Shown here: positions 1 through 64,000 of the stretch, piece by piece
Layout: each line of letters starts with the position of its first letter
Position numbering within the stretch: the stretch's first letter is position 1
Assembly (NCBI GenBank): GCA_937124965.1
Contig: CAKZLB010000013.1
Location: 124,001-188,000, forward strand
DNA from: an uncultured Bacteroidota bacterium
GTDB lineage: Bacteria > Bacteroidota > Bacteroidia > NS11-12g > UBA9320
Length of the DNA stretch: 64,000 nt
Direction of reading: 5' to 3'
The notes under the pieces: model-generated
Database searches by the model: none
What the model saw: the letters and a program-made list of their open reading frames with translations, nothing else
What the model was told of the DNA's origin: nothing
Program-made: the position numbers and the translations under genes

Positions 1-1
1 A

Positions 2-3000
2 ATGAGCAGTCGTGATATTTATGTATACAAAGACTCCACTTACCTGATTTCTGCGAATTTAAAAGGAGTTGGCAACAGTGTTTTTTTTAGTACAAACAAT
101 GTAAATCCAATATTCACAAATGGTGTGGTTTTTTATGGTTTTGGAGATACCGTAAATATCAATACACAAAACAAATGGGAAAACCATTCACGAGTATACA
201 AACCTCCACATGATGGAAAACGACGTTTTGGCATAACATCGAATGGTTCATCTAATCCATTAAAAATTGACGATTTTACAGTTACCCGAATTGACTCCTT
301 TATGGCAGATACGTTGCCTTTGCTAACGTTAGGTTACGCTAACAATCTAAGAATTCCTATTTCTTGGAAAACAAACCATTTAGCTAATGCTTACATCATT
401 CAAACTACAATCAATAACTCTATAAATTCCAACGACACTATATTTAATTTAGCATTAAACACTGACACGATTCATAATTTAAAATCTGGCTCACGTTACA
501 CCATTAAAATTGGATACCAATACTCGAATAATTTAGTTATTTGGTCTTCACCTGTCTCTTATTCTACATCGTGCACGGTTGACACTGTACATTACGGCAA
601 ACCATACACTAAAGATTTTGAATCTCAATCTATGACAAATGTGGAGTGTATGATGACTGATAAAACATGGGAGTTTGACAATGCAATTAGCGGAACAGGA
701 GTTGCCAGTTTAAAGTATAGATCAAACATTAGTACTAGTGACACAGCTATTTTATGCGTAGCATCTGTTTACCTAGAATCTGGCAAAAAGTACGAAGTAA
801 GTTTTGATTATTTATTTAAGAAATCAAATCAAAAATCAAGTCTTATTATAAATGATAAGCGAACAGTCGTTGGTGGAAATTCTGTAGCAAACCTGTATTA
901 CTCAAGCAGTCCAAATTTTAATAAAGCAAACTATTTATTTAGGCCAAGTACTTCAAAAACATACTATTTCATGGTTGATTCGAAGCTTACCAGCTACAAT
1001 CAGATTAATATTGACAATATAAAAATCACGGCAGTGGGGCCATGTTCTGCAGGTACGGGAAATATTAAATTAGTAGTAGACACTTTATCAAGTCAAGAAA
1101 CTATAATTCATGTTGACAACTCGTATGAAGCCATGAATGGGTTTACGGTTGACGTTAATGACTACCCCGCAGGTCAATCCGGATCAAAGAGTTACGACTA
1201 CTTTGACACTGCACTACATACATTGAATGATACGATTTTTACTTTAAAAAATTTACAGCACTATAGAGCTTATAAAATGCGTGTTAAGGCCAATTGCTAT
1301 GACGGTTTAGAATCTGCTTGGTCCGACTGGGTTAACTTTACGACTGCATGTTATGACTCTATTGAGCACATCGATTCAACCAACTCATATTTCGTTGACT
1401 TTAACTACGTGTCGAGTCCAATATTTCCTGAATGTTGGGAGTCTTCCGCACCTACTATTGATATTACAAATCATCGAATAGATTTCAATAATTCTCAACC
1501 AAAAAGCGGAGAAGGTAGTGTCAGATTTTCAACAAGGAATAGATATAAACTGTATTCAAAAACGGTAACATTTGACACAGCAAATAACTATTCTATTTCA
1601 TTTTTGTCTTCTTCATTCAATAGTCAGGACTCCATTTTCTTAAGTATAATACGACAAGATTCAAATATCGTAATTGCTGATACAGTATTCAGTAGTTACG
1701 ACAATGGCTTATACATTAGAACCCATTCCATGGATTTCATTCCTAAATACTCTGGTAGAGTAAAACTAGTATGGACTGGTTATAATGATAATCAAAAATG
1801 GGTTTATAGTTCATTAGGTTTTTTATATATAGACAACGTAATGATTAAGCAAAAAGGTACTTGTGAAGTTGATAGCATAGCCTTATCATATGATTTTTTC
1901 AAAGCATCTGCAATAGTAAAGAAGTCGAAAAATTCATTAAGAAATGATTTAGAGATTGTCAGTCAAACCTCGTTTAAAAAAGTGTATTTTTCATCAGCTT
2001 CATCTCTTGATACCGTTACAGTCCCTACAAAAGGCAACGAAACTTACTTAATAAAACAAAGAACTTATTGTGTAAATGGAGACTCAAGTGATTTGAATGT
2101 TATATCGTTTACAAATCCTCTTAAATATAAAACAGTTGATCAAAATGGATATTGTGAATCGTTTATAGAGAATCCAAGTAGAGATGAATTTGTTGAAGAT
2201 TGGACGAGCACAGGTAGTCGTATTTATTTTAGTTCCGTTCAAGCACAAAGGAACAGTAGCGGGGCGATTTCAATATCTAACAAACCCTCTAATGCAGTAA
2301 AAGTTGAAGGTCTTTACAACTTGCATCGAATCGAGTCTCCTGCCTTAAAATTAACAGCGGATACTTTATATAATATTAGCAGTAAAATATATTTAGAGGA
2401 TAAACTTTCGGGTTTAAGAAGTTGGGACTATATGTATTACACCATTTATAATGTTGTTACAGGTGTTGAGCATACAATCATGAACCCAAGATCGTTAAGC
2501 TACTCAGGTACTTTCCACACCCACAATGCCATATTTTATCCCAAAGAAAATGGTATTTATACTGTAAGAACATACATACGTTGTTTAACCAAAACATATG
2601 CACCATACTCCATTTTAGGTTTTTATGATTTCTGCATTAACCCAGTTAATCAATCTTGTGCCGCTCCATTTGGTCTCAAGACTGTAGTAGACAGTACAAA
2701 AAAACAAATCAACTTTGTTTGGGGAAAAGTCCAAACTGCGAAAAAAGGTTACGAATGGTACATTGTTAAGAATGGTTCTTCAAGAATTTTGTACAGTGGC
2801 ACAAACAACTCAATTTTAGACACTTCAGCAAAACTATACGATCTAATTCCAGGCGAAGAGTATAAGTTCAATGTCCGTTCAAAATGTAACAGTCAATCGT
2901 TAAAATCTTCAGATCAGCTCTTTTCAGGGTGGTCCAGCAATGGGGTTGAAACTGCAGCTTGTTATGCACAGGCAATTGACTCATTTGTTATGTTTGATTT

Positions 3001-6000
3001 TGAGAATACAAGCCAAGGTGAATTACTTCCTCAATGTTTTACTCAAGATGCCAAAAACTACTGGCGGGTTATCGACACTAGTGGAAAACTGAAACCTCTG
3101 TCAGGTAAAAAATACTTACAATCCATCCCTGAATCTTATGCTTCCGTAACTTTTCCGCCCGTTGATTTAAAAGGTGACAGTAATTATACCATCTCTTTAA
3201 ACTTAATGAGTGATGGTGGAAATTCATGTGACTCCTTGGTAGTTTCGATGATAGATCCTGATGGAGCCATAATCAAACTAAGAACACTTTCTAACTTACA
3301 TCTTGGCAATATGTACACAACCAAAGTACTCCATTTGACTGCGCCACGCTCTGGATTTTATAAACTTAAGTTGGAAATATATCATGAAATATATTCTAGC
3401 TACCATTGGTTTTATAACAAAGAAATGGCTGGGCTGGCAATTGATGATGTTAAAATAGCCAAAACGAAAAACTGTGCTACACCGCAAGTCTTAAGCATCT
3501 CAACTCCTTTAGACGATCAATTGACAATCACAATTGATTCTTTTAACCACGCAAATGCCAAAATTGTACTTTATCGAAGTGGAACTTCATTAGTCGATAG
3601 TTTACCGTTAGATAGCGGCAAGGTGGTATACAACTTGGATAAAAGTAAGCTAAACCAGAAATGGTCTATGCTTTCTATTAGAAGTGGTTGCTCAGATAGC
3701 GCAATAATTGAAAATGAGTTTGTGATGGCACCAAGATGTAAGGCTATGAAATTCACAACAGACACCATTTATGATTACTTCATAAGTAACGTTCGTGAAT
3801 TGTCAATGCCAAATTGTTGGATATATTCCAATCCTAATGAATGGACTATGCTAGATTCAAATAGCACAAGTCAAAACCAAATGGCATCAAGTGGTAGAGG
3901 GTATTTGACTCATTCTTCGTTTCGTGCTGGTTCAGACACTATCTACTCTCCTCGTTTTTACTTAGAGAAATACCAGAAATATGGATTTTCCGTCGCACTT
4001 TCAAACAATAGATTTTCCAATTTTGTAAGAACTGGTTTATATAATTTCAAAACAAAAGAAACCAAAGTCTTGAGCCTACACATCGTAAAAGACGGAATTT
4101 ACAAAACGTACATCGATTCGTTTAAAGTTCAGGAACCTGGAGATTATGCTATTTTTTTTATAGGTATTGGAGGTGATTTTAGTAATGATAGGCAAGACAG
4201 GGGTAACATTACTATGGATGATTTTAAAATTTTTAAATCTAAAAATAGTTGTGAATATTCTGGCACCACAAGTACTTTAATCACTGAGACAAATCGAGTT
4301 CTATTAAAACTAAATACTGCAAATGCAGACCCAGTACTTTGGCATGTACAATACCCAAGTACACAGTTGAACCCTACATATATTGACAAAGGGAAGACCA
4401 AATCTGGAAATAGTTTTTGGGCAAACAATTTATTGCCAAGCACCAAATACTCACTATATGTTCAACGTGTTTGTCCAAATCAGGATACCGCGGCATGGGT
4501 TCTTGCAGATAATTTTATAACGCCATGCGCTTCTGATACTATTACTTACGACAAAATTTGTGAAGATTTTGAAACTGCCGACACGTCAGAGACATTATGT
4601 ACCGACATTTTCGATTGGAAAGTAATTAAGGATGGCTCGAATAAATATCTACATCTCCGAGGCGGGCAAACAACCTATATAAGGTCAAACAAGTTTTTGG
4701 CAAAAGATGAGGGGAGCATCGATATATCTGTAAAAGTGAAAGCTAACAAAAATTATGGAATTGATTCGCTTGTTTGTTACGTAATGGATTTATCGACTGG
4801 TATTAAATACTACGGAAATAACCCATTAAATGACACATTAATAATAGACTTCAAACCTCATAAAACGAATGTTGCAATACCACACAGAGGAATGTATCAA
4901 GTTGTCGTAATAGCTAAAGCCTCGAATATGCAGTACGGTGAAATTTTTATAGATGACTTTTGTTATTCCCTAAGCAACAGGTGTTTAGGAGTAAAGGAAG
5001 CGTCAGTTTCCAATGTGGAAAAAACACGAATTACCGTATCTTGGAAAACCTATAATCAGGCGGATTCCATGTACATCGGGTTTGCAGAATTAACTCCTAA
5101 TGGATATGGCAGTTACAAGTATTCTACTAGAGCCACGAACAATACATCATTTACACTAAATGATCTAAATCCTGGTACCTTTTACAAAATTAGAATTAAT
5201 CCAGTTTGTAATTCGACTAATAGTGATGATATAAGTGAATTTGACACATCGACAATATGCCTTACCGATACCGTTACACGAGAAAAATACTACATTGAAT
5301 CATTCACAAAAAGTGACAAACACCTTAAAAATAATTGTTTCGAAACATATGGAAACTACTATGTAGACACCATAAGCTCAAACAGTATTGAAAAAATTAA
5401 ACATAGTAGATATCTCGTAGCTATCGACCCTACAGGTACATTTAACACCAAGGAAATTTTGGTAAAAAGTGGCAAAACTTATAAGGCCAGTTTATTTTAC
5501 AAAACAGTAGATCTTAAGTATACAGACTCTATAACCTATGGCATTCTTGATGATTCATATAATGAAATAGCACGCACCAGTATTGTGAAGCCTAACAACA
5601 CCAACTATTTAAAAGACAGTTTTGATTACACATCAAAATCAAATGGAAAAGTTCATTTGTTTATCAAAGTTTATGGTCCAGATACGGTTTTTATTGATGC
5701 CTTAAAACTGGAGGAAAAGATTAAATGTGATTTCCCTATTGGCCTGAAAATTAATAAATTATCGAGTTTCGACGTCGAGTTCAATTGGTACACTGCTCGC
5801 TCAGAACACGGATATGACCTAGAATTAAAAAATATCGACAAACCATCTTTAGACCCCTTTATCTTCGCTTCGGATTCAAGCAAAACCGCGAATTCGATAT
5901 CGGTAAATGATGGTATTTTCCCTGGAAATTCATACCAAGTTAGGATAAAGTCTAAATGCATTAACGATTATGTGAGTGATTGGTCGCACAATGTTAATTT

Positions 6001-7438
6001 TACTGTACCATGTCCAACGTATTCTTTAGATGAATTAAACCGATTTGGTAATATTTCCTACAACGACTCTTCTTGGATGTGTTGGTATTTTGAAAATTCC
6101 ATAAATGACTCTAGCTACGATTGGCGGCGTGACACTACTTTAACCACATCTAAAGGAACCTTATTTGATAATTCAAGTGACAGCATTACTAATTATTTGT
6201 CGACTTTCGGAGTTGATATAAAGTCTTCAAGTATTGTTTCAACCATAAAAACGCCAACTTTAAGAATTAATTCAAATGGCGTCAATCGCATTTTATCTTT
6301 TGACATTGCCAAGAAAACATTTAGCACCGTTGAAGAAAATCGTATTGAGAATAATGAATTAGTTGTTCTGTTTGAAGGTTCAAAAAACACGATAGATACC
6401 CTGCTAAGGTTTAATGGTGATATTCGATCTGCATGGACAACAGTACATGTCGAAATACCAGATAATTTAATTGAAGGAAGAGTGGTCTTCCAATATCATC
6501 GGTCTGGAACATCGCCAGTGGCAAATGACCTTGCAATTGATAATGTAAAAATAAATACAGGCCAATGTGAAGACCTGTTCAATAAAATTAAGTCTACAGA
6601 CGAAGTAAACAATGTGTTCTGTATTAACCAAAATTCCAAGCTGTTTGTCGGCCAAAATAAGTCATTAAGTTATACAGCTAAAGTCGTTTCTAAGGATGGC
6701 ATTTCATTGAATCTGGCAAATGTTCAGTTGGATAATACAGTTTATAACCTCTCTAAAACGAACACGTTTATCGACAAAGAGTTCCTAGTTGTTTCTGGAA
6801 ATATTTTTAATTCAAAATCTAAAGATTCTATGAGAATTAATGGAGTCTCTGATATAGCGTTATTTTTACCTAAGATAGCCTTAATAAACCTGAATGATTC
6901 TGCTTCGAAAATTGTTGACAAACCTTCACATATTAAATACGACAGTCTTATTGCCTTTACAAGTGAGAAAGTCTTTAATATTAAGGAAGATAGTTTGAAA
7001 AGTATTGATTCGGGCTCTGTTAATATTTTGAAGAATAGTGCAGCTGTAACATCAGGGTACTGGGCCTTAGATTCACAATATGATGCTTACAAGTTTTCGC
7101 TACTTTTCGCCGAACTTCAGCAGAATTTTATTGTAGGTTATATAGGGGAAAAGGATACTTCCTCTAATGGTGTTTCTAATTCTATTCTCGGAAATGGAGT
7201 TATGATTTACCCAAACCCTACTTCAAGGTCGATAACCATTGATGCGTCACGGTCAAATTTGTTATATGAAACAATTGAAGTATTTGATGGTATTGGCAAA
7301 TTAGTAGCTACTAAGCGATTCGGAATGGAAGCTGTTGAGAAAATAGATTTATCCAAAGTCAGTCCTGGCCTTTTTTACGTGAGAATATCGAGTGCAAATC
7401 ATAAGTACAAAGTTTATCACAAGGTTTTAAAATACTAA
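2..7438 (+). CDS. Giant secreted FN3/jelly-roll repeat protein with T9SS type A C-terminal domain (5' end outside window)
   Basis: The open frame runs in from the left edge; the first Met sits inside a beta-rich domain and there is no signal peptide, so the N-terminus lies upstream. The visible 2478 residues alternate two module types. One is FN3-like, often opening with a Cys (for example CAAPFGLKTVVD, CLGVKEASVSNVEKT) and carrying a SW-K or W core; about eight are visible. The other is jelly-roll or MAM-like, with a 'DFE...CW' opening and an 'IDNVKI' or 'IDDFKI' ending. Residues from about 2402 (IYPNPTSRSITID) to the end match a T9SS type A sorting domain, which directs export and anchoring at the cell surface. 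FN3/jelly-roll arrays of this kind usually act as adhesins or substrate-binding proteins; that role is inferred. Stop at 7436-7438, 47 nt before the next promoter. Confidence 0.85.
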   Translation: MSSRDIYVYKDSTYLISANLKGVGNSVFFSTNNVNPIFTNGVVFYGFGDTVNINTQNKWENHSRVYKPPHDGKRRFGITSNGSSNPLKIDDFTVTRIDSFMADTLPLLTLGYANNLRIPISWKTNHLANAYIIQTTINNSINSNDTIFNLALNTDTIHNLKSGSRYTIKIGYQYSNNLVIWSSPVSYSTSCTVDTVHYGKPYTKDFESQSMTNVECMMTDKTWEFDNAISGTGVASLKYRSNISTSDTAILCVASVYLESGKKYEVSFDYLFKKSNQKSSLIINDKRTVVGGNSVANLYYSSSPNFNKANYLFRPSTSKTYYFMVDSKLTSYNQINIDNIKITAVGPCSAGTGNIKLVVDTLSSQETIIHVDNSYEAMNGFTVDVNDYPAGQSGSKSYDYFDTALHTLNDTIFTLKNLQHYRAYKMRVKANCYDGLESAWSDWVNFTTACYDSIEHIDSTNSYFVDFNYVSSPIFPECWESSAPTIDITNHRIDFNNSQPKSGEGSVRFSTRNRYKLYSKTVTFDTANNYSISFLSSSFNSQDSIFLSIIRQDSNIVIADTVFSSYDNGLYIRTHSMDFIPKYSGRVKLVWTGYNDNQKWVYSSLGFLYIDNVMIKQKGTCEVDSIALSYDFFKASAIVKKSKNSLRNDLEIVSQTSFKKVYFSSASSLDTVTVPTKGNETYLIKQRTYCVNGDSSDLNVISFTNPLKYKTVDQNGYCESFIENPSRDEFVEDWTSTGSRIYFSSVQAQRNSSGAISISNKPSNAVKVEGLYNLHRIESPALKLTADTLYNISSKIYLEDKLSGLRSWDYMYYTIYNVVTGVEHTIMNPRSLSYSGTFHTHNAIFYPKENGIYTVRTYIRCLTKTYAPYSILGFYDFCINPVNQSCAAPFGLKTVVDSTKKQINFVWGKVQTAKKGYEWYIVKNGSSRILYSGTNNSILDTSAKLYDLIPGEEYKFNVRSKCNSQSLKSSDQLFSGWSSNGVETAACYAQAIDSFVMFDFENTSQGELLPQCFTQDAKNYWRVIDTSGKLKPLSGKKYLQSIPESYASVTFPPVDLKGDSNYTISLNLMSDGGNSCDSLVVSMIDPDGAIIKLRTLSNLHLGNMYTTKVLHLTAPRSGFYKLKLEIYHEIYSSYHWFYNKEMAGLAIDDVKIAKTKNCATPQVLSISTPLDDQLTITIDSFNHANAKIVLYRSGTSLVDSLPLDSGKVVYNLDKSKLNQKWSMLSIRSGCSDSAIIENEFVMAPRCKAMKFTTDTIYDYFISNVRELSMPNCWIYSNPNEWTMLDSNSTSQNQMASSGRGYLTHSSFRAGSDTIYSPRFYLEKYQKYGFSVALSNNRFSNFVRTGLYNFKTKETKVLSLHIVKDGIYKTYIDSFKVQEPGDYAIFFIGIGGDFSNDRQDRGNITMDDFKIFKSKNSCEYSGTTSTLITETNRVLLKLNTANADPVLWHVQYPSTQLNPTYIDKGKTKSGNSFWANNLLPSTKYSLYVQRVCPNQDTAAWVLADNFITPCASDTITYDKICEDFETADTSETLCTDIFDWKVIKDGSNKYLHLRGGQTTYIRSNKFLAKDEGSIDISVKVKANKNYGIDSLVCYVMDLSTGIKYYGNNPLNDTLIIDFKPHKTNVAIPHRGMYQVVVIAKASNMQYGEIFIDDFCYSLSNRCLGVKEASVSNVEKTRITVSWKTYNQADSMYIGFAELTPNGYGSYKYSTRATNNTSFTLNDLNPGTFYKIRINPVCNSTNSDDISEFDTSTICLTDTVTREKYYIESFTKSDKHLKNNCFETYGNYYVDTISSNSIEKIKHSRYLVAIDPTGTFNTKEILVKSGKTYKASLFYKTVDLKYTDSITYGILDDSYNEIARTSIVKPNNTNYLKDSFDYTSKSNGKVHLFIKVYGPDTVFIDALKLEEKIKCDFPIGLKINKLSSFDVEFNWYTARSEHGYDLELKNIDKPSLDPFIFASDSSKTANSISVNDGIFPGNSYQVRIKSKCINDYVSDWSHNVNFTVPCPTYSLDELNRFGNISYNDSSWMCWYFENSINDSSYDWRRDTTLTTSKGTLFDNSSDSITNYLSTFGVDIKSSSIVSTIKTPTLRINSNGVNRILSFDIAKKTFSTVEENRIENNELVVLFEGSKNTIDTLLRFNGDIRSAWTTVHVEIPDNLIEGRVVFQYHRSGTSPVANDLAIDNVKINTGQCEDLFNKIKSTDEVNNVFCINQNSKLFVGQNKSLSYTAKVVSKDGISLNLANVQLDNTVYNLSKTNTFIDKEFLVVSGNIFNSKSKDSMRINGVSDIALFLPKIALINLNDSASKIVDKPSHIKYDSLIAFTSEKVFNIKEDSLKSIDSGSVNILKNSAAVTSGYWALDSQYDAYKFSLLFAELQQNFIVGYIGEKDTSSNGVSNSILGNGVMIYPNPTSRSITIDASRSNLLYETIEVFDGIGKLVATKRFGMEAVEKIDLSKVSPGLFYVRISSANHKYKVYHKVLKY

Positions 7439-7484
7439 AAACTAAGTACTGATAAGGTGATATAAAAGGTTGACTCAATTTCTA

Positions 7485-7492
7485 TATCTTTG
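7485..7492 (+). promoter_or_regulatory. Bacteroidota -7 promoter element (TATCTTTG)
   Basis: TATCTTTG matches the Bacteroidota -7 consensus TAnnTTTG. It lies 33 nt before the ATG at 7526, and its last bases include the TTG at 7490 that an ORF caller would take as a start. No TTG -33 element is seen at the usual 17-23 nt spacing. The element supports 7526 as the real start. Confidence 0.6.
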
Positions 7493-7525
7493 TTTACAAT
7501 CAAAACTGATAGCTATAAATCAAGC

Positions 7526-10500
7526 ATGAAATCACGTCGTCACATTTTATTAAGCCTATTCTTAATAACTGCTCTGCATATTTTTGCTGATACAAGTCAA
7601 ACTTGGATCAACAGTAGTGAATATTACTACAAAAGCGACAAAACTGGTGAGGTTTCATTCGTCAGATTTAATGTTGAAAGTCAGCCATTGTTTCAAGAAT
7701 GGCGGTTAGCTTTAAGTGATTTCTACCAGTTAGATTCATCTTATTCTTGGGTGTTTAAAGAAGATGGTCTGATGGTAAATGAATATGAAATTTCCCACAG
7801 ACGCATGAACTTGTACTATCATGGTGTGCCAGTGGAAGGAGCATACGCCGTAGCACACATAAGGCGAGGCAAAGTGATGTCATTCAATGCTGAGGTGTTT
7901 CGACCAACGAGACAACTTGCTCAAATAGGTTTTTCTCAAGCACTAAAGAAAGCTAAACTTGATCTTAAGTGTGAGGTTGGTATGTGGGAAGTTCCGAAAT
8001 GTGAACTTTTCTTGAAAAAAGAATCACAAAACAAAAATGCTACGTTTTACCCCATTGAACAATTGGTTTACACAACCACTTTCAATGACAAGGGTTTTAA
8101 AATAGAACTTGCCTATAAAATTGACTTATACTCCTTTCAACCTTTTTTCAGAAATTGGGTTTACGTATCTGCAACATCAGGAGGAATTATTCATACAGAA
8201 ACAAGAATTCATGAAACAAATGTTATTGGCACTGCTGTAACAAAATATTCGGGGACCCATGCAATGACTACAGATAGTGTTAGCTCACAACAATACAGGT
8301 TGCGAGAGTCAACTAGAGGGAATGGTATTGCTACATATAACTTGAAGAAGAACAAAACCTATAGTTCTGCCACGGACTTTTTAGATAGTAACAATTATTG
8401 GGACAATGTAAATGCAAATAAGGATGAAATTGCAGGTGATGTCCACTGGGGAACAGGAGCGACTTATGATTTTTACGATTCTATATATAACAGAAATAGC
8501 ATTGACAACAAGGGCTTTGCACTGAACTCATATGTCCATTATGATTCAGGTTATGCAAATGCTTTTTGGGACGGGAGTCGAATGACATATGGGGATGGGA
8601 ATAGTTCAGTTGGACCATTAACCAGTTTAGATATCGTTGGACATGAAATTACACATGGACTTACAACGAACACGGCAAATCTGATTTATCTATATGAATC
8701 AGGAGCATTAAACGAATCCTTCAGTGACATACTATCCATTGCAATAGAGTTTTGGGCAGATTCAGTTCGAGCTGACTGGCTTCTGGGGGAAGATGTTGTT
8801 TCGGGAGGAATTCGCAGTGCTTCCAACCCTAACTCAAAAGGTCAGCCTGACACGTACAAAGGTCGAAACTGGTACTACGGAAATAATGACAATGGTGGCG
8901 TACATACCAATTCTGGCGTGCAGAACCACTGGTTCTATCTATTAGCTGAAGGTGGAACCGGAATTACGGATTTTGGTGATAGTTTCAACGTTGCAGGTAT
9001 CGGAATTAAAAAGGCAACAGATATAGCATACCACAATCTTACTGGTTATTTAGGCAGATACTCTAAATATGAAGATGCAAGAAGGTTGTCTATTGAAGCG
9101 GCTTATGATTTATATGGCAAATGCTCTAAAGAAGTCCAATCAACACGAGACGCGTGGCATGCCGTGGGAATTGGAGAACGCACTGACACAATAATACAAG
9201 CTCGTTTCACTCATACTCAGAATATGTTTTGCGACACACCTGCAACCGTATTTTTTTATGTCAACACAAACTATGTTGACAGCGTGGTTTGGGATTTAGG
9301 CAACGGAGTAACAAGTTCTAAAACAAATCCGTTTACTAGTTACAATACCTTTGGGAGCTATGACATAAAGTTAAAAGTTTTTTCTTGTTCTGGGGGGATA
9401 GATAGTATTACAAAGTCAAATTTTGTGGTTATTGATTCTTCTTCTAGAATCTGTAAAACAACGGTAATGCCTCGCTCAGGGAAAGGGCCTACTCAGACTT
9501 TTTGTGAAGGAATTTTGGAGGACGATGGTGGATCTTCAAGTTACAGCAACAATACAAACTCAACTGTCACAATCGACCCACCTGGGAACGACACCATTAC
9601 GCTAGACTTAAAAAGTTTTGGTTTTGCTAAAAACGACTCACTATTGATTTATGATGGGACTTCTACAAGCGACAAATTGTTAGCTGCACTGACCACGGGA
9701 GGATCAACAGGAGTGTATTATGCCACTTCCGGAGCCGCCACAATTAGGCAGTTTTCTAACAACGTTGACGTTTCCTCAGGTTTTTCAATCGAATGGTCGG
9801 TACCATACAGTAAAAGCAATCCAATTGCCTCATTTACAATACCCAGTCAAGCCGGTTTTAATTCGGATGTTCAGTTTGCAAACACCTCTACGGGTGGTGG
9901 ACAATACTTCTGGGATTTTGGTGATGGAACATATTCCATAGAACAAAACCCGACACATAGGTATACAAAGACGGATACATTTCAAGTGCGATTAATCGCA
10001 GAGAATTGTATAGGCAGAGATACCACAAGTTATAAAACATTAATCATTGATGGTGCTCCAATCATGACGATTTCACCTCAAACTATCTACGACACCTTAT
10101 GGACTGGAGACACCAGCGTAAAAAGTGTAAAAATATACAATACTGGTACTGGAGGCTTGACTTTAAACGTTGAGCCTTACAGTGCTCATAAAACGCAAAA
10201 AAGCAATGTAGACATCTGTATGTTTACACACTACACCAAAGACACCAGCGCTATTCATATGGTTGATTCGATTTTTTCTATTGATTACGCATCAACAAGA
10301 ATGTGGGAGTATAAGAGCCACGACACATCGCTTTTAAAACATTACCTAAACTTTTGCGGCGTGGTTATCATACCAAACGGAATGTATTATGGAACAAAAA
10401 TTCGAGGATTAAACGATATTCTAGATACCTACGTAAGGGACGGTGGGTTAATTATTTTGACGGGGAGCGGCGACATCGATTGGATGTTCTATCTTGGATT

Positions 10501-13500
10501 ATTTAGTGGAACCAAATATTCAACGTATGGAAGTAAATCAGTGAAGTTTGATACAAGTTTGTCTTTGGTAAACGACTTTCCAACCTCTATGGGCAGTTTT
10601 GGCACAATTCACACCTTAAATTTATCGAATACAGACGTTGTTACTTATGGAGTATCGAATGATTTTTGGGTCGGCAACATTCCAGTAATCGTATCACGGT
10701 CTATTGGTAGTGGTCAAGCGTTTTTTGTTGCACGTGACTATAAAACGTATAATAACGTCTGGAATAAATTATTAACCAGACCAGTGGAACGGTATGGCCA
10801 GTATACCTCGCGATGGTTAACATATAAAACATCCAAAACAGATGTAGACATTAAGGACAGTTTGACTTATAAAGTGCGTTTGGATGCTTCTGATTTATCA
10901 GATGGCACCTACGACTATAATGTAGTTGTGTCATCAAATGATACCTCTAATTCCGTTGACACCATACAGGTAACTCTAACGGTGAAACAAAACCCTGTGG
11001 CTGACTTTAAAGTAGATAAACATCTGGCTTGCGACGGCACTTTTGCATTTACAAATCTCAGTTTGAATAACACATCTTCGTGGAAATGGTATTTTGGGGA
11101 TGGGAATTCTTCGAACAGTCAGAATCCAGTGCATACCTACTCAAATCCTGGAATTTATCCAGTTCAGTTGATTGCATATAATGAAACAGGCGCTGACACT
11201 TTGTTTAGAAGCAGATATGTCAATTTTGACCCTACAGCTACCAATTGTGATACTGTAATTTCTGTGCCTAATAAGTCCATTACTGTGGAACAATGTTCAG
11301 GAACAATTGTCGACAATGGAGGAGTCAGTAAAAATGCAAAATCCGGGACATCCGATACAATACTTATCAAACCAAAATTTGGTAAAAAGATATTTCTAAA
11401 TGCGAGTTTCTCAGGAAGTTCTAGCGACAGAATTATAATTTATGATCGATTGTTTACTGGTATAGGTTACCCAGATGTTAATAAATATGGATCTTATGCG
11501 GGAGTTCATGAAAGCACCAACGGCTTTCTCGTTATAATTGACACTAAATCAAGCGCAAACTGTATTTTAACATATTATAGCGAGACGGAAAACAGTACGC
11601 ACTTGAATTCAAAATTTGTGGTTTCCGACACGTTGGTACCATTTAATAGTTCAGTAACTTTTACCAATAGTAGTGACCCCGATTCTATTCTGTTTGGCTT
11701 GGATTGGAATTTTGGAGATGGAAGTACGTCTACCAAAGAAGTTGAACATCATGCTTATTCAAAAGCAGGTGAATATGATGTGTTTTTAACTGCTTCGTCT
11801 TGCCATGTTGATGATACAAGTTCAATAGTAAAAATTACAGTGCAAGACGCCCCTTCTGTTGTTTATAGCCCAAAATACATTAGCGACACACTAGAGGCAG
11901 GCACCTCCAGATCACATAAAATTATTATTAAGAATGTTGGAAGCGGCGACTTAATCATTAAACCAGATAACAAGTATTCTTCCTACTTTACTATAAAAAA
12001 CAGAATTGATACTATTCCACCAGGAGATTCGATAGAAACTGAGGTTTATATCGATGCTTCACGGTTGTGGAATTATACCTATAAAAACTATCAAACTGCC
12101 TTTACAACAAATGATACTGCGAATCCAATCAATAAAATTTTTGCTGATTTTTATGTCTTAGACAACTTTCATGCTGATTTTGCAATTGATTCATCCAATA
12201 AATGTAGCGGCAAATACATATTCAGCAATTATTCCGTAAATGGTCCCACAGGTTGTATCTGGGATTTTGGCGATGGAGAAACAGCTTATCGAACAAGTTC
12301 AAATTCAACCAGACCAATAACGCATCAATATAAACGAGATGGCAATTATAGCGTTCAATTGATAATAGGTGACTCAACGCAATGGGATACGGCTGTTTAT
12401 CCAATCAGATTCCATAGAGCAGACTATGGCTGCGATACAGTAAAAATGTTATGGCGAAAAAAATTGACCACATTGGAGTGTAGCGGTACATTTACGGACA
12501 ATGGTGGGGATGCTGATTACAAATTCCCTACATATGATACGCTCGTAATACACCCACCAGGAGGTCATAAAATTATTATCAACTTCGACTCTTTTGATAT
12601 AAACCCTGACACATACAACAGTTTAGACATATACGATGGAGAGCCAATATCGAGTAATCTCTACAAACGGTATCGTAGAAAAACACTCCCTGAGAATGGT
12701 GGTGATATCGTTCTAAACAACGGATTCGCAACTATCATTTTTTATAGTTACAAAGGTGGTTACCCAGGATTCAAAGCACGCTGGAAAACCGATGGTGACA
12801 CCAATAAAGTTTCAGCAAATTTCGGGTTTTCGGATTCGGTCTTGTATTACAATTTCCCAGGCCACTTTAAAGACAGTTCATCTGGTACTCCAATTCACTG
12901 GAATTGGAGTTTTGGATCTACCGCATATTCCGTCGAACAACATCCTGTTGTTAGAATCAAAGAACTTGATTCATTGACTGTTAATTTAATTGCTTCAAAT
13001 TGTTATTCAGCTGATACTGTAAAAAAAGTAATGCAAATTAAAGCTCCACCAAAAGTTGAATTGAGAACGATCGCGAGTTACGTTGACACAGTTAGCATCG
13101 GTGACAGTATTAGTCATGAAATTGTACTCAAGAATATTGGGAACGGCCCCATGTTAACAATAAATCAGCATTCAAATAACCCATGGATTAAACTTAAGCA
13201 AGAGGAAAAATTAACACGTGTAGGCGACAGTGTTATTATTCCCGTTTTATTTGATCCAAGTTTTACAGCATCAACTACTAATTCGGGTGAAATTCGAATT
13301 GCAACAAATGATGCTGATAATGATACCATTGTAATACCAGTCAATTTGTTTGTTAAGTACGATAATGACCTCAGTTTAGATACCATTATAGGGTTTGAAA
13401 CTGGGTGTGAGATAGATACAATAACAATTAAAGCCGTTGTTACGAATAGAGGTAAAGGTATCATAAAAAAATCTAAGATGTATTTTCTTGTGACAAATGT

Positions 13501-15760
13501 AGGAACGGGCAGCGAGGTATTTGACCTGAATTTGGCGCCTGGAAAAACAGATACAATTACTTTTACGAGAAGAGTAATTCTGGGTAATCCGAATTCGTTT
13601 CAGGTTCGAGTTTCACATGTTACAAATGGAGATACAGTAACATCTAACGATTCTAAAATTGTTGCATTTACATCGTACAAAAATCCTAAAGCTTCGGCCG
13701 GGTACAGTTATAGTGTTGGTAATCATAAATGCGATGGAGATAGTGTTCTATTGCACTCGCTACCAATTGCCAGTGGAATGAAATACAAATGGTCCAATGG
13801 TGTAACAACACGGGTGCAATACGTTACTAAAGGGGGAACATACTCAGTTGTGGTAACCGACCTCAATGGTTGCGTCGATTCTGCTAAAACGGAAGCTTGG
13901 ATTTATGACTTACCTCAGCCTCGTCTAAGAAAAGTTGCCAATAACTTGATTTGTAATACAGGAACCGTTACAATCACTTTAAAAGATAGTAATTGGTATA
14001 AAGAGTATGATTGGAGTCACGTCAATTTTAACGACACCATGCTTTATGCAAGGGACAGTGGAATGTATTATGTTACAGTGACTGATTCGAACGATTGTGT
14101 GAACACGTCAGATACAATTGTGATTTTACGAGACTTTACAAAACCTCCTAAACTAGGAACGAATAAAAACTACAACCCTAGTATTAGTGCTTTTTCATTT
14201 TGTGAAGGTGACAGTGCTGATATTTGGATAACTAACGGTAGTTTCTCTAATTATGTTTGGTCTCAGGGAGACACAACAGAAAAGATTCGAGTTAAAACTA
14301 ATGGCAACTATAGTTGTCAAATAACAAGCGATTTAGGTTGTGTTTTCAAATCAAATATACTGCCTATTCGGACGATTGAGAACCCAATAGACCGAATTGT
14401 CAATAATAAAGGAACTGAGCTATGTTTTGGCGACACTTCCAAATTAACCACGACTGAAGTTCATGAACATTTGTTGTGGTCGACAGGTGAAACATCTGAC
14501 AGTATTCTGGTTAATACAAGTGGAACTTATTTTGTAGAAATGACCACATCTGAGGGTTGCGTTGGATATTCGGACACAATAGAAATTGAATTAAAATCTC
14601 AAATTGAACCTAGTATTATAGCGACCAACAAAGGTATTTGTGCAGGAGATACGATAGATTTGTCAATTGATTCAACGTACCACAAAGTTCGTTGGGGTAC
14701 TGGGGATACATCAAGTGTACTTCGTGTATCTAACCAAGGTAAAATTACAGTTGAAGTATTTGACACCGCCGGCTGTAACGGATTCACATATATAGATGTA
14801 GACTCGTTTGAAACACCTCAACCATTTCTTATAATACCAAGTGATACCATTTTTTGCCAGGGAGAAGTTCAAAAAGTTGGTGTCTTTGGTCAGTTTAGTT
14901 ATTACAACTGGCAAGACGGATCAAATAATAAGTTTTATGAGGTTGACACATCTGAACTAGTTTTTGTCAAAGTAACAACAAAACATGGCTGTCGAGGGGT
15001 TTCCGATTCTGTCCAGTTTAAAATGAATGACAGCCCTAATGTGGAGGTAAGTCTTTCGAATGACTCCTTATGCAAGGGACAAAGCATTTTAGCAAAAGTG
15101 ACGAAAAGTTATTATAAATATGATTGGGGGAATGGATGGATTAGTGAGGATTCGTTAAGTATAAGGTCTGCTGGTCTTTACTATATAAAAGCTACTGACT
15201 CAATTGGGTGCGTGAGTGATTTGGATTCATTTCAAGTTTTTGAAGCCCCTGATACTAAAGCCAATTTCACTTACCAACTTAATGGTGACACCTTGTTGTT
15301 AAGAAACACATCTGAATTTGGAAAACAGAATTATTGGTATGTTGAAAATACGTTGCAAGGCAAAAATTCGATGCTTACGTTTATTCCAGACAGTAGCAAT
15401 GTTTACAATATTAAACTTGTAAGTGAAAATAGGTGTAATACAGATTCATTATCACAAGATATTTGGATAAAAAGCTCAGGAATAGCTTCATGGATGTGGA
15501 CACCAGAATGTCAAATTTATCCCAACCCAACTAATGCGGAGGTTGCAATTAAGTTCAAGGAAGTTCAAGAAATTAATGAGTTGCAAATTTTTATTTTCGA
15601 CGTATCGGGAGCTTCTGTAGCTAATTATCGTCCATTTGACAAGTCGCCTACAACCGAAATAATAGTAGATTTAAAGGCATTAGCATCAGGAGTTTATTTT
15701 ATTCAAATGTTGTCAGATAATAAAGGCCTGAGCCCCAAGTATAAAATTGTTAAACTATGA
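7526..15760 (+). CDS. Secreted M4 (thermolysin-like) metallopeptidase with PKD, CUB-like and ASH-like repeats and T9SS type A domain
   Basis: Start chosen at ATG 7526 because the protein then opens with a signal peptide (MKSRRHILLSLFLITALHIF). An FTP/PepSY-like propeptide leads to an M4 catalytic domain: HEITH at about 373-377, the Glu ligand in GALNESFSDI about 24 residues on, and NGGVHTNSGVQNHW with the transition-state His. After the protease come PKD domains (about 553-640 and later), three CUB-like domains opening with C-x-G-x-x-x-D-x-GG (near 658, 1250 and 1650), ASH-like beta domains, a CARDB-like segment and several Cys-containing Ig-like repeats. A segment at about 893-1108 resembles a class I glutamine amidotransferase-like fold (VVIIPNGMYYG, GGLIILTGSG). 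The last 80 residues (IYPNPTNAEVAIKF onward) are a T9SS type A sorting domain. At 2744 residues it is far longer than usual M4 enzymes. Expected to be an autoprocessed cell-surface protease. Confidence 0.92.
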   Translation: MKSRRHILLSLFLITALHIFADTSQTWINSSEYYYKSDKTGEVSFVRFNVESQPLFQEWRLALSDFYQLDSSYSWVFKEDGLMVNEYEISHRRMNLYYHGVPVEGAYAVAHIRRGKVMSFNAEVFRPTRQLAQIGFSQALKKAKLDLKCEVGMWEVPKCELFLKKESQNKNATFYPIEQLVYTTTFNDKGFKIELAYKIDLYSFQPFFRNWVYVSATSGGIIHTETRIHETNVIGTAVTKYSGTHAMTTDSVSSQQYRLRESTRGNGIATYNLKKNKTYSSATDFLDSNNYWDNVNANKDEIAGDVHWGTGATYDFYDSIYNRNSIDNKGFALNSYVHYDSGYANAFWDGSRMTYGDGNSSVGPLTSLDIVGHEITHGLTTNTANLIYLYESGALNESFSDILSIAIEFWADSVRADWLLGEDVVSGGIRSASNPNSKGQPDTYKGRNWYYGNNDNGGVHTNSGVQNHWFYLLAEGGTGITDFGDSFNVAGIGIKKATDIAYHNLTGYLGRYSKYEDARRLSIEAAYDLYGKCSKEVQSTRDAWHAVGIGERTDTIIQARFTHTQNMFCDTPATVFFYVNTNYVDSVVWDLGNGVTSSKTNPFTSYNTFGSYDIKLKVFSCSGGIDSITKSNFVVIDSSSRICKTTVMPRSGKGPTQTFCEGILEDDGGSSSYSNNTNSTVTIDPPGNDTITLDLKSFGFAKNDSLLIYDGTSTSDKLLAALTTGGSTGVYYATSGAATIRQFSNNVDVSSGFSIEWSVPYSKSNPIASFTIPSQAGFNSDVQFANTSTGGGQYFWDFGDGTYSIEQNPTHRYTKTDTFQVRLIAENCIGRDTTSYKTLIIDGAPIMTISPQTIYDTLWTGDTSVKSVKIYNTGTGGLTLNVEPYSAHKTQKSNVDICMFTHYTKDTSAIHMVDSIFSIDYASTRMWEYKSHDTSLLKHYLNFCGVVIIPNGMYYGTKIRGLNDILDTYVRDGGLIILTGSGDIDWMFYLGLFSGTKYSTYGSKSVKFDTSLSLVNDFPTSMGSFGTIHTLNLSNTDVVTYGVSNDFWVGNIPVIVSRSIGSGQAFFVARDYKTYNNVWNKLLTRPVERYGQYTSRWLTYKTSKTDVDIKDSLTYKVRLDASDLSDGTYDYNVVVSSNDTSNSVDTIQVTLTVKQNPVADFKVDKHLACDGTFAFTNLSLNNTSSWKWYFGDGNSSNSQNPVHTYSNPGIYPVQLIAYNETGADTLFRSRYVNFDPTATNCDTVISVPNKSITVEQCSGTIVDNGGVSKNAKSGTSDTILIKPKFGKKIFLNASFSGSSSDRIIIYDRLFTGIGYPDVNKYGSYAGVHESTNGFLVIIDTKSSANCILTYYSETENSTHLNSKFVVSDTLVPFNSSVTFTNSSDPDSILFGLDWNFGDGSTSTKEVEHHAYSKAGEYDVFLTASSCHVDDTSSIVKITVQDAPSVVYSPKYISDTLEAGTSRSHKIIIKNVGSGDLIIKPDNKYSSYFTIKNRIDTIPPGDSIETEVYIDASRLWNYTYKNYQTAFTTNDTANPINKIFADFYVLDNFHADFAIDSSNKCSGKYIFSNYSVNGPTGCIWDFGDGETAYRTSSNSTRPITHQYKRDGNYSVQLIIGDSTQWDTAVYPIRFHRADYGCDTVKMLWRKKLTTLECSGTFTDNGGDADYKFPTYDTLVIHPPGGHKIIINFDSFDINPDTYNSLDIYDGEPISSNLYKRYRRKTLPENGGDIVLNNGFATIIFYSYKGGYPGFKARWKTDGDTNKVSANFGFSDSVLYYNFPGHFKDSSSGTPIHWNWSFGSTAYSVEQHPVVRIKELDSLTVNLIASNCYSADTVKKVMQIKAPPKVELRTIASYVDTVSIGDSISHEIVLKNIGNGPMLTINQHSNNPWIKLKQEEKLTRVGDSVIIPVLFDPSFTASTTNSGEIRIATNDADNDTIVIPVNLFVKYDNDLSLDTIIGFETGCEIDTITIKAVVTNRGKGIIKKSKMYFLVTNVGTGSEVFDLNLAPGKTDTITFTRRVILGNPNSFQVRVSHVTNGDTVTSNDSKIVAFTSYKNPKASAGYSYSVGNHKCDGDSVLLHSLPIASGMKYKWSNGVTTRVQYVTKGGTYSVVVTDLNGCVDSAKTEAWIYDLPQPRLRKVANNLICNTGTVTITLKDSNWYKEYDWSHVNFNDTMLYARDSGMYYVTVTDSNDCVNTSDTIVILRDFTKPPKLGTNKNYNPSISAFSFCEGDSADIWITNGSFSNYVWSQGDTTEKIRVKTNGNYSCQITSDLGCVFKSNILPIRTIENPIDRIVNNKGTELCFGDTSKLTTTEVHEHLLWSTGETSDSILVNTSGTYFVEMTTSEGCVGYSDTIEIELKSQIEPSIIATNKGICAGDTIDLSIDSTYHKVRWGTGDTSSVLRVSNQGKITVEVFDTAGCNGFTYIDVDSFETPQPFLIIPSDTIFCQGEVQKVGVFGQFSYYNWQDGSNNKFYEVDTSELVFVKVTTKHGCRGVSDSVQFKMNDSPNVEVSLSNDSLCKGQSILAKVTKSYYKYDWGNGWISEDSLSIRSAGLYYIKATDSIGCVSDLDSFQVFEAPDTKANFTYQLNGDTLLLRNTSEFGKQNYWYVENTLQGKNSMLTFIPDSSNVYNIKLVSENRCNTDSLSQDIWIKSSGIASWMWTPECQIYPNPTNAEVAIKFKEVQEINELQIFIFDVSGASVANYRPFDKSPTTEIIVDLKALASGVYFIQMLSDNKGLSPKYKIVKL

Positions 15761-16131
15761 CAGAATCGCAAAGGATTGCTTTTGTTTAATTTTTATCATT
15801 CTAGCTACTTTTTAGAATGAGTGTAAGAAGTAATACTAGTCAACATCTTTCATTAAACACCAATTCTAATTTCATTGTCTTATTCATATATAGCCGACCA
15901 TTGAACATATAACTTTTGATATACAACGTTACTTCGTACATAGTCAATGGCGAGACGTCTCATTCAGCTGTCTTTTCATTGTTTGGAACTCTTGTTCTCA
16001 AAATGACCAATCCTTTTGAATAGTTTGCCTACATCAATATCTTTTATTGCCATAGGCTTACAACTTGTCAAAGCGTCTAGACTTTTTTTATGGTAAACCT
16101 TTAGTCAGAACTTTTCAATGGTGAGAATTCG
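15761..16131. other. Gene-free stretch before the LamG gene
   Basis: About 370 nt with no supported gene. A 7-bp perfect inverted repeat (CATTCTA/TAGAATG, 15797-15819) lies just after the protease stop but has no T-run, so it is only a weak terminator candidate. On the - strand a short frame near 16000-16080 reads MAIKDIDVGKLFKRIG and then stops; I cannot assign it to any family. Confidence 0.4.
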
Positions 16132-16139
16132 TATATTTG
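16132..16139 (+). promoter_or_regulatory. Bacteroidota -7 promoter element (TATATTTG)
   Basis: TATATTTG fits TAnnTTTG and ends 24 nt before the ATG at 16164. It includes the TTG at 16137, which is therefore unlikely to be a start codon. No clear -33 TTG is seen. Confidence 0.55.
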
Positions 16140-16163
16140 AAGTGTAAAAATCAAAGTATCATC

Positions 16164-17309
16164 ATGAAAATATCAAAAGTATTAATTACATCACTTCTGC
16201 TGGTTTCTTTTTCAAGTAGTTTTTCCCAATCGGTAACAAAAGGTCTGATAGGGTATTGGCCATTTAATGGAAATGCCAATGATGAAAGCGTCAACAACAA
16301 TCATGGAAAAGTAACTGGCGCTCAGTTGACCGTTGATCGTTTTGGCAACAAAAATTCAGCATATATTTTTGATGGAAATGGTGACTATATAGACTGTGGC
16401 GATAGTGCAAATCTTTTTGTATCGACAAATACTACTAACTTCTGGTTTTTGTACACAGACTCCACAAAAGCACAAGTATTTGTCAATGATGCAAACTCAA
16501 ACTCAGGAGAATGGGGAGCAAATTACTACCACCATGCTACAGCTGGTTTAGTTGCCACATTGGGAGGAGGGAGTAATAATTCATATATTGCTTCAGTAAC
16601 AAGAAGAAACTATCGCTATGCCGATAGTATGTGGCACATGTTTACTTCGAGTTATGATGCCAAAACTAATGCTCTTAGATTTTATTTAGACGGATGTTTT
16701 GTAGGAAATATTAACCAACAGAACAAAGGCTTTATCAATGGCAAAGATAGCTTAAGACATAATGGGTCAGACCATTGGATGTTTGGCACAAGGAGTCAAT
16801 ATTTTACAAATAGTAATTCTAATCCAGACTTTTTATCAGGCTGTCTCGATGATGTTATGTTGTTTAATCGAGTATTGAGTCCTCTAGAAATTGCAGAACT
16901 TTATTCTAATAAGAGCTACACTGATACAACACACGTCACGGTTTATGACACTAGTTACATAACAATAAATGATACCACTTTCCATTACGATACGGTATAC
17001 GTTTCAGTTACGGACACACTTTTTATTAAATCGTATTTGAATACAAGCACAACAAATCCCTGCGTTATTAAAATGTTTCCCAACCCTACGAATGACGAGG
17101 TTACAATCACAAACAGCTCTGCATGTTCAATGTTAGGTTACACTTTGACTATCATAGATGATTTAGGCAAACTAATATACAAGTCAACTATTTCAGGAAA
17201 ATCACTTTCTGTGAACCTCAAACAGTTCGCTGCAAATGGACTTTATCATGTAAGCTTAACGGACTCAAAGGGCAAAATTGTTAGTCAGAAGAAATTAGTT
17301 CTCTATTAG
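16164..17309 (+). CDS. Secreted LamG/concanavalin-like domain protein with T9SS type A domain
   Basis: The 381-residue protein starts at ATG 16164 with signal peptide MKISKVLITSLLLVSFSSSF. Residues about 27-250 form a LamG-type jelly roll: the opening LIGYWPFNGNANDESVNNNH, the FDGNGDYIDCGD strand and the closing FLSGCLDDVMLFNRVLSPLE are classic for LamG_3 domains of Bacteroidota surface proteins, which typically bind carbohydrate. A Thr/Asp/Tyr-rich linker (DTTHVTVYDTSYITINDTT) connects to a T9SS type A sorting domain from about residue 303 (MFPNPTNDEVTI). Likely exported and surface-anchored through T9SS. It has its own promoter and appears monocistronic. The ligand cannot be deduced from the sequence. 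Confidence 0.88.
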   Translation: MKISKVLITSLLLVSFSSSFSQSVTKGLIGYWPFNGNANDESVNNNHGKVTGAQLTVDRFGNKNSAYIFDGNGDYIDCGDSANLFVSTNTTNFWFLYTDSTKAQVFVNDANSNSGEWGANYYHHATAGLVATLGGGSNNSYIASVTRRNYRYADSMWHMFTSSYDAKTNALRFYLDGCFVGNINQQNKGFINGKDSLRHNGSDHWMFGTRSQYFTNSNSNPDFLSGCLDDVMLFNRVLSPLEIAELYSNKSYTDTTHVTVYDTSYITINDTTFHYDTVYVSVTDTLFIKSYLNTSTTNPCVIKMFPNPTNDEVTITNSSACSMLGYTLTIIDDLGKLIYKSTISGKSLSVNLKQFAANGLYHVSLTDSKGKIVSQKKLVLY

Positions 17310-17604
17310 CATCAATTTCCCAACAACCGTCTTCTTCCTAGGTTACTATAAAATAACGAATAGCAGATAGCTAAATCGAAAGGTTTTGTACGGAATTATT
17401 TTCTCCTACAGGTATCTGCCAAATAGTGGAACACATGATTTGACACTGAGCCCAAATGGCGTGTTAGGTTTATTTGATCATTGTGGTGGTCTTCCATTTT
17501 AGGCCTTGAGGATTTGACCATTTTCTGCTTCCGATTTCTTTTTCACCAGTGTATTTTACAAATCACACTATTTACTTGCCACTTCAGCCGTAGTTTGACC
17601 GACA
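17310..17604. other. Gene-free stretch between the LamG and oligopeptidase genes
   Basis: About 300 nt with no supported gene. A + strand frame of some 43 codons contains YLPNSGTHDLTLSPNG but has no convincing start and no recognisable family; it may be a relic or chance. I see no terminator hairpin with a T-run. Confidence 0.4.
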
Positions 17605-17609
17605 AATTG

Positions 17610-17617
17610 TACTTTAG
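17610..17617 (+). promoter_or_regulatory. Variant -7 promoter element (TACTTTAG)
   Basis: TACTTTAG differs from TAnnTTTG at one base and lies 45 nt upstream of ATG 17663. The surrounding 14 bases (AATTGTACTTTAGC, 17605-17618) recur exactly at 62039-62052 ahead of another gene, which supports a shared promoter type. Confidence 0.4.
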
Positions 17618-17662
17618 CTTAATAAAAAATACAAAGCCGCTTTACGCCTAATTAATACCAAT

Positions 17663-19822
17663 ATGACATTTATGAACATATCTTTTATTAAGTCAGTTTC
17701 AATTTTATCTCTCCTTCTAATCACATTGGGAGGATGCAATACATCAAAAAACGAAGAAGAAAAAAAAATGGTGAAAAACGTTTTACTTCAAAAATGGACC
17801 GGACCTTATGGCGGAACACCTGCATTTGACCTAATGAAAGTTACTGATATTAAAGAGGCAATACTCAAAGGCATGGATCTTAAACTCGCAGAAATTGATT
17901 CAATATCAGAGAACACTGAAATTCCGACTTTTGAAAATACAATTGTTGAATTAGAACGATCTGGGGCCGAATTGGAAAGAGCTTTTACCTACTACGGTCT
18001 TTTTAGTAGCAATCAATCTTCACCAGAATTTCGGAAAATTCAAGAAGAACTTGCTCCGCTAATATCAGAATTTCAGTCAAAAATAACTCAAAATGAAAAG
18101 TTATTTACTCGTATAAAAAGCGTTTATCAAGCTTCACAAAAAAATCCATTACCTACAGATCAACAGCGTGTTGTTGACTTGATATATACCAATTTCGAAA
18201 TGAATGGTGCAAACCTCAACAAAGATCAAAAAGCAGAATATGCAAGAATCTCCAAGGAATTATCAAGTTTATATACTACGTTCTCAAATAATGTTTTACA
18301 CGACGAAGAAAACTATGTTACTTACTTAACCGAAGATCAACTTGATGGGTTGCCGGTTGACTTTGTAAAATCTGCAGCCAAAATTGCTTCTGACAAGGGA
18401 CAAGAAGGTTCTTATGCTATAACCAATACCAGGTCCTCTATGGATCCTTTCCTTACATATTCTGCAAATCGTGAGTTAAGAAAGCAGGTGTGGACAAATT
18501 ACTATTCTCGTGGAGATAATGGGGACGAATATGACAACAACGAATTGATAGCAAAAATTCTACAATTACGTAGAGAGAAGGTTAAGATTCTTGGATACGA
18601 CAATTATGCTCAGTGGAGACTTCAAGATCGAATGGCCCAAAAACCAGAAAATGCAATGGAGTTGATGGAAGCAGTCTGGTCTGCTTCAATTGCTAGAGTA
18701 GCTGAAGAAGTGCGTGACATGCAGATGATTGCTGACGAGAGTGGAGATAACATAACTATAGAACCATGGGATTATAGATTCTATGCTGAAAAAGTTCGAA
18801 AGAAGAAATACAATTTAGATTCTGATGAAGTAAAACAGTATCTGCAGTTGGATAAATTAACTGAAGCAATGCATGACGTAGCCGGTAAATTATTTGAATA
18901 TAAGTTTACCCCAGTACCTCAAGGTTCTGTGCCTGTATTTCATGAGGATGTTAAAGTATGGGAAGTAACAGATATTAATTCAGGAAAAAATATTGGGTTG
19001 TGGTATCTAGACCCATTTGCACGAGAAGGAAAAAGGTCAGGTGCTTGGGCTACCACGTATAGAAGCCACACCACCTTTGACGGGAAGCAAAATGTTTTAG
19101 CATCGAATAATTCGAACTTTGTAAAACCAGCACCAGGAGAAGCACTTTTGGTTTCTTGGGATGACGCGACTACTTTTTTCCATGAATTCGGTCATGCATT
19201 GCATTTCTTTTCTTCCAATGTAAAGTACCCAACATTAAATAGTGGCGTTCGTGATTACACAGAATTTCAATCTCAATTATTAGAAAGATGGTTGTCTACA
19301 GACCACGTAATAAACAATTATTTGGTGCACAACAAAACTGGAGAACCAATGCCTGACGATTTGGTGCAGAAGATAAAAACTGCGAGCACTTTTAATCAAG
19401 GTTTTTCTACTACAGAATATTTGGCATCCGCCATTATGGACATGAAACTTCATTTGGCCGACCCTACAAATATTGACGTAGATAAATTTGAACGAGAAAC
19501 GTTAACCGATTTAAAAATGCCAAAAGAATTACCGATGAGACATAGAACACCGCATTTCAGTCATGTTTTTTCAGGTGAAGGGTACGCCACAGCATATTAT
19601 GGTTATCTGTGGGCAGATGTCCTAACTTCTGACGCAGCAGAGGCATTTGCAGAAGCTCCAAACGGGTTTTATGACAAAGAGTTAGCAGACAAGTTGGTCA
19701 AATATTTGTTTGCCCCTCGTAACTCAATAGACCCTGCTGAAGCATACCGTTTATTTAGAGGACGTGATGCTTCAATAGAAGCTCTAATGCGTGACAGAGG
19801 TTTCCCTATTCCATCTAATTAA
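17663..19822 (+). CDS. M3 family oligopeptidase (dipeptidyl carboxypeptidase-like) lipoprotein
   Basis: The 719-residue protein has a lipoprotein signal (SLLLITLGGC, lipid-attachment Cys near residue 28), so it is predicted to be membrane-anchored on the periplasmic side. The M3A zinc site is HEFGH at about 507-511, with the third ligand Glu in DYTEFQSQLLERW roughly 25 residues later. Length and architecture fit the Dcp/PrlC group, which degrades short peptides. Substrates are probably peptides released by extracellular proteases, such as the M4 enzyme encoded upstream; that link is inference. The SRPBCC gene follows after 18 nt, suggesting co-transcription. Confidence 0.93.
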   Translation: MTFMNISFIKSVSILSLLLITLGGCNTSKNEEEKKMVKNVLLQKWTGPYGGTPAFDLMKVTDIKEAILKGMDLKLAEIDSISENTEIPTFENTIVELERSGAELERAFTYYGLFSSNQSSPEFRKIQEELAPLISEFQSKITQNEKLFTRIKSVYQASQKNPLPTDQQRVVDLIYTNFEMNGANLNKDQKAEYARISKELSSLYTTFSNNVLHDEENYVTYLTEDQLDGLPVDFVKSAAKIASDKGQEGSYAITNTRSSMDPFLTYSANRELRKQVWTNYYSRGDNGDEYDNNELIAKILQLRREKVKILGYDNYAQWRLQDRMAQKPENAMELMEAVWSASIARVAEEVRDMQMIADESGDNITIEPWDYRFYAEKVRKKKYNLDSDEVKQYLQLDKLTEAMHDVAGKLFEYKFTPVPQGSVPVFHEDVKVWEVTDINSGKNIGLWYLDPFAREGKRSGAWATTYRSHTTFDGKQNVLASNNSNFVKPAPGEALLVSWDDATTFFHEFGHALHFFSSNVKYPTLNSGVRDYTEFQSQLLERWLSTDHVINNYLVHNKTGEPMPDDLVQKIKTASTFNQGFSTTEYLASAIMDMKLHLADPTNIDVDKFERETLTDLKMPKELPMRHRTPHFSHVFSGEGYATAYYGYLWADVLTSDAAEAFAEAPNGFYDKELADKLVKYLFAPRNSIDPAEAYRLFRGRDASIEALMRDRGFPIPSN

Positions 19823-19840
19823 GGAAGTAATATTTAGAGA

Positions 19841-20287
19841 ATGGAAATATCCGTATCTGTTACGATAAATAAAACAAAAGCAACTGTTTGGGATGCAATT
19901 GTTGATATTGAAAATTGCCAATCTTTTATTACCTCAATTGAAAAAATTGATATTTTAGAGAAACCAAAAGACACACTGAAGGGTTTTAAATGGAAAGAGA
20001 CCCGTGTATTGTTTGGCAAAGAGGCCACAGAAACAATGGAAATTACTGATTACGAAAACGAAAAATTTTATCAGACACGTGCGGATAACCATGGATCTGT
20101 TTATATTTCAAAATTATCCCTAGATGAAATTAACAAAGTGACCCGACTTACCATGTCATTTAAGTCTATTCCTGAAACATTTGTAGCCAAAATTATGTCA
20201 ACTCTTATGAGTTTCATGATAAAAGGTTCAATGCAAAAAGCCTTGCTTAAAGACCTTAACGACATAAAAAACCATTTAGAAAAATAA
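19841..20287 (+). CDS. SRPBCC (START/Bet v1-like) family protein
   Basis: A 148-residue protein without signal peptide or membrane segment. The N-terminus follows the SRPBCC pattern (EISVSVTINKTKATVWDAI, then a DIENCQSF helix), with alternating strands and a long C-terminal helix (residues about 118-147). The family folds into a hydrophobic-ligand cavity, but its members vary widely in function and no catalytic residues are evident. It lies 18 nt behind the M3 peptidase lipoprotein and is probably in the same transcript. Confidence 0.75.
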   Translation: MEISVSVTINKTKATVWDAIVDIENCQSFITSIEKIDILEKPKDTLKGFKWKETRVLFGKEATETMEITDYENEKFYQTRADNHGSVYISKLSLDEINKVTRLTMSFKSIPETFVAKIMSTLMSFMIKGSMQKALLKDLNDIKNHLEK

Positions 20288-20397
20288 GTCTTCGATATAA
20301 ACGCTTCAGTGAAACTAATACGTTAAAAGAATACTTTTTTCCCAGTTTAGATACAACAATTTAGTTGCTCAAAGTCTCTTTATATAAAACGAACTAC

Positions 20398-21474
20398 ATG
20401 AGATCATTTTTATTTTGTGTTTGTCTTTGTGCAATTACTATCGTGTGCGCTCAAAATAGTTGGATCAGAATCGATAGACCTGAAAGCCAATTCATTACAC
20501 ATACTTCATTAGAAATGGTTGGTTACCAAATACCTTGCTCACCATGTATTACCAAGTACCCAAAAAGATTTGAAATTCTTGACTTTTATATAAACAAAGA
20601 TTGTAACCGATTTAAAATTAGAATGACCTATTCCGATTTATCGAGAATAGACACCTCTGACCTGAAGTATTATTTTCTAGCTAAAGCTTATCAAACACAG
20701 AATAGTCCACAGATTGTAACAGATGCTGATTCGGCGACAATGTATAATTATTTACCACTGAATAAAGTACAAGTAACCGTAGATACAAACAATAAAAAAT
20801 ATTTACTAAAAACTGTTAACAACCAGCTCTATGCCTTACAATTCTTCTGGGAGTCGCATGACTCTATACCTTCTAAACTTAAAAGAATTTCCGGGGCTGT
20901 AGACTTTTATGTAAATCAAGAGTGCTCAAAAAATAGCACTTTCCCTTATACTTATTTTCATGGTGGGTTTGGTCAAATTGAAAAGCCACTTTACACTATT
21001 GACAACCTTCGATATATGTCTCCCACAGACACCATCACAGTCTACGGTAACTTCCACAAACCAACGGGTTTCTCTTATAGAACTAGTCATATAAACATTC
21101 ACAAACCTAGACTCTCAAAGTATTACAATTCATTAGGTGCAGTGCGTTACATTTTTGATGAGGCCACATTTGCACCAATCGAAAACTCTTCAACCTTTGT
21201 AATTCCTATTGAGAAATTTACAACAGAACATAAAATAAATCTGGGGACCTTTGTCTTTAATGATAACGAGAATCTTCAACTTCCTGAACTGTCAACCACG
21301 GATTCGACAACTAAAGCAACTTGGATTGAATATTCTAAAAACACCTATGGGTTATGGGTAACTATAATCACTAATTTTGATGATTCACGAAAGTTTAACG
21401 TCTTCATTAATGAAGGCCAGCCAAGTAAAGAATCATTAACAATGCACCTAATATTTCCCAAAAAAGTCGAATAA
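20398..21474 (+). CDS. Hypothetical secreted protein
   Basis: Start set at ATG 20398, giving signal peptide MRSFLFCVCLCAITIVCAQ; the upstream TTG at 20365 would add 11 residues before it. The 358-residue mature protein is beta-rich, with a CSPCITKYPKRFEIL segment near the N-terminus and repeated aromatic, Asp and Thr residues. I recognise no domain and no T9SS sorting domain, so a periplasmic or outer-membrane location is most likely. The gene is 110 nt from the SRPBCC gene and convergent with the tRNA cluster. Confidence 0.7.
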   Translation: MRSFLFCVCLCAITIVCAQNSWIRIDRPESQFITHTSLEMVGYQIPCSPCITKYPKRFEILDFYINKDCNRFKIRMTYSDLSRIDTSDLKYYFLAKAYQTQNSPQIVTDADSATMYNYLPLNKVQVTVDTNNKKYLLKTVNNQLYALQFFWESHDSIPSKLKRISGAVDFYVNQECSKNSTFPYTYFHGGFGQIEKPLYTIDNLRYMSPTDTITVYGNFHKPTGFSYRTSHINIHKPRLSKYYNSLGAVRYIFDEATFAPIENSSTFVIPIEKFTTEHKINLGTFVFNDNENLQLPELSTTDSTTKATWIEYSKNTYGLWVTIITNFDDSRKFNVFINEGQPSKESLTMHLIFPKKVE

Positions 21475-21476
21475 AA

Positions 21477-21509
21477 AAAGCCTTGTAAGTACTTAACTTA
21501 CAAGGCTTT
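21477..21509 (-). terminator. Intrinsic terminator of the tRNA cluster
   Basis: Perfect 14-bp arms (AAAGCCTTGTAAGT and its complement ACTTACAAGGCTTT) enclose a 5-nt loop. Read on the - strand the stem is followed by an unbroken T-run, so it terminates transcription coming from the tRNA genes. On the + strand there is no T-run, but the hairpin may still slow transcription from the upstream gene. Confidence 0.85.
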
Positions 21510-21523
21510 AATAAATAACTCTG

Positions 21524-21597
21524 TGATCCCACCAGGACTCGAACCTGGAACCTACTGCTTAGAAGGCAGTTGCTCTATCCAGTTGAGCTATGGAACC
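21524..21597 (-). tRNA. tRNA-Arg (anticodon TCT)
   Basis: A 74-nt cloverleaf on the - strand. Acceptor arm GGTTCCA pairs with TGGGATC (one G-T pair), followed by discriminator A. Anticodon stem ACTGC/GCAGT holds loop CTTCTAA, giving TCT. The T arm contains GGTTCGAGTCC. CCA is not encoded. It is the last gene of a three-tRNA - strand cluster. Confidence 0.95.
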
Positions 21598-21645
21598 ATC
21601 ATTTAAAAAGTTCGCTCTTTTGTAGAACGAACCTTTCAAAATGTG

Positions 21646-21719
21646 TCGGGGTGGCAGGATTCGAACCTACGACCTCCTGCTCCCAAAGCAGGCGCGATAC
21701 CGGGCTACGCTACACCCCG
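21646..21719 (-). tRNA. tRNA-Pro (anticodon TGG)
   Basis: A 74-nt cloverleaf on the - strand. Acceptor CGGGGTG pairs with CACCCCG, followed by discriminator A. Anticodon stem CCTGC/GCAGG encloses loop TTTGGGA, giving TGG. The T arm contains GGTTCGAATCC. CCA is not encoded. It is the middle gene of the cluster. Confidence 0.95.
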
Positions 21720-21789
21720 AAGTGTAACTGAGTTTTACTTTAGTTCAAATCATCAAATAAACCGATGAATTTACACCAAAATATTCTCG

Positions 21790-21877
21790 CGGTGAGGGCG
21801 GGATTCGAACCCGCGGATCGCTTGAGGCGATCGGCAGTTTAGCAAACTACTGGTTTAAGCCACTCACCCACCTCACC
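21790..21877 (-). tRNA. tRNA-Ser (anticodon GCT)
   Basis: An 88-nt class II tRNA on the - strand. Acceptor GGTGAGG pairs with CCTCACC, discriminator G. Anticodon stem GTAGT/ACTGC holds loop TTGCTAA, giving GCT. The long variable arm (GATCGC/GCGATC) is typical of tRNA-Ser. CCA is not encoded. First gene of the cluster. Confidence 0.95.
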
Positions 21878-21888
21878 GAATGGGTCGG

Positions 21889-21896
21889 CAAAATTA
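21889..21896 (-). promoter_or_regulatory. -7 promoter element of the tRNA cluster (TAATTTTG)
   Basis: On the - strand TAATTTTG followed by C fits TAnnTTTG. It ends 11 nt before the first base of tRNA-Ser, which places the transcription start a few bases ahead of the tRNA. No obvious -33 TTG. Confidence 0.6.
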
Positions 21897-22006
21897 CCCT
21901 AATTTTTAAACTTTCTAGCATTTTTTTAATTTTTTGTAAAATAAATTTAATCCCACATTTTAGTGACGGTATTCTAAAGGTTTTTTATAAAATTTGACCC
22001 TAGTCT

Positions 22007-24646
22007 ATGACAACACTTAATTCGAAAAATTACCAGTTTGTAGAAATGAAAACCTATGGGTCTACAGAGTGGCTTGCAGACAATAAAAAGAAGTATCGAT
22101 CAGTATTCGACAAAGCCGAAGTTGGCTACGTTTATTGTGAGTTTCGTTTCTTTAACCTAAAGTATCGCCAAGATGATTGGTCATTAAACCTTACACTGAA
22201 GTGTATTGATGATACTAAAAAAGAAGTCTGCACTCTAAAATGTGATCGTTCGATCTCCCTAAACTCTCAAGATGTTTTTATTCGTGAAGGATGGGGCACT
22301 AAACACGCAGGTGGGTTTTGGTCTAAGGGATCTTACAAGTGGGAAGCCTGGATTGATAACGAACTTATCGCTGAAAAGAATTTCTACGTTCAAGACTATG
22401 GCGTTGTTTCAGGTTTAGGACAACCGTACTTCAAAATTAATTCGATTAAATTTTATGAAGGTCCTGATGCAAATGTTTTACTCGATAGTCGACGTTACTA
22501 TAGAACATTTAACCATCAATTCACTCGATATATTTGGGCTGAGCTTAAAGCTGAGAATCTTATTCCAAATGTTAAATATTGGACGTGCGAGCTTACCTTT
22601 AATTTTAGAACGAATAGTAATTTACTGAAAGGAACTGTTACCAAACTATTCTTTGTCTATCCTCAAGAACCAACATTTGTAATAACTGTAGGTTGGGGAT
22701 CTGATGTAATAGGAACATGGGGAAAGGGAAGTTACTACATGGATATTTTGTTCCAAGACAAACTCCTCGCTAGTAAAAGTTTCAACATCGGCGACGATTA
22801 CATTGAAGCGTCTGAATCAGACTTTACCATCATGCGGCAAGTTGATGAGGTTGTGATGAACAAACAACAACCAAAGAAGCTACCAGTACCAACAATAACT
22901 TCTCCTGCGGCAGTACAAGAATCAGATGTAATGTCTGAAATGGCAGACTTGATTGGGTTAGAAAGTGTTAAAGAAAGAATCAAAGAGTATAGTAACTACC
23001 TGCAGTTTATAACATTACGAAAACAAAAAGGCATTGAAGACAATGAACCGTTAAATATTCATGCAGTCTTTAAAGGAAATCCTGGAACTGGTAAAACCAC
23101 AGTTGCTAGAAAACTAGGTAAGATTTATAAACAACTTGGACTTCTTTCCAAAGGTCATGTTCATGAAGTAGATCGGGCAGACTTAGTTGCTGAATTTATT
23201 GGTCAGACGGCGCCAAAAACAAAAGCAGCAATTAAGAAAGCAAAAGGTGGTATTTTGTTTATTGACGAAGCATATTCTTTAGCTAGAAAAGACGATGATG
23301 CCAAAGATTTTGGAAAAGAAGCTATCGAAATTTTGTTAAAAGAAATGACGGATGAATCAGATATGGCGGTAATTGCTGCAGGATATCCTGATGAAATGGA
23401 AAATTTCTTAAGTTCAAATCCTGGCTTAAAGTCAAGGTTTACTCAGGTTTTTGATTTTGATGATTACATCCCACAAGAACTTCTGCAGATAGCAGAGTAC
23501 TCAGCAGATAAGCGAGGAATTAGTTTTTCTCAAGAAGCTAAGGATGAGTTTTATAAAAAGTTAGTTGCAGCATATCGAGATAGAGATCGCTTTTTTGGAA
23601 ATGCACGACTTGTTAATTCGTTGGTTGATGAATGCAAAATGAACCTTGGTCTTCGAGTGATGGCTGTAAAACATCCAGAGTCGCTAACAATGACTGATTT
23701 GTCAACGGTAAATATCGATGACGTAAGCAAACTTTCTATTGCCAAACCAGACTCGATTCCAGACATTCCTATTGATGAAGAGTTATTGCGTGAATCTGTT
23801 GCAAAACTGCAACTTATGATGGGGCTTGAAAAAGTTAAAAATGATATTCAAGATCTAATAAAATTGGTAAGGTTTTATAAGGAAACCAATAAAGACTTTC
23901 GTAAATCATTTTCATTGCATTCAGTCTTTACAGGTAACCCAGGTACGGGTAAAACGACAGTTGCGCGTATTTTGACACAGATTTACAAAGCCTTAGGAAT
24001 TATTGAAAGAGGAAACTTAGTTGAGTGTGATAGGCAATCCTTAGTTGGAGGTTACGTTGGACAAACGGCCATTAAAACAGGTGAAATAATAGATCGAGCG
24101 ATGGGCGGAGTACTTTTTATTGATGAAGCTTATTCATTAACAGAAGGTGGCAATTCTGATTATGGAAAGGAAGCAATTGAAATTATCCTCAAGCGAATGG
24201 AAGACTATAGAGGTAATTTTATTGTCATTGCGGCGGGATATACCGACAATATGCGTAGATTCCTTGAATCGAATCCAGGTCTAAAGTCTCGTTTTGACCG
24301 AACGTTCCTTTTTGAAGACTTTGAAGCAGATGATTTATTTAATATTGCTTTAAACCAGTTCAAAGACCACAATTTAACGCCAGATAAAGGAGCTAAAGAT
24401 ATGCTTCAAAAAATGATGACGTTGATGTATGAAGGAAGAGACAAGTACTTTGGGAATGGACGAGCTGTTCGAAAATTGGTTGAAGAAGCCGTAAGAAACC
24501 AACACCTTAGAATGAGTGGAATTGCAAATTCAAAGCGAACTAAAAAAATGGTTAATACCATTATCACTGCAGACCTTGAAACGATTCAACTAGCGGAAGC
24601 AGTTAAAAAAATAGAACGGCAAAGCATTGGGTTTAAAATGAATTAA
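22007..24646 (+). CDS. Tandem AAA+ ATPase (CbbX/SpoVK type) with duplicated N-terminal domain
   Basis: An 879-residue cytoplasmic-looking protein. Residues about 1-132 and 135-266 look like two copies of one beta-rich domain, each ending in a similar block (GWGT..GFWSKGSYKWEAWID and GWGSDVIGTWGKGSYYMDI). I cannot assign that domain. Two AAA+ modules follow, each with Walker A GNPGTGKTT (about 357 and 643) and Walker B FIDEAYSL (about 417 and 703), plus SNPGLKSRF arginine-finger regions. The modules match the CbbX/CfxQ/SpoVK group, whose members remodel or activate protein partners. The duplicated N-terminal domain may select the client. Two nucleotides separate it from the beta-barrel gene behind it, so the two are co-transcribed. 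Confidence 0.88.
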   Translation: MTTLNSKNYQFVEMKTYGSTEWLADNKKKYRSVFDKAEVGYVYCEFRFFNLKYRQDDWSLNLTLKCIDDTKKEVCTLKCDRSISLNSQDVFIREGWGTKHAGGFWSKGSYKWEAWIDNELIAEKNFYVQDYGVVSGLGQPYFKINSIKFYEGPDANVLLDSRRYYRTFNHQFTRYIWAELKAENLIPNVKYWTCELTFNFRTNSNLLKGTVTKLFFVYPQEPTFVITVGWGSDVIGTWGKGSYYMDILFQDKLLASKSFNIGDDYIEASESDFTIMRQVDEVVMNKQQPKKLPVPTITSPAAVQESDVMSEMADLIGLESVKERIKEYSNYLQFITLRKQKGIEDNEPLNIHAVFKGNPGTGKTTVARKLGKIYKQLGLLSKGHVHEVDRADLVAEFIGQTAPKTKAAIKKAKGGILFIDEAYSLARKDDDAKDFGKEAIEILLKEMTDESDMAVIAAGYPDEMENFLSSNPGLKSRFTQVFDFDDYIPQELLQIAEYSADKRGISFSQEAKDEFYKKLVAAYRDRDRFFGNARLVNSLVDECKMNLGLRVMAVKHPESLTMTDLSTVNIDDVSKLSIAKPDSIPDIPIDEELLRESVAKLQLMMGLEKVKNDIQDLIKLVRFYKETNKDFRKSFSLHSVFTGNPGTGKTTVARILTQIYKALGIIERGNLVECDRQSLVGGYVGQTAIKTGEIIDRAMGGVLFIDEAYSLTEGGNSDYGKEAIEIILKRMEDYRGNFIVIAAGYTDNMRRFLESNPGLKSRFDRTFLFEDFEADDLFNIALNQFKDHNLTPDKGAKDMLQKMMTLMYEGRDKYFGNGRAVRKLVEEAVRNQHLRMSGIANSKRTKKMVNTIITADLETIQLAEAVKKIERQSIGFKMN

Positions 24647-24647
24647 C

Positions 24648-25382
24648 ATGAAAAGTGTACACCTTTGGACAATAGTTCTCGTTTTGTCAGCGACAATTTC
24701 TAACGCTCAAGAAAGTGTCCAATCTGACTTTACTATTGGTACAAACATTGCCAGTTTAGTTCAAAGCAACTCCTTCCCTTCTCTGCTACTAGACTATAAT
24801 TTCACAACAAACAATCATGTGCGGCTTCAAGTTGGGTATAGCAATTCAAGTGGAAATTTGGAGACTGATATTCAATCTACCCAAACTCAAAACAATGGTT
24901 TGAACGGTGACACTTTAATCACGAACAGCCCATACAGTAGAAACTTTTACAATATTCAGCTTGGGTACTATCGAACAACGAAGATTGACGAAAAATTCAA
25001 TATATATTTTGGGTTGGATTTTGTTTATAGACAAACGAACAATCGCACTGAATTAAATCTTAAAACGAAGCGAGAATTCTCTGTAAATCAAGCACAGTTT
25101 TTTGACACACGTGAAAAAGTAAAAACGAACATTTCAAGTTTTGGTGTGGCACCCATGTTTGGTATTCTGTATCAACTTGGAGAACGAATTAATCTTGGAT
25201 TTGAAATTCACTCCTTAGTGCTTTCAACATCGTATCTTGAAACCATTAACCGTAAAACGGTACAATCTTCATCCTTTGACCCTCGATTATTTGAGACTGA
25301 GCAAAAAGGGACTCGAGGCTGGAATGAAGTAACCAACTCATTTAACCCAATGAGCGGCTTGTTTATTTCCTATCGTTTATAA
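24648..25382 (+). CDS. Predicted outer-membrane beta-barrel protein
   Basis: A 244-residue protein with signal peptide MKSVHLWTIVLVLSATISNA. The rest shows alternating amphipathic strands with aromatic girdles (NFYNIQLGYYRTTKID, FNIYFGLDFVYRQT, INLGFEIHSLVLSTSYL) and ends in strand GLFISYRL, as in small outer-membrane barrels of Bacteroidota. It starts 2 nt after the AAA+ ATPase stop, so coupling is likely. Its 3' end overlaps the convergent hutI by 6 nt. Function unknown. Confidence 0.72.
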   Translation: MKSVHLWTIVLVLSATISNAQESVQSDFTIGTNIASLVQSNSFPSLLLDYNFTTNNHVRLQVGYSNSSGNLETDIQSTQTQNNGLNGDTLITNSPYSRNFYNIQLGYYRTTKIDEKFNIYFGLDFVYRQTNNRTELNLKTKREFSVNQAQFFDTREKVKTNISSFGVAPMFGILYQLGERINLGFEIHSLVLSTSYLETINRKTVQSSSFDPRLFETEQKGTRGWNEVTNSFNPMSGLFISYRL

Positions 25383-26612
25383 AAACTTCTTCCCGTTAAC
25401 GTAGACATCATCTATCGTATTTTGCGCAAAAGAATACGGCACCGCGTTTATTGACTTAATATTTTTGCTGACAATAACGTTCGCTTTTTTGTTAATTGCT
25501 ATACTTCCAACTTCGTTCTCAATTTCTAGAGCTGCCGCAGCATTTATAGTTAAAGCATTCAACGCCTCTTCCGGTAGAATATTCATATAAATACACGCTA
25601 AACTCATAACAAAACTTAAATTCCCCGTTGGTGATGAACCAGGATTATAGTCACTTGCCAGCACGAAAGGTATATTTCTCTCTATTAGTTGACGCGCAGG
25701 AGTGTAAGGTATTTTAAGAAAAAATGAACATGCTGGTAAAGCCACTCCAAAAATATTGGTATTGGCTAATGTATTGATATCATTTTCAGTCATTACCTCT
25801 AAATGCTCTACACTTATTGCTTTATTTCGTGTAGCCATTTCAATTGCACCAGAACTAGTAAACTGGTTCACATGTAAACGCGATTTTAGTCCATATTTTA
25901 AACCCGCTTTTACAATCCGTTCTGTTTGTGTAACAGTGAAATACCCTTCTTCGCAAAATGCGTCAATATAATCCGCAAGATTTTCAGCGTGGATTGCAGG
26001 CAGCATCTCATTTATTATCAAATCAACATAGGCATCATGATCATTCGCGTACTCTTTAGGAAATGCATGTGCGCCCAAGAAAGTCGACTTTACTGGTATG
26101 AGATTTTCATCCTTTAACCGCTTGATTACACGGAGCATCTTAAGTTCGGCTTCAAGCGTCAAGCCATAACCACTTTTTATCTCAATGGCACCTGTACCTA
26201 AACGAATAAGCTTGTTTAATCGATGTAATGCATCTTCAAACAACTCATCTTCTGACATAGATTGCAGTTTTGCAGCCGAATTCAAAATCCCTCCGCCATT
26301 AGATGCAATCTCTTGATAGGATAGTCCTTTGATACGATCTACAAATTCATCTTCTCGATTTGCTGCAAAAACAAGGTGTGTATGACAGTCAACATAACTA
26401 GGATAAACAATACCTCCTTCAACGTCTATTTCTTCAGCATTAGATTCAGTCAAATCTTCCATAGAACCAAAACCAGCGATGCGATCATCTTTAAAGTCCA
26501 GAAAAGCATTCTTTATGGATTTAATCTTTGACAAGTCATGTCCAATCTTTACGGTGTTGCTATCAGTAATACCGTAAAGAACACCAATATTTATTAATCG
26601 TTTTTGTCCCAT
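25377..26612 (-). CDS. hutI: Imidazolonepropionase
   Basis: A 411-residue amidohydrolase that opens imidazolone-5-propionate to N-formimino-glutamate, the third step of histidine degradation. HutI hallmarks include VDCHTHLVFAANREDEF with the metal-binding HxH, GGGILNSAAKLQ, IEIKSGYGL, HVNQFTSSGAIE, VEHLEVMTENDI and ASDYNPGSSPTGNL with the metal Asp. ATG 26612 is chosen over the TTG three codons upstream (26621). It is divergent from the carbonic-anhydrase-like gene with 57 nt between them. No hutH, hutU or hutG is present in the window, so the rest of the pathway must be encoded elsewhere. Confidence 0.96.
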   Translation of the reverse strand: MGQKRLINIGVLYGITDSNTVKIGHDLSKIKSIKNAFLDFKDDRIAGFGSMEDLTESNAEEIDVEGGIVYPSYVDCHTHLVFAANREDEFVDRIKGLSYQEIASNGGGILNSAAKLQSMSEDELFEDALHRLNKLIRLGTGAIEIKSGYGLTLEAELKMLRVIKRLKDENLIPVKSTFLGAHAFPKEYANDHDAYVDLIINEMLPAIHAENLADYIDAFCEEGYFTVTQTERIVKAGLKYGLKSRLHVNQFTSSGAIEMATRNKAISVEHLEVMTENDINTLANTNIFGVALPACSFFLKIPYTPARQLIERNIPFVLASDYNPGSSPTGNLSFVMSLACIYMNILPEEALNALTINAAAALEIENEVGSIAINKKANVIVSKNIKSINAVPYSFAQNTIDDVYVNGKKFL

Positions 26613-26669
26613 ATTCCTCAAAAAATCTATTTCTTCGTTGAGCGAAAATACATTTTTAAGCAGCAGAAC

Positions 26670-27194
26670 ATGGCACTTATAAAAACTTTTAAAAACCTAG
26701 AACCCAAAATTTCCGGAGACACCTTTCTAGCAGAAACATCTGTTTTAATCGGAGATGTAACAGTTGGATCAAAGTCGTCAATATGGTATGGAGCCGTTCT
26801 CAGAGGGGATGCCGACTCAATTACAATTGGAGACCAAGCGAACATCCAAGATAATGCAGTGATTCATGTGGATCCAGGCTTCCCAGTTTCAATTGGAAAT
26901 GGAAGTATTGTAGGTCATTTAGCCCTTGTTCATGGAGCGACTGTTGAAAACAATGTACTTATTGGAATGAATTCCACAATTTTAAATGGAGCTCATATTG
27001 GAGAATTTAGCATTGTTGGAGCTAATGCTCTAGTAACTGCAAACACAAAAATACCACCTCGTTCCTTAGTTTTAGGCAGTCCAGCGAAGGTGGTTAAAGA
27101 GTTGTCCGATGAGCAAATCAATCACATAAAAAGAAATGCGGATGCTTATGTTAAATTAAGTGAGCGTTACCTCGACGAAGAACTATCAGATTAA
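26670..27194 (+). CDS. Gamma-carbonic-anhydrase-like hexapeptide-repeat protein
   Basis: Start at ATG 26670 gives 174 residues, the usual length; the TTG at 26604 would overlap the divergent hutI start. It is a left-handed beta-helix with hexapeptide repeats (IGDVTVGSKSSIWYGAVLRG, IGNGSIVGHLALVHGATV). The three zinc-binding His are visible, one in AVIHVDPG and two in VGHLALVHG, as in the YrdA/PaaY/gamma-CA group. A C-terminal helix follows (KELSDEQINHIKRNA). Cytoplasmic trimer expected; whether it hydrates CO2 or has another role is not determinable, since many YrdA-like proteins are poorly active. Confidence 0.88.
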   Translation: MALIKTFKNLEPKISGDTFLAETSVLIGDVTVGSKSSIWYGAVLRGDADSITIGDQANIQDNAVIHVDPGFPVSIGNGSIVGHLALVHGATVENNVLIGMNSTILNGAHIGEFSIVGANALVTANTKIPPRSLVLGSPAKVVKELSDEQINHIKRNADAYVKLSERYLDEELSD

Positions 27195-27210
27195 TCTCAT
27201 GAGAATTAGG

Positions 27211-27238
27211 TTATCCACGAATCATTCACAGTGGATAA
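27211..27238. promoter_or_regulatory. Inverted pair of DnaA-box-like octamers
   Basis: TTATCCAC and its exact complement GTGGATAA face each other across 12 nt, starting 16 nt past the carbonic-anhydrase-like stop. Each matches 8 of 9 positions of the DnaA box TTATCCACA. The pair could equally be the stem of an RNA hairpin. No T-run follows, so a terminator is unlikely. Confidence 0.4.
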
Positions 27239-27327
27239 GTACCAAAATCTTTAAAGTAATATTGACCTTTCAAAGTCGCGGACGATATATACTATAGTGC
27301 GATCAAATATTTGTTCGTCAACGACGG

Positions 27328-27416
27328 TTATTAGAAACCATGCCAGGTTTCGTTAATAATTTAGTTATTTAGATTTAGTTATTTTTAAAAACCGGAGCTT
27401 AGTCACTCCGGTTTTT
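27328..27416 (+). ncRNA. Candidate structured RNA ending in an intrinsic terminator
   Basis: A hairpin at 27328-27359 (TTATTAGAAACC with GGTTTC-GT-TAATAA, a 2-nt bulge) is followed by an AT-rich linker and the strong terminator at 27387-27416. The block lies 130 nt past the previous gene and ahead of the peroxiredoxin promoter, so it could be a small RNA or the 3' UTR of the preceding gene. I cannot match it to a known RNA family. Confidence 0.3.
27387..27416 (+). terminator. Intrinsic terminator
   Basis: Perfect 11-bp arms (AAAAACCGGAG/CTCCGGTTTTT) with an 8-nt loop, followed by more T. It ends transcription from the carbonic-anhydrase-like gene or from a small RNA in this interval, and insulates the peroxiredoxin promoter. 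Confidence 0.85.
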
Positions 27417-27461
27417 TATTACATGTTTCAATCGGGTTATCAAGAAACATTATAGCATTTG

Positions 27462-27493
27462 TTTGCCCCTTTCTTTAGCCTAATATAGCTTTG
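27462..27493 (+). promoter_or_regulatory. Complete Bacteroidota promoter of the peroxiredoxin gene
   Basis: A -33 element TTTG (27462-27465) and a -7 element TAGCTTTG (27486-27493) are 20 nt apart, within the normal range. The predicted transcription start is about 10 nt before ATG 27512, giving a very short leader. Confidence 0.72.
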
Positions 27494-27511
27494 CGACAAA
27501 TTAGAAAATAT

Positions 27512-28144
27512 ATGTCAGTACTAGTAGGAAAAAAAGCGCCATCATTTAGCGCAGGAGCCGTAATTAATGGTGAAGAAATCATCGAAAACTTTACGTTAGA
27601 TCAGTTTTTAAAAGAGAAATATGTCATCTTCTTCTTTTACCCAAAAGACTTTACGTTTGTTTGCCCAACTGAATTACATGCATTCCAAGAAAAATTAGAA
27701 GAATTCAAAGCAAAAGGATGCGAAATTGTAGCATGTTCTACCGATACTGAAGAGTCTCACTGGGGATGGTTAAATATGGCTAAAGACCATGGAGGAATTC
27801 AAGGAGTAACATACCCAATTGTTGCGGATACCACAAAAACTATCAGCATGAACTACGGAGTTTTAGCTGGAGAGTATGGTTATAACGAAAACGAAGAAAT
27901 GGCTGCTTCTGGGCCAATGATTGCTTATAGAGGTTTGTTTTTAATAGACAAGGAAGGTGTGGTAAGACATCAGTTGGTTAATGATTTACCGTTGGGAAGA
28001 AACGTAAACGAAGCAATGAGAATGTTGGATTCATTAATCCATTTAGAAACCCATGGTGAAGTTTGTCCAGCAAACTGGGAAGAAGGAAAAACTGCAATGA
28101 ACGCTACACACGATGGTGTTGCAGATTATCTAGCAAAAAACTAA
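27512..28144 (+). CDS. Typical 2-Cys peroxiredoxin (AhpC/Prx1 group)
   Basis: A 210-residue cytoplasmic thiol peroxidase reducing H2O2 and organic hydroperoxides. Peroxidatic Cys51 lies in DFTFVCPTE and the resolving Cys185 in HGEVCPANW, with the C-terminal YLAKN tail typical of Prx1-type enzymes. ATG 27512 follows a well-formed promoter; the upstream TTG at 27491 lies within the -7 element and is rejected. No dedicated AhpF-like reductase is adjacent, so recycling probably relies on thioredoxin. The gene has its own promoter and terminator and is monocistronic. Confidence 0.96.
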   Translation: MSVLVGKKAPSFSAGAVINGEEIIENFTLDQFLKEKYVIFFFYPKDFTFVCPTELHAFQEKLEEFKAKGCEIVACSTDTEESHWGWLNMAKDHGGIQGVTYPIVADTTKTISMNYGVLAGEYGYNENEEMAASGPMIAYRGLFLIDKEGVVRHQLVNDLPLGRNVNEAMRMLDSLIHLETHGEVCPANWEEGKTAMNATHDGVADYLAKN

Positions 28145-28162
28145 GAGTATTATATATCAGTG

Positions 28163-28196
28163 AAAGCCTGTTTCTTTTTAGGAGCAGGCTTTTTTG
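28163..28196 (+). terminator. Intrinsic terminator of the peroxiredoxin gene
   Basis: Arms AAAGCCTG/CAGGCTTT separated by 14 nt, followed by TTTTGTTTTT, 19 nt past the peroxiredoxin stop. It abuts the 3' end of the convergent gene at 28200. Confidence 0.8.
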
Positions 28197-28199
28197 TTT

Positions 28200-28898
28200 T
28201 TATTTTTCTAAAGAACTGCCGTGAAGTAAAGATGTACCTCCAAGCATTACAACATCTGTATTGTCATACCTTACCATTTTACTACCATCAGTGATTTCGA
28301 AAAAGTCAAAAGTTGCAACAGTTTTCTCAGGATGAATAGGTTTAGAAATCTCCTCAATTTTAACATTGTCGGGAATTGCGTCGATACGAAAAGAGTAGGT
28401 TCCAGAACTAAATGAAGACCAATGAATTTGAGCAGGCTGTTTGTTCAACGTTTTTGAAATCACACGTACATTACATTTGGGGCCAAAGACTTCAACTATC
28501 GGCTTCTCTGTGTCATGTCGAAAAACATAGATAAAATCGTAGTCAGATGAAAGATTCAGCGATAACGTATCATTTTCCTTGACAGCTTTCCCCGTGACAT
28601 TAACGGCAAGAAAGTCCGAGGAATTTAGAACACTACTAGGTTTAATGTTAGAAACAATCAATCGTCCAGATGTATCGAGTATTTCCAATCGCTTGCCATC
28701 GTAACTACCTATTTTAATGGAACTTGTGCTTGTTCTAAGTTGTTGAAGTGGGCTTTGTCCAAATGAAATAGTGTCGCCATCGTTTAAAAACTTATCGATA
28801 TGAGTACAATTACTTACACTATTAGGTTTTAGAATTGTGAAACTCCAAACAATAAATGCTGCAAAAACAAACAACAGCACACCAAAGATTTTTTTCAT
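28200..28898 (-). CDS. Hypothetical membrane-anchored or exported protein
   Basis: Start at ATG 28898 gives 232 residues beginning MKKIFGVLLFVFAAFIVWSF, an N-terminal membrane anchor or uncleaved signal. The remainder is beta-rich and extracytoplasmic (IDKFLNDGDTISFG, SFSSGTYSFRIDAIP). No domain is recognised and there is no T9SS sorting domain. Its 5' end and upstream region resemble the DNA at about 29700-29797, the second copy of a local duplication, where only a degraded version of this gene's start remains. Confidence 0.65.
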   Translation of the reverse strand: MKKIFGVLLFVFAAFIVWSFTILKPNSVSNCTHIDKFLNDGDTISFGQSPLQQLRTSTSSIKIGSYDGKRLEILDTSGRLIVSNIKPSSVLNSSDFLAVNVTGKAVKENDTLSLNLSSDYDFIYVFRHDTEKPIVEVFGPKCNVRVISKTLNKQPAQIHWSSFSSGTYSFRIDAIPDNVKIEEISKPIHPEKTVATFDFFEITDGSKMVRYDNTDVVMLGGTSLLHGSSLEK

Positions 28899-28938
28899 CG
28901 CTTTGTTCGTTAATTTATTTGTGGTTAAAGTAACAATC

Positions 28939-29130
28939 AAATTGGAATCGATTGCGTCCTTCTTTTATAAAAACCTTAAATTATGAATAATATTATATAA
29001 AAAAATTTCTTTTTTTTGCATTACTGTTAGTTTTTCCGCCACCATATGTTCAACCCACTTATCGCACAAGACAACAGATAATGAGATTTTCGAAATCTCG
29101 TTCATCCTTCAAATTCCTGCCGCCGATTCT
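28939..29130 (+). repeat. Left copy of a local direct duplication
   Basis: This segment aligns with 29758-29949. Landmarks include GGAATCGATTGCGTC (28943 and 29763), the ATG at 28983 versus 29798, and a run of identity around ATCGCACAAGACAACAGATA (29061 and 29881). The offset is about 815-820 bp. Weaker similarity continues leftward into the start of the gene at 28898. The + strand gene start here is broken (see the pseudogene). Confidence 0.85.
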
Positions 29131-29133
29131 TTG
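28983..29133 (+). pseudogene. Decayed N-terminal copy of the secreted protein at 29798
   Basis: From its ATG this stretch follows the first 115 bases of the intact gene at 29798. Codon 6, Ser in the intact gene, is the stop TAA here, and a net loss of 5 bases within the signal-peptide region shifts the frame. Past the shift the frame reads SHKTTDNEIFEISFILQI against SHKTTDNEVFEISFIVQT in the intact copy. Similarity ends near 29130, about 40 nt before the transposase remnant. It cannot make a functional product. Confidence 0.85.
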
Positions 29134-29169
29134 CATAAAGCATTAAAATGGTGTATTCCAGTTCCTTGG

Positions 29170-29463
29170 TCATCGTTTGACGTTTAGGAACCGACAATGG
29201 GTCAAACGTTGACCTCCTGTCCGTAGGAATCCAAATACGATGTTGCTGTCATGAGTATTCAATGTCTCCTCTGAAACACCATTGCGTAAATTATCTTGAT
29301 GAGGCGTATCGCACTGTTAATAATCAAGATGTGCCGTATGTTCTACTTTTAACAAGCATTCAAGACCGCGCTTAAAAAGTTGATCCCGTACTTGTCGCAG
29401 ATCTTCTTTCTTCTTGAGCACACTAACTAGCTCTTCTAGTAACCTTTCTGATTTCTCGTTCAT
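29170..29463 (-). pseudogene. IS256/mutator-family transposase remnant (N-terminal part)
   Basis: Read on the - strand from ATG 29463, the frame gives MNEKSERLLEELVSVLKK, then DQLFKRGLECLLKVE and HTAHLDY before an in-frame TAA at codon 49. The same frame continues with NLRNGVSEETL and ends at TGA 29170-29172. The order matches the start of IS256-type transposases: acidic helix, KxLxERxLxxEMxxHLGYE, then a NxRNGxxxKTL segment. The DDE catalytic region and terminal inverted repeats are missing. It sits between the two copies of the local duplication. Confidence 0.72.
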
Positions 29464-29757
29464 ATGACAGATTTTTATGTTGTTAAAATGTTGCCTACAA
29501 ACTCAAATGTTGATTTTTTATTACCTTAGTTCAAACATAAAATCGTGCATAGTCCCTTCGCTTTTGAAAGTTTAAACTAACCACCCAACCTTTTATGAGT
29601 TATTCCCGTATATGTAACCAAAAAACGATAAACCCATGAAAAGCTCTTGTCTATCTATTTTGTTTCTGATTTCGTCAATCCAACTGTTTATGCAAAAAAA
29701 GAATTTTACACCATTTTTTTTTAATCGCTTTATTTGGTTGTCGTTAAAGATACCAAC
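29464..29757. other. Relic sequence between the transposase remnant and the second duplication copy
   Basis: No intact gene. An ATG at 29636 opens a frame that starts like a signal peptide (MKSSCLSILFLISSIQLF) and runs in frame into the gene at 29798. Because 29798 has its own signal peptide, the upstream part is more likely a relic. Around 29700-29757 the - strand weakly resembles the first codons and leader of the gene at 28898 (AAAGCGAT followed by a run of A, then TGGTGT), suggesting a degraded second copy of it. Confidence 0.45.
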
Positions 29758-29949
29758 AAAATGGAATCGATTGCGTCTCATTGTAAACCGCCTAATTATG
29801 AAACACATTATATCAACAATTTTACTTTCCCTTTTTAGCTTTACTTCTAGTTATTCCGCCAATATATATTCAGCCCTCTTATCGCACAAGACAACAGATA
29901 ATGAGGTTTTCGAAATCTCGTTCATCGTTCAAACTCCAGCCACCGATTC
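29758..29949 (+). repeat. Right copy of a local direct duplication
   Basis: Counterpart of 28939-29130. In this copy the + strand gene starting at 29798 is intact, whereas the - strand gene start found at the left copy is degraded. Confidence 0.85.
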
Positions 29950-31522
29950 TGTGCTAGCGAAAAGTGATTATTCCTTAACCATAACAGATTTACAAACAAA
30001 AAATAGTTACAGTTTACCTGAGCCTACTTTAATTTCAAAACACAAAAGTTCTGCTTATTGTGATGACTATTATCCTTCAATTTGGGTTTTGGAATACAAA
30101 ACAATTATTGATCTCAACGATAGCAAGTATTCAAGTTTATTGTCAAGTTGTAGTGTACGTGTTGCTCTAACATTTAAAAATCGAGCAGGCGGAACAACGT
30201 TAGATTCTGGTCAGAGTAGCGATATGTACATTTACGAAGAGCTTATCAAATGTGGAACGCATGCTAACAAAGTTTCGGTTAGCCGTCTTAATCCTCCTCA
30301 ATGGGCTGCTTGCACAAACATCAACGCTTATTTCTCACTTCAATCTTCTGATCAAACTGAATTTGATTCAATAAGCTACGAATTGGTTAATCCAATGCTT
30401 TCAGATTCTATTTACGCAAAATACGCCAGTGGTTATTCGAGTAACAATCCACTTTCGGTAGCAACCACCACGGCATTTAAATTTGATCAAAAAACTGGCG
30501 AATTTATATTTACTCCATCAGATACAGCAGATAGCAGGTCGTCTGTGGGAGTACTTACGACTGAATGGAGAAAAGGCAAATCTGGCAACTATCTTATAAT
30601 AGGCCGTAATTTACAGGAAGTTATCTTCTTTGTTCAAAACTGTCCAGGGAACAACCCTCCAATGATAAAGGCTCCGTTTACTCATGAAATTTGTGAGGGA
30701 GAACAATTATGCTTTACCATTTCAACCGAAGATAAAGTAAGTGTTCCTCCACCTCCTCTCCCAAAACCAAGTCCCGACTCTGTGTCATTAAGATGGAATC
30801 GAGGAATACCTAGTGCTACATTTACCATTCTAAACCCCAATGCACAGCACCAATCTGGTCAATTTTGTTGGACACCATCGGATGGAACTGGAAGCACTTT
30901 GCCTTATACTTTCACCACAAGTGCTCGCGATAATTTTTGTCCTTACCCAATGGAAACAGTCCGTTCGTTTCACATTTATGTTCGTCCAAAACCAAAGGGG
31001 CAAACGAGTATTTCACGAATTACAGACTCTACATACTCGGTATCTATTGAATTGAAAGACACGTCTAATCCAAGAATAACGTATCAGCTAAGATCCATCG
31101 ATGGCAGTTTAGTATTTGATAAGAATATTGGTTATTTCAGAAGCACCGAGTCTTTTACGAGTACCAAATTAAAAGACACTCTGCTCATTAAACTTGCGAA
31201 CGATTTTATAATTCAATCAACCATCGAAAATCGCACTAATACGTTATGCAAGGTCGACAATTTCGATACCCTGAATTACAAAACTTTAAGTCTATCTAGA
31301 GTAACAAAGGAGTCGTTCACGTTTTTTCCAAACCCCACTCGTGGAGTTGTGAATTTTAACTTTATTATAACAGATGTACGTGTTACAAATTGTCAAGGGC
31401 AATTATTAATCAGAAAGGAAAGCACTAACGCGGTCGATTTATCCCATCTCAATCCGGGCATCTATTACATCACGGGATTTGATGGGGCTTCGCACTATAG
31501 TGGATCTGTAATTAAGTATTAA
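29798..31522 (+). CDS. Secreted protein with T9SS type A sorting domain, distant paralogue of the 44829-46883 protein
   Basis: ATG 29798 is chosen because it gives a clean signal peptide (MKHIISTILLSLFSFTSSYS) and aligns with the ATG of the decayed copy at 28983. The 574-residue product has an N-terminal beta domain, then a segment ending GNNPPMIKAPFTHEICEGE, an Ig-like domain containing SARDNFCP, and a T9SS type A domain from about residue 508 (FFPNPTRGVVNFNF). The order 'SYELVNP..., FTP, EWRxGK..., CEGE, SARDNxCP' parallels the protein at 44829-46883, so the two are probably distant paralogues. Surface display is expected; function unknown. Its stop overlaps the convergent small gene by 4 nt. 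Confidence 0.82.
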   Translation: MKHIISTILLSLFSFTSSYSANIYSALLSHKTTDNEVFEISFIVQTPATDSVLAKSDYSLTITDLQTKNSYSLPEPTLISKHKSSAYCDDYYPSIWVLEYKTIIDLNDSKYSSLLSSCSVRVALTFKNRAGGTTLDSGQSSDMYIYEELIKCGTHANKVSVSRLNPPQWAACTNINAYFSLQSSDQTEFDSISYELVNPMLSDSIYAKYASGYSSNNPLSVATTTAFKFDQKTGEFIFTPSDTADSRSSVGVLTTEWRKGKSGNYLIIGRNLQEVIFFVQNCPGNNPPMIKAPFTHEICEGEQLCFTISTEDKVSVPPPPLPKPSPDSVSLRWNRGIPSATFTILNPNAQHQSGQFCWTPSDGTGSTLPYTFTTSARDNFCPYPMETVRSFHIYVRPKPKGQTSISRITDSTYSVSIELKDTSNPRITYQLRSIDGSLVFDKNIGYFRSTESFTSTKLKDTLLIKLANDFIIQSTIENRTNTLCKVDNFDTLNYKTLSLSRVTKESFTFFPNPTRGVVNFNFIITDVRVTNCQGQLLIRKESTNAVDLSHLNPGIYYITGFDGASHYSGSVIKY

Positions 31523-31761
31523 TCAATACTCTTGCGAACTTTTTTAGTGTAATCTCTCAAGGACTCCTTCAGGTCGCGACCCGTATTGGCCATATCTTCC
31601 TTGATCCAAATCGCTGCAATTGCGTGGGTTAATTGCTCTCCCTCATCAGTTCCTGGAACTTCAATTGCTAGTTCCTGCTCTTCAATGATGGCTTCTTCTG
31701 CGGCTCGTAACTCATCCACTGAATACTGTTCGACAAGTTTTTTTATCGTTGGAATATGCAT
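31519..31761 (-). CDS. Small conserved Bacteroidota protein (possibly DUF6952)
   Basis: An 80-residue acidic protein (IPTIKKLVEQYSVDELRAAE, EEAIIEEQELAIEVPGTDEG, ending RDYTKKVRKSID). I believe this is the small family annotated as DUF6952 in flavobacteria, from memory and unverified. It lacks a signal peptide and membrane segments. Its ATG overlaps the thioredoxin stop codon by one base (TAATG), so translation is coupled and a related role is plausible. Confidence 0.75.
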   Translation of the reverse strand: MHIPTIKKLVEQYSVDELRAAEEAIIEEQELAIEVPGTDEGEQLTHAIAAIWIKEDMANTGRDLKESLRDYTKKVRKSID

Positions 31762-32078
31762 TAGTTTAATTTTTCTAAAAGTTCAACCACTTTATCTTCT
31801 TTGCTCGTCGGAACACCCTCAACTAATTTCCCGTTTTTAAACACAGCGAAAAAAGGCAAGTTGTTTACTCCAGCTAGTTTTCTTGCAGTTTCGTTTTCTT
31901 CAGCATTTACGTCTAAAAAAACCACATCCGCAAAACGTTCGTCATCTGATAACCTTCTATATTTTGGAGCAAATAGCTTGCAGCTTCCACACCAATTTGC
32001 AAAATATTTAACTACGACTTTGTCATTTTCTTTAAGCTGATTTTCGAAGTCGCTATCTGTTGTTACTAATACACTCAT
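31761..32078 (-). CDS. Thioredoxin-family protein with CGSC active site
   Basis: A 105-residue single-domain thioredoxin without signal peptide, hence cytoplasmic. The redox site is C30-G-S-C33 in FANWCGSCKLFAPKY rather than the usual CGPC, which normally raises the redox potential relative to thioredoxin proper. The cis-Pro motif NNLPFFAVFKNG is present. It has its own promoter and is translationally coupled to the small downstream gene. It may serve as reductant for a specific partner; not the housekeeping TrxA by motif. Confidence 0.9.
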   Translation of the reverse strand: MSVLVTTDSDFENQLKENDKVVVKYFANWCGSCKLFAPKYRRLSDDERFADVVFLDVNAEENETARKLAGVNNLPFFAVFKNGKLVEGVPTSKEDKVVELLEKLN

Positions 32079-32092
32079 GTTCTATTTTTACT

Positions 32093-32120
32093 CAAAATTA
32101 ACTCCTTGTTTCTGTCCAAA
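32093..32120 (-). promoter_or_regulatory. Promoter of the thioredoxin gene
   Basis: On the - strand a -33 TTTG (32117-32120) and a -7 TAATTTTG (32093-32100) are 16 nt apart. The -7 element ends 14 nt before the ATG at 32078. This gives the trx-DUF pair its own transcript despite the upstream dprA-queA run. Confidence 0.62.
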
Positions 32121-32155
32121 GAAATTCATTCTATTGATAAAATTATAGCCAATAA

Positions 32156-33361
32156 TTATAACCCTTTAGATTTAAATAAGATGCTACTATCCCCATAACT
32201 CAAAAAGCGGTAATTACTTTCTTTTGCCTTTTGGTAAATGCGTCTCCAATCATCACCAACCATCGCAGCAATCAATAACAGTAGGGTCGATTTTGGTAAG
32301 TGAAAATTAGTGATTAACCCTTGTACTGAACGTATCTCATATCCTGGCATAATCATAATACCAGATTGTCCAACAATTTCTGATATATTACTTGACTCCA
32401 TATAGCTGAGAATTTTTTTCATAGACTCTTCATAGCTCAACTCAACACCGTCATATAAATATGGTTTATGCTGTGTAACATTAAACGGTAACGTATCATT
32501 ATTGTTTAGTTGAATTCCAACCCAATAAAGTGTTTCTAATGTACGCAAACTTGTTGTTCCCGTAGCAAACTTAGGCTTGCTGTTTGCCAAGGCTCTGATA
32601 GTTTCAAGGCTAACTTGATAGTATTCCTCGTGCATTGGATGGTTCCAGACAAAATCTTCGTCCACCGGTTTAAAGGTGCCACTTCCAACATGCAGCGTAA
32701 CCTCAGCGATCTCAACTTGTTTCTTTTTTAAAGTCGATACTATGTCATTGGTAAAATGCAAACCAGCCGTTGGAGCTGCCACTGCCCCTTTTTTTTTGGC
32801 GTATACTGTCTGGTAACGCTCATCATCTGCCTCTTGTGCTTCCCGTTTTATGTATGGTGGAAGCGGCATATTACCAAGTCTGTCAATCACCTCTGAGAAG
32901 CTAATTCTAGAACTCCAATTCATAGTAACCAAGCGCTTTTCCTTGTTTATTAATGTCAGCGTTAACTGGAAGTCACCATCAACAATTGTCGACTCTTCAC
33001 CTTCCTTCCATCGTTTCGCATTCCCAATCATGCAATTCCATGTAATAGGACCTTCCTTAAGCTCTAAGGTACGTTCAACATCTGTATAAGGTGTTGATGG
33101 ACTAAGAAGAAATACTTGTATCAGTGCTCCTGTTGGTTTGGTAACAAATAGTCGAGCAGGCATTACTTTCGTATTATTAAAAATCAGCTGTGCTCCTTCT
33201 GGGATTATATCAACTATCTCATTGAACGTTTTGTGATTAATCTCGCCCTCTTTGTAAACGAGTAATTTTGATTGATTTCTTTTCTCAAGTGGTTTCTGAG
33301 CGATAAACTGTTGCGGTAAATCGTAGTCAAAATCAGAAATACGTATAGATTTTTGTTTCAT
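32156..33361 (-). CDS. queA: S-adenosylmethionine:tRNA ribosyltransferase-isomerase
   Basis: A 401-residue enzyme that transfers and isomerises the ribosyl group of SAM onto preQ1-modified tRNA, forming epoxyqueuosine. Motifs typical of QueA: SDFDYDLPQQFIAQKPLEKR, IFNNTKVMPARL, TAGLHFTN, LHVGSGTFKPV, FATGTTSLRTLE and LITNFHLPKSTLLLL. It is somewhat longer than the E. coli enzyme (about 356), as in other Bacteroidota. Its ATG overlaps the dprA stop (ATGA, 33358-33361), so translation is coupled. Confidence 0.96.
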   Translation of the reverse strand: MKQKSIRISDFDYDLPQQFIAQKPLEKRNQSKLLVYKEGEINHKTFNEIVDIIPEGAQLIFNNTKVMPARLFVTKPTGALIQVFLLSPSTPYTDVERTLELKEGPITWNCMIGNAKRWKEGEESTIVDGDFQLTLTLINKEKRLVTMNWSSRISFSEVIDRLGNMPLPPYIKREAQEADDERYQTVYAKKKGAVAAPTAGLHFTNDIVSTLKKKQVEIAEVTLHVGSGTFKPVDEDFVWNHPMHEEYYQVSLETIRALANSKPKFATGTTSLRTLETLYWVGIQLNNNDTLPFNVTQHKPYLYDGVELSYEESMKKILSYMESSNISEIVGQSGIMIMPGYEIRSVQGLITNFHLPKSTLLLLIAAMVGDDWRRIYQKAKESNYRFLSYGDSSILFKSKGL

Positions 33362-34458
33362 TTTAACTCGTATTGTTTTCCTGGTAGACTTCTTACTAAA
33401 TTTTTAAATTCCATTTCAAGTAATGAAAATGCAAGTTTGCTGACACCAATATTGACCTTTTCAGATAGCGTATCAATCCCAACAATACCATTTTCTCTTA
33501 AAGCTTCAAAGATAACTTGCTCATCTGAAGTCAACGATAACGGCAACGAAATTTGAGATTGCTTTTTGGTTTCCACCAGGTCCCAGTTCAACAGTTCTAC
33601 AATATCCTTTGCAGACTCGACGAGGTGCGCTTTTTGACGTTTTATTAGCTCGTTACATCCTGAAGATAATAAATCTCCAGCTCTACCTGGTAACGCATAT
33701 ACATCACGATTATAGTCGAAGCCAAGGTTTGCGGTAATCATTGATCCACCTTTGGTTGGTGTTTCAATTACCAAAATCGCATCGACCATTCCTGCCACAA
33801 TTCGATTTCTTTTAGGAAAATTCTCACGATCAGGTTTGGTACCACTTTTAAACTCGGAAAGCCAACAACCATTGTTTTCCAATATTTTTATGGCTAGATT
33901 TTTATTGATTGCAGGATAGATTCGATCAAAACCATGACCTAAAACGCTTATTGTTTTTAGGTTAGAATTAACTGCGGCTTTATGTGCAAATGAATCTATT
34001 CCATGGGCTAGACCACTTACTATAGTTGGGTTATAGTGACTAAGTTCTTCTATGATTTGGTTCGTTTTTTCACGACCATACTTCGAACACTTCCTGGTGC
34101 CTATTATTGCTAACAATTTTGGATTATTCAAATCAACCTCACCTTTTTTAAAAAGTAAAATTGGCGAATTGTGTATTTGTTTCAACCTATATGGGTAGGA
34201 TTTATCAGTAAAAAAGTACGTTAGGATATTACTCTTTTGGATAAACTCAACTTCTTTATTTAACGAGTCGAAGTCCTCAAAATAGAAAACATCATGTGCA
34301 ATCTTTTCACCAACGCCTGGTATTTTTTTTAAAGAACTAAGTTTTTCTGCAAAAACGGCTTCCACTCCCCCACAGTAGCCGACTAAATTCTTTGCCAAAA
34401 TTGGCCCAATTCCTGGAATTTGGCTTAACGCCAATTGATAAATAAGATTTGCAGACAT
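33358..34458 (-). CDS. dprA: DNA-processing protein DprA
   Basis: A 366-residue cytoplasmic protein that loads RecA onto incoming single-stranded DNA during transformation. Helix-hairpin-helix segments lie at the N-terminus (IPGIGPILAKNLVGYCGG, IPGVGEKIAHDV), then the Rossmann-like DprA core (IIGTRKCSKYGREKT, VSGLAHGIDSFAHKAA, SVLGHGFDRIYP, ETPTKGGSMITANLG, VYALPGRAGD), and a C-terminal winged-helix region (about 290-366). It is coupled to queA by a 4-nt overlap. Confidence 0.96.
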   Translation of the reverse strand: MSANLIYQLALSQIPGIGPILAKNLVGYCGGVEAVFAEKLSSLKKIPGVGEKIAHDVFYFEDFDSLNKEVEFIQKSNILTYFFTDKSYPYRLKQIHNSPILLFKKGEVDLNNPKLLAIIGTRKCSKYGREKTNQIIEELSHYNPTIVSGLAHGIDSFAHKAAVNSNLKTISVLGHGFDRIYPAINKNLAIKILENNGCWLSEFKSGTKPDRENFPKRNRIVAGMVDAILVIETPTKGGSMITANLGFDYNRDVYALPGRAGDLLSSGCNELIKRQKAHLVESAKDIVELLNWDLVETKKQSQISLPLSLTSDEQVIFEALRENGIVGIDTLSEKVNIGVSKLAFSLLEMEFKNLVRSLPGKQYELK

Positions 34459-34500
34459 GTTGGTTTATTCTCTGCAAAAATACGCTCAGGGGTTTGTCTA

Positions 34501-35781
34501 TTAATCTTTGCGACTCGTAAGGGAATTGAGATTCATTTTACCAATCAGTCTGTCATACCCATAAAATGCGTCCCTGTGGTAAATAAGCACGGTGTAATCA
34601 TTCTCCGTCTCCGAGTGATTACCCTCCGTAAAACTGTACTCTATTGTTGAATCCTTACCTGGAACCACATAATGATAATTGTAATACGACTGTTTTAGTT
34701 TTACGCCAAGGTAGTACGCTTCTTTTTCAGGTAAGTAAGTCATCTTAAAACGTTCATTCAACCGCCAATCAGATAATTCTCCATACACGTAAACATCGCC
34801 CGCAGATAACTTATTTGGTGATTTTAAAGAGAAATGAACCAATGTATAATCACCATTTTCGGTGGCATCTCCCCCATCAACATTTTGAATTACTCGTTTC
34901 CCATTATAATCAAGGCTGGTCACATAGTTTTTGTGCGATTGAAGTTCTCCAACTTTCAGTACTACGTTCACCATAGAATCGGTAAATTTTTTTGCAACAT
35001 TTTGGCTAAAGTTTCTGAGTGATCGAATATCAAAAAATCGAAATTCGCTCACTCCATTAAATAGATTCTCATTTTCGTAGTTAAACTGAAGAATATTGTT
35101 GTTTACAAACTGTGGTTTCAAATTGTAAATCGCATTGTTCCAACTGTTGTTTTGCAATATAACTGCGTTGATATCGTTGAATGGATTTTGAATTAGGTAA
35201 TCTTCATAACTCACCTCAAAGTCTACCTCTTGTTTGTAAAATCGATCATTGGGGTTTGTTGCGGGTTTAACATTACCCGTGATATCCGTTTGATCTTCGA
35301 ACACCATAAACCTTCTTGTTAAGACTAAATCTTCTTCGTCAAAGTTTCGATAAACGATAAGCAAATAATTTCCTGAAATCGTCAAATTCATATCTTGATT
35401 AGGGAAGATTAATTCGTATTGTACATACTGTTGGAACGTGTTGGTTGAGAATTCGAAGTTTTCAATATTCCCCATTGTATTGCCTTCAAGGTATTCAGTT
35501 TTTTGAAGGTTGCTTGGCTTCCAACTTGCATCGCAATGAATAAACGTATACTGATAAAACTCGTTACTCGCTTCTAACTTGTCGAATTTGAGCTTCATGG
35601 CATTAGTTGTTCCCAAATCCATGATTGCAACAGGGTTATAAATCTCAGAATTGGTTGAGAGTAGAACCGTTTCTACCAAGTCGTCATAAATATAATTTTC
35701 ATACCTAAGCTCGGCTGAAAAAACGGGATTGACAAGAAGAAATAAACCTAAAAAAGTAGTGACGAAAAATTTAAGTGACAT
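34501..35781 (-). CDS. T9SS Plug domain protein (DUF5103)
   Basis: A 426-residue exported protein with signal peptide MSLKFFVTTFLGLFLLVNPVF. The sequence matches the DUF5103 family (YDDLVETVLLSTNSEIYNP, YTFIHCDASWKPSNLQKTEYL, NYLLIVYRNFDEEDLVLTRR, VYGELSDWRLNERFKM). Structural work on the T9SS translocon SprA showed a member of this family acting as the Plug that closes the periplasmic side of the channel. That role is inferred here by family. It lies between the FtsX-type permease and dprA, all on one strand. Confidence 0.9.
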   Translation of the reverse strand: MSLKFFVTTFLGLFLLVNPVFSAELRYENYIYDDLVETVLLSTNSEIYNPVAIMDLGTTNAMKLKFDKLEASNEFYQYTFIHCDASWKPSNLQKTEYLEGNTMGNIENFEFSTNTFQQYVQYELIFPNQDMNLTISGNYLLIVYRNFDEEDLVLTRRFMVFEDQTDITGNVKPATNPNDRFYKQEVDFEVSYEDYLIQNPFNDINAVILQNNSWNNAIYNLKPQFVNNNILQFNYENENLFNGVSEFRFFDIRSLRNFSQNVAKKFTDSMVNVVLKVGELQSHKNYVTSLDYNGKRVIQNVDGGDATENGDYTLVHFSLKSPNKLSAGDVYVYGELSDWRLNERFKMTYLPEKEAYYLGVKLKQSYYNYHYVVPGKDSTIEYSFTEGNHSETENDYTVLIYHRDAFYGYDRLIGKMNLNSLTSRKD

Positions 35782-35846
35782 AGCAAAACGTTAACCTTCG
35801 AAATTTAAACAAATAACGCTCCAAAATATGAAACATTGTAATTGAC

Positions 35847-37106
35847 TTATTCGTACCTAAGTGCTTCAACTGGTTTTATACGCAATGCACGATTTGCGGG
35901 TAAGAACCCTGCAAAACACCCTGCCAGTACTAAAATCACCAATGCGGTGATTGCTACAGAAATTTGAACTTCAGGATTTTGGAAATTCCCACCATCCATA
36001 GGCGCTAGCGCAATCCCTTCGACCAACCATATTCCAGCCAATAGTCCTGCACTTCCTGCAATGATAGATAAAACCAAGGCTTCGGCGATGATTTGAACCA
36101 TGATGTTGATTGGTTTTGCACCTATGGCTCGTCTCACACCTATTTCTTTGGTTCGCTCTTTTACAGAAACTAACATAATATTACTTACGCCGATAATTCC
36201 AGCAATAAGAGTCATTAATCCAACGAACCATCCGACTCCACGAACCGTCATAAATGTCATTTGCATTGGACCAAACATTTTCTTTGCATTAAAACCTCCG
36301 ATGCCACGTAGGTCATCTGGATGTACTTTATACTTTACACGTAAGGCATTTTTTATGTCCGCTTCAACGACATCTGCATCTGCTTCATCCGTACATTCAA
36401 CAGCAAGCCAATTAATATAGTTACCTCCTCCAAAAGCCTTTTGGTAGGTTGCCATTGGAATGATAATCTGTTGATCATCGCGCTCTGCTTGTTCGGATGA
36501 AGATTGGGATCTATGACAGCCAACGACCATAAACTGAACCCCATTGATTGAAATGTACTCACCAACTGGATTCTCATTCATAAATAAGACTTCCTTCACA
36601 CGTTTGCCAATACTGCATACCTTCCGCGATTCCGTTTGATCTATTTCGTTTATGAAGCGTCCATCAATTTGAATCCATTGATATATATTCCTTACATTCG
36701 GAATATCTCCTTGAATGGAAAAGGCTCCAGTCTCATTTTTATATTTAACATTATTGCCACCATTATACCCACCTAATTGTGCTCTTGGTGCCACTATTTT
36801 TACACCTTCTATATTATCACGAACATACTGAGCATCCTCTAATTTGAGTCGTATTCTACGTCCTTCGGTAAAACCGGCATAAGGCAGCGAAGTTGATTGT
36901 CCCCAAACGAATAAACTGTTTGCACTAAACCCTTTAAACATCGATTTAATACCATTTTCCAATCCCATACTTAAACCCATGATAATAATGAGCATAAATA
37001 TTCCCCAACTTACCCCGAAAGCAGTCAGGATAGTACGTAAAACATTTCTTCTGAGGGATGCGTATATTTCTTTAAGGAGCTCCAAGACAGCAAAGTTAAT
37101 CAACAA
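35847..37106 (-). CDS. MacB/FtsX-type ABC transporter permease
   Basis: About 419 residues: an N-terminal membrane segment (LRTILTAFGVSWGIFMLIII), a large periplasmic MacB-PCD domain (about 45-285), and three C-terminal helices with the FtsX signature (VKERTKEIGVRRAIGAKP), ending in KPVEALRYE. There is no ATG near the start. TTG at 37106, 37103 or 37085 are the candidates, and a TAnnTTTG-like element (37091-37098) favours the last. The ATP-binding partner is not adjacent. Such permeases couple cytosolic ATP hydrolysis to periplasmic work such as lipoprotein or peptide handling. Confidence 0.88.
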   Translation of the reverse strand: MLINFAVLELLKEIYASLRRNVLRTILTAFGVSWGIFMLIIIMGLSMGLENGIKSMFKGFSANSLFVWGQSTSLPYAGFTEGRRIRLKLEDAQYVRDNIEGVKIVAPRAQLGGYNGGNNVKYKNETGAFSIQGDIPNVRNIYQWIQIDGRFINEIDQTESRKVCSIGKRVKEVLFMNENPVGEYISINGVQFMVVGCHRSQSSSEQAERDDQQIIIPMATYQKAFGGGNYINWLAVECTDEADADVVEADIKNALRVKYKVHPDDLRGIGGFNAKKMFGPMQMTFMTVRGVGWFVGLMTLIAGIIGVSNIMLVSVKERTKEIGVRRAIGAKPINIMVQIIAEALVLSIIAGSAGLLAGIWLVEGIALAPMDGGNFQNPEVQISVAITALVILVLAGCFAGFLPANRALRIKPVEALRYE

Positions 37107-37160
37107 CCACTATGTAATTACTGTGGTCGGATGAACAGACAGAATTGTGAGACAAATGAG

Positions 37161-37982
37161 TTATTTAAAACCGAACGTGGCACCCATTAGTATGTTCGCT
37201 TGTAGGAATCCAAATTGTTGATTTGCGAGATCTTTTTTGATCTCCGTGGCATGAATATTTGGCATATTTATATAACCTGCTTTCACCTCAGACGAAATGG
37301 TAATGTGATTAAAAAGCAAAATATTAATTCCCGCCTTACCATTAACACCAAATCCAGCATTGTGATATACATTTCTACCTTGACGCATCATTAGCGTCAC
37401 ATCAGTTCTTGGTCTTAACAAAGCCGGTCCTGCCCCAAACATCGTGCTAACTCTGACTTTAGATTTAGCGAAGTCCAACCATTCATCATGGCGATTAATC
37501 TCTAAAAAAACATAGTTCAAACCATCTGTGTGCTCAAATCGCAAGAAGTCGTAAGCCAAATTGATTTCATCATTAGTATACACGCCTTTATATTTACCAT
37601 CACGGTCTATATGCCCAGTTATAGTTGTGTTTTGATATTGATCAACTACGTATTTCATGTGATCAAATCCTACAGAAACGCTATAGTTTTTGTTTAAATA
37701 GTACCCGAGCTTGAGGTTTGTCTGAGGCACACTAAATTGTGTTAGAAACAAGTATTTTTTAAGAGAAAACTCACTTTGGCGGTCACTTGCGGATACGTCT
37801 TTCAACGTAAAATCATAATCATCACCCACCATGTGAATATCGGATTTGGTATACCATCCACGATTCCATCCCCAAGAAACATAAAACTTGTTTTCAAAAT
37901 CAAGCTTTTTAGTCTGAACAGTAGTTTGAGCCATAACACCTAAACTCGAAATAACGAGTAAGTATGAAACTATTATTTTCAT
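37161..37982 (-). CDS. Predicted outer-membrane beta-barrel protein
   Basis: A 273-residue protein with signal peptide MKIIVSYLLVISSLGVMAQ. The body alternates amphipathic strands (FYVSWGWNRGWYTKSDIHMV, LKLGYYLNKNYSVSVGFDHM, ITISSEVKAGYINM) and ends in a terminal Phe-containing strand (NILMGATFGFK), as in small outer-membrane barrels. Its ATG overlaps the stop of the HEAT-cyclophilin lipoprotein by 4 nt, so the two are translationally coupled, and the permease gene follows after 54 nt. Function unknown. Confidence 0.75.
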   Translation of the reverse strand: MKIIVSYLLVISSLGVMAQTTVQTKKLDFENKFYVSWGWNRGWYTKSDIHMVGDDYDFTLKDVSASDRQSEFSLKKYLFLTQFSVPQTNLKLGYYLNKNYSVSVGFDHMKYVVDQYQNTTITGHIDRDGKYKGVYTNDEINLAYDFLRFEHTDGLNYVFLEINRHDEWLDFAKSKVRVSTMFGAGPALLRPRTDVTLMMRQGRNVYHNAGFGVNGKAGINILLFNHITISSEVKAGYINMPNIHATEIKKDLANQQFGFLQANILMGATFGFK

Positions 37983-39637
37983 TTTTGAACGCTGTCAATT
38001 AATGTAATTGTTTGAATTCGATCTCCTATCTCAATTGTATGCACGACATTCATTCCTTCAACAACTTGCGCAAAAATAGTATATCGACCATCAAGAAATG
38101 GAGTAGGATTATGGGTGATAAAAAACTGCACTCCTTCGGTATCGTTACCAACGGAAGCAAGTCCCACGGCACCCGTTTTATAACGCAAGTAATTTGAAAA
38201 TTCGCTTCGTTGAGTCCAATCGAGTGAACCCCATCCATCGCCTCGAACACAACCCGCTTGAATAACAAAGTTTGGAACAACGCGATGGAAAAACTTCTTA
38301 TCGTAGTAATGACTTTTTACTTGCTTTACAAAATTTGCTACAGAACCTGGAGCATCATTTACAGCGAGTTGTATAATAATATCTCCTTTTGTGGTTGAAA
38401 TTTTTACGTGTTGATCTTCGGGTATTTTTTCGACGTACTTCCAGTCTATCGGATGATTGTATGGAACTACTGGTTTAACATACTCACGAGATTCTAGTTT
38501 ACAAATTGCCTTTTCAAAATCAATAAATGTCTCGAGTTGTCTCGGCATAGCAAGAGAGTCCTGAAATGTTTTCAAAAGTGGCAAAAATGTTTCATTCGGA
38601 TATTTTGCAATATCTATGCATGCATTGCTTTGAAGTGCCATATCTCGGCTTGTGATTGAACTTTTAACAAACGTTATATACTCTTCTCTTTGTCTTGCAG
38701 CAGTATCATTCTGCAATGAACTAAAATATGCATTGGATGCAAATGTTCTAACTATTTGATAGCGATAGTCCAACGCTAACTCTGCAACGGCGCCTTGATC
38801 CATCTCCGACTCAATCTTAAATCTTGATAGTAATTCTGCAATTTTATATTGGCTTACCTCCACTTTTTTTGTTGCTTCCTCAATATCCTTCCAACGTACG
38901 TCAGGTAACGTATCAATTAGAGTCTGTTCACCGCTAAATTTCTTTAACAAACGTCCAATTTCGCCTTTACTATTTCTTTTATAAAGTTTCTTTAATGCTT
39001 CAAGATGTGCCTCTGTATATTGATCAGGAAGTCTCGACAAAATACTCGCGGCATAAAACTTTGTTTCTTCTGACGATTGTGGCTCGAAGTATTGTATTGA
39101 ACGAAGTGCATAATCTTTACCAATTTTTCCTGCAAACAACGACCGATACATTCCAATAACATGTCCTTGCCGAAGCTGCGTTGCTGCCGTTTCAAATGTG
39201 TTAAAGTATCGCATCACATTGCTGTCAGCAGATTTGCCCAAAGCTTCTAAAATATATTTTCTCGAATCAGGAATTATTTCATTTTCCAACGCCATAAATA
39301 GCAGTCCGACATTCGAACTATCTCGTAATTGGCCAATAACATATGCCGCCGCTTTTCGGACTTCAGGATTAGTGTCCGTAAGTAGATTAACTCTTACAAA
39401 CTCCAGAGCATCAGGGTCTTGAATAGAGGCAAACGCTAACACGGCTGCAATTCTGTGTTCTGCTTTTTTAGCTTTCAAAAAAGGGATTAAACGCTTTGTC
39501 TCACGACGGTCTTGTAACTCATAAATCTTTTGAAGCTTAATATCATTAAATCGATTATTAACTTCTGTCGTTGGATGATTACAACCAAAAACACCTAGAA
39601 CAAAAAGAGCAAAAACACTCCAAATAGACTTTTGCAT
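37979..39637 (-). CDS. Lipoprotein with HEAT repeats fused to a cyclophilin-type peptidyl-prolyl isomerase
   Basis: A 552-residue lipoprotein (signal MQKSIWSVFALFVLGVFGC, lipid-attachment Cys19). Residues about 40-240 carry HEAT-like alpha repeats (HRIAAVLAFASIQDPDALEF, PEVRKAAAYVIGQLRDSSN). A helical middle region leads to a cyclophilin domain at about 400-552: KGDIIIQLAVNDAPGSVANF, FFHRVVPNFVIQAGCVRGDG, GAVGLASVGNDTEGVQFFI and LDGRYTIFAQVVEGM, with the FHR active-site Arg and the Phe/Gln core. It probably folds or escorts envelope proteins using the HEAT part as docking surface. Coupled to the barrel gene downstream, and 4 nt after the 4-TM gene. Confidence 0.9.
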   Translation of the reverse strand: MQKSIWSVFALFVLGVFGCNHPTTEVNNRFNDIKLQKIYELQDRRETKRLIPFLKAKKAEHRIAAVLAFASIQDPDALEFVRVNLLTDTNPEVRKAAAYVIGQLRDSSNVGLLFMALENEIIPDSRKYILEALGKSADSNVMRYFNTFETAATQLRQGHVIGMYRSLFAGKIGKDYALRSIQYFEPQSSEETKFYAASILSRLPDQYTEAHLEALKKLYKRNSKGEIGRLLKKFSGEQTLIDTLPDVRWKDIEEATKKVEVSQYKIAELLSRFKIESEMDQGAVAELALDYRYQIVRTFASNAYFSSLQNDTAARQREEYITFVKSSITSRDMALQSNACIDIAKYPNETFLPLLKTFQDSLAMPRQLETFIDFEKAICKLESREYVKPVVPYNHPIDWKYVEKIPEDQHVKISTTKGDIIIQLAVNDAPGSVANFVKQVKSHYYDKKFFHRVVPNFVIQAGCVRGDGWGSLDWTQRSEFSNYLRYKTGAVGLASVGNDTEGVQFFITHNPTPFLDGRYTIFAQVVEGMNVVHTIEIGDRIQTITLIDSVQK

Positions 39638-39641
39638 AGAC

Positions 39642-40061
39642 TTAGTGAAAAGATAACACTGCCAAAACTACAATGATTATCCCTAATGGTAAGGTAATTT
39701 TTCCAATCTGTTCTATTTTCGATAACGCCTGATAATCGTCCTTTTTGAGAAATCGAGTAGCCAGTCCATTCATTACGACGACTAAAACTACCAAAACTAC
39801 CACTCCGACTAATTTAGCGATTAGCGTTGGACTATTCGACAGCATGTGCCAACGGTCATTCATCAAAAACCATCCAGAAAGAATTAATAAAAACAATCCA
39901 ATATGGCCCATTTTGTTAATGGCGAAAATCTTTTTCTGAAATTCAATCTGCTCGGCTTCCTTTAGTTTTTTTGATGCTATACCAAGAAAGAGATGAGCAA
40001 ATCCATTTCCAAGGCCTAATACCAGACCCAAAAAATGAAGAATCAATAGTGTATCTCTCAT
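39642..40061 (-). CDS. Small four-helix membrane protein
   Basis: Start at ATG 40061 (139 residues) rather than the TTG at 40085. Four hydrophobic helices: LLILHFLGLVLGLGNGFAHL, IGLFLLILSGWFLM, LIAKLVGVVVLVVLVVVM and ITLPLGIIIVVLAVLSF. The pattern, with a His in helix 1 and Trp-containing loops, resembles the DUF2269/CopD-like group of predicted inner-membrane proteins, but I cannot name it firmly. It precedes the HEAT-cyclophilin lipoprotein by 4 nt, so the genes form an operon. Confidence 0.8.
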   Translation of the reverse strand: MRDTLLILHFLGLVLGLGNGFAHLFLGIASKKLKEAEQIEFQKKIFAINKMGHIGLFLLILSGWFLMNDRWHMLSNSPTLIAKLVGVVVLVVLVVVMNGLATRFLKKDDYQALSKIEQIGKITLPLGIIIVVLAVLSFH

Positions 40062-40117
40062 GAGCACAACAATATTAAAACACAAGTTGTTGGTTTAAAA
40101 ATTATAAAAAATAATTT

Positions 40118-42535
40118 CTAAAACGTAATTCTGTAAATTCCGATTGGGAAAAGGCCTGTTTGATACGTTGTTCGATACTCCTGTGCTTCCGCATCATATT
40201 GCATAGAGAAAATATTCTCGCGATTTGAAATGTTTTGAATATCAACACCCCATTCTTGCGTAATTTTCTTTGCTTGAACTTTGTAGGCAAGCCGGATATC
40301 ACATCGTGCATAATCTTGATATTGAAGTTCATTCGTCCGAAGTCTATAATAAACAACTTCACCTTCATTTCCAGTTGCTTCCGTATTAACAGGAGTGTGT
40401 CTTTGGCCGCCATTTAAAACAAATTTCAAATCTACAGTCAAGCTACTTTTAGACGTTTTACCTTTTTTGTTTGTCATAGTTTTGAAGTAAAACTCTTTCC
40501 CTCCCAAAACGTTAACCGCGTATTTGGAATCAAACACAGTTGGGTATTCTTGTCCGTCACGTGCTGTGTAAAGTGATCGATATAATGACACTGTATTCAA
40601 GAAATAGAAACCTTTTGACAAAAATCGTTCAAAGGTTATTTCCAAACCCACGTTTCGACCTAACCCTGAATTCTGAAGATTATCGGTAAAATTAATTCCA
40701 AAATCGGCGCCTTGGTTTAACATTGAATAATACAGATTTGTATCACCATCCATTGGCACGTCAAACATATGTTGATAATACGTTTCAACTTTTAATCGAG
40801 CATTATCACCAATATAAAAATCATGGGAAAGAACAAAGTGGTGACTTTTTGTAAAGCCTAAATCTTGATTTATTTTTCGTTTGTTTCCAGCGCTGTCCGT
40901 CACTTCTTCAAAATACACTCTAAATGGTGATATCAAGCTATGCAACCCATAACCAGCGCTCACCTCATATTTGCTTGTTACCTTATACTTAATTCCAAGT
41001 CTTGGTTCTAGCGACTGTGCTCCGTTAAGCGCAAAACGAGAATAGTTTAAACCAATATTTGCTTTAAGTCTATTGTTAAACCTGTGGCGATGGTTTACAA
41101 AAGCCTGTAACATGGAAGTTGCACCAGAAAAATCAGTTGGCTGAACCCAAAAGCGATATTGACTTGAGAAGAGACTGTCTTGAAGATTAAAGAAATAATC
41201 ATAGTATCGTACACCTGCCTTTAGTGCATTTTTTGCATTAAACTTATGCTCTATTATCGCATTCAACGAATACTTTCCTTGTCTAGAATCGTCACGATAC
41301 TTGCCTCCAAGTTCAGTGATCATTCCATCCTGCAAAACAAAAGTATCTAGTATCGTTTTGGTTTGAACAGCGTCAACTGCGGCTATTAGTTTTAGATTCG
41401 TTTTAGTGGATAGTTTGTGTTTTCTGGAAATTCCAAATACACCAGTGTTAGTGTTGTAGGCTAAATCTTCCTGGTCGCCTCGGTACGCATTTGCACCAGC
41501 GTCATCTTCACTTTGAAAAAGTTCAAGACCACTTAAACCTCCAACGCCGAATATACTCGTAGTTCCTTTTTTATCAGGAAAATTAAGTTTCATGGTTACG
41601 TCTTGATACTGTGGAATTGCAGCTCCAGTGCCAAAGTCTAAGCCAATAGTTTGAAAAAAGCCTAATACCGAATATCGATAATTGATTAAATATGATGATT
41701 TCCTTTTTCGAGAAATTGGCCCTTCAGCCATCACTTCAAACCCTGCAAAACCCACCTGACCTAAAAATTCGTGTTTGTCATTGTTACCTTCCCGCATTCC
41801 CAAATCAAATACTGCTGAAGTAGTATTTGCGTATTCGGCGGGAAACGCTCCCGTAAGAAAGTCAGAATTCTTGAGCACATTATTGTTTAACATACTCACC
41901 GGACCACCAGTTGTTCCGGCTGCCGCAAAGTGGTTAGGGTTTGGAATGTCGACTCCTTCTAAACGATACAACACACCAATGGGTGAATTCCCACGAACAA
42001 TGATATCATTTCTAAAATCGTTTGCACCTTGCACACCTGCAAAGTTTTGAGCCATTCGAGCTACGTCTCCCCTACTTCCAGCATATCGTTGCGACTCTTC
42101 AACTGAGAACGTCCGTCCACTAACGCTGACGACATTATTTTGGACTTTCCGTTTGTCTTTAGACATATCAATTACCGCAGCTTTTAATTTGTTTGTAGTT
42201 TCCTGCATTTTAAGAGACAGAACTACTTGTTTGCTAGAGGTTACTTCAATTTGATTCAAACGAACTACTTCATATCCTGCGTAGGAACATATTACAGTAT
42301 AACGACCAACTGCGATTCCTTCGATTCGAAAATCCCCATTTTCATCACTCAGCGCTCCGTATTGGTTAGAATCATTAAAGACCTCAATGGTCGCTGCTAT
42401 TAATACTTCTTCGGTAACTATATCTTTAACCGAACCACGTATTGTTTGGGACAATTGTGCGTACGAATACGACGAACTTAGGAGAATGGAGCTTAACAGT
42501 AAAAGAATGTAACATGTAATGTTTCGTGCATTCAT
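40118..42535 (-). CDS. TonB-dependent receptor with carboxypeptidase-like regulatory domain
   Basis: An 805-residue outer-membrane receptor. Signal peptide ends near SSSYSYAQ. A CarboxypepD_reg-like beta domain follows (about 33-115: GSVKDIVTEEVLIAATIEVF, GRYTVICSYAGYEVV), then the Plug (about 130-250: FAGVQGANDFRNDIIVRGNS, GVDIPNPNHFAAAGTTGGP) and a 22-strand-type barrel ending in FPIGIYRITF with the terminal aromatic. This is the Bacteroidota SusC-like form that imports ligands too large for porins. No SusD partner is adjacent, so substrate cannot be inferred; a peptide or metal-chelate receptor is possible. Two 20-bp direct repeats lie 77-116 nt upstream of its ATG. Confidence 0.93.
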   Translation of the reverse strand: MNARNITCYILLLLSSILLSSSYSYAQLSQTIRGSVKDIVTEEVLIAATIEVFNDSNQYGALSDENGDFRIEGIAVGRYTVICSYAGYEVVRLNQIEVTSSKQVVLSLKMQETTNKLKAAVIDMSKDKRKVQNNVVSVSGRTFSVEESQRYAGSRGDVARMAQNFAGVQGANDFRNDIIVRGNSPIGVLYRLEGVDIPNPNHFAAAGTTGGPVSMLNNNVLKNSDFLTGAFPAEYANTTSAVFDLGMREGNNDKHEFLGQVGFAGFEVMAEGPISRKRKSSYLINYRYSVLGFFQTIGLDFGTGAAIPQYQDVTMKLNFPDKKGTTSIFGVGGLSGLELFQSEDDAGANAYRGDQEDLAYNTNTGVFGISRKHKLSTKTNLKLIAAVDAVQTKTILDTFVLQDGMITELGGKYRDDSRQGKYSLNAIIEHKFNAKNALKAGVRYYDYFFNLQDSLFSSQYRFWVQPTDFSGATSMLQAFVNHRHRFNNRLKANIGLNYSRFALNGAQSLEPRLGIKYKVTSKYEVSAGYGLHSLISPFRVYFEEVTDSAGNKRKINQDLGFTKSHHFVLSHDFYIGDNARLKVETYYQHMFDVPMDGDTNLYYSMLNQGADFGINFTDNLQNSGLGRNVGLEITFERFLSKGFYFLNTVSLYRSLYTARDGQEYPTVFDSKYAVNVLGGKEFYFKTMTNKKGKTSKSSLTVDLKFVLNGGQRHTPVNTEATGNEGEVVYYRLRTNELQYQDYARCDIRLAYKVQAKKITQEWGVDIQNISNRENIFSMQYDAEAQEYRTTYQTGLFPIGIYRITF

Positions 42536-42611
42536 TTCAATTTCGTTTTAGTGGTTAATCATTTTTGTGATGCAATGTTAACTTCCCATCTAAATACTGT
42601 GCAAGTCATCG

Positions 42612-42651
42612 GAATGAAAATAGTATGAACGGGACGAAAATTTGATGAACG
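42612..42651. repeat. Two 20-bp direct repeats upstream of the TonB receptor (candidate operator)
   Basis: GAATGAAAATAGTATGAACG (42612-42631) and GGACGAAAATTTGATGAACG (42632-42651) are adjacent and match at 15 of 20 positions, including GAAAAT and ATGAACG. They lie between the anti-sigma stop and the receptor start, at a distance expected for a promoter region. A period of 20 bp would place a dimeric regulator on one face of the helix. Confidence 0.5.
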
Positions 42652-42697
42652 GACTTTTTAACGTGATGATTGGGAAACAATTTGGGTTAAACAGTCA

Positions 42698-44218
42698 CTA
42701 CCTAAACCGATAACTTAATCGCAGTTCCGAGTTAATTCTCGAGAAGTTTAAATCGTTTAACAGCTGGTCACTTTGTTCAGTTCGCAATGCAAATTTCGAT
42801 TCTAGCCCTATCAAAAAACGATGACCAACGTTATAATTTATACCGACACCAGCTATAGCTGCAAAGTTCCACTCAGAAGATTTTGAAAAGGGTAATTCTG
42901 AAAAACTTTGAGTCCCAGAGTCAAATGATGATCCGGTTAATGATGTTACGTTGTTGCCAATGACACCGACAAGTGTATTTATTGTAAAGTCATACCTAGA
43001 ATCAATTTTATAGTATGCCAATAGCGGAATTTGGACGTTTCTAGTAAATATTTTATCTGCAAGAATCTCTTTTCGAAGTTGAGTATTAAATCGTGTGGAG
43101 TCTATCACTTCCTCAACTAGCCAATATTTTACTCCTTCTACATAATATTCCTGCGAACGAACAATTACACTTGTATCATATGAATACGCATACTCGTCGG
43201 CCATAATTTGCTGATTAAACTGAAATTTTGATTTCTGGAAGCCAACAGACAACCCATATTTCTGGCGATCATAGCGCACATCGAACCCCATATATCGTGA
43301 TGCAATTCCAGTTATGTCATATTGATAGTCTGCATAGAATACTGTAGATTTTGAATTTAATGGCTGAGAAATTCCACTGAAAGCAGAAACGTACCAACCA
43401 GCACTCGGTTTGCCGAAACAATATCTTCTGAAATCAATATCATATTCGTTCAACACCTCTCTTGTGTGGTGGTAAAGCGTATTTTCCTCTTTTGCATCTA
43501 GAAACAGTAATTCATCGTGTGAGACTATATAACCATCGTTTATAATCTCTGTATTTGTATTCTCTTCCGAACTCTTGACTTCCGATGATGCAATTGGCGC
43601 CTGGTTAATTTCTTGTGTCTTTTCAACTTCTTTTTGATTGCGAACAGGTGAACCATATCCACTAGGACGCATTTTTTTAGTCTTTACTAAGTTTCGACTT
43701 AGTTCTTGATTATTGAGTAGCGCTTGGTGAACTTTAGGATTCGAAATATTTGTTGTTTCCTTACTTTGCACATTTGTGCCTAGTGTATTGGAGTAACTTG
43801 ATTTAGTCAAACTCGTAGTCTCAAACTCTAGTTTTTCAGTTTCTTGCTCGGTGTAAGCTACACTTCCCTTTGTTAGTGATTTCTGGTCGTTTGAGTCATT
43901 CGTATTTTGTAAAGTTGATAATCTAATGGTCTCGTTCTTTTCAGTAGGTTGCTTATTTTCTGTGTTAGAATTAGAAGAACTTAGTAGTTCTATGTTTTCA
44001 CTGGTGAATTTTGAATCCAGTCTCTGCTGGAACATCAAAAGTGCAGTTATCACAGCAATTAGTGCACTAATTGTATACGTTTTCCACGTCCAAAAAACCT
44101 TCTTTTTTGGTTGGATTAACTTTTCAGCCTCTTCCCAAGCATGTGGTTCAAACGGAACCACTTCTTTCTCAAGATGCTCTCTAAAAAGTTCGTCGATATG
44201 TTTATCCTCCATGCTCAT
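42698..44218 (-). CDS. Predicted dual-membrane-spanning anti-sigma factor with outer-membrane beta-barrel
   Basis: ATG 44218 is chosen because it overlaps the sigma stop (ATGA, 44215-44218) and removes an upstream non-homologous extension. The 506-residue product begins with a short cytosolic anti-sigma-like segment (DELFREHLEKEVVPFEPHAW, with the PxxxW pattern of Bacteroidota anti-sigma proteins), then one inner-membrane helix at about 47-63 (TYTISALIAVITALLMF). A Ser/Thr/Asn-rich linker of roughly 200 residues follows, then a C-terminal beta-barrel-like region (about 280-506) ending INSELRLSYRFR. This order matches the dual membrane-spanning anti-sigma (Dma) architecture described in Bacteroides. 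It probably holds the sigma factor at the membrane and releases it on envelope signals. Confidence 0.8.
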   Translation of the reverse strand: MSMEDKHIDELFREHLEKEVVPFEPHAWEEAEKLIQPKKKVFWTWKTYTISALIAVITALLMFQQRLDSKFTSENIELLSSSNSNTENKQPTEKNETIRLSTLQNTNDSNDQKSLTKGSVAYTEQETEKLEFETTSLTKSSYSNTLGTNVQSKETTNISNPKVHQALLNNQELSRNLVKTKKMRPSGYGSPVRNQKEVEKTQEINQAPIASSEVKSSEENTNTEIINDGYIVSHDELLFLDAKEENTLYHHTREVLNEYDIDFRRYCFGKPSAGWYVSAFSGISQPLNSKSTVFYADYQYDITGIASRYMGFDVRYDRQKYGLSVGFQKSKFQFNQQIMADEYAYSYDTSVIVRSQEYYVEGVKYWLVEEVIDSTRFNTQLRKEILADKIFTRNVQIPLLAYYKIDSRYDFTINTLVGVIGNNVTSLTGSSFDSGTQSFSELPFSKSSEWNFAAIAGVGINYNVGHRFLIGLESKFALRTEQSDQLLNDLNFSRINSELRLSYRFR

Positions 44219-44778
44219 GTTGCACTCATTTTTTGTTTTTCTCCCATGGTTTGCAGTCCGATTTTTAATAATTGGCGGGCTTCTGAAACGTGCCATTTTG
44301 AAGTCCCTTCACTAATTTCTAGTAGCTTACTTATTTCCTTATGTGAATACCCATCTATTGCAAATAGGTTAAACACATGGTTCGTTTTAGTGGGTAATGC
44401 TTTGAGCAATTGTTTGAGATATTCCGCATCTAACTTCTGTTCTCCTGTATTTAAAGTCGAGGTATATGTCGATAAGTCTGCATGATCTATACTTTCAGTA
44501 CGGTCTCTTTCGATGCTCGCTTTTTTAATTTCAGTAAGCATTTGGTTGATAATAATTCGTTTTGCCCAACCCTCAAAAACATCTAAGTCTTTTAGCTCAT
44601 TTAAATTGCTAAGTATTTTTACAAACGCTGTGTTTAACGAAACAACAGCATCGTTCTTATTTTCACGATAACGAATACACATCCCCATAAATCGATCATA
44701 CAATAAGCGATACAGCTCCGACTGAGCTTTCCGCTCTTCTCGAAGACACCCCTCTAATATGTTTTGATCAATTTTCAT
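44215..44778 (-). CDS. ECF-type RNA polymerase sigma factor
   Basis: The 187-residue protein starts at ATG 44778; the TTG at 44796 adds six residues inside an upstream hairpin and is less likely. Region 2 spans about 20-95 (ELYRLLYDRFMGMCIRYREN, NLNELKDLDVFEGWAKRIII) and region 4 about 125-180 (LLKALPTKTNHVFNLFAIDG, YSHKEISKLLEISEGTSKWH). There is no region 1 or 3, as in group 4 sigma factors. A 4-nt overlap couples it to the anti-sigma gene. It would drive an envelope-stress regulon; the receptor gene beyond the anti-sigma is a candidate target. Confidence 0.9.
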   Translation of the reverse strand: MKIDQNILEGCLREERKAQSELYRLLYDRFMGMCIRYRENKNDAVVSLNTAFVKILSNLNELKDLDVFEGWAKRIIINQMLTEIKKASIERDRTESIDHADLSTYTSTLNTGEQKLDAEYLKQLLKALPTKTNHVFNLFAIDGYSHKEISKLLEISEGTSKWHVSEARQLLKIGLQTMGEKQKMSAT

Positions 44779-44780
44779 AA

Positions 44781-44813
44781 AAAAGAAAATGGCCAATAAA
44801 ATTGACCATTTCC
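44781..44813 (-). terminator. Intrinsic terminator-like hairpin directly before the sigma start codon
   Basis: On the - strand AAATGGTCAAT pairs with ATTGGCCATTT (one G-U pair) around a short loop, followed by TTCTTTTTTATG, so the T-run reaches the sigma ATG. It should end transcription from the gene at 44829-46883, or act as a leader hairpin for the sigma gene if a promoter lies upstream. Confidence 0.7.
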
Positions 44814-44828
44814 AATATCATGGTTTTG

Positions 44829-46883
44829 TTAATTCCTTTTAATGACTTTCCTATTTATTACCTCACCTTCTGCTGTTTGTATGGTGATAAAATATAGCCC
44901 AGGTATAAAACTAGACGTGTTGATTTCCGCTGTACTACTGCTAATATCATTTCCCACATAGACCGTCCGACCGCTTAAATCTATGAGTTTGACAGTTCTG
45001 ATAGCAGTTTCAGGAAGTACTACAGTAAGTTTATTTGTAAATGGAACTGGATAAACTGACATATTATCGATTGATAAAGATCTGTTCGTAGACACAAAAT
45101 CATTAACCATAACTATCGTAAATCCTTCTACCTTATACAAGCGTCCAAGGGAATCCATTCCAATAGAATCGCAGTAGATATCTTCACAATTTTTATTTGA
45201 AACTTTCAAACACACTTCATATTTACCAAATTTAGTAAATTTATGAAAACCTGTTCCTTTCACAGAATCTCCGTCACTAAAGTACCATGCGTTTGACGAG
45301 TCTCCAGTAGATGTGTTAATCAAATAAATTCGGAATTTCTTCGACTGATTTGTATCTAGTCCAATAGTGTAATGTGCCTTACAGGACTTTGGTGTTAAAT
45401 TTTTGACAACTGAGTCAGTGTAGTAATAATTATTTCCGCACTTGTCACTAAATGAATGCATTACTATCAGCTTGACGTTATAGCTTGTATCAAGTTTTAG
45501 CGTTGAGTCCCAGTTATCAAATCTAGACACCAACCTACCATCTAAATACCACGTGCTTCCCAAGATTGACTTTGGTTCACTTGATGTATTTATAAAATGA
45601 GTTACCGCACTGTCGACTGACATTTCAAAATCCACAGTTGGAGCAACCATTTTTGGCACAACCCTGATAATAACAGTTTTCTGAACGATCTCATTTATGG
45701 GACACGAATTATCCCTCGCACTAAAAGTAACCACATATGGGGTATTCTTTCCATCTCCAACATTTGTTTTCCAGCTAAAAGTGCCGTGGTTAAATATTGA
45801 ATCATACGATTTAAATACAGCACCAGGCAACGAGTTTTCAATAGACAAGAACACTGAGTCAGTTCCACCTGACTTTGCCGTATCTGCATCATCTGACGTG
45901 GTTATCTTAAAGTCAACCTTTTCTCCCTCAACCACGCATATTTCATCTGGTGCTAAGACTTTGTGCATTACATTCCCCGTACCAGTTGTTACCCAAAACT
46001 GCATTTCGCGTCGCGTAACAGAGATTAACTTTCCGTTTCTGTATTCTTTTACTTTTAAAACCAAGATACTAACCTCTCCATTTTTAACCGGAGTAAAAGT
46101 GACGTATCCCGTTTTACTGTTAACGTTAAAACCTATCGGTGGATTTGCATTTGGGTTAGAGTACGGATATGATGTTCCAGTTGGGTAATACACGGTAAAA
46201 GGTTGATCTTTATAAAAACCTGTATTGTAATTCGCCTTTTGAGTCGCATTAATTAATGGGTCATCCGTTTCAAAAACCAGCGAATCTCCGTCTAAATCAT
46301 ATCCACCAAAATTTCTTTTAAAGGGTTGATTTACGGTTAGAATTGTAAACGGCATTTCATAGAAAACAGGACTATTATTCGAGATTCCTCCTGTTGTATA
46401 AATTTCAGCGTATGTATAAAAGTTGGAACTATTCGACCCAGTAGTAATCGCGGAGTTTCGACAACACTGTGCGGTATAAACGTAAAACTTATCGCCAGTC
46501 AAAAGAAATTTATGAGTTGAATCGTTTAGATTAATCGTATCACGATAGGTGTGTTTCTCTATTCCCGCCGTTGATCCAGGTGTATTTTGTGGATTACAAT
46601 TACTCTTTACCGTATCACAAACTGGAGTAATATTAACAATACTAATAAGTTTAAGATTTGAACCAATAGACTGTGTTCGTGTTGCGTTCTCATATCTTGT
46701 GGCGTTAACAATTGAAGGCAAAGGAACTCCTCTACAATCACGATACACTTCGATTGTGATCTCATAAACGTGTTTACCAAGGCTTCTGTACGTAATGTCT
46801 GCACCAGCAACATGAGTAGCCTTTGATGAAAAGGCGAATAAGATAAATAGAATAGTGGCTGTCAGTTTAATTAAGGTTTTCAT
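44829..46883 (-). CDS. Secreted PKD/Ig-like protein with T9SS type A sorting domain
   Basis: A 684-residue protein with signal peptide ending near FSSKA. It opens with THVAGADITYRSLGKHVYEI and YRDCRG, a domain very common at the N-terminus of Bacteroidota secreted repeat proteins. A beta domain then ends VVEGEKVDFKIT and is followed by an Ig-like segment (SARDNSCPINEIV), two PKD-like domains (about 415-590), and a T9SS type A domain from about 610 (MSVYPVPFTNKLTVVLP). Surface display is expected. It ends in a strong hairpin just before the sigma gene, so it is transcribed separately. The 29798 protein shares its overall module order. Confidence 0.87.
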   Translation of the reverse strand: MKTLIKLTATILFILFAFSSKATHVAGADITYRSLGKHVYEITIEVYRDCRGVPLPSIVNATRYENATRTQSIGSNLKLISIVNITPVCDTVKSNCNPQNTPGSTAGIEKHTYRDTINLNDSTHKFLLTGDKFYVYTAQCCRNSAITTGSNSSNFYTYAEIYTTGGISNNSPVFYEMPFTILTVNQPFKRNFGGYDLDGDSLVFETDDPLINATQKANYNTGFYKDQPFTVYYPTGTSYPYSNPNANPPIGFNVNSKTGYVTFTPVKNGEVSILVLKVKEYRNGKLISVTRREMQFWVTTGTGNVMHKVLAPDEICVVEGEKVDFKITTSDDADTAKSGGTDSVFLSIENSLPGAVFKSYDSIFNHGTFSWKTNVGDGKNTPYVVTFSARDNSCPINEIVQKTVIIRVVPKMVAPTVDFEMSVDSAVTHFINTSSEPKSILGSTWYLDGRLVSRFDNWDSTLKLDTSYNVKLIVMHSFSDKCGNNYYYTDSVVKNLTPKSCKAHYTIGLDTNQSKKFRIYLINTSTGDSSNAWYFSDGDSVKGTGFHKFTKFGKYEVCLKVSNKNCEDIYCDSIGMDSLGRLYKVEGFTIVMVNDFVSTNRSLSIDNMSVYPVPFTNKLTVVLPETAIRTVKLIDLSGRTVYVGNDISSSTAEINTSSFIPGLYFITIQTAEGEVINRKVIKRN

Positions 46884-46990
46884 ATTATTTTGTTTTCAGG
46901 TCTAAGACTAAACCAACGTTGAAAAGGTTGGGAAAAAGTGTGAAATATTTCGTTTTTGTTCTGAAAAATCTTACAAAAACCTTTAAAACA

Positions 46991-47026
46991 GCACATTACG
47001 AAATAAATATTTCGTTATCGATGTGC
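46991..47026 (-). terminator. Hairpin at the 3' end of the LytTR regulator gene
   Basis: A nested inverted repeat: outer arms GCACAT/ATGTGC and inner arms ACGAAAT/ATTTCGT around a 4-nt loop, overlapping the stop codon at 47015-47017. On the - strand it is followed by TGTTTTAAAGG, only a partial T-run. Terminator or mRNA 3'-end structure; the AAATATTTCGTT motif also recurs near 46945. Confidence 0.4.
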
Positions 47027-47878
47027 TCCGTCTTGAATTTTTTTGATAATTTCTTTTGAAAAAGAGCGAGAAACAGGAATTGTAAAATCGAGCTCAGGTA
47101 TGTGTAAATTGTAATTGCGTGCATTACCACTAACCTTTTCTACTTTGTTGAAGTTTACAATATAAGAACGATGACATTGCATGATTCTTTCTTGATTGTC
47201 GAAGTATCCCGCCACGGTAGATAATGAATTTCTTAAAAGATGGAATTTAATATTTCCGTGATCTTCATAAAACACCTTGGTGTAATTACCTTCAGCTTTG
47301 ACACAGACTAAATCATCTTCTTCAACTTCAATTTCAATTTTACCAGTGTCTGATTTCATCGAAATTATGGTGTGCGACTGGTTCCTATCAGAATGAACAA
47401 TCTGCTCCGTCAACTCATTGGCCACCTGTTCATGTTGATTAGACAGATACCTTTCCATCAGAATTACTTCAAATGCACTTGGAATAACTCCTACAGCCAG
47501 CGTTATATACAAAAAGTCCAGAAACGACATTAGGTCCAAAGGTGTGCCGCATGACATAGTTGAATACAACCAATTAAATATGGAAATTGATCCAAATTGA
47601 AAAACTGCAAAAAGAAGCATCTTTTTAACCGTCCATTGGTCGCGATCAAAAAATCGGGGAAACGCCATTGGAAACACAAAATAAGCAGTCAATGTTACAA
47701 GAAGCGTTATTAAACCAAAGCCAGCTACTACTGATAGAAGCCCACTTTCTTGTTGAGCAAGTCCAAAAGGTTTAAATACAAAAAGAAACAGGAAAACGAA
47801 AAAAGAAAAACCAAAGCTTGTTATCAATTTATGACGAACCTCTTCTACAAAAGGGAAGGGTTTGTCTAAAATCGTCAT
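47015..47878 (-). CDS. Membrane-anchored LytTR-family transcriptional regulator
   Basis: A 287-residue protein. Residues about 20-145 form four membrane helices (FGFSFFVFLFLFVFKPFGLA, LITLLVTLTAYFVFPMAF, LLFAVFQFGSISIFNWLY, FLYITLAVGVIPSAFEVILM). The C-terminal part (about 185-285) is a LytTR DNA-binding domain (VCVKAEGNYTKVFYED, IMQCHRSYIVNFNKVEKVSG, FTIPVSRSFSKEI). It lacks a receiver domain, so it is not a classical response regulator but a one-component membrane-bound regulator, a type common in Bacteroidota. It starts 24 nt after the aconitase stop and may be co-transcribed with it. Confidence 0.9.
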   Translation of the reverse strand: MTILDKPFPFVEEVRHKLITSFGFSFFVFLFLFVFKPFGLAQQESGLLSVVAGFGLITLLVTLTAYFVFPMAFPRFFDRDQWTVKKMLLFAVFQFGSISIFNWLYSTMSCGTPLDLMSFLDFLYITLAVGVIPSAFEVILMERYLSNQHEQVANELTEQIVHSDRNQSHTIISMKSDTGKIEIEVEEDDLVCVKAEGNYTKVFYEDHGNIKFHLLRNSLSTVAGYFDNQERIMQCHRSYIVNFNKVEKVSGNARNYNLHIPELDFTIPVSRSFSKEIIKKIQDGAHR

Positions 47879-47902
47879 CCTGATTGCGGTTTTTAGGAAA
47901 CC

Positions 47903-50164
47903 TTAATCTGCTTGTTGTTTTATTAGGTTTAACGCACTACCGGCTTTAAACCAATCTATTTGAGAATCGTTGTAGGTATGGTTAACCATGATAGTATCTT
48001 TAGAACCATCTTCATGGTTTAAGATAACACTCATCTGTTTTCCTGGAGCAAACTCATCTAACATAATATCAAACGTGTCTTTTTCCTGAACCAAATCATA
48101 GTCTGCTGGATTTGCAAAAGTCAACCCTAACATTCCTTGTTTCTTAAGATTTGTTTCATGGATACGTGCAAATGATTTAACGATTACCGCTCTTACCGCC
48201 AAGTGTCTTGGTTCCATTGCAGCATGCTCTCTAGATGAACCTTCACCGTAGTTTTCTTCACCAACTACAACCGAATACTCACCAGCTGCTTTAATCATTC
48301 GTGCAACCTTTGGTACGCTTTCATAACCTCCTGTTAACGGATTATAAACCTCGTCTGCCTTTTCATTGAAGTAATTAATCGCTCCAATTAAGCAGTTATT
48401 TGAGATGTTATCTAGATGTCCTCTGTAGGTCAACCAAGGTCCAGCCATTGAAATATGATCAGTCGTGCACTTGCCTTTTGCTTTGATTAACAATTTAGCA
48501 CCCACGATATTCTTTCCATCCCAAGCAGCAAATGGCTCCAGGAGTTGTAATCGCTTAGAATCTGGGTTAACAACAACATCTACACTTGATCCGTCTTCAA
48601 CTGGAGCGAGGTAACCATTATCTTCAACGTCAAAACCCTTTGGAGGAAGTTCAATACCTGTAGGTTCGTCAAGCATCACGTCTTCACCGTTTGCATTTTT
48701 CAATGTATCTGTCATTGGATTAAAATCCAATCTACCAGAAAGCGTAACAGCTGCAACTATTTCAGGTGAACCAACGAATGCGTGTGTATTTGGGTTTCCA
48801 TCTGCTCGTTTACTAAAGTTTCTGTTAAACGAGTGAACGATAGTATTTTTTGGCTTACCACTTGCACCAGCTCTTTCCCATTGTCCGATACACGGTCCAC
48901 AAGCATTTGTAAATATCTTTGCATTCAAATCTTCAAAAATTTGAAGTAATCCATCACGTTCTGCTGTAAATCGAACTTGTTCTGAACCTGGGTTAATCCC
49001 AAGTTCTGCTTTCATTGGAATTCCTTTATCTACCGCTTGTTTAGCTATTGACGCAGCTCTTGAAAGGTCTTCATATGATGAATTTGTACAAGATCCAATT
49101 AGTCCCCACTCTACATCTAACGGCCAATCGTTTGCACGAGCTTTCTCTCCTAGTTCTCCAACTGGAGTTGCTAAATCTGGCGTAAATGGTCCGTTTAAGT
49201 GTGGGCGAAGTTCTGAAAGGTTGATTTCTATTACTTGGTCGAAGTATTGTTCTGGATTAGCATAAACTTCATCATCGCCAGTTAGATGAGCTCTAACTTC
49301 ATTTGCAGCGTCAGCCACATCCGCTCGGTCAGTTGCTCTCAAATAGCGCTCCATGCTATCATCATACCCAAATGTTGAGGTGGTAGCACCAATCTCAGCA
49401 CCCATATTACAAATCGTACCTTTTCCAGTACATGATAAAGACTTAGCACCTTCACCAAAATATTCGACAATCGCTCCTGTTCCGCCTTTTACGGTTAGGA
49501 TGCCTGCCACTTTGAGAATTACATCTTTTGGAGCCGTCCAACCACTAAGCTTACCAGTCAACTTAACACCAATTAACTTAGGGAACTTTAGCTCCCAAGG
49601 CATGCCTGCCATAACATCAACAGCATCCGCACCACCAACACCGATAGCAACCATTCCTAATCCTCCTGCGTTCACAGTATGAGAATCAGTACCAATCATC
49701 ATTCCCCCTGGGAAAGCATAGTTTTCAAGAACAACTTGATGAATAATACCTGCACCTGGCTTCCAAAAACCAATTCCGTATTTGTTACTTACTGACTCTA
49801 AAAAATTAAATACCTCATTACTTGTATTTAAAGCATTTTGTAAATCTTCGTCTGCGCCAACTTTGGCCTGAATTAAGTGATCACAATGCACAGTAGTTGG
49901 CACGGCAACTTTTTTCTTGCCAGCTTGCATGAACTGTAAAAGTGCCATTTGAGCGGTTGCATCTTGACATGCTATTCTATCTGGAGAAAAGTCCACATAT
50001 GAATTTCCTCTTTCGTAAGGAGTGTTCGGCAAGTTATCCCATAAATGAGCGTATAATATTTTTTCACTGAGTGTTAACGGTTTTCCAGTCAACTGCCTAG
50101 CCGCTTCTACACGTTCGCTAATTTTGCTATAAACTTCTTTAATGAGATTAATGTCGAATGCCAT
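47903..50164 (-). CDS. acn: Aconitate hydratase
   Basis: A 753-residue TCA-cycle enzyme that interconverts citrate and isocitrate using a [4Fe-4S] cluster. The cluster Cys lie in [13 protein letters not shown] (near 358) and [14 protein letters not shown] (near 423 and 426). Other signatures are [22 protein letters not shown]-like [20 protein letters not shown] and [14 protein letters not shown]. Length matches the mitochondrial-type aconitase group found in Bacteroidota, not the longer AcnA (about 890) or AcnB. A TACATTTG promoter element precedes it, and the LytTR regulator follows after 24 nt. Confidence 0.96.
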
Positions 50165-50185
50165 AAGATTTATTTTTTAGAGGTG

Positions 50186-50193
50186 CAAATGTA
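50186..50193 (-). promoter_or_regulatory. -7 promoter element of aconitase (TACATTTG)
   Basis: On the - strand TACATTTG, followed by C, fits TAnnTTTG and ends 21 nt before the ATG at 50164. No -33 TTTG with normal spacing is evident. Confidence 0.58.
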
Positions 50194-50262
50194 ATGATTC
50201 AACAAATGACCACGAAACGTTGTTTCGGATAAATTGCATGTTCATCGAAAAACAAATTGAGG

Positions 50263-50294
50263 CAAAAAAAAGACGGTGTTATCAGCACCGTCTT
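50263..50294 (-). terminator. Intrinsic terminator of the adhesin-PorP operon
   Basis: Perfect 9-bp arms (AAGACGGTG/CACCGTCTT) around a 7-nt loop. On the - strand the stem is followed by an unbroken run of T, 32 nt past the PorP stop. Confidence 0.88.
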
Positions 50295-50325
50295 ACAATT
50301 AATAGTTGAGTAGTATTATTTAAAT

Positions 50326-52332
50326 CTATTTCTTTTTAGGCTCTTTCCATAACCATGGATTACCTACGATATAATCTTCTACGTTTTTAGACATAAGTCT
50401 TTTTGACTCTGCGTATGCTTCTTCCTTAGAAGTGACAAGTTTTGTATAAACATAATTGTAACCAGCATCCGTTAGCAACACCTTGGTATTCTCACCATAC
50501 TTGGTTTGAAGCTTAGCTCTATACCCTTTAACATTACTTACATTCTTGAATACTCCAATAACCATGTAATAATCCCACTCAGTTGAGTTATCCTCCATAT
50601 CTTTAATTTCCAAACGATTTGCATTCATTGGGTTGATATTTTTAATCTCTCTTCCCATTTCATCCACTTTTGCCCCACGTGGTGTACTTGGCTCTAAATC
50701 GATGGAGTTTGGAACGCCATCACCATCATCGTCAAGAACAGTAACTACAGGCTTTGCAACTCCGTATTTATCAACCTCCGCTCCTCTTGGAGAGTCTACT
50801 TCACGATCTATTCCATCAGGTATTCCGTCACCATCAGTATCTATTGCTCGCCCTTTGTTATCTACTATTGCACCATCTGGCGACATAATTTCAAGATCTA
50901 CACAATCTGAAACTCCATCATGATCTGAATCTATTGCAACACCTTGCGCGTTTACAATACAATCCGACGCGTCTGGGTTTTCCGCAATTCCAAGATGCTT
51001 GTAGTGCGGTGTGAATGGCTCAACGTCCATAAGGTCTATAATCTTGTCATTATCTGAATCCATTGCAACACCGTCTGAATCAACCTCAGCACCATATGGA
51101 GTCTTCAATTGCTTATCCATACAGTCAACAACACCATCCATGTCAGAATCCAAAGCGATTCCAAGCTTATCTACAGCGCAGTTTCTTGGTGAATTAGGCT
51201 CACGGTCAAACAAATTTATCACACCATCTTCATCATCGTCTAACGAAACTCCGTTTGCATCAACTTGTGCTCCGTATGGTGTGTTAAGTTCTTTATCTAA
51301 ACAGTTTGGAACTCCGTCAAAATCACCGTCTCGGGCAACTCCCATTGCGTCAACTTCACATCCCTCTGGAGTATTTGGTTGCTTATCGATTCCGTCATAA
51401 ACTCCATCCTTATCAGCATCCTTTTTATTCATAATGCCATTGAATTTATAACCAATCATAAACTCGTGCGAGTTTGCACTGAGCTTTTCAATTGGTCCAA
51501 CGCTTCGACCATAAGAGTAACTACCAACTAGCTTCGTTCCTAAAACACCTCCAGCCATAAAATTCGCTCCGTAGTTTGTTCTATATCCACCACCAATCCA
51601 AGCCATATCGGCGAAGTTTAGCATGACATTAAAATCAGCTTGTGGCTTTATCTCATTTGCTAATCGAGTAATCACCAGTGGATCTAGGTATATCTTTTCC
51701 TTCTCAATTTCAATACGATATCCTGCATTTGCAACAAAGTGTCGCATAAAAGCATACGTATAATTTGACTCAGTCGTTTCGTCCTGAAAGACATTTCGGT
51801 TGGCAAATAATTGATACGCCGACAAACCAACACTTAAGTTTTTGTACGTAAATGCAGCACCCGCGTTAGCATCCATGTTTGATTGGTCTTCAATATTGTT
51901 GATCAATGTTATTTCCATTGGATCTTGTGCGTTGACTCTGTCAAACAAAATTTTGTTTTGCTCATATCCTACAGACAATCCAAACGAAAGCTGGGCATCT
52001 GATTTAAAAGGTATTTTATAGGAATATGTTCCAAAGATACCTGACTTACCAATAATATTGGTGACGTCGTTTAGCACCATTAATCCAAAACCTAAGTTTG
52101 TATTACCAACCATTCCATCTATACTTCCAATAAATGTTTCAGGAGCACCTTCAACATCAACCCATTGTAGCCTATTTAATAAATACAGATTGGTTCCTTT
52201 GTCCCCAGCATAGGCTGGATTCATAAGATAATTATTCACGTACATGTGATTAACCAAAGGAGTTTGCTGTGCTGAAACCTTCGAGGCTAATGCACTGAAA
52301 GCTAAAATCGTAAGTACTATTCTTAATTTCAT
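50326..52332 (-). CDS. PorP/SprF-type membrane protein fused to TSP3 repeats and an SPOR-like domain
   Basis: A 668-residue outer-membrane protein with signal peptide MKLRIVLTILAFSALASKVSA. Residues about 25-305 are PorP/SprF-like (TPLVNHMYVNNYLMNPAYAG, NRLQWVDVEGAPETF), the family that works with T9SS type B substrates. Residues about 307-570 hold repeated thrombospondin-type-3 calcium-binding units, each a DxDxDGVxD core followed by a 'TPxGAxVDxxG' stretch (for example DSDMDGVVDCMDKQLKTPYG). The final 80 residues are SPOR-like (YYMVIGVFKNVSNVKGYRAK). Usual PorP/SprF proteins are about 300-350 residues, so the extension is unusual. It starts 11 nt after the adhesin stop and would secure or process that partner. 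Confidence 0.88.
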   Translation of the reverse strand: MKLRIVLTILAFSALASKVSAQQTPLVNHMYVNNYLMNPAYAGDKGTNLYLLNRLQWVDVEGAPETFIGSIDGMVGNTNLGFGLMVLNDVTNIIGKSGIFGTYSYKIPFKSDAQLSFGLSVGYEQNKILFDRVNAQDPMEITLINNIEDQSNMDANAGAAFTYKNLSVGLSAYQLFANRNVFQDETTESNYTYAFMRHFVANAGYRIEIEKEKIYLDPLVITRLANEIKPQADFNVMLNFADMAWIGGGYRTNYGANFMAGGVLGTKLVGSYSYGRSVGPIEKLSANSHEFMIGYKFNGIMNKKDADKDGVYDGIDKQPNTPEGCEVDAMGVARDGDFDGVPNCLDKELNTPYGAQVDANGVSLDDDEDGVINLFDREPNSPRNCAVDKLGIALDSDMDGVVDCMDKQLKTPYGAEVDSDGVAMDSDNDKIIDLMDVEPFTPHYKHLGIAENPDASDCIVNAQGVAIDSDHDGVSDCVDLEIMSPDGAIVDNKGRAIDTDGDGIPDGIDREVDSPRGAEVDKYGVAKPVVTVLDDDGDGVPNSIDLEPSTPRGAKVDEMGREIKNINPMNANRLEIKDMEDNSTEWDYYMVIGVFKNVSNVKGYRAKLQTKYGENTKVLLTDAGYNYVYTKLVTSKEEAYAESKRLMSKNVEDYIVGNPWLWKEPKKK

Positions 52333-52343
52333 TTTCTTTCTGA

Positions 52344-55300
52344 TTATTTATTTCTAACTACAGTGATTGCGCCTTTCATAATCTTTCCATTTTCAGGGAA
52401 CTCGATCACATAATAATATGTTCCATCCATCAACAAGTGACCATTTGTATTTGTTGCACCCCAGTCGTTTGCATAACCCTCTGTTTTAAATACTTCTCTT
52501 CCCCATCGATCAAAAACACTAACCGTGTTGTCGGGATAGTTCTCGATATTTTTGACAATCCATAAGTCATTTTCGTCGTTTCCATCGGGTGTTATTACGT
52601 TGTTAGGAATAATTCTATAATCCTCTGTTACGTTTACCCAAACTGAGTCAGAACTTTTACAACCATAATAATCTGTGCCCGTAACGATAAACATTGTTGA
52701 CTCAGTAACTGTTGCAACAGGATTCTGAATAGTTGGATTAGACAAATATTGAGCTGGACTCCATTCATAGGTCATGCTACCTTTTGCATTCAACATAACA
52801 CCAATTCCTAGACTCGCATCAATATCATCACCAGCCAACGGCTTCATTTCATCCAAAACCATATAGCTCGTTTTATACGTATCGATACAATTTGTACGAG
52901 ATGTTGTTGTAAGTGAAATTTCATAGTTCCCAGATTCATTGAAGTTAATAATTGGATTTGACAGGGTTGATGATTGTCCATTCCCAAAGTCCCATACATA
53001 ATCCAAATCTCCAGTGTTAGAGAATAGGGTTAAGTCTTCGAATGATACACTTTCATTTTTGCACCCTGACTGTGGGGTAACACCATCTAAAATTCTAAAT
53101 AATGCTTTTGGAGTCTCACTGATTATTACCTCTTGAGTAACTTTTTGGCTACATTGCTTATCTGAAGACGCTGTCAATGTAACTTCATACTTTCCAGCAC
53201 TTTGGAAAACTTTATTGAATGTCGATTCAGTTGTTGTGTACCCATCCGAGAACATCCATGATAACTGACTAACATTTCCACTCGAAATTGTTGATTTATC
53301 TGTAAACATGGTCAATTGGCTTTCACATAAATTCTGTGCATCAAAGCTTGGTTGAGGTAATGGATTTACAACAACTTGAGCCAATTCAGAATACTCCATA
53401 TCACATACTCCATTTTGGATAGCAACGCGATATTTCTTTGTTTTGGTTAAATTCTCATACCAGTATAGGTCGCCGCTAAACCCAAGAGCAGTCCACGAAC
53501 CATTTTCGTTTTGTTCCTCCCAGCCGATAATGTCTCCTTCAAAATTTATTAGTTCTAGAACACCTCCATTAACATCCGTACAAACCTCAGTACTTCCAGA
53601 TATTGCACCACCTTTTGTTGGATTATAAATAGTGTGTTTAAACGCTGGTGAGTATGCCACTGGACACACACCATTTTTAACTGATACTCGATAATATTTT
53701 GATTCTCCTAAATTATCAACTCCAAGAATATTTGAGGTTTCAGATAAATCAGTCCATGGTCCGACAGTGCTTCCACTTGATTGCCAGTTACCGATATTTC
53801 CAGTAAAGTCTTTTACCTGTAAAACAGATGTTCCTAGCTTCTTACACGCCTCATCATCTCCGCTAATTGTGCCACCAACTGACGGGTTCGAAACGTTAAT
53901 GGTTATTACGTCAGAAGTATCTGAAGAACAGAAGTTATTTCGGACAATTACCCGATATTTTAGTGTTGATGTAGCGTTGTAATATGACTGTTGTTCCGCA
54001 TTGTTTTGAGTAGACACCCAACTATTAGTCACTTCGTCAAAAGACTCCCAAGTTTCAACGTTACCTATTAAGTCTACTACTTGAATAGATCCAAAATTAG
54101 ATCCACTGCAAATTTCAGTTTGGTTTGAAAGTAATGTTCCAGCATCTGAAGGTGCAGAAACTTCTACCATCGCAATTTGAGAGAAGTCTTCAGCACATAC
54201 ACCATTTCGAACAACTGCTCTAAATTGCGTAGTTGATGTCAGGTTTTGATAATTATACGTTTTGCTGTTTGTAACAACATCATTCCACGTGCTACCATTG
54301 TTGGTCGATGATTGCCAATATAATACATCTCCAGTGACGTCTTTTACTTCTATGGTTCCACTATTAACTAATGAACACCATTGTCCCAGACCATAGATAT
54401 TGCCAGCATCACTCTTCTTTGAAACCTCTACAATTGCAACCATAGAAGTATCTGACGAACAAACGCCATTTTTAACAATAGCTCTTAGATAAACATTATC
54501 CGATACGTTTTGAACTTCGTAAGTTTCAGTGGTAATGTTCTGATCTGTCCAGTTACCAGTTGCAGAATTTGATGATTGCCATTTCACAACATCCCCAGTA
54601 ACTCCGGTAACCTTTATAATACCAAAATTAACTCCTTCACATAACTCAAGGTTACTTACTACACTTCCAGCACTACTCACAGCCGCTACTTTGATAGCTT
54701 TTGTATCTGAATAGGTTGAAGCACACATGCCGCTTTTCACCTTAGTTCTAAAATATAAAGAACTTGTGAGGTTTGACACTGTATAGTTTGCAGCATTTGA
54801 CTTTGCAATTGGCGTCCATGGAGCGTATCCATTGGAAGAAGTTTGCCACTCCTCTACAGAACCAACCGTTGCATTTGCTTTCATGGTAGCGCTGTTTATG
54901 CCAGAACAAACCTCATCAGGACCGCTTACATAGCCTCCATCAGATTGTGGATTTACATACACGGTTGTTTCAGAAGAGGTATCAGATTTACAACCGCTAT
55001 TTGAGACAATTGCTCTAAACGTTGTTGTATCTGCTAAATTATACCAGTCATATGCCGATTTGGTTGAATAAATATCGGTCCACGAACTACTCTTAGTTTT
55101 TGATTGCCATTTTAAAACATTGCCTTGAGCGCTGGTTAGTGTTAAAGTTCCTGAGTTTCCTGTTTCACATACTTCTTTTGCACCAGAAATTGAACCAGCA
55201 TTCGATGCTGAAAGTACTGTTACCGTTGCCGTTGAAGAAACAGCAACATTACACGAACCATTTTTAACAACCGCTCGATACATTAAGGAATTCTTCAAGT

Positions 55301-57206
55301 CTTTATACTCAAGGGTATCAGAAGTATTTGAAATAGGTGTCCATAACGAAGAACCAGTAGTGGCCATTTCCCAACGAACAATACTTCCAGTATTTCCATT
55401 TAATATTACATAGCCATTATTTGCGTCTGGACAAACTGTTGTCCCACCAGATACTGCACCACCAACGGTAGCTTTATCGACTGTTATTTTTACTGTATTT
55501 GAGTAGTCAATATTACAGTTACCATTTTGTACAGCAACTCTATAATACGTCGTTTGAGAGATATTTGAATACGATTGTGAAGTTCCTTTATTAACAATTG
55601 GTGTCCACAAATTACCATTTGCACTTGTTTCCCATTTTACAATGTTTCCAGTATATCCAGACACCGTTAAGTTCCCGGAATTTGAGCCTGCACACACTGA
55701 AGAAACACCACTCAATGTACCGCCATAAGAAGGTGGAGTAACAGTTATCTTAGCAACACTAGAACTATCAATAGAGCAATTGCCGTTTCCAACCATTGCT
55801 CGGAAATATGTTGTTCGTACAAGTCCACTATAATTTTGGTTTAATGCTGTATTCGAAATTGCAACCCAAGGACCAGTTGCTGAAGTAGCTGAGTCCCATC
55901 GTACAACATTTCCAGTATGTCCACTTAGTGAAATAACTCCGGAATTTGATTTTGAGCAAACCGTTTGCGATCCGGAAATAGTTCCACCAACAGCTTTTGG
56001 AGAAACATTAACGTTTACTGAGGTCGACTTGCTTGCACATCCAGAAGGAATTTCAACTGTTAAATCATAACGACCAGCGTCTGAAGTACTTACTCCAGTT
56101 ATTTGTGGGTTTCTCAATGCCGATTTGTATCCGTTTGGTCCAGACCAGCTATATTTTGCACCAACTACCTGATTCACTGTCAGCTCTAAGTCTCCACCTG
56201 CACACAATGGTGAGACGTAGGTTGCATTCAGGCTAAAGTTTATATTTTGCTCAGAACCTATAGAAACTGTTGGTTCGATTGCGCTATATTTTCTAATACG
56301 TAAGTAGTCAACTTCAAGTGTTCCGAACGATCCAGAATTAGCAAGAGATACATAAGATGTATTGCCCATGCTGTAGGAAGAATTGTTGGCGCTTAGAGTT
56401 TGACCTGCCCAATTTGCAATTTGACTAACTCCACTCCATATGAAAGACCAATCTCCGTTAATTCCTGTAGAGTTTGTAGAACCGAACCCCGAAGTTGAGT
56501 GGCAACCAGAACCAAAAGTTGTCGTTGCAAGCTGCATGCTAGAACCATTGTGAACCATTGCATACCCATCGTTGCTCGTATTTAATTGACTTAATATTGC
56601 AGTACCTCCTGACGACGCTACGCCAAACATTTCCACTAATAGTGGACCTTCAATAGCCGTTTTAGTTTTTATCGTCGCTGCATTACTATTAGACGTTAAT
56701 TTTAATTTTCCTCCAGATAAAGCAACGGTTCCAGAACCACACGTGCTCCAATTTGCCGAGCTTAATGTTGATCCATTAAATTCATCTACTACTTGAAACG
56801 TGTTTGATGCATCACTTTTTGCGGTAGCAGTACTATTTCCATAAAACAGGTAAATTGTATCTTTCGCATAATTCTTTATCGAGTCTACATTAACCCAAAC
56901 AACCGTGTTCGTTTTATTTATGGTACCATCCTCTATCCAATATGATAATTCATTTCCTCCTCGGTCTAGAAATCGAATATCCTGACCTAAACTTCTCATC
57001 TTGCCTGATGAAATTAAAGTGGAGGTATTTAGCGTAATACTAACCTCATAACTTTTCAGAAGTGCACTTTTACTATTATCCAGTTCAACTGGAACGCGGT
57101 ATTGAAACCCTGAATAACAAGGCTGTGCCGTCGCTTCCGACGACAATAATGCCATACAGGCACTTACCACTAAAAAGAATAAAATAGAGCGTCTACTTAT
57201 TTTCAT
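52344..57206 (-). CDS. Giant T9SS type B adhesin with DUF2341, ten Ig-like repeats and PKD domains
   Basis: A 1620-residue protein with signal peptide ending near SSEATAQ. A DUF2341 domain (about 28-145: FQYRVPVELDNSKSALLKSY) is followed by a LamG-like region (about 150-310) and an Ig-like domain. Ten tandem repeats of about 85-90 residues span roughly 407-1290, each opening with a GG-x-ISG-x-x-x-VC motif and containing a 'GNVVRWxSS' strand and 'YRAVVxNGxC' end. Two PKD domains (about 1295-1450) and a C-terminal gliding-motility-like domain (about 1535-1620: NVITPDGNDENDLW, VFDRWGREVFKT) mark a T9SS type B substrate. It is co-transcribed with the PorP/SprF protein, its probable partner. Likely a surface adhesin or matrix polymer. 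Confidence 0.9.
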   Translation of the reverse strand: MKISRRSILFFLVVSACMALLSSEATAQPCYSGFQYRVPVELDNSKSALLKSYEVSITLNTSTLISSGKMRSLGQDIRFLDRGGNELSYWIEDGTINKTNTVVWVNVDSIKNYAKDTIYLFYGNSTATAKSDASNTFQVVDEFNGSTLSSANWSTCGSGTVALSGGKLKLTSNSNAATIKTKTAIEGPLLVEMFGVASSGGTAILSQLNTSNDGYAMVHNGSSMQLATTTFGSGCHSTSGFGSTNSTGINGDWSFIWSGVSQIANWAGQTLSANNSSYSMGNTSYVSLANSGSFGTLEVDYLRIRKYSAIEPTVSIGSEQNINFSLNATYVSPLCAGGDLELTVNQVVGAKYSWSGPNGYKSALRNPQITGVSTSDAGRYDLTVEIPSGCASKSTSVNVNVSPKAVGGTISGSQTVCSKSNSGVISLSGHTGNVVRWDSATSATGPWVAISNTALNQNYSGLVRTTYFRAMVGNGNCSIDSSSVAKITVTPPSYGGTLSGVSSVCAGSNSGNLTVSGYTGNIVKWETSANGNLWTPIVNKGTSQSYSNISQTTYYRVAVQNGNCNIDYSNTVKITVDKATVGGAVSGGTTVCPDANNGYVILNGNTGSIVRWEMATTGSSLWTPISNTSDTLEYKDLKNSLMYRAVVKNGSCNVAVSSTATVTVLSASNAGSISGAKEVCETGNSGTLTLTSAQGNVLKWQSKTKSSSWTDIYSTKSAYDWYNLADTTTFRAIVSNSGCKSDTSSETTVYVNPQSDGGYVSGPDEVCSGINSATMKANATVGSVEEWQTSSNGYAPWTPIAKSNAANYTVSNLTSSLYFRTKVKSGMCASTYSDTKAIKVAAVSSAGSVVSNLELCEGVNFGIIKVTGVTGDVVKWQSSNSATGNWTDQNITTETYEVQNVSDNVYLRAIVKNGVCSSDTSMVAIVEVSKKSDAGNIYGLGQWCSLVNSGTIEVKDVTGDVLYWQSSTNNGSTWNDVVTNSKTYNYQNLTSTTQFRAVVRNGVCAEDFSQIAMVEVSAPSDAGTLLSNQTEICSGSNFGSIQVVDLIGNVETWESFDEVTNSWVSTQNNAEQQSYYNATSTLKYRVIVRNNFCSSDTSDVITINVSNPSVGGTISGDDEACKKLGTSVLQVKDFTGNIGNWQSSGSTVGPWTDLSETSNILGVDNLGESKYYRVSVKNGVCPVAYSPAFKHTIYNPTKGGAISGSTEVCTDVNGGVLELINFEGDIIGWEEQNENGSWTALGFSGDLYWYENLTKTKKYRVAIQNGVCDMEYSELAQVVVNPLPQPSFDAQNLCESQLTMFTDKSTISSGNVSQLSWMFSDGYTTTESTFNKVFQSAGKYEVTLTASSDKQCSQKVTQEVIISETPKALFRILDGVTPQSGCKNESVSFEDLTLFSNTGDLDYVWDFGNGQSSTLSNPIINFNESGNYEISLTTTSRTNCIDTYKTSYMVLDEMKPLAGDDIDASLGIGVMLNAKGSMTYEWSPAQYLSNPTIQNPVATVTESTMFIVTGTDYYGCKSSDSVWVNVTEDYRIIPNNVITPDGNDENDLWIVKNIENYPDNTVSVFDRWGREVFKTEGYANDWGATNTNGHLLMDGTYYYVIEFPENGKIMKGAITVVRNK

Positions 57207-57573
57207 AACCTGTTTTTACTGTTAAAACCTTAATGATGTGTACTAAGCATCCTTCAGGTTGTACATGCAAACAACGATGGTTATTGAACTACTTAAAAAT
57301 ATTCAAGTTGTGAAAACACGCCGTAATCAAGGGTTTAATCGAAGTTTTTGAAAAGTAAAGGTATAGTGCTCTAAAACACCACCTCGCACAAACGACTAAA
57401 TATCAGTAAGTTACAAAATCCCCCTCTTTGATATTAAAATTGTGTTAACAATATCAAACAAGAAAACAACCAGTGTTATTAAGATGATTGGGAGGTGTGT
57501 ACTATCTATCTGACCTTTCAGACTAACTAGTTATCATTGTCTAGGACAGCTAGCAAATAATTCTTTTGGTGAT
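57207..57573. other. Intergenic leader region upstream of the giant adhesin, with an inverted repeat
   Basis: About 365 nt between the paaG stop and the adhesin start, with no supported gene. A 9-bp perfect inverted repeat (TTTGATATT/AATATCAAA, 57427-57458, 14-nt spacer) is the main structure. No TAnnTTTG element with clear spacing is seen on the - strand, and no terminator for the rpoN operon is evident. Confidence 0.4.
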
Positions 57574-58359
57574 TTAACTACCAGTAAATGAAGGTTTGCG
57601 TTTCTCATTGAAAGCTGTAACACCTTCTTTATAATCATTTGAATTACCAGCAACTTCCTGACAACATGCTTCGTATTCCAACATTTCGTTTAAGTCTGAA
57701 TGAAAAGACTTATTGATCATTTGTTTCATGAGAGCAATAGCTTTAGTAGGAGCTGTTTCGTAGTATGCAGCTATTTCGTTTGTAACCTCATCCAATTTAT
57801 CCGCTTCCACAACTTTATTAACTATTCCCCATTCTAATGCTTGGGCCGCTTTGACTTTGGAACCCATCGTTGACATTTCGAATGCTCGAGCGCTACCAAC
57901 TAGTCTGGGTAAGAAGTAACTTGATCCAGAATCTAACACTAAACCAACATTAACAAATACCTCAATAAAAGAAGCATATTCAGAAGCAACGATATAATCA
58001 CATGCTAAAGCTAAGGAACATCCAGCTCCTGCCGCAACACCGTTGATCTTCCCGATAATCGGTTTAGGCATAGATCGCATCGCTTTAATAATAGGATTGT
58101 ATCTTTTGTCGAGTGAATCTCTTAGTGACCGATTTTTTGCTCCAGCAATTGCCTTCAAATCTTGTCCAGAACAAAAAGCTTTTCCAGCTCCAGTCAACAC
58201 CAAAACACGTACGTTTTTGTCGCGTTTGGCCTTTTTTAAAACATCTTGCAACTCATAACTTTGATCGTCGTTGAATGCGTTAAAAACATCTGGTCTATTA
58301 AGTGTAATGTGTGCTACACCGCCAACTACCTCATATTTAATACAACTATACTCTTCCAT
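57574..58359 (-). CDS. paaG: Enoyl-CoA hydratase/isomerase, PaaG-like
   Basis: A 261-residue crotonase-fold enzyme. Start set at ATG 58359, overlapping the upstream gene by 14 nt. Oxyanion-hole segments are LTGAGKAFCSGQDLKAI and NGVAAGAGCSLALACDYIVA. PaaG features include the RYNPIIKAMRSMPKPIIGK stretch, the catalytic Asp in VGLVLDSGSSYFLPRLVGSA, and the C-terminus DYKEGVTAFNEKRKPSFTG. PaaG isomerises the ring-epoxide of phenylacetyl-CoA to an oxepin, but no other paa genes are nearby, so a general fatty-acid role is possible. Downstream of rpoN and the membrane protein in one run. Confidence 0.88.
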   Translation of the reverse strand: MEEYSCIKYEVVGGVAHITLNRPDVFNAFNDDQSYELQDVLKKAKRDKNVRVLVLTGAGKAFCSGQDLKAIAGAKNRSLRDSLDKRYNPIIKAMRSMPKPIIGKINGVAAGAGCSLALACDYIVASEYASFIEVFVNVGLVLDSGSSYFLPRLVGSARAFEMSTMGSKVKAAQALEWGIVNKVVEADKLDEVTNEIAAYYETAPTKAIALMKQMINKSFHSDLNEMLEYEACCQEVAGNSNDYKEGVTAFNEKRKPSFTGS

Positions 58360-58969
58360 TGAAAAACAAATAAACTGCAATATTGCAAATTAAACCTATA
58401 AAAAAACCTAAATATACTTCTTGTTTAGTGTGAGCATTTAGTTGCAAACGTGCACTGGCTACTATCCCCGTTATAACTAAAGTAATTAAGGTAAGGAAAA
58501 TGTAGATTGGTTTATTAAGCTGAGCTAAAACGGTTACTAAGACCAGCAATCCAGCCCACCCAAACACATGAAAACTAATTTTTTTGTACGAACATATTAT
58601 CGCTAATACACCAGAACTCAAACACAAAGCCAATACGAATAATTTAAGAATTGGATGAAACAAAAAGTTATCAAAAAAGAAAAACTGAACTGCGTAAATA
58701 ACACAAAGGACCCACGCGGCTATTCGTCTTTCTGGTAATGTAATTTCAGAGAGTTCCTTAATCTTAAATTTATTTAAAAGAAACATTACGCCGAGTAAGG
58801 GCAGCAAGGAAAGGAGCACAAAGAACATCGACATCCACAAAAACGTAGGCTGAGCATTTAACTTTGACGATACAACTAAGTGAAAGTTAACGATAGCTAA
58901 TATTCCATAAATCGGAACGAATATGGGGTGAAAAACAAGTGATATTAAATTAGCGAACCGTGCAGACAC
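58346..58969 (-). CDS. Polytopic membrane protein, PAP2-like
   Basis: A 207-residue protein with about six membrane helices (LISLVFHPIFVPIYGILAIV, LWMSMFFVLLSLLPLLGVMF, VLCVIYAVQFFFFDNFLF). The last part (TGIVASARLQLNAHTKQEVY) resembles the third PAP2 phosphatase motif (SRxxxxxHxxxE/D), but the other motifs are weak, so catalytic activity is uncertain. The start is GTG 58969, which overlaps the rpoN stop by one base (TAGTG), so it is translationally coupled to rpoN. Confidence 0.72.
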   Translation of the reverse strand: MSARFANLISLVFHPIFVPIYGILAIVNFHLVVSSKLNAQPTFLWMSMFFVLLSLLPLLGVMFLLNKFKIKELSEITLPERRIAAWVLCVIYAVQFFFFDNFLFHPILKLFVLALCLSSGVLAIICSYKKISFHVFGWAGLLVLVTVLAQLNKPIYIFLTLITLVITGIVASARLQLNAHTKQEVYLGFFIGLICNIAVYLFFNGRV

Positions 58970-60441
58970 TATTTCAATTCTTTTCGTAGACGCGCAACTG
59001 GAATATTTAATTGCTCGCGATATTTTGCAACTGTTCTTCGGGCAATATTATATCCTTGTGATTTCAGGACTTCTTGTAGTTTGCCGTCCGTTAACGGTTT
59101 TTGCTTGTTTTCGGCATCAATAGCGTTGCTTAATATTTTCTTTACCTCTTTGTTCGATACTTCAGCTCCACTATTGGTAACAATTCCTTCAGAAAAGAAA
59201 TGCTTCAACAAGAAAATTCCAAAATCAGTTTCTACGTATTTGCTACTTGCAACTCTCGATATGGTTGAAACATCTAGATGAACTCGTTCAGCGATATCTT
59301 TCAAAATCATTGGACGCAATTGCGTTTCGTCTCCTGTCAAGAAGTACTCTCGTTGTAAGTCTACAATACAATTCATTGTAACTAACAACGTGTTTTGTCG
59401 CTGCTTAACCGAATCTACGAACCATTTTGCGCTATCTAACTTTTGCTTAATAAATTGAACAGCATCTTTTGTGCTTTTATCTGGTTTTTTGGCTTTCTCG
59501 TACCCTTTCAATGTCTCCATATAGCCTTGAGAGACTTTTAGAGTTGGAGTGTTTCTATTATTTATATCAACCACAAGCTCTCCGTATTGCTCTTTTACTA
59601 TGAAATCCGGAATAATAAAATCGGTCTCTTTACCCGAGCTTGAACTTCCTGCTGGTTTAGGATTAAGTTTGGAGATGAACGTTATTGCCTCTTTTAGGAA
59701 ATCTTCGGTAACATCAATTTTCTTCAACAATCGAGCATAGTGTTTTTTCGAAAAATCCTCCATGTGATTTTCGATTATTTCGGCTGCTAATTTCGTGATT
59801 GCTGTATTTTTAGTTTTGGCTTTATGACGAATTTGCAGTAACAAACATTCTTGTAAAGTCCTTGCCCCAATACCCGGAGGCTCTAAATCTTGTATCTTTT
59901 TCAAAACAGATTCTAACTCCTCTTCTGAGGTTCGAACATTTGCCGAAAAAAGTAGGTCGTTTACTACACTCCGTAATGGGCGTCTAAGGTACCCGTCATC
60001 TTCAAACGTTCCGATTAGCTGATCAGCCAATAGGTATTCATGTTCTGTCTGAAGGTTGGGCTTAATTCCCTCTAATAAACGATCTCTAAAAGAAATTGAT
60101 GCGTTTATTGGAATAAACTCTTTTTCCTCATCATCCCCAGAATATTGATCGTTTAGACGAATGCCACCATCGTCATCATTTAAGTAATCCGAAACATCTA
60201 TCGAATCATCTTGACTAGATTCAAACGATTCCATATCACTGTATTCGTCGTTATAGTCATAGTCTTCCTGATTGTCCCCCTCAACTTCGTCTTTCCCATT
60301 TTCTAACGCAGGGTTTTCGATGAGTTCCTCTTCTACTTTTTGCTCAAAATTAAGTGTATTAAGCTCCAACAGTTTGATAAACTGTATTTGCTGTGGCGAC
60401 AGTTTCTGTAATAGTTTTTGACTTAATGATTGCTTAAGCAT
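58969..60441 (-). CDS. rpoN: RNA polymerase sigma-54 factor
   Basis: A 490-residue sigma-54. Region I is Gln/Leu-rich (LSQKLLQKLSPQQIQFIKLL). An acidic region II (about 48-105) is followed by the core-binding part (about 115-290: LIGTFEDDGYLRRPLRSVVN, RTLQECLLLQIRHKAKT) and DNA-binding region III with the RpoN box (ARRTVAKYRE, near 469-478). It transcribes -24/-12 promoters with an AAA+ activator; no activator gene is seen nearby. Heads a three-gene run. Confidence 0.97.
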   Translation of the reverse strand: MLKQSLSQKLLQKLSPQQIQFIKLLELNTLNFEQKVEEELIENPALENGKDEVEGDNQEDYDYNDEYSDMESFESSQDDSIDVSDYLNDDDGGIRLNDQYSGDDEEKEFIPINASISFRDRLLEGIKPNLQTEHEYLLADQLIGTFEDDGYLRRPLRSVVNDLLFSANVRTSEEELESVLKKIQDLEPPGIGARTLQECLLLQIRHKAKTKNTAITKLAAEIIENHMEDFSKKHYARLLKKIDVTEDFLKEAITFISKLNPKPAGSSSSGKETDFIIPDFIVKEQYGELVVDINNRNTPTLKVSQGYMETLKGYEKAKKPDKSTKDAVQFIKQKLDSAKWFVDSVKQRQNTLLVTMNCIVDLQREYFLTGDETQLRPMILKDIAERVHLDVSTISRVASSKYVETDFGIFLLKHFFSEGIVTNSGAEVSNKEVKKILSNAIDAENKQKPLTDGKLQEVLKSQGYNIARRTVAKYREQLNIPVARLRKELK

Positions 60442-60482
60442 ATTTCAAGTAGTTTAAGGTTATGCCAATCCGCTATAACCCT

Positions 60483-60490
60483 TATTTTTG
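60483..60490 (+). promoter_or_regulatory. -7 promoter element of asnS (TATTTTTG)
   Basis: TATTTTTG followed by C fits TAnnTTTG and ends 29 nt before the asnS ATG. The divergent rpoN start lies 42 nt to its left, so both genes are driven from this 78-nt gap. Confidence 0.55.
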
Positions 60491-60519
60491 CCCAAAATTA
60501 GAGAATAGATTCGATTTCG

Positions 60520-62040
60520 ATGAAAACATATATAAAAGACTTATCTACACACAAGGATTCGGTGGTTACATTGCAAGGCTGGGTTCAAAATAAAAGAGAA
60601 AGTAAAGCCTTAATTTTTATCATTTTACGCGATGGTTCAGGATTTTGTCAATGCATTGCTGACTTAGCCGTTTTAGGTGACATTAAATTTGCCGAAGCTT
60701 CTAAACTAGGTCAAGAAAGCAGTATCTCAATAACGGGTAAGGTTGTTGAAGACACTCGACAAATTGGTGGTTTTGAAATTCATGTTCAATCGATTGACAT
60801 TGTACAAAACTGTGCTGATTATCCAATTGCCAACAAAGAACATGGCATTGAATTCCTTATGGATCAGCGACATTTATGGCTGAGAAGCAAGCGTCAGTGG
60901 GCTATAATGCGTGTTCGGAATACTGTAATCTTTTCTATTCATAAATTTTTTCAAAAAGAAGGTTTTGTTCAAATGGATGCTCCGATTTTTACTGGGAATG
61001 CAGCTGAGGGCACAACCGATTTGTTTGAAACTGACTTTTATGGTCAGCCAGCTTATCTGTCTCAAAGTGGTCAGTTATATGGTGAAGCCATGGCCATGGC
61101 CATGGGTAAAATCTACACTTTCGGACCTACTTTTCGTTCAGAAAAATCCAAAACACGAAGACACTTATCCGAGTTCTGGATGATTGAGCCAGAAATGGCG
61201 TTCCACGACATTTACGACAATATGGATTGCATTGAAGACTTTGTGCGGTACGTTGTCAAAGAAGTCTTAGAAAATTGTAAAGTCGAATTGGAGTTACTTG
61301 AGCGAGACACAACTATTTTGGAAAAAACAGTTGAACCTTTTATTCGACTGACATACGACAATGCAGTTGCAATAATAAAAGGTGAACAAGAAGTTGAAGG
61401 CCAAACAACTATCGCTGTCTTAGAACAAGATCTTGCCGACACGAAAGCGAACATTGCCTCTCTAAAAGCAGACATCGCCGAAAGAGAGGAAAAAATTGCT
61501 GCTGGAGGAATGAAGAAAGGTCAAGTAAATTTCAATCTAAATACCATTGATAAAAATAAAAATCAAATCAAACAGCTAGAAGAAGACGAACGTAACATAC
61601 CGCAGTGGTTGGATTCAGCCAAAAACTTCACGTATGGTGAGGACTTTGGAGGTTCTGATGAAACGGTTTTAACACGAATGTTTGACGTGCCTGTTATGGT
61701 TTACGATTGGCCACATGAAGTCAAAGCTTTTTATCTAAAACGTAACCCAGAGAATCCAAGATTTGCTCGAGGTGTCGACATGTTAGCTCCAGAAGGATAT
61801 GGCGAAGTTGTTGGTGGTGGCGAAAGAGAAACAAATGAGCAAATGCTAATTGAGAAAATTAATGAGCACAAATTGCCTATGGAGGTTTTTGAATGGTATT
61901 TGGACTTACGCAGATTTGGGTCAGTTCCTCATGCCGGATTTGGGCTAGGTTTAGAGCGGTTAATTGCATGGATTTGCAAGCTACCTCACGTTAGAGAAAC
62001 TATTCCGTTTCCTCGAATGTATGGTAGATTAAACCCATAA
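60520..62040 (+). CDS. asnS: Asparaginyl-tRNA synthetase with coiled-coil insertion
   Basis: A 506-residue class II synthetase charging tRNA-Asn. An OB-fold anticodon domain (about 1-105: VTLQGWVQNKRESKALIFII) is followed by the catalytic core with motif 2 (GPTFRSEKSKTRRHLSEFWM) and motif 3 (HAGFGLGLERLIAWICKLPH), and YLSQSGQLYGEAM, which favours AsnRS over AspRS. Residues about 288-370 are an insertion rich in heptad-like Leu/Ile/Lys/Glu (VLEQDLADTKANIASLKADI, NTIDKNKNQIKQLEEDERNI) that lengthens the protein from the usual 466. It sits between the IIKGE strand and the KNFTYGEDFGG segment, likely as a surface coiled coil. Confidence 0.96.
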   Translation: MKTYIKDLSTHKDSVVTLQGWVQNKRESKALIFIILRDGSGFCQCIADLAVLGDIKFAEASKLGQESSISITGKVVEDTRQIGGFEIHVQSIDIVQNCADYPIANKEHGIEFLMDQRHLWLRSKRQWAIMRVRNTVIFSIHKFFQKEGFVQMDAPIFTGNAAEGTTDLFETDFYGQPAYLSQSGQLYGEAMAMAMGKIYTFGPTFRSEKSKTRRHLSEFWMIEPEMAFHDIYDNMDCIEDFVRYVVKEVLENCKVELELLERDTTILEKTVEPFIRLTYDNAVAIIKGEQEVEGQTTIAVLEQDLADTKANIASLKADIAEREEKIAAGGMKKGQVNFNLNTIDKNKNQIKQLEEDERNIPQWLDSAKNFTYGEDFGGSDETVLTRMFDVPVMVYDWPHEVKAFYLKRNPENPRFARGVDMLAPEGYGEVVGGGERETNEQMLIEKINEHKLPMEVFEWYLDLRRFGSVPHAGFGLGLERLIAWICKLPHVRETIPFPRMYGRLNP

Positions 62041-62043
62041 TTG

Positions 62044-62051
62044 TACTTTAG
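62044..62051 (+). promoter_or_regulatory. Variant -7 promoter element (TACTTTAG)
   Basis: The 14-mer AATTGTACTTTAGC (62039-62052) is identical to that at 17605-17618. The element ends 20 nt before ATG 62072, just after the asnS stop, and would start the three-gene operon. Confidence 0.4.
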
Positions 62052-62071
62052 CCTTACATTAACAAAGTATC

Positions 62072-62749
62072 ATGATAGTTTACATTCTGTTTGCCGTTCT
62101 TGCAGTTTTATTGACTTTAATCGCTTTTGGGTTTACCATTTATGGTGGAATTAAAAAGAAGCGAGCGTTGTTTCTAGGGTCATTAGCGTCTTCTGTAGTT
62201 TTGTCATTAGTTAGCATTTTTGCAGTGTACACATATGGTAAGGAACAACTTGCCTACATGAATAGTGATGAATTCGGTGAAGAAACCCGTATGATGGGGG
62301 AAAATATTGGCAAGAAATTAGGAAACACTATATCTGGTACGGCGGATGGTTTGGAACAAACCCTCGATGAAGATGCAATTGAGAGACTGTCAGAAAAAGG
62401 ATCACGAATTATTGGTAAAGGGATTAAAGCTTCTGCGAAAGGTTTCGATGAAACGTTAGGAAAAACAACCGTCTATTTAGATGAAACTGCTGACGCCATT
62501 GGTATTAAAATCGGACGAGCAGAAGAAATCTTAGATTCTTCAAAATCCAGCATTGCGTTGTATCTCGAGTTTACTCAAGATATTGACACAAGCATTCAAC
62601 TGACAGCATATGATAGCAAAGGTGATAAAATGGACAATGTTAGATTACCAATTAAATCATTTGCAGGTGCTGAAAAAATACACAAATTTCGGTTTGATTA
62701 TTTTTCACCAGGCCTAAGCGGATACTGCATTCTCTCCGTAGCTAAATGA
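62072..62749 (+). CDS. Membrane protein with two N-terminal helices
   Basis: A 225-residue protein. Two membrane helices lie at about 2-26 and 33-55 (IVYILFAVLAVLLTLIAFGF, FLGSLASSVVLSLVSIFAVY), followed by a region of repeated amphipathic helices with Gly/Lys/Asp/Glu (NIGKKLGNTISGTADGLEQT, IGKGIKASAKGFDETLGKTT). The C-terminal part is beta-like (IALYLEFTQDIDTSIQLTAY). I recognise no family. It is followed by the E2-like gene with an ATGA overlap (62746-62749). Confidence 0.75.
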   Translation: MIVYILFAVLAVLLTLIAFGFTIYGGIKKKRALFLGSLASSVVLSLVSIFAVYTYGKEQLAYMNSDEFGEETRMMGENIGKKLGNTISGTADGLEQTLDEDAIERLSEKGSRIIGKGIKASAKGFDETLGKTTVYLDETADAIGIKIGRAEEILDSSKSSIALYLEFTQDIDTSIQLTAYDSKGDKMDNVRLPIKSFAGAEKIHKFRFDYFSPGLSGYCILSVAK

Positions 62750-63534
62750 CGTTAAAAAGTAACTACATCATTCGAAAATTAAACCTTTCTCAAAAGCTTG
62801 TAGGTGATGCAGTAAGAATAGGCAAAGACATTCCATATATTCATTCGTTAAGCGTCTTGGATGTCACGGCTGCTCGAAAAATTTTACGACAATATCGACG
62901 TAAAACTGGGGAGCCAGTATCCCTAACTTCGTATATTTTGTACTGCTGTGCTCAGGCTATCAAGCAAGATATTTCGATTCAACAAATGTTGGGTTGGAAC
63001 AACAAGTTAGTCGCCCATAACGATATTGATTTCTTTTTCCCTAGTGAAAAGGCAGGAGACGAAAATGAAATTCAAAGCTTTATCCTTCGCGACTTAGGTT
63101 CAAAATCTCTAAGAGAAATAGCACAATTACTTAATAAAAAACTCAGCAGTTCTCCCAAAAAACCAGATTTAGCACAAAGAATGTTTATGAAACTTCCATG
63201 GTTTATTAGAAAACGATTTATTAAACTTTGGATGATGAATCCTCATACGCGTAAAAAGTACTTTGGAACAGTTTACTTTTCTTCTATTTTAAACGTGTCA
63301 GACTCAAGGAAATCATGGGGAATTCCAATCCCAATGCAGAGTTTGGGTATCTTTATCGGAACATTAAATCGGGTATTGGTTCAAACTGATTCTGGGGTTG
63401 AAACAAAAGACAACGTTCAAATTACATTATCTGTAGATCACAGAGTAAATAATGGATTGAATATAGGTACCTTTGGAAAGAATCTTCTTGACATTTTAAA
63501 CAGCCAAACACTTGAAGACATTTTAGAAAAATGA
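62746..63534 (+). CDS. 2-oxoacid dehydrogenase E2-type acyltransferase-like protein with altered active site
   Basis: A 262-residue protein matching the catalytic (CAT-like) domain of lipoate-dependent E2 subunits but without lipoyl or E1/E3-binding domains. The E2 hallmark near the C-terminus is DHRVNNG (His232), whereas active enzymes carry DHRxxDG; the Asp is Asn236 here. The LTSYILYCCAQAIKQ stretch and the GIFIGTLN region follow the family fold. It probably has a non-canonical or structural role. It overlaps the flanking genes by 4 nt on both sides, next to a cytochrome P450. Confidence 0.83.
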   Translation: MTLKSNYIIRKLNLSQKLVGDAVRIGKDIPYIHSLSVLDVTAARKILRQYRRKTGEPVSLTSYILYCCAQAIKQDISIQQMLGWNNKLVAHNDIDFFFPSEKAGDENEIQSFILRDLGSKSLREIAQLLNKKLSSSPKKPDLAQRMFMKLPWFIRKRFIKLWMMNPHTRKKYFGTVYFSSILNVSDSRKSWGIPIPMQSLGIFIGTLNRVLVQTDSGVETKDNVQITLSVDHRVNNGLNIGTFGKNLLDILNSQTLEDILEK

Positions 63535-64000
63535 GTCGAAAAATACCTAAAATTAGTGGAATCAAGTTGGTTCGATATATCTACCCGCTGCTCTCAAAAC
63601 CGTTGGATACATTAGAGTCGATCATACTAAAAAAAGGTGGAGTAGTTGAGTTCAATGCGGGTAAGTACCAACAATTATTTTTAATAGCTGATGAAGAGGT
63701 AATTAAGCAAATGCTTAAAACCAATAAAGAAAACTACAAACGCTCTCCTGTCATTAAAGCGTTAAAACCGCTATTAGGTAACGGTATTTTCATTTCCGAA
63801 ACTGACACTTGGTCGATACAACGTCAATTCTTGAAACCAGCATTTCATGATAAATTAATACGCGAGTACGAAAAAGAAATAATGTCGGAGACCAACGCGT
63901 TAGTGGATAAATGGTCGAACGTAAAATCACCGCACAATATTGAGCCCGATATTGAGAGACTCATGCTGTCGTTGCTCATTAAAACTCAATTTTGCAAGTC
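63531..64000 (+). CDS. Cytochrome P450, N-terminal part (3' end outside window)
   Basis: ATG 63531 overlaps the previous stop (ATGA). The 156 residues in the window fit a bacterial P450: a proline-containing start (KIPKISGIKLVRYIYPLLSK), YKRSPVIKALKPLLGNGIF, and the C-helix motif ETDTWSIQRQFLKPAFH with WxxxR. The heme-binding Cys lies beyond the window edge. The head of the protein lacks a membrane anchor, so a soluble monooxygenase is expected. Its substrate is unknown; the coupled E2-like gene suggests acyl-group chemistry. Confidence 0.9.
   Translation, partial: MSRKIPKISGIKLVRYIYPLLSKPLDTLESIILKKGGVVEFNAGKYQQLFLIADEEVIKQMLKTNKENYKRSPVIKALKPLLGNGIFISETDTWSIQRQFLKPAFHDKLIREYEKEIMSETNALVDKWSNVKSPHNIEPDIERLMLSLLIKTQFCK

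Follow-up and report, generated by a model that had tools for sequence, protein, structure and literature searches.

A tandem repeat in front of a TonB-dependent receptor gene of an uncultured Bacteroidota bacterium as a probable part of a LytTR-type activator operator

What could two adjacent, closely matching 20-bp units be doing in the 162-nt gap between a putative anti-sigma gene and a TonB receptor gene? The units lie at 42612–42631 and 42632–42651 of the window, as we call the whole 64-kb stretch of DNA analysed here, and the tandem repeat that an original prediction had drawn from the letters alone proved exact in its coordinates and in its match, with 15 of 20 positions identical. The prediction had also placed seven nucleotides between the shared blocks GAAAAT and ATGAACG; the actual inner spacing is 3 nt (GAAAAT-N3-ATGAACG), and on the coding (minus) strand of the receptor the unit reads CCGTTCAT-N3-ATTTTC.

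The repeat pair and its neighbourhood

No other period-20 tandem with at least 15/20 identities is present in the 64-kb window, for which a first-order Markov model expects 0.25. Simulated by Markov models, the 162-nt gap yields an equally good period-20 pair with p = 0.002, and shared blocks of 6 nt plus 7 nt with p = 5e-5 at period 20 and p = 0.0022 over all periods from 14 to 30. Under a looser criterion, any tandem of period 10–30 with at least 75% identity, the pair is unremarkable (p = 0.24). The fold z, −0.19, gave no indication of an RNA hairpin, and a hairpin or Rfam element was rejected on this value and on the absence of an Rfam match in 42400–42900. A simple scan of 42450–42800 returned no terminator-like or sigma-70-type site, and no phage match was found.

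The gene that follows the repeats (40118–42535, minus strand) encodes an 805-aa protein with an N-terminal CarboxypepD_reg domain identified by Pfam. Its AlphaFold2 model (pLDDT 77, pTM 0.69) matches TonB-dependent transporters in the PDB, the best being 8bmx (E 6e-21), and among 21 members of the receptor family Pfam found a Plug domain in 14 and a barrel domain in 3, neither being detected in the window protein at E 0.01. By its predicted fold and the Plug matches of its family, the window receptor is a TonB-dependent transporter. The best fold match is a B12 transporter, which, since the identity is only 13%, says little about the substrate of the receptor.

On the other side of the gap, the minus-strand gene at 42698–44296 encodes a 532-aa protein in which, by eye, a cytoplasmic N-terminus is followed by a single membrane helix and, at the C-terminal end, by an outer-membrane barrel; its match to OMP_b-brl_2 is below the cut-off, and it would span both membranes if this layout is right. 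This barrel gene, the putative anti-sigma gene, overlaps the end of an ECF sigma gene (44215–44796). Directly after its stop codon we noticed an imperfect 11-bp inverted repeat with a 23-nt loop (42652–42696), which overlaps the upstream edge of box 1 (see below) and received neither a terminator call nor fold significance. Farther along, in 47015–50164 (minus strand), a gene for a membrane LytTR protein starts 24 nt after an aconitase gene, an order kept in the same-genus genome G003. There, aconitase and LytTR are found at one contig end, which falls inside the LytTR gene, and receptor, DUF2269 and isomerase genes at another, which falls inside the receptor gene, so that the region orthologous to the window's receptor upstream is absent from this assembly. 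The barrel protein, which in the window is encoded between LytTR and receptor, has no clear homologue in G003 (best E 4.6e-4; assembly 84% complete), and a later insertion between the two genes would fit.

A 21-bp array upstream of the receptor family

Receptor homologues were taken from 58 genomes (our own and 57 relatives) and from one scan of public genomes, of which we kept the best 80 loci of at least 589 tblastn-confirmed stretches. A usable start and upstream sequence was available for 70 of these loci, and with 35 further regions, minus 3 near-duplicates, we obtained 102 non-redundant upstream regions, in which all 256 4-mers were scanned without bias at periods 12–40. TTCA at 21 bp ranked first, occurring in 23 of the 102 regions (shuffle mean 2.2, maximum 7 in 300 shuffles), and CATC, TCAT and ATTC at 21 bp, which belong to the same motif, ranked second, third and fifth. 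Columns outside the selection are also conserved in the 23 seed sites from 18 regions, namely C at +5 in 21, C at −3 in 17 and T at +13 in 20, and the seed alignment gives a repeat unit of approximately ACRNTTCATCC-NNN-AATTTYT, with a conserved T-rich stretch at +12 to +14.

With a leave-one-out matrix, 34 of the 102 regions exceeded the 99% shuffle level, at which about one is expected, and the window was one of them; 40 exceeded the 95% level, leaving 62 below. Chains of three boxes with both links of at least 9 were observed in 16 regions, again with the window among them. The family includes cultured members such as Cyclobacterium plantarum (L137) and Dyadobacter soli (L192), the boxes of the latter exceeding only the 95% level. 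As controls we used the upstream sequences of neighbouring ORFs, for which we took the longest ORFs that did not overlap and had at least 150 aa, without refining their starts. TTCA at period 21 precedes 20 of 67 receptors versus 8 of 285 neighbouring ORFs (Fisher 2.8e-10, such values being optimistic because the sequences are related by descent), and the full array TTCA-21-TTCA-42-WTTG precedes 12 of 67 versus 0 of 285. By sequence comparison, about one third of the sampled receptor relatives carry two to three direct repeats of about 9 bp, ACRNTTCAY, every 21 bp with a 12-bp spacer.

The array also has a preferred position. Distances from TTCA to TTTG, scanned without selecting for repeats (background mean 3.05, sd 2.3), peak at 42, 63 and 84 nt, in 15, 15 and 8 of 101 regions, respectively, and 57 nt also stands out (9 of 101). 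The three main distances are found in 15, 14 and 6 of the 67 receptor upstreams versus 4, 7 and 5 of the 285 neighbouring-ORF controls, and the boxes of the family commonly stand at a fixed distance from a putative TAnnTTTG-like −7 element. In Flavobacterium, according to the accessible text, the −7 box has the consensus TAnnTTTG and occupies −12 to −5 (PMC9723704). With the −7 box at these positions, our own arithmetic places the last box of the family at about −54 to −46 and the preceding one at −75 to −67; by our own count, the gap between box and −35 is 10 bp if the −33/−7 spacer is taken as 19.

In the window, on the minus strand, we identified box 1 (TCCGTTCAT, 42645–42653), located in the second of the two repeat units, box 2 (CCCGTTCAT, 42625–42633), located in the first and separated from box 1 by an 11-bp spacer (period 20), and a degenerate third box, box 0 (CCCAATCAT, 42666–42674), with a 12-bp spacer from box 1 (period 21). 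On the same strand there is a candidate −7 element, TAACATTG (42573–42580), of the TAnnTTTG class with 5/6 consensus positions, whose sequence resembles the housekeeping type, and, 21 nt before it, a candidate −33 element, CTTG (42602–42605), suggested by the sequence. A family matrix built without the window scores the pair of boxes 1 and 2 at 15.9 with no penalty for period 20, and at 14.1 with such a penalty and a slightly different seed set. Box 0 was found by the leave-one-out family matrix (p = 0.0033), and it is through the pair of boxes 0 and 1, at 21 bp, that the window passes the 99% level. When the 300 nt upstream of the window's receptor were simulated in 20,000 Markov versions, none contained two chained links as strong.

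The main pair of the window departs from the family rule in two ways: its spacing is 20 bp, and it stands 11 nt farther than normal from the promoter, with 53 nt rather than 42 separating box 2 from the ATTG of the −7 candidate, one helix turn extra. A possible promoter-proximal box, B' (TATTTTCAT, 42614–42622, minus strand, register uncertain), has its TTCA at the family's usual distance, 42 nt before this ATTG, with a poor surrounding match. Its possible partner, A' (AATTTTCGT, 42634–42642, minus strand), lies 20 bp from it and is weak by the matrix, which gives the A'–B' pair a score of only about 0. The two conserved blocks of the original prediction may be two interleaved sets of boxes, either register being possible. 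By our own counts, the distance to −35 is 19 bp for box 2, and the weak box B' is 8 bp from CTTG.

The distribution of the boxes among the nearest receptors is uneven. The closest homologues (L047, L048 and L049/L116, with 58–60% identity) have no boxes, and L117–L120 (46–48% identity) have none at the 95% level. The receptor tree places the window in a set of 14 (SH-aLRT 98), together with L047, L048, L116–L120, L146, L160 and L122–L125, in which boxes at the 95% level are present in the window, L123, L124 and L125. On the tree, neither the box labels nor the LytTR labels cluster significantly, and many gains or losses would be needed. Conservation in relatives, the comparison that the original prediction had called for, was therefore absent in the three closest homologues and present in the receptor family.

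In the own genome, CCGTTCATNNNATTTTC, the motif of the window, was found with no more than 2 mismatches at 53 places versus 45 for the reversed control, and the motif pair, with up to 3 mismatches, at 20 places versus 29 for the control. By these counts, the window's exact motif shows no regulon; the genome-wide enrichment that had been suggested as a check was not found, and a random distribution across the genome, which the prediction had named as evidence against it, is roughly what the exact motif shows. Forty places were fetched (30 of the 53 and 10 of the 20). Seven of them fall outside any ORF of 100 aa or more, 4 belonging to the window's own array and 3 lying elsewhere (L007, L015 and L023). 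An earlier whole-unit search had followed the prediction in using inner spacings of 5–9, a range outside which the spacing of 3 at the window's own site falls. A local covariance model of the family, built from 27 of 28 listed sites, gave no enrichment and no indication of a regulon, and did not report the window's own period-20 site in a search that scored 150 of 2654 first-look candidates, nor in a second search run with default filters. A strict pattern searched in 296 genomes of the phylum (189 with a match) was set aside, many of the matches listed being simple repeats and recurrent look-alikes. At 17562 of the window (plus strand) a single-pair match to the family matrix scores 21.3, stronger than the window's own site. 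The lack of a genome-wide signal would be explained by an operator with a single target, as is stated for YpdB in the accessible text of PMC4847170.

These observations bear on whether the repeats are a product of chance, or of a recent local duplication, without function. Such an origin would agree with the modest rarity of the pair taken alone under the looser criterion, with the closest homologues having no boxes, with a period of 20 that is off the family period and with the exact motif showing no genome-wide enrichment. However, the array, box 0 included, is recovered by a matrix to which the window did not contribute, and its chain was not reproduced in any Markov version, and we regard an origin without function as very unlikely.

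LytTR genes beside the receptor

The original prediction had proposed that the repeats could be used by a LytTR-type regulator encoded nearby. The gene at 47015–47878 (minus strand) encodes a 287-aa LytTR protein (Pfam LytTR 9e-12), with a by-eye hydrophobic N-terminal half and a C-terminal LytTR domain; no receiver domain was found, and Pfam gave nothing beyond LytTR at E 0.001. This gene is about 4.4 kb from the repeats, on the same strand as the receptor, and of the 12 LytTR genes of the genome it is the only one whose product lacks a receiver-like start (first 60 residues, by eye).

A gene with a LytTR domain was present within the fetched flanks of the receptor in 27 of the 80 loci, always on the strand of the receptor. 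In 24 of these 27 it is downstream of the receptor and matches by blastp the own-genome response regulator L039, and in L156 an L039-like LytTR protein is encoded upstream. In the one such regulator scanned with Pfam, that of L142, Response_reg and LytTR were both identified, and the gene between receptor and regulator had a His_kinase match in all three loci scanned (L128, L142 and L183). In L122 and L133, a homologue of the window's membrane LytTR protein is encoded directly upstream of the receptor; both proteins share 30% identity with it over 287–289 columns (E 5e-31 and 2e-43, single comparisons), and they rank first and second among its matches in 22 chosen genomes when the own genome is set aside. 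Since homologues occupy this position in two other genomes, the nearby LytTR gene is a plausible partner, as had been suggested. The next-best match is in the genome of L123, where no receptor was found within the 16 kb fetched around it. Two further arrangements were noticed: in L189 (Crocinitomix; 8203–10111, minus strand), receptor, kinase-sized ORF and LytTR regulator are followed by two genes on the opposite strand, one ECF-like by blastp and the other an ORF of 478 aa of no known kind, and in L163 (6408–7949) two extra ORFs, with ferredoxin-like and LysE-like starts by eye, separate the receptor from the kinase-sized ORF and the LytTR gene.

Boxes and linked LytTR genes occur together. 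At the 99% level, boxes were found in 18 of 27 loci with a linked LytTR gene versus 7 of 29 without (p 0.0015), and at the 95% level in 22 of 27 versus 8 of 29 (p 6e-5). The sample comprised 55 loci with at least 2 kb downstream, or 56 by a second rule, which keeps loci with a LytTR match despite short downstream sequence and so carries a slight bias in favour of the association. The region upstream of L122, the locus with an adjacent membrane LytTR, scores below the threshold (5.7), and by our own count its layout, TTCG-20-ATCA-41-TTTG, is near the family rule. With an element class that recurs across the receptor family and LytTR genes that are linked to this family, the proposal of a LytTR-type regulator gains support.

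The boxes could instead bind another direct-repeat activator, for example of the AraC/XylS type, a monomer of which would contact TTCATCC and the following AATTT tract. The conserved T-rich stretch could then be a second contact box, and of the 34 regions that exceed the 99% level, 16 had no LytTR gene found adjoining (L116–L195 scanned, some flanks short). Against this stand the co-oriented LytTR genes beside the receptor in 27 of 80 loci, and a spacer, and possibly a promoter distance, like those published for LytTR (PMC6193735, accessible text), and we consider this activator type unlikely.

Use of the repeats by the adjacent sigma system, as operator or promoter of the ECF sigma factor (44215–44796), had also been put forward. 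It is suggested by the closeness of the repeats to the sigma gene and to the putative anti-sigma gene that encodes the barrel, and by the TTCGTCC of the repeat unit, which we take to resemble ECF −10 words. ECF promoters, however, consist of two short elements, not of 21-bp arrays; the array recurs without ECF-like ORFs, which blastp detected close to the receptor in no more than 4 of the 80 loci (L170, L189, L192 and L195, two of them short matches), and the −7 candidate is of the housekeeping type. We therefore judge this use to be highly improbable.

A probable LytTR-type operator and its likely regulator

These data are best explained by a LytTR-type activator operator, since a 21-bp phased, promoter-anchored array precedes a gene that is often LytTR-linked, and, judging from sequence, we think it likely that the repeats are part of such an operator in the promoter of the TonB-dependent receptor. 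If the broad LytTR 9-mer consensus is taken as [TA][AC][CA]GTTN[AG][TG], box 1 would fit it by eye at 9/9 positions, box 2 at 8/9 and box 0 at 6/9. The window 9-mers are separated by 11 nt (boxes 1 and 2) and 12 nt (boxes 0 and 1), within the 11–13-nt spacer range of LytTR operators, which are described in the accessible text of PMC4847170 as direct repeats of 9–11 nt. A LytTR protein would bind adjacent boxes on one helix face and, once bound, would assist RNA polymerase where the −33 element of the promoter is poor, so that receptor expression would be raised when the signal of the regulator is present; we infer activation rather than repression.

As to which LytTR protein would act, the membrane-anchored one encoded at 47015–47878 is the most likely regulator here, a choice that we hold with middling confidence. 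Next come the 11 other LytTR proteins of the genome, foremost among them that of a histidine-kinase/LytTR pair at about G000:C13:446 kb, homologues of which adjoin the receptor in other genomes. In the 350 nt before the own-genome histidine kinase gene no boxes were seen by eye, and one weak match (11.7) was found further up.

Several known LytTR systems, as described in the accessible texts, have similar operators. The Escherichia coli YpdB operator lies upstream of yhjX, a putative transporter gene stated to be the only direct target of YpdB, and has, like the family, a pair of direct repeats that end in TTCAT; the repeat, GGCATTTCAT, is spaced by 21 bp in the printed oligonucleotide (PMC4847170). 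It differs in its enterobacterial promoter and unrelated target, whereas the window pair is 20 bp apart and the window's candidate regulator has no receiver. LytTR sites mostly have 12-bp spacers, with a minority of 11 or 13, and a strong bias to 10 bp upstream of −35, the repeats of hdrRM and brsRM lying 8 bp upstream of it (PMC6193735). The LytTR Regulatory System operons HdrRM, BrsRM and their relatives resemble the present case in their 9-bp repeats with mostly 12-bp spacers near −35 and in a membrane-tied LytTR protein (PMC6193735), but they have a separate membrane inhibitor and an autoregulated operon, while here the membrane part and LytTR are one protein and the target would be a TonB receptor. 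The AgrA sites of P2/P3 in Staphylococcus aureus are direct repeats centred near −60 (PMC4227749), as is the family pair by our own count, in a firmicute promoter with a quorum-sensing target. In the open literature, outside which most subscription papers fall, we found no description of a LytTR operator at a TonB receptor, nor of targets of Bacteroidota LytTR proteins.

We tentatively propose, as a possibility that we rate below an even chance, a widespread Bacteroidota signalling cassette in which the synthesis of a TonB receptor would be set by a LytTR protein reading tandem TTCA boxes, either through a linked kinase/LytTR pair or, in the branch of the window, through a DNA-binding, membrane-anchored LytTR protein. 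TonB receptors are known to be tied to transcription by ECF/anti-sigma systems, as in FecA-type surface signalling, and by SusCD/hybrid two-component systems. As in FecA-type signalling, transcription of the receptor would be coupled to a membrane signalling route, but the regulator here appears to be a LytTR protein, not a sigma factor; if the proposal is true, the cassette would add another such link between a TonB receptor and transcription. What was an isolated repeat becomes a specific hypothesis of what Bacteroidota LytTR proteins may control and of how an as yet uncharacterised family of TonB receptors may be regulated, a family with at least 589 tblastn-confirmed stretches, for which the putative operator offers a defined probe and its fixed geometry predicts which promoters should respond.

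Follow-up and report, generated by a model that had tools for sequence, protein, structure and literature searches.

This locus raises the question of whether a single protein chain can connect the outer membrane of a bacterium of the Bacteroidota with an ECF sigma factor in the cytosol and, if so, which genes such a system controls. The genes concerned lie on the minus strand of a 64,000-nucleotide stretch of contig CAKZLB010000013.1 (assembly GCA_937124965.1), called the window in the following, in the order T9SS-tail gene (44829-46883), sigma factor gene (44215-44778), anti-sigma candidate (42698-44218) and receptor-like gene (40118-42535). The 187-residue sigma factor is recognized by the Pfam models Sigma70_r4_2 (E 1.5e-11) and Sigma70_ECF (E 2.2e-5, over the cut-off); no ECF21 model is present among its NCBIfam matches, the best subfamily matches staying below their own cut-offs. 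Its gene overlaps by 4 nt (ATGA at 44218-44215) with that of a 506-residue protein ending in SYRFR, so that the ORF coordinates agree with the overlap given in the initial annotation. The bacterium was taken there for a probable flavobacterium, which holds as far as the class Bacteroidia, with relatives of Flavobacteriales type.

As judged from its sequence, the 506-residue protein falls into four parts. Residues 1-44 (44087-44218) make up a putative sigma-binding cytosolic segment with the motif (I/L)D.LF..KL....F....W..AE.L, of which Trp28 is invariant in 35/35 aligned N-domains (alignment A3); the N-terminal profile, searched against solved structures, found matches at chance level only. 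A single inner-membrane helix, previously proposed for residues 47-63, is placed by hydropathy at residues 45-63 (44030-44086), which represent the Kyte-Doolittle peak of the protein (1.59 over 19 residues) and are preceded by KKK, and no second hydrophobic segment over the threshold is detected by the same criterion. Because this helix starts only at residue 45, behind the conserved cytosolic motif, it is not at the position of a cleavable signal peptide. The following 205 residues (64-268; 43415-44029) show low hydrophobicity, a content of 59% S/T/N/Q/E/K and a FoldIndex of -0.13, and are predicted to form a disordered periplasmic tether, in agreement with the linker of about 200 residues expected from the initial annotation.

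The remaining part of the chain, residues 271-506 (42701-43408), is modelled as an 8-stranded outer-membrane barrel on the basis of AlphaFold and structural neighbours. The Pfam family OMP_b-brl_2 matches the C-terminus weakly (E 2.6e-4, below the Pfam cut-off), and since the full chain reached a pLDDT of only 32 in AlphaFold without an alignment, only the barrel was folded with its relatives. Residues 240-506, aligned with the C-termini of 46 relatives, yielded 8 strands with a mean pLDDT of 78 and a pTM of 0.68, including a weak region at model residues 195-206. The nearest solved folds are those of OmpA (Z 17.2 over 163 residues, rmsd 3.0), NspA (16.9) and OmpW (15.4), the structural matches spanning about 155-170 residues. 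The full-chain prediction is thus uninformative, but the model obtained from the relatives-aligned C-terminus does contain a barrel and supports, as a model, the outer-membrane barrel claimed for this part of the protein.

A protein of this kind is familiar from another branch of the phylum, the founding paper on the Dma proteins of Bacteroides reportedly being that of Pardue in PNAS in 2024. A Dma protein is defined as a chain of anti-sigma domain, helix, disordered tether and C-terminal barrel whose gene adjoins that of an ECF21 sigma factor, and the loss of Dma2 takes effect only through the cognate sigma factor (PMC13088901). The pair M0N98_03760-61 of Phocaeicola vulgatus, which responds to envelope stress, follows the same plan (PMC9308784). 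The window pair combines an adjacent ECF sigma factor, an N-terminal segment with one helix, a predicted tether and a modelled barrel, and because it shares the four-part plan of these anti-sigma proteins (Pardue 2024, 2026; Evans 2022) it is assigned to the known Dma kind, as already suspected when it was matched to the dual membrane-spanning anti-sigma type of Bacteroides. What is supported is a Dma-type pair of already-known design, the likeness being one of architecture.

The same architecture recurs among the relatives of the sigma factor, of which 80 were fetched out of at least 564 confirmed. Nearly all of these are annotated as Bacteroidota, the rest being unclassified or probably mislabelled MAGs; L090 ('Verrucomicrobia' SAT140) and L104 ('Chryseobacterium gleum' MAG) contain this module as well and cluster with sequences of Flavobacteriales type, and their labels are probably wrong. 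Nearly all members of the fetched set with enough flanking sequence are directly followed by the same kind of partner gene, which usually overlaps with the sigma gene or is separated from it by a few bases. With HMMs built up from the 506-residue protein, 89/91 candidate partner proteins are matched in the N-terminal 60 residues and 78/91 in the barrel, where nearly all of the 91 proteins are sigma-linked and most misses are cut off by contig ends, and these matches argue for an architecture that is more than chance. A scan of the genome contigs with the anti-sigma protein alone gave no match, which is ascribed to its fast evolution, while the sigma alignment did find relatives. The N-domain is present in 189 of the 247 sampled Bacteroidia genomes, with the highest number of matches in the window's own genome (8, of which 7 are Dma-like and 1 is a VWA/YfbK-type protein); two further loci of this genome, L052 and L064, are additional Dma-like candidates by barrel or layout. 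The two-membrane anti-sigma design appears to reach well beyond gut Bacteroides, a single genome containing at least seven copies.

This comparison also bears on the possibility that the barrel is only an anchor, while sensing takes place in the tether or by ordinary regulated proteolysis of the helix, as with RseA. The length of the tether varies widely among the relatives, and no test of the sigma release step is described in PMC13088901 or in the available part of PMC9308784, which would suit such a role; however, it is the barrel and not the tether that is kept in nearly every full-length relative, and we regard the pure anchor as the less likely alternative. A barrel sensing the outer membrane, which would fit the Phocaeicola case, is the preferred reading. 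The additional proposal of the initial annotation that the signal passes without a protease cascade finds no support in this analysis, in PMC13088901 or in the available part of PMC9308784.

Several variants of the module are encountered among the related loci. The sigma-binding motif is present in 2 to 4 tandem copies followed by a single helix in L143:6558-8126, L145:6483-8177, L116:1770-3218, L130:6559-8001 and L087:6560-7969, and the Crocinitomix loci L140, L146, L153, L155 and L161 likewise contain 2 to 4 tandem cytosolic motifs ahead of one membrane helix. Such tandem motifs, which two or more distinct lineages of sigma factors show, may make the anti-sigma proteins multivalent, and these could then hold several sigma molecules. 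About 50 related loci (L085-L164) contain a third gene straight after the anti-sigma gene, which codes for a probable lipoprotein of ~375 residues with the end ..AVAYP (e.g., L087:7966-9093, L110:6185-7336 and L122:7868-8992), is PKD-like in at least some cases and is missing from the window locus. Another sigma/Dma pair, found family-wide (L049, L069-L071, L073, L076 and L077), is accompanied by a gene for ~810-830 residues straight after the anti-sigma gene, whose product bears a T9SS tail in L049. Two further arrangements occur in the window's own genome: the ECF sigma gene of L051:2969-4823 (C13:621500-630500) is followed by that of a 430-residue single-helix protein in which a CHU_C domain (E 9.2e-12), a type IX secretion domain, replaces the barrel at the end, and the one of L050:1639-4638 (C67) by that of an 806-residue single-helix protein, in which VWA and YfbK_C domains are present and the N-domain is matched weakly.

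As a neighbour of the pair, the initial annotation named a TonB receptor. The 805-residue protein in question (40118-42535) is a TonB-receptor-like outer-membrane protein with CarboxypepD_reg domains (E 3.4e-14), but its Plug match is sub-threshold (E 0.015) and it contains no signalling domain, so only part of that designation stands. Its gene lies on the same strand, 162 nt downstream of the anti-sigma gene, as might be expected if the receptor were the sensor in a cell-surface signalling system of the FecR/FecA type. Nevertheless, Pfam scans up to E 1 revealed neither a FecR domain in the anti-sigma protein nor an STN signalling domain in the receptor, and among the related loci inspected the receptor-like gene is not a conserved neighbour, which renders a FecR/FecA-type system highly improbable and any part of the receptor-like protein in the Dma-type system doubtful.

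The more telling neighbour is the T9SS cargo gene upstream of the sigma gene, which was absent from the initial annotation. It is located at 44829-46883, 50 nt upstream of the sigma gene, and codes for a PKD-type protein of 684 residues with a T9SS sorting tail (Por_Secre_tail 3.6e-11, TIGR04183 7.1e-11). As at least 150 Por_Secre_tail genes are present in the same genome, this adjacency alone means little, and the gene may be a bystander that reflects the abundance of T9SS cargo, next to a Dma-type pair whose sigma factor controls envelope genes elsewhere. Against this, a same-strand T9SS-tail gene occurs directly upstream of the sigma gene in 23/54 relatives, compared to 22/217 among the other same-strand genes of the same loci (Fisher p 2e-7, the relatives not being independent samples), and directly downstream of the anti-sigma gene in 0/59 relatives. 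In the sigma tree, the window belongs to a 7-member clade (support 96/88), in which all seven members possess the upstream T9SS gene and which takes in two paralogues from the same genome as well as representatives of other families; the branch of the window is long and its exact place unsure. The presence of this gene clusters on the tree (9 changes vs 23.8 in shuffles), and the upstream T9SS proteins of the relatives resemble that of the window mainly over the last ~190 residues.

A further point against a bystander is a promoter-like motif that moves with the T9SS gene. The motif CCAAC-N17-CGT was found in the 7-member clade, where it precedes the T9SS gene in 6/7 members and takes the form CCAAC-N17-AGT in the window, and was then tested on loci unused for its discovery. 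In total it is present upstream of the T9SS gene at 20/28 loci, including 14/21 outside the clade, against a chance expectation of 0.13 (mean of 300 dinucleotide shuffles, with a maximum of 2). Upstream of the sigma gene, the motif is found only once among these 28 loci, and in 35/61 cases among the loci that have no such T9SS gene. The spacing between AAC and CGT shows a strong peak at 17 and is elsewhere near background, except for N22 (5/28). The motif therefore heads the cluster whichever gene is first, which fits an autoregulated ECF operon, and because of this position the T9SS-secreted protein is probably a direct target of the sigma factor in an autoregulated cluster. The candidate promoter of the window itself, CCCAAC-N17-AGT (46907-46932, minus strand), stops 23 nt short of the T9SS start codon and deviates from the family consensus by one mismatch in the -10 box (AGT vs CGT).

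Across the whole genome the motif shows no enrichment over its reversed form (27 sites vs 19, or 14 vs 14 when one mismatch is permitted) and hence defines no regulon by itself. A second candidate site in the window, CCCAACCTTTT-N12-CGT (29584-29609, plus strand), lies ahead of the T9SS-tail gene 29636-31522 and shares CCCAACCTTTT with the site at 46907, and the T9SS proteins encoded at 29636-31522 and 44829-46883 are 27% identical (E 4e-22). Exact copies of CCCAACCTTTT-N13-GT occur at 4 sites in the genome, two of them ahead of the pair of T9SS homologues in the window, the third shortly before a gene for a secreted or outer-membrane-like protein and the fourth inside a tRNA-synthetase-like gene. 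The likely true start codon of the gene at 29636-31522 is at 29798, so the leader behind the candidate site would be long; for this reason, and given the missing genome-wide enrichment, this gene as a second sigma target is a lead only.

The stretch from the T9SS stop codon to the sigma ATG contains a terminator-like hairpin of 13 bp followed by TTTTTT (44785-44813, minus strand; dG -14.5, z -3.7), which ends 7 nt before the ATG, and because of it the T9SS gene and the sigma gene may not be fully cotranscribed. Strong hairpins are present at this position in several related loci, but not in L058, L131, L090 and L124. As the hairpin leaves no room for a separate promoter between itself and the ATG, transcription probably enters the sigma gene by read-through, with a promoter within the T9SS gene as another possible origin. 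The hairpin and the imperfect promoter of the window speak for a T9SS gene that is a bystander, which we nevertheless consider unlikely in view of the enrichment and the motif described above. What we regard as quite likely is a Dma pair whose sigma factor drives its own cluster, with the T9SS PKD protein first and the sigma and anti-sigma genes thereafter.

In such a system, the first ~44 residues of the 506-residue protein would retain the ECF sigma factor at the inner membrane, which would be crossed by the single helix, while the flexible tether of ~205 residues would traverse the periplasm to an 8-stranded barrel inserted in the outer membrane. A disturbance of the outer membrane or of the barrel would set the sigma factor free, most likely via loss or cleavage of the anti-sigma protein, and the freed sigma factor would transcribe its own cluster from the CCAAC-N17-CGT-type promoter at its head. 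The T9SS-exported PKD protein would then be made first, followed by more sigma and anti-sigma protein past the attenuating hairpin. Whether this extends to a subfamily of two-membrane anti-sigma proteins in T9SS-bearing Bacteroidota is, in our estimate, evenly balanced: these would close a regulatory loop with a surface protein exported by the T9SS, the sigma factor driving that protein and itself from the shared CCAAC-N17-CGT promoter, and the barrel reporting back, perhaps on the delivery of that protein. Relative to the known examples, as described in PMC13088901 and in the available part of PMC9308784, what is new is a candidate promoter together with an adjacent gene predicted to be a direct target, and what a Dma system controls becomes a testable question at this locus.

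Of the systems already described, Dma1/Das1 and Dma2/Das2 of Bacteroides thetaiotaomicron resemble the window pair in the adjacent ECF sigma factor, the N-terminal segment, the single helix, the tether and the barrel (PMC13088901). Vesiculation and glycan-use loci are influenced by Dma1 and Dma2, the latter lying in an operon with BT_1557 (PMC13088901), whereas the window has a T9SS surface-protein gene ahead of the sigma gene. The pair M0N98_03760-61 of Phocaeicola vulgatus likewise consists of an anti-sigma protein predicted to span the periplasm and to carry an outer-membrane barrel, with a sigma gene upstream, but an antibacterial toxin induces it and it is connected with longer O-antigen, with no T9SS link reported in the available part of the source (PMC9308784). 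The SM6 promoters of Flavobacterium psychrophilum share with the family consensus a CGT -10 box, which is ascribed to an ECF sigma factor, and drive T9SS genes and one sigma/anti-sigma pair, yet their targets named in the available part of the account include T9SS machinery (PMC9723704). Finally, the PorXY-SigP system of Porphyromonas gingivalis is a two-component system rather than a two-membrane anti-sigma system, but together with PorA it provides, like the window, a case in which a protein with a T9SS C-terminal domain is tied to ECF sigma signalling (PMC7712824).
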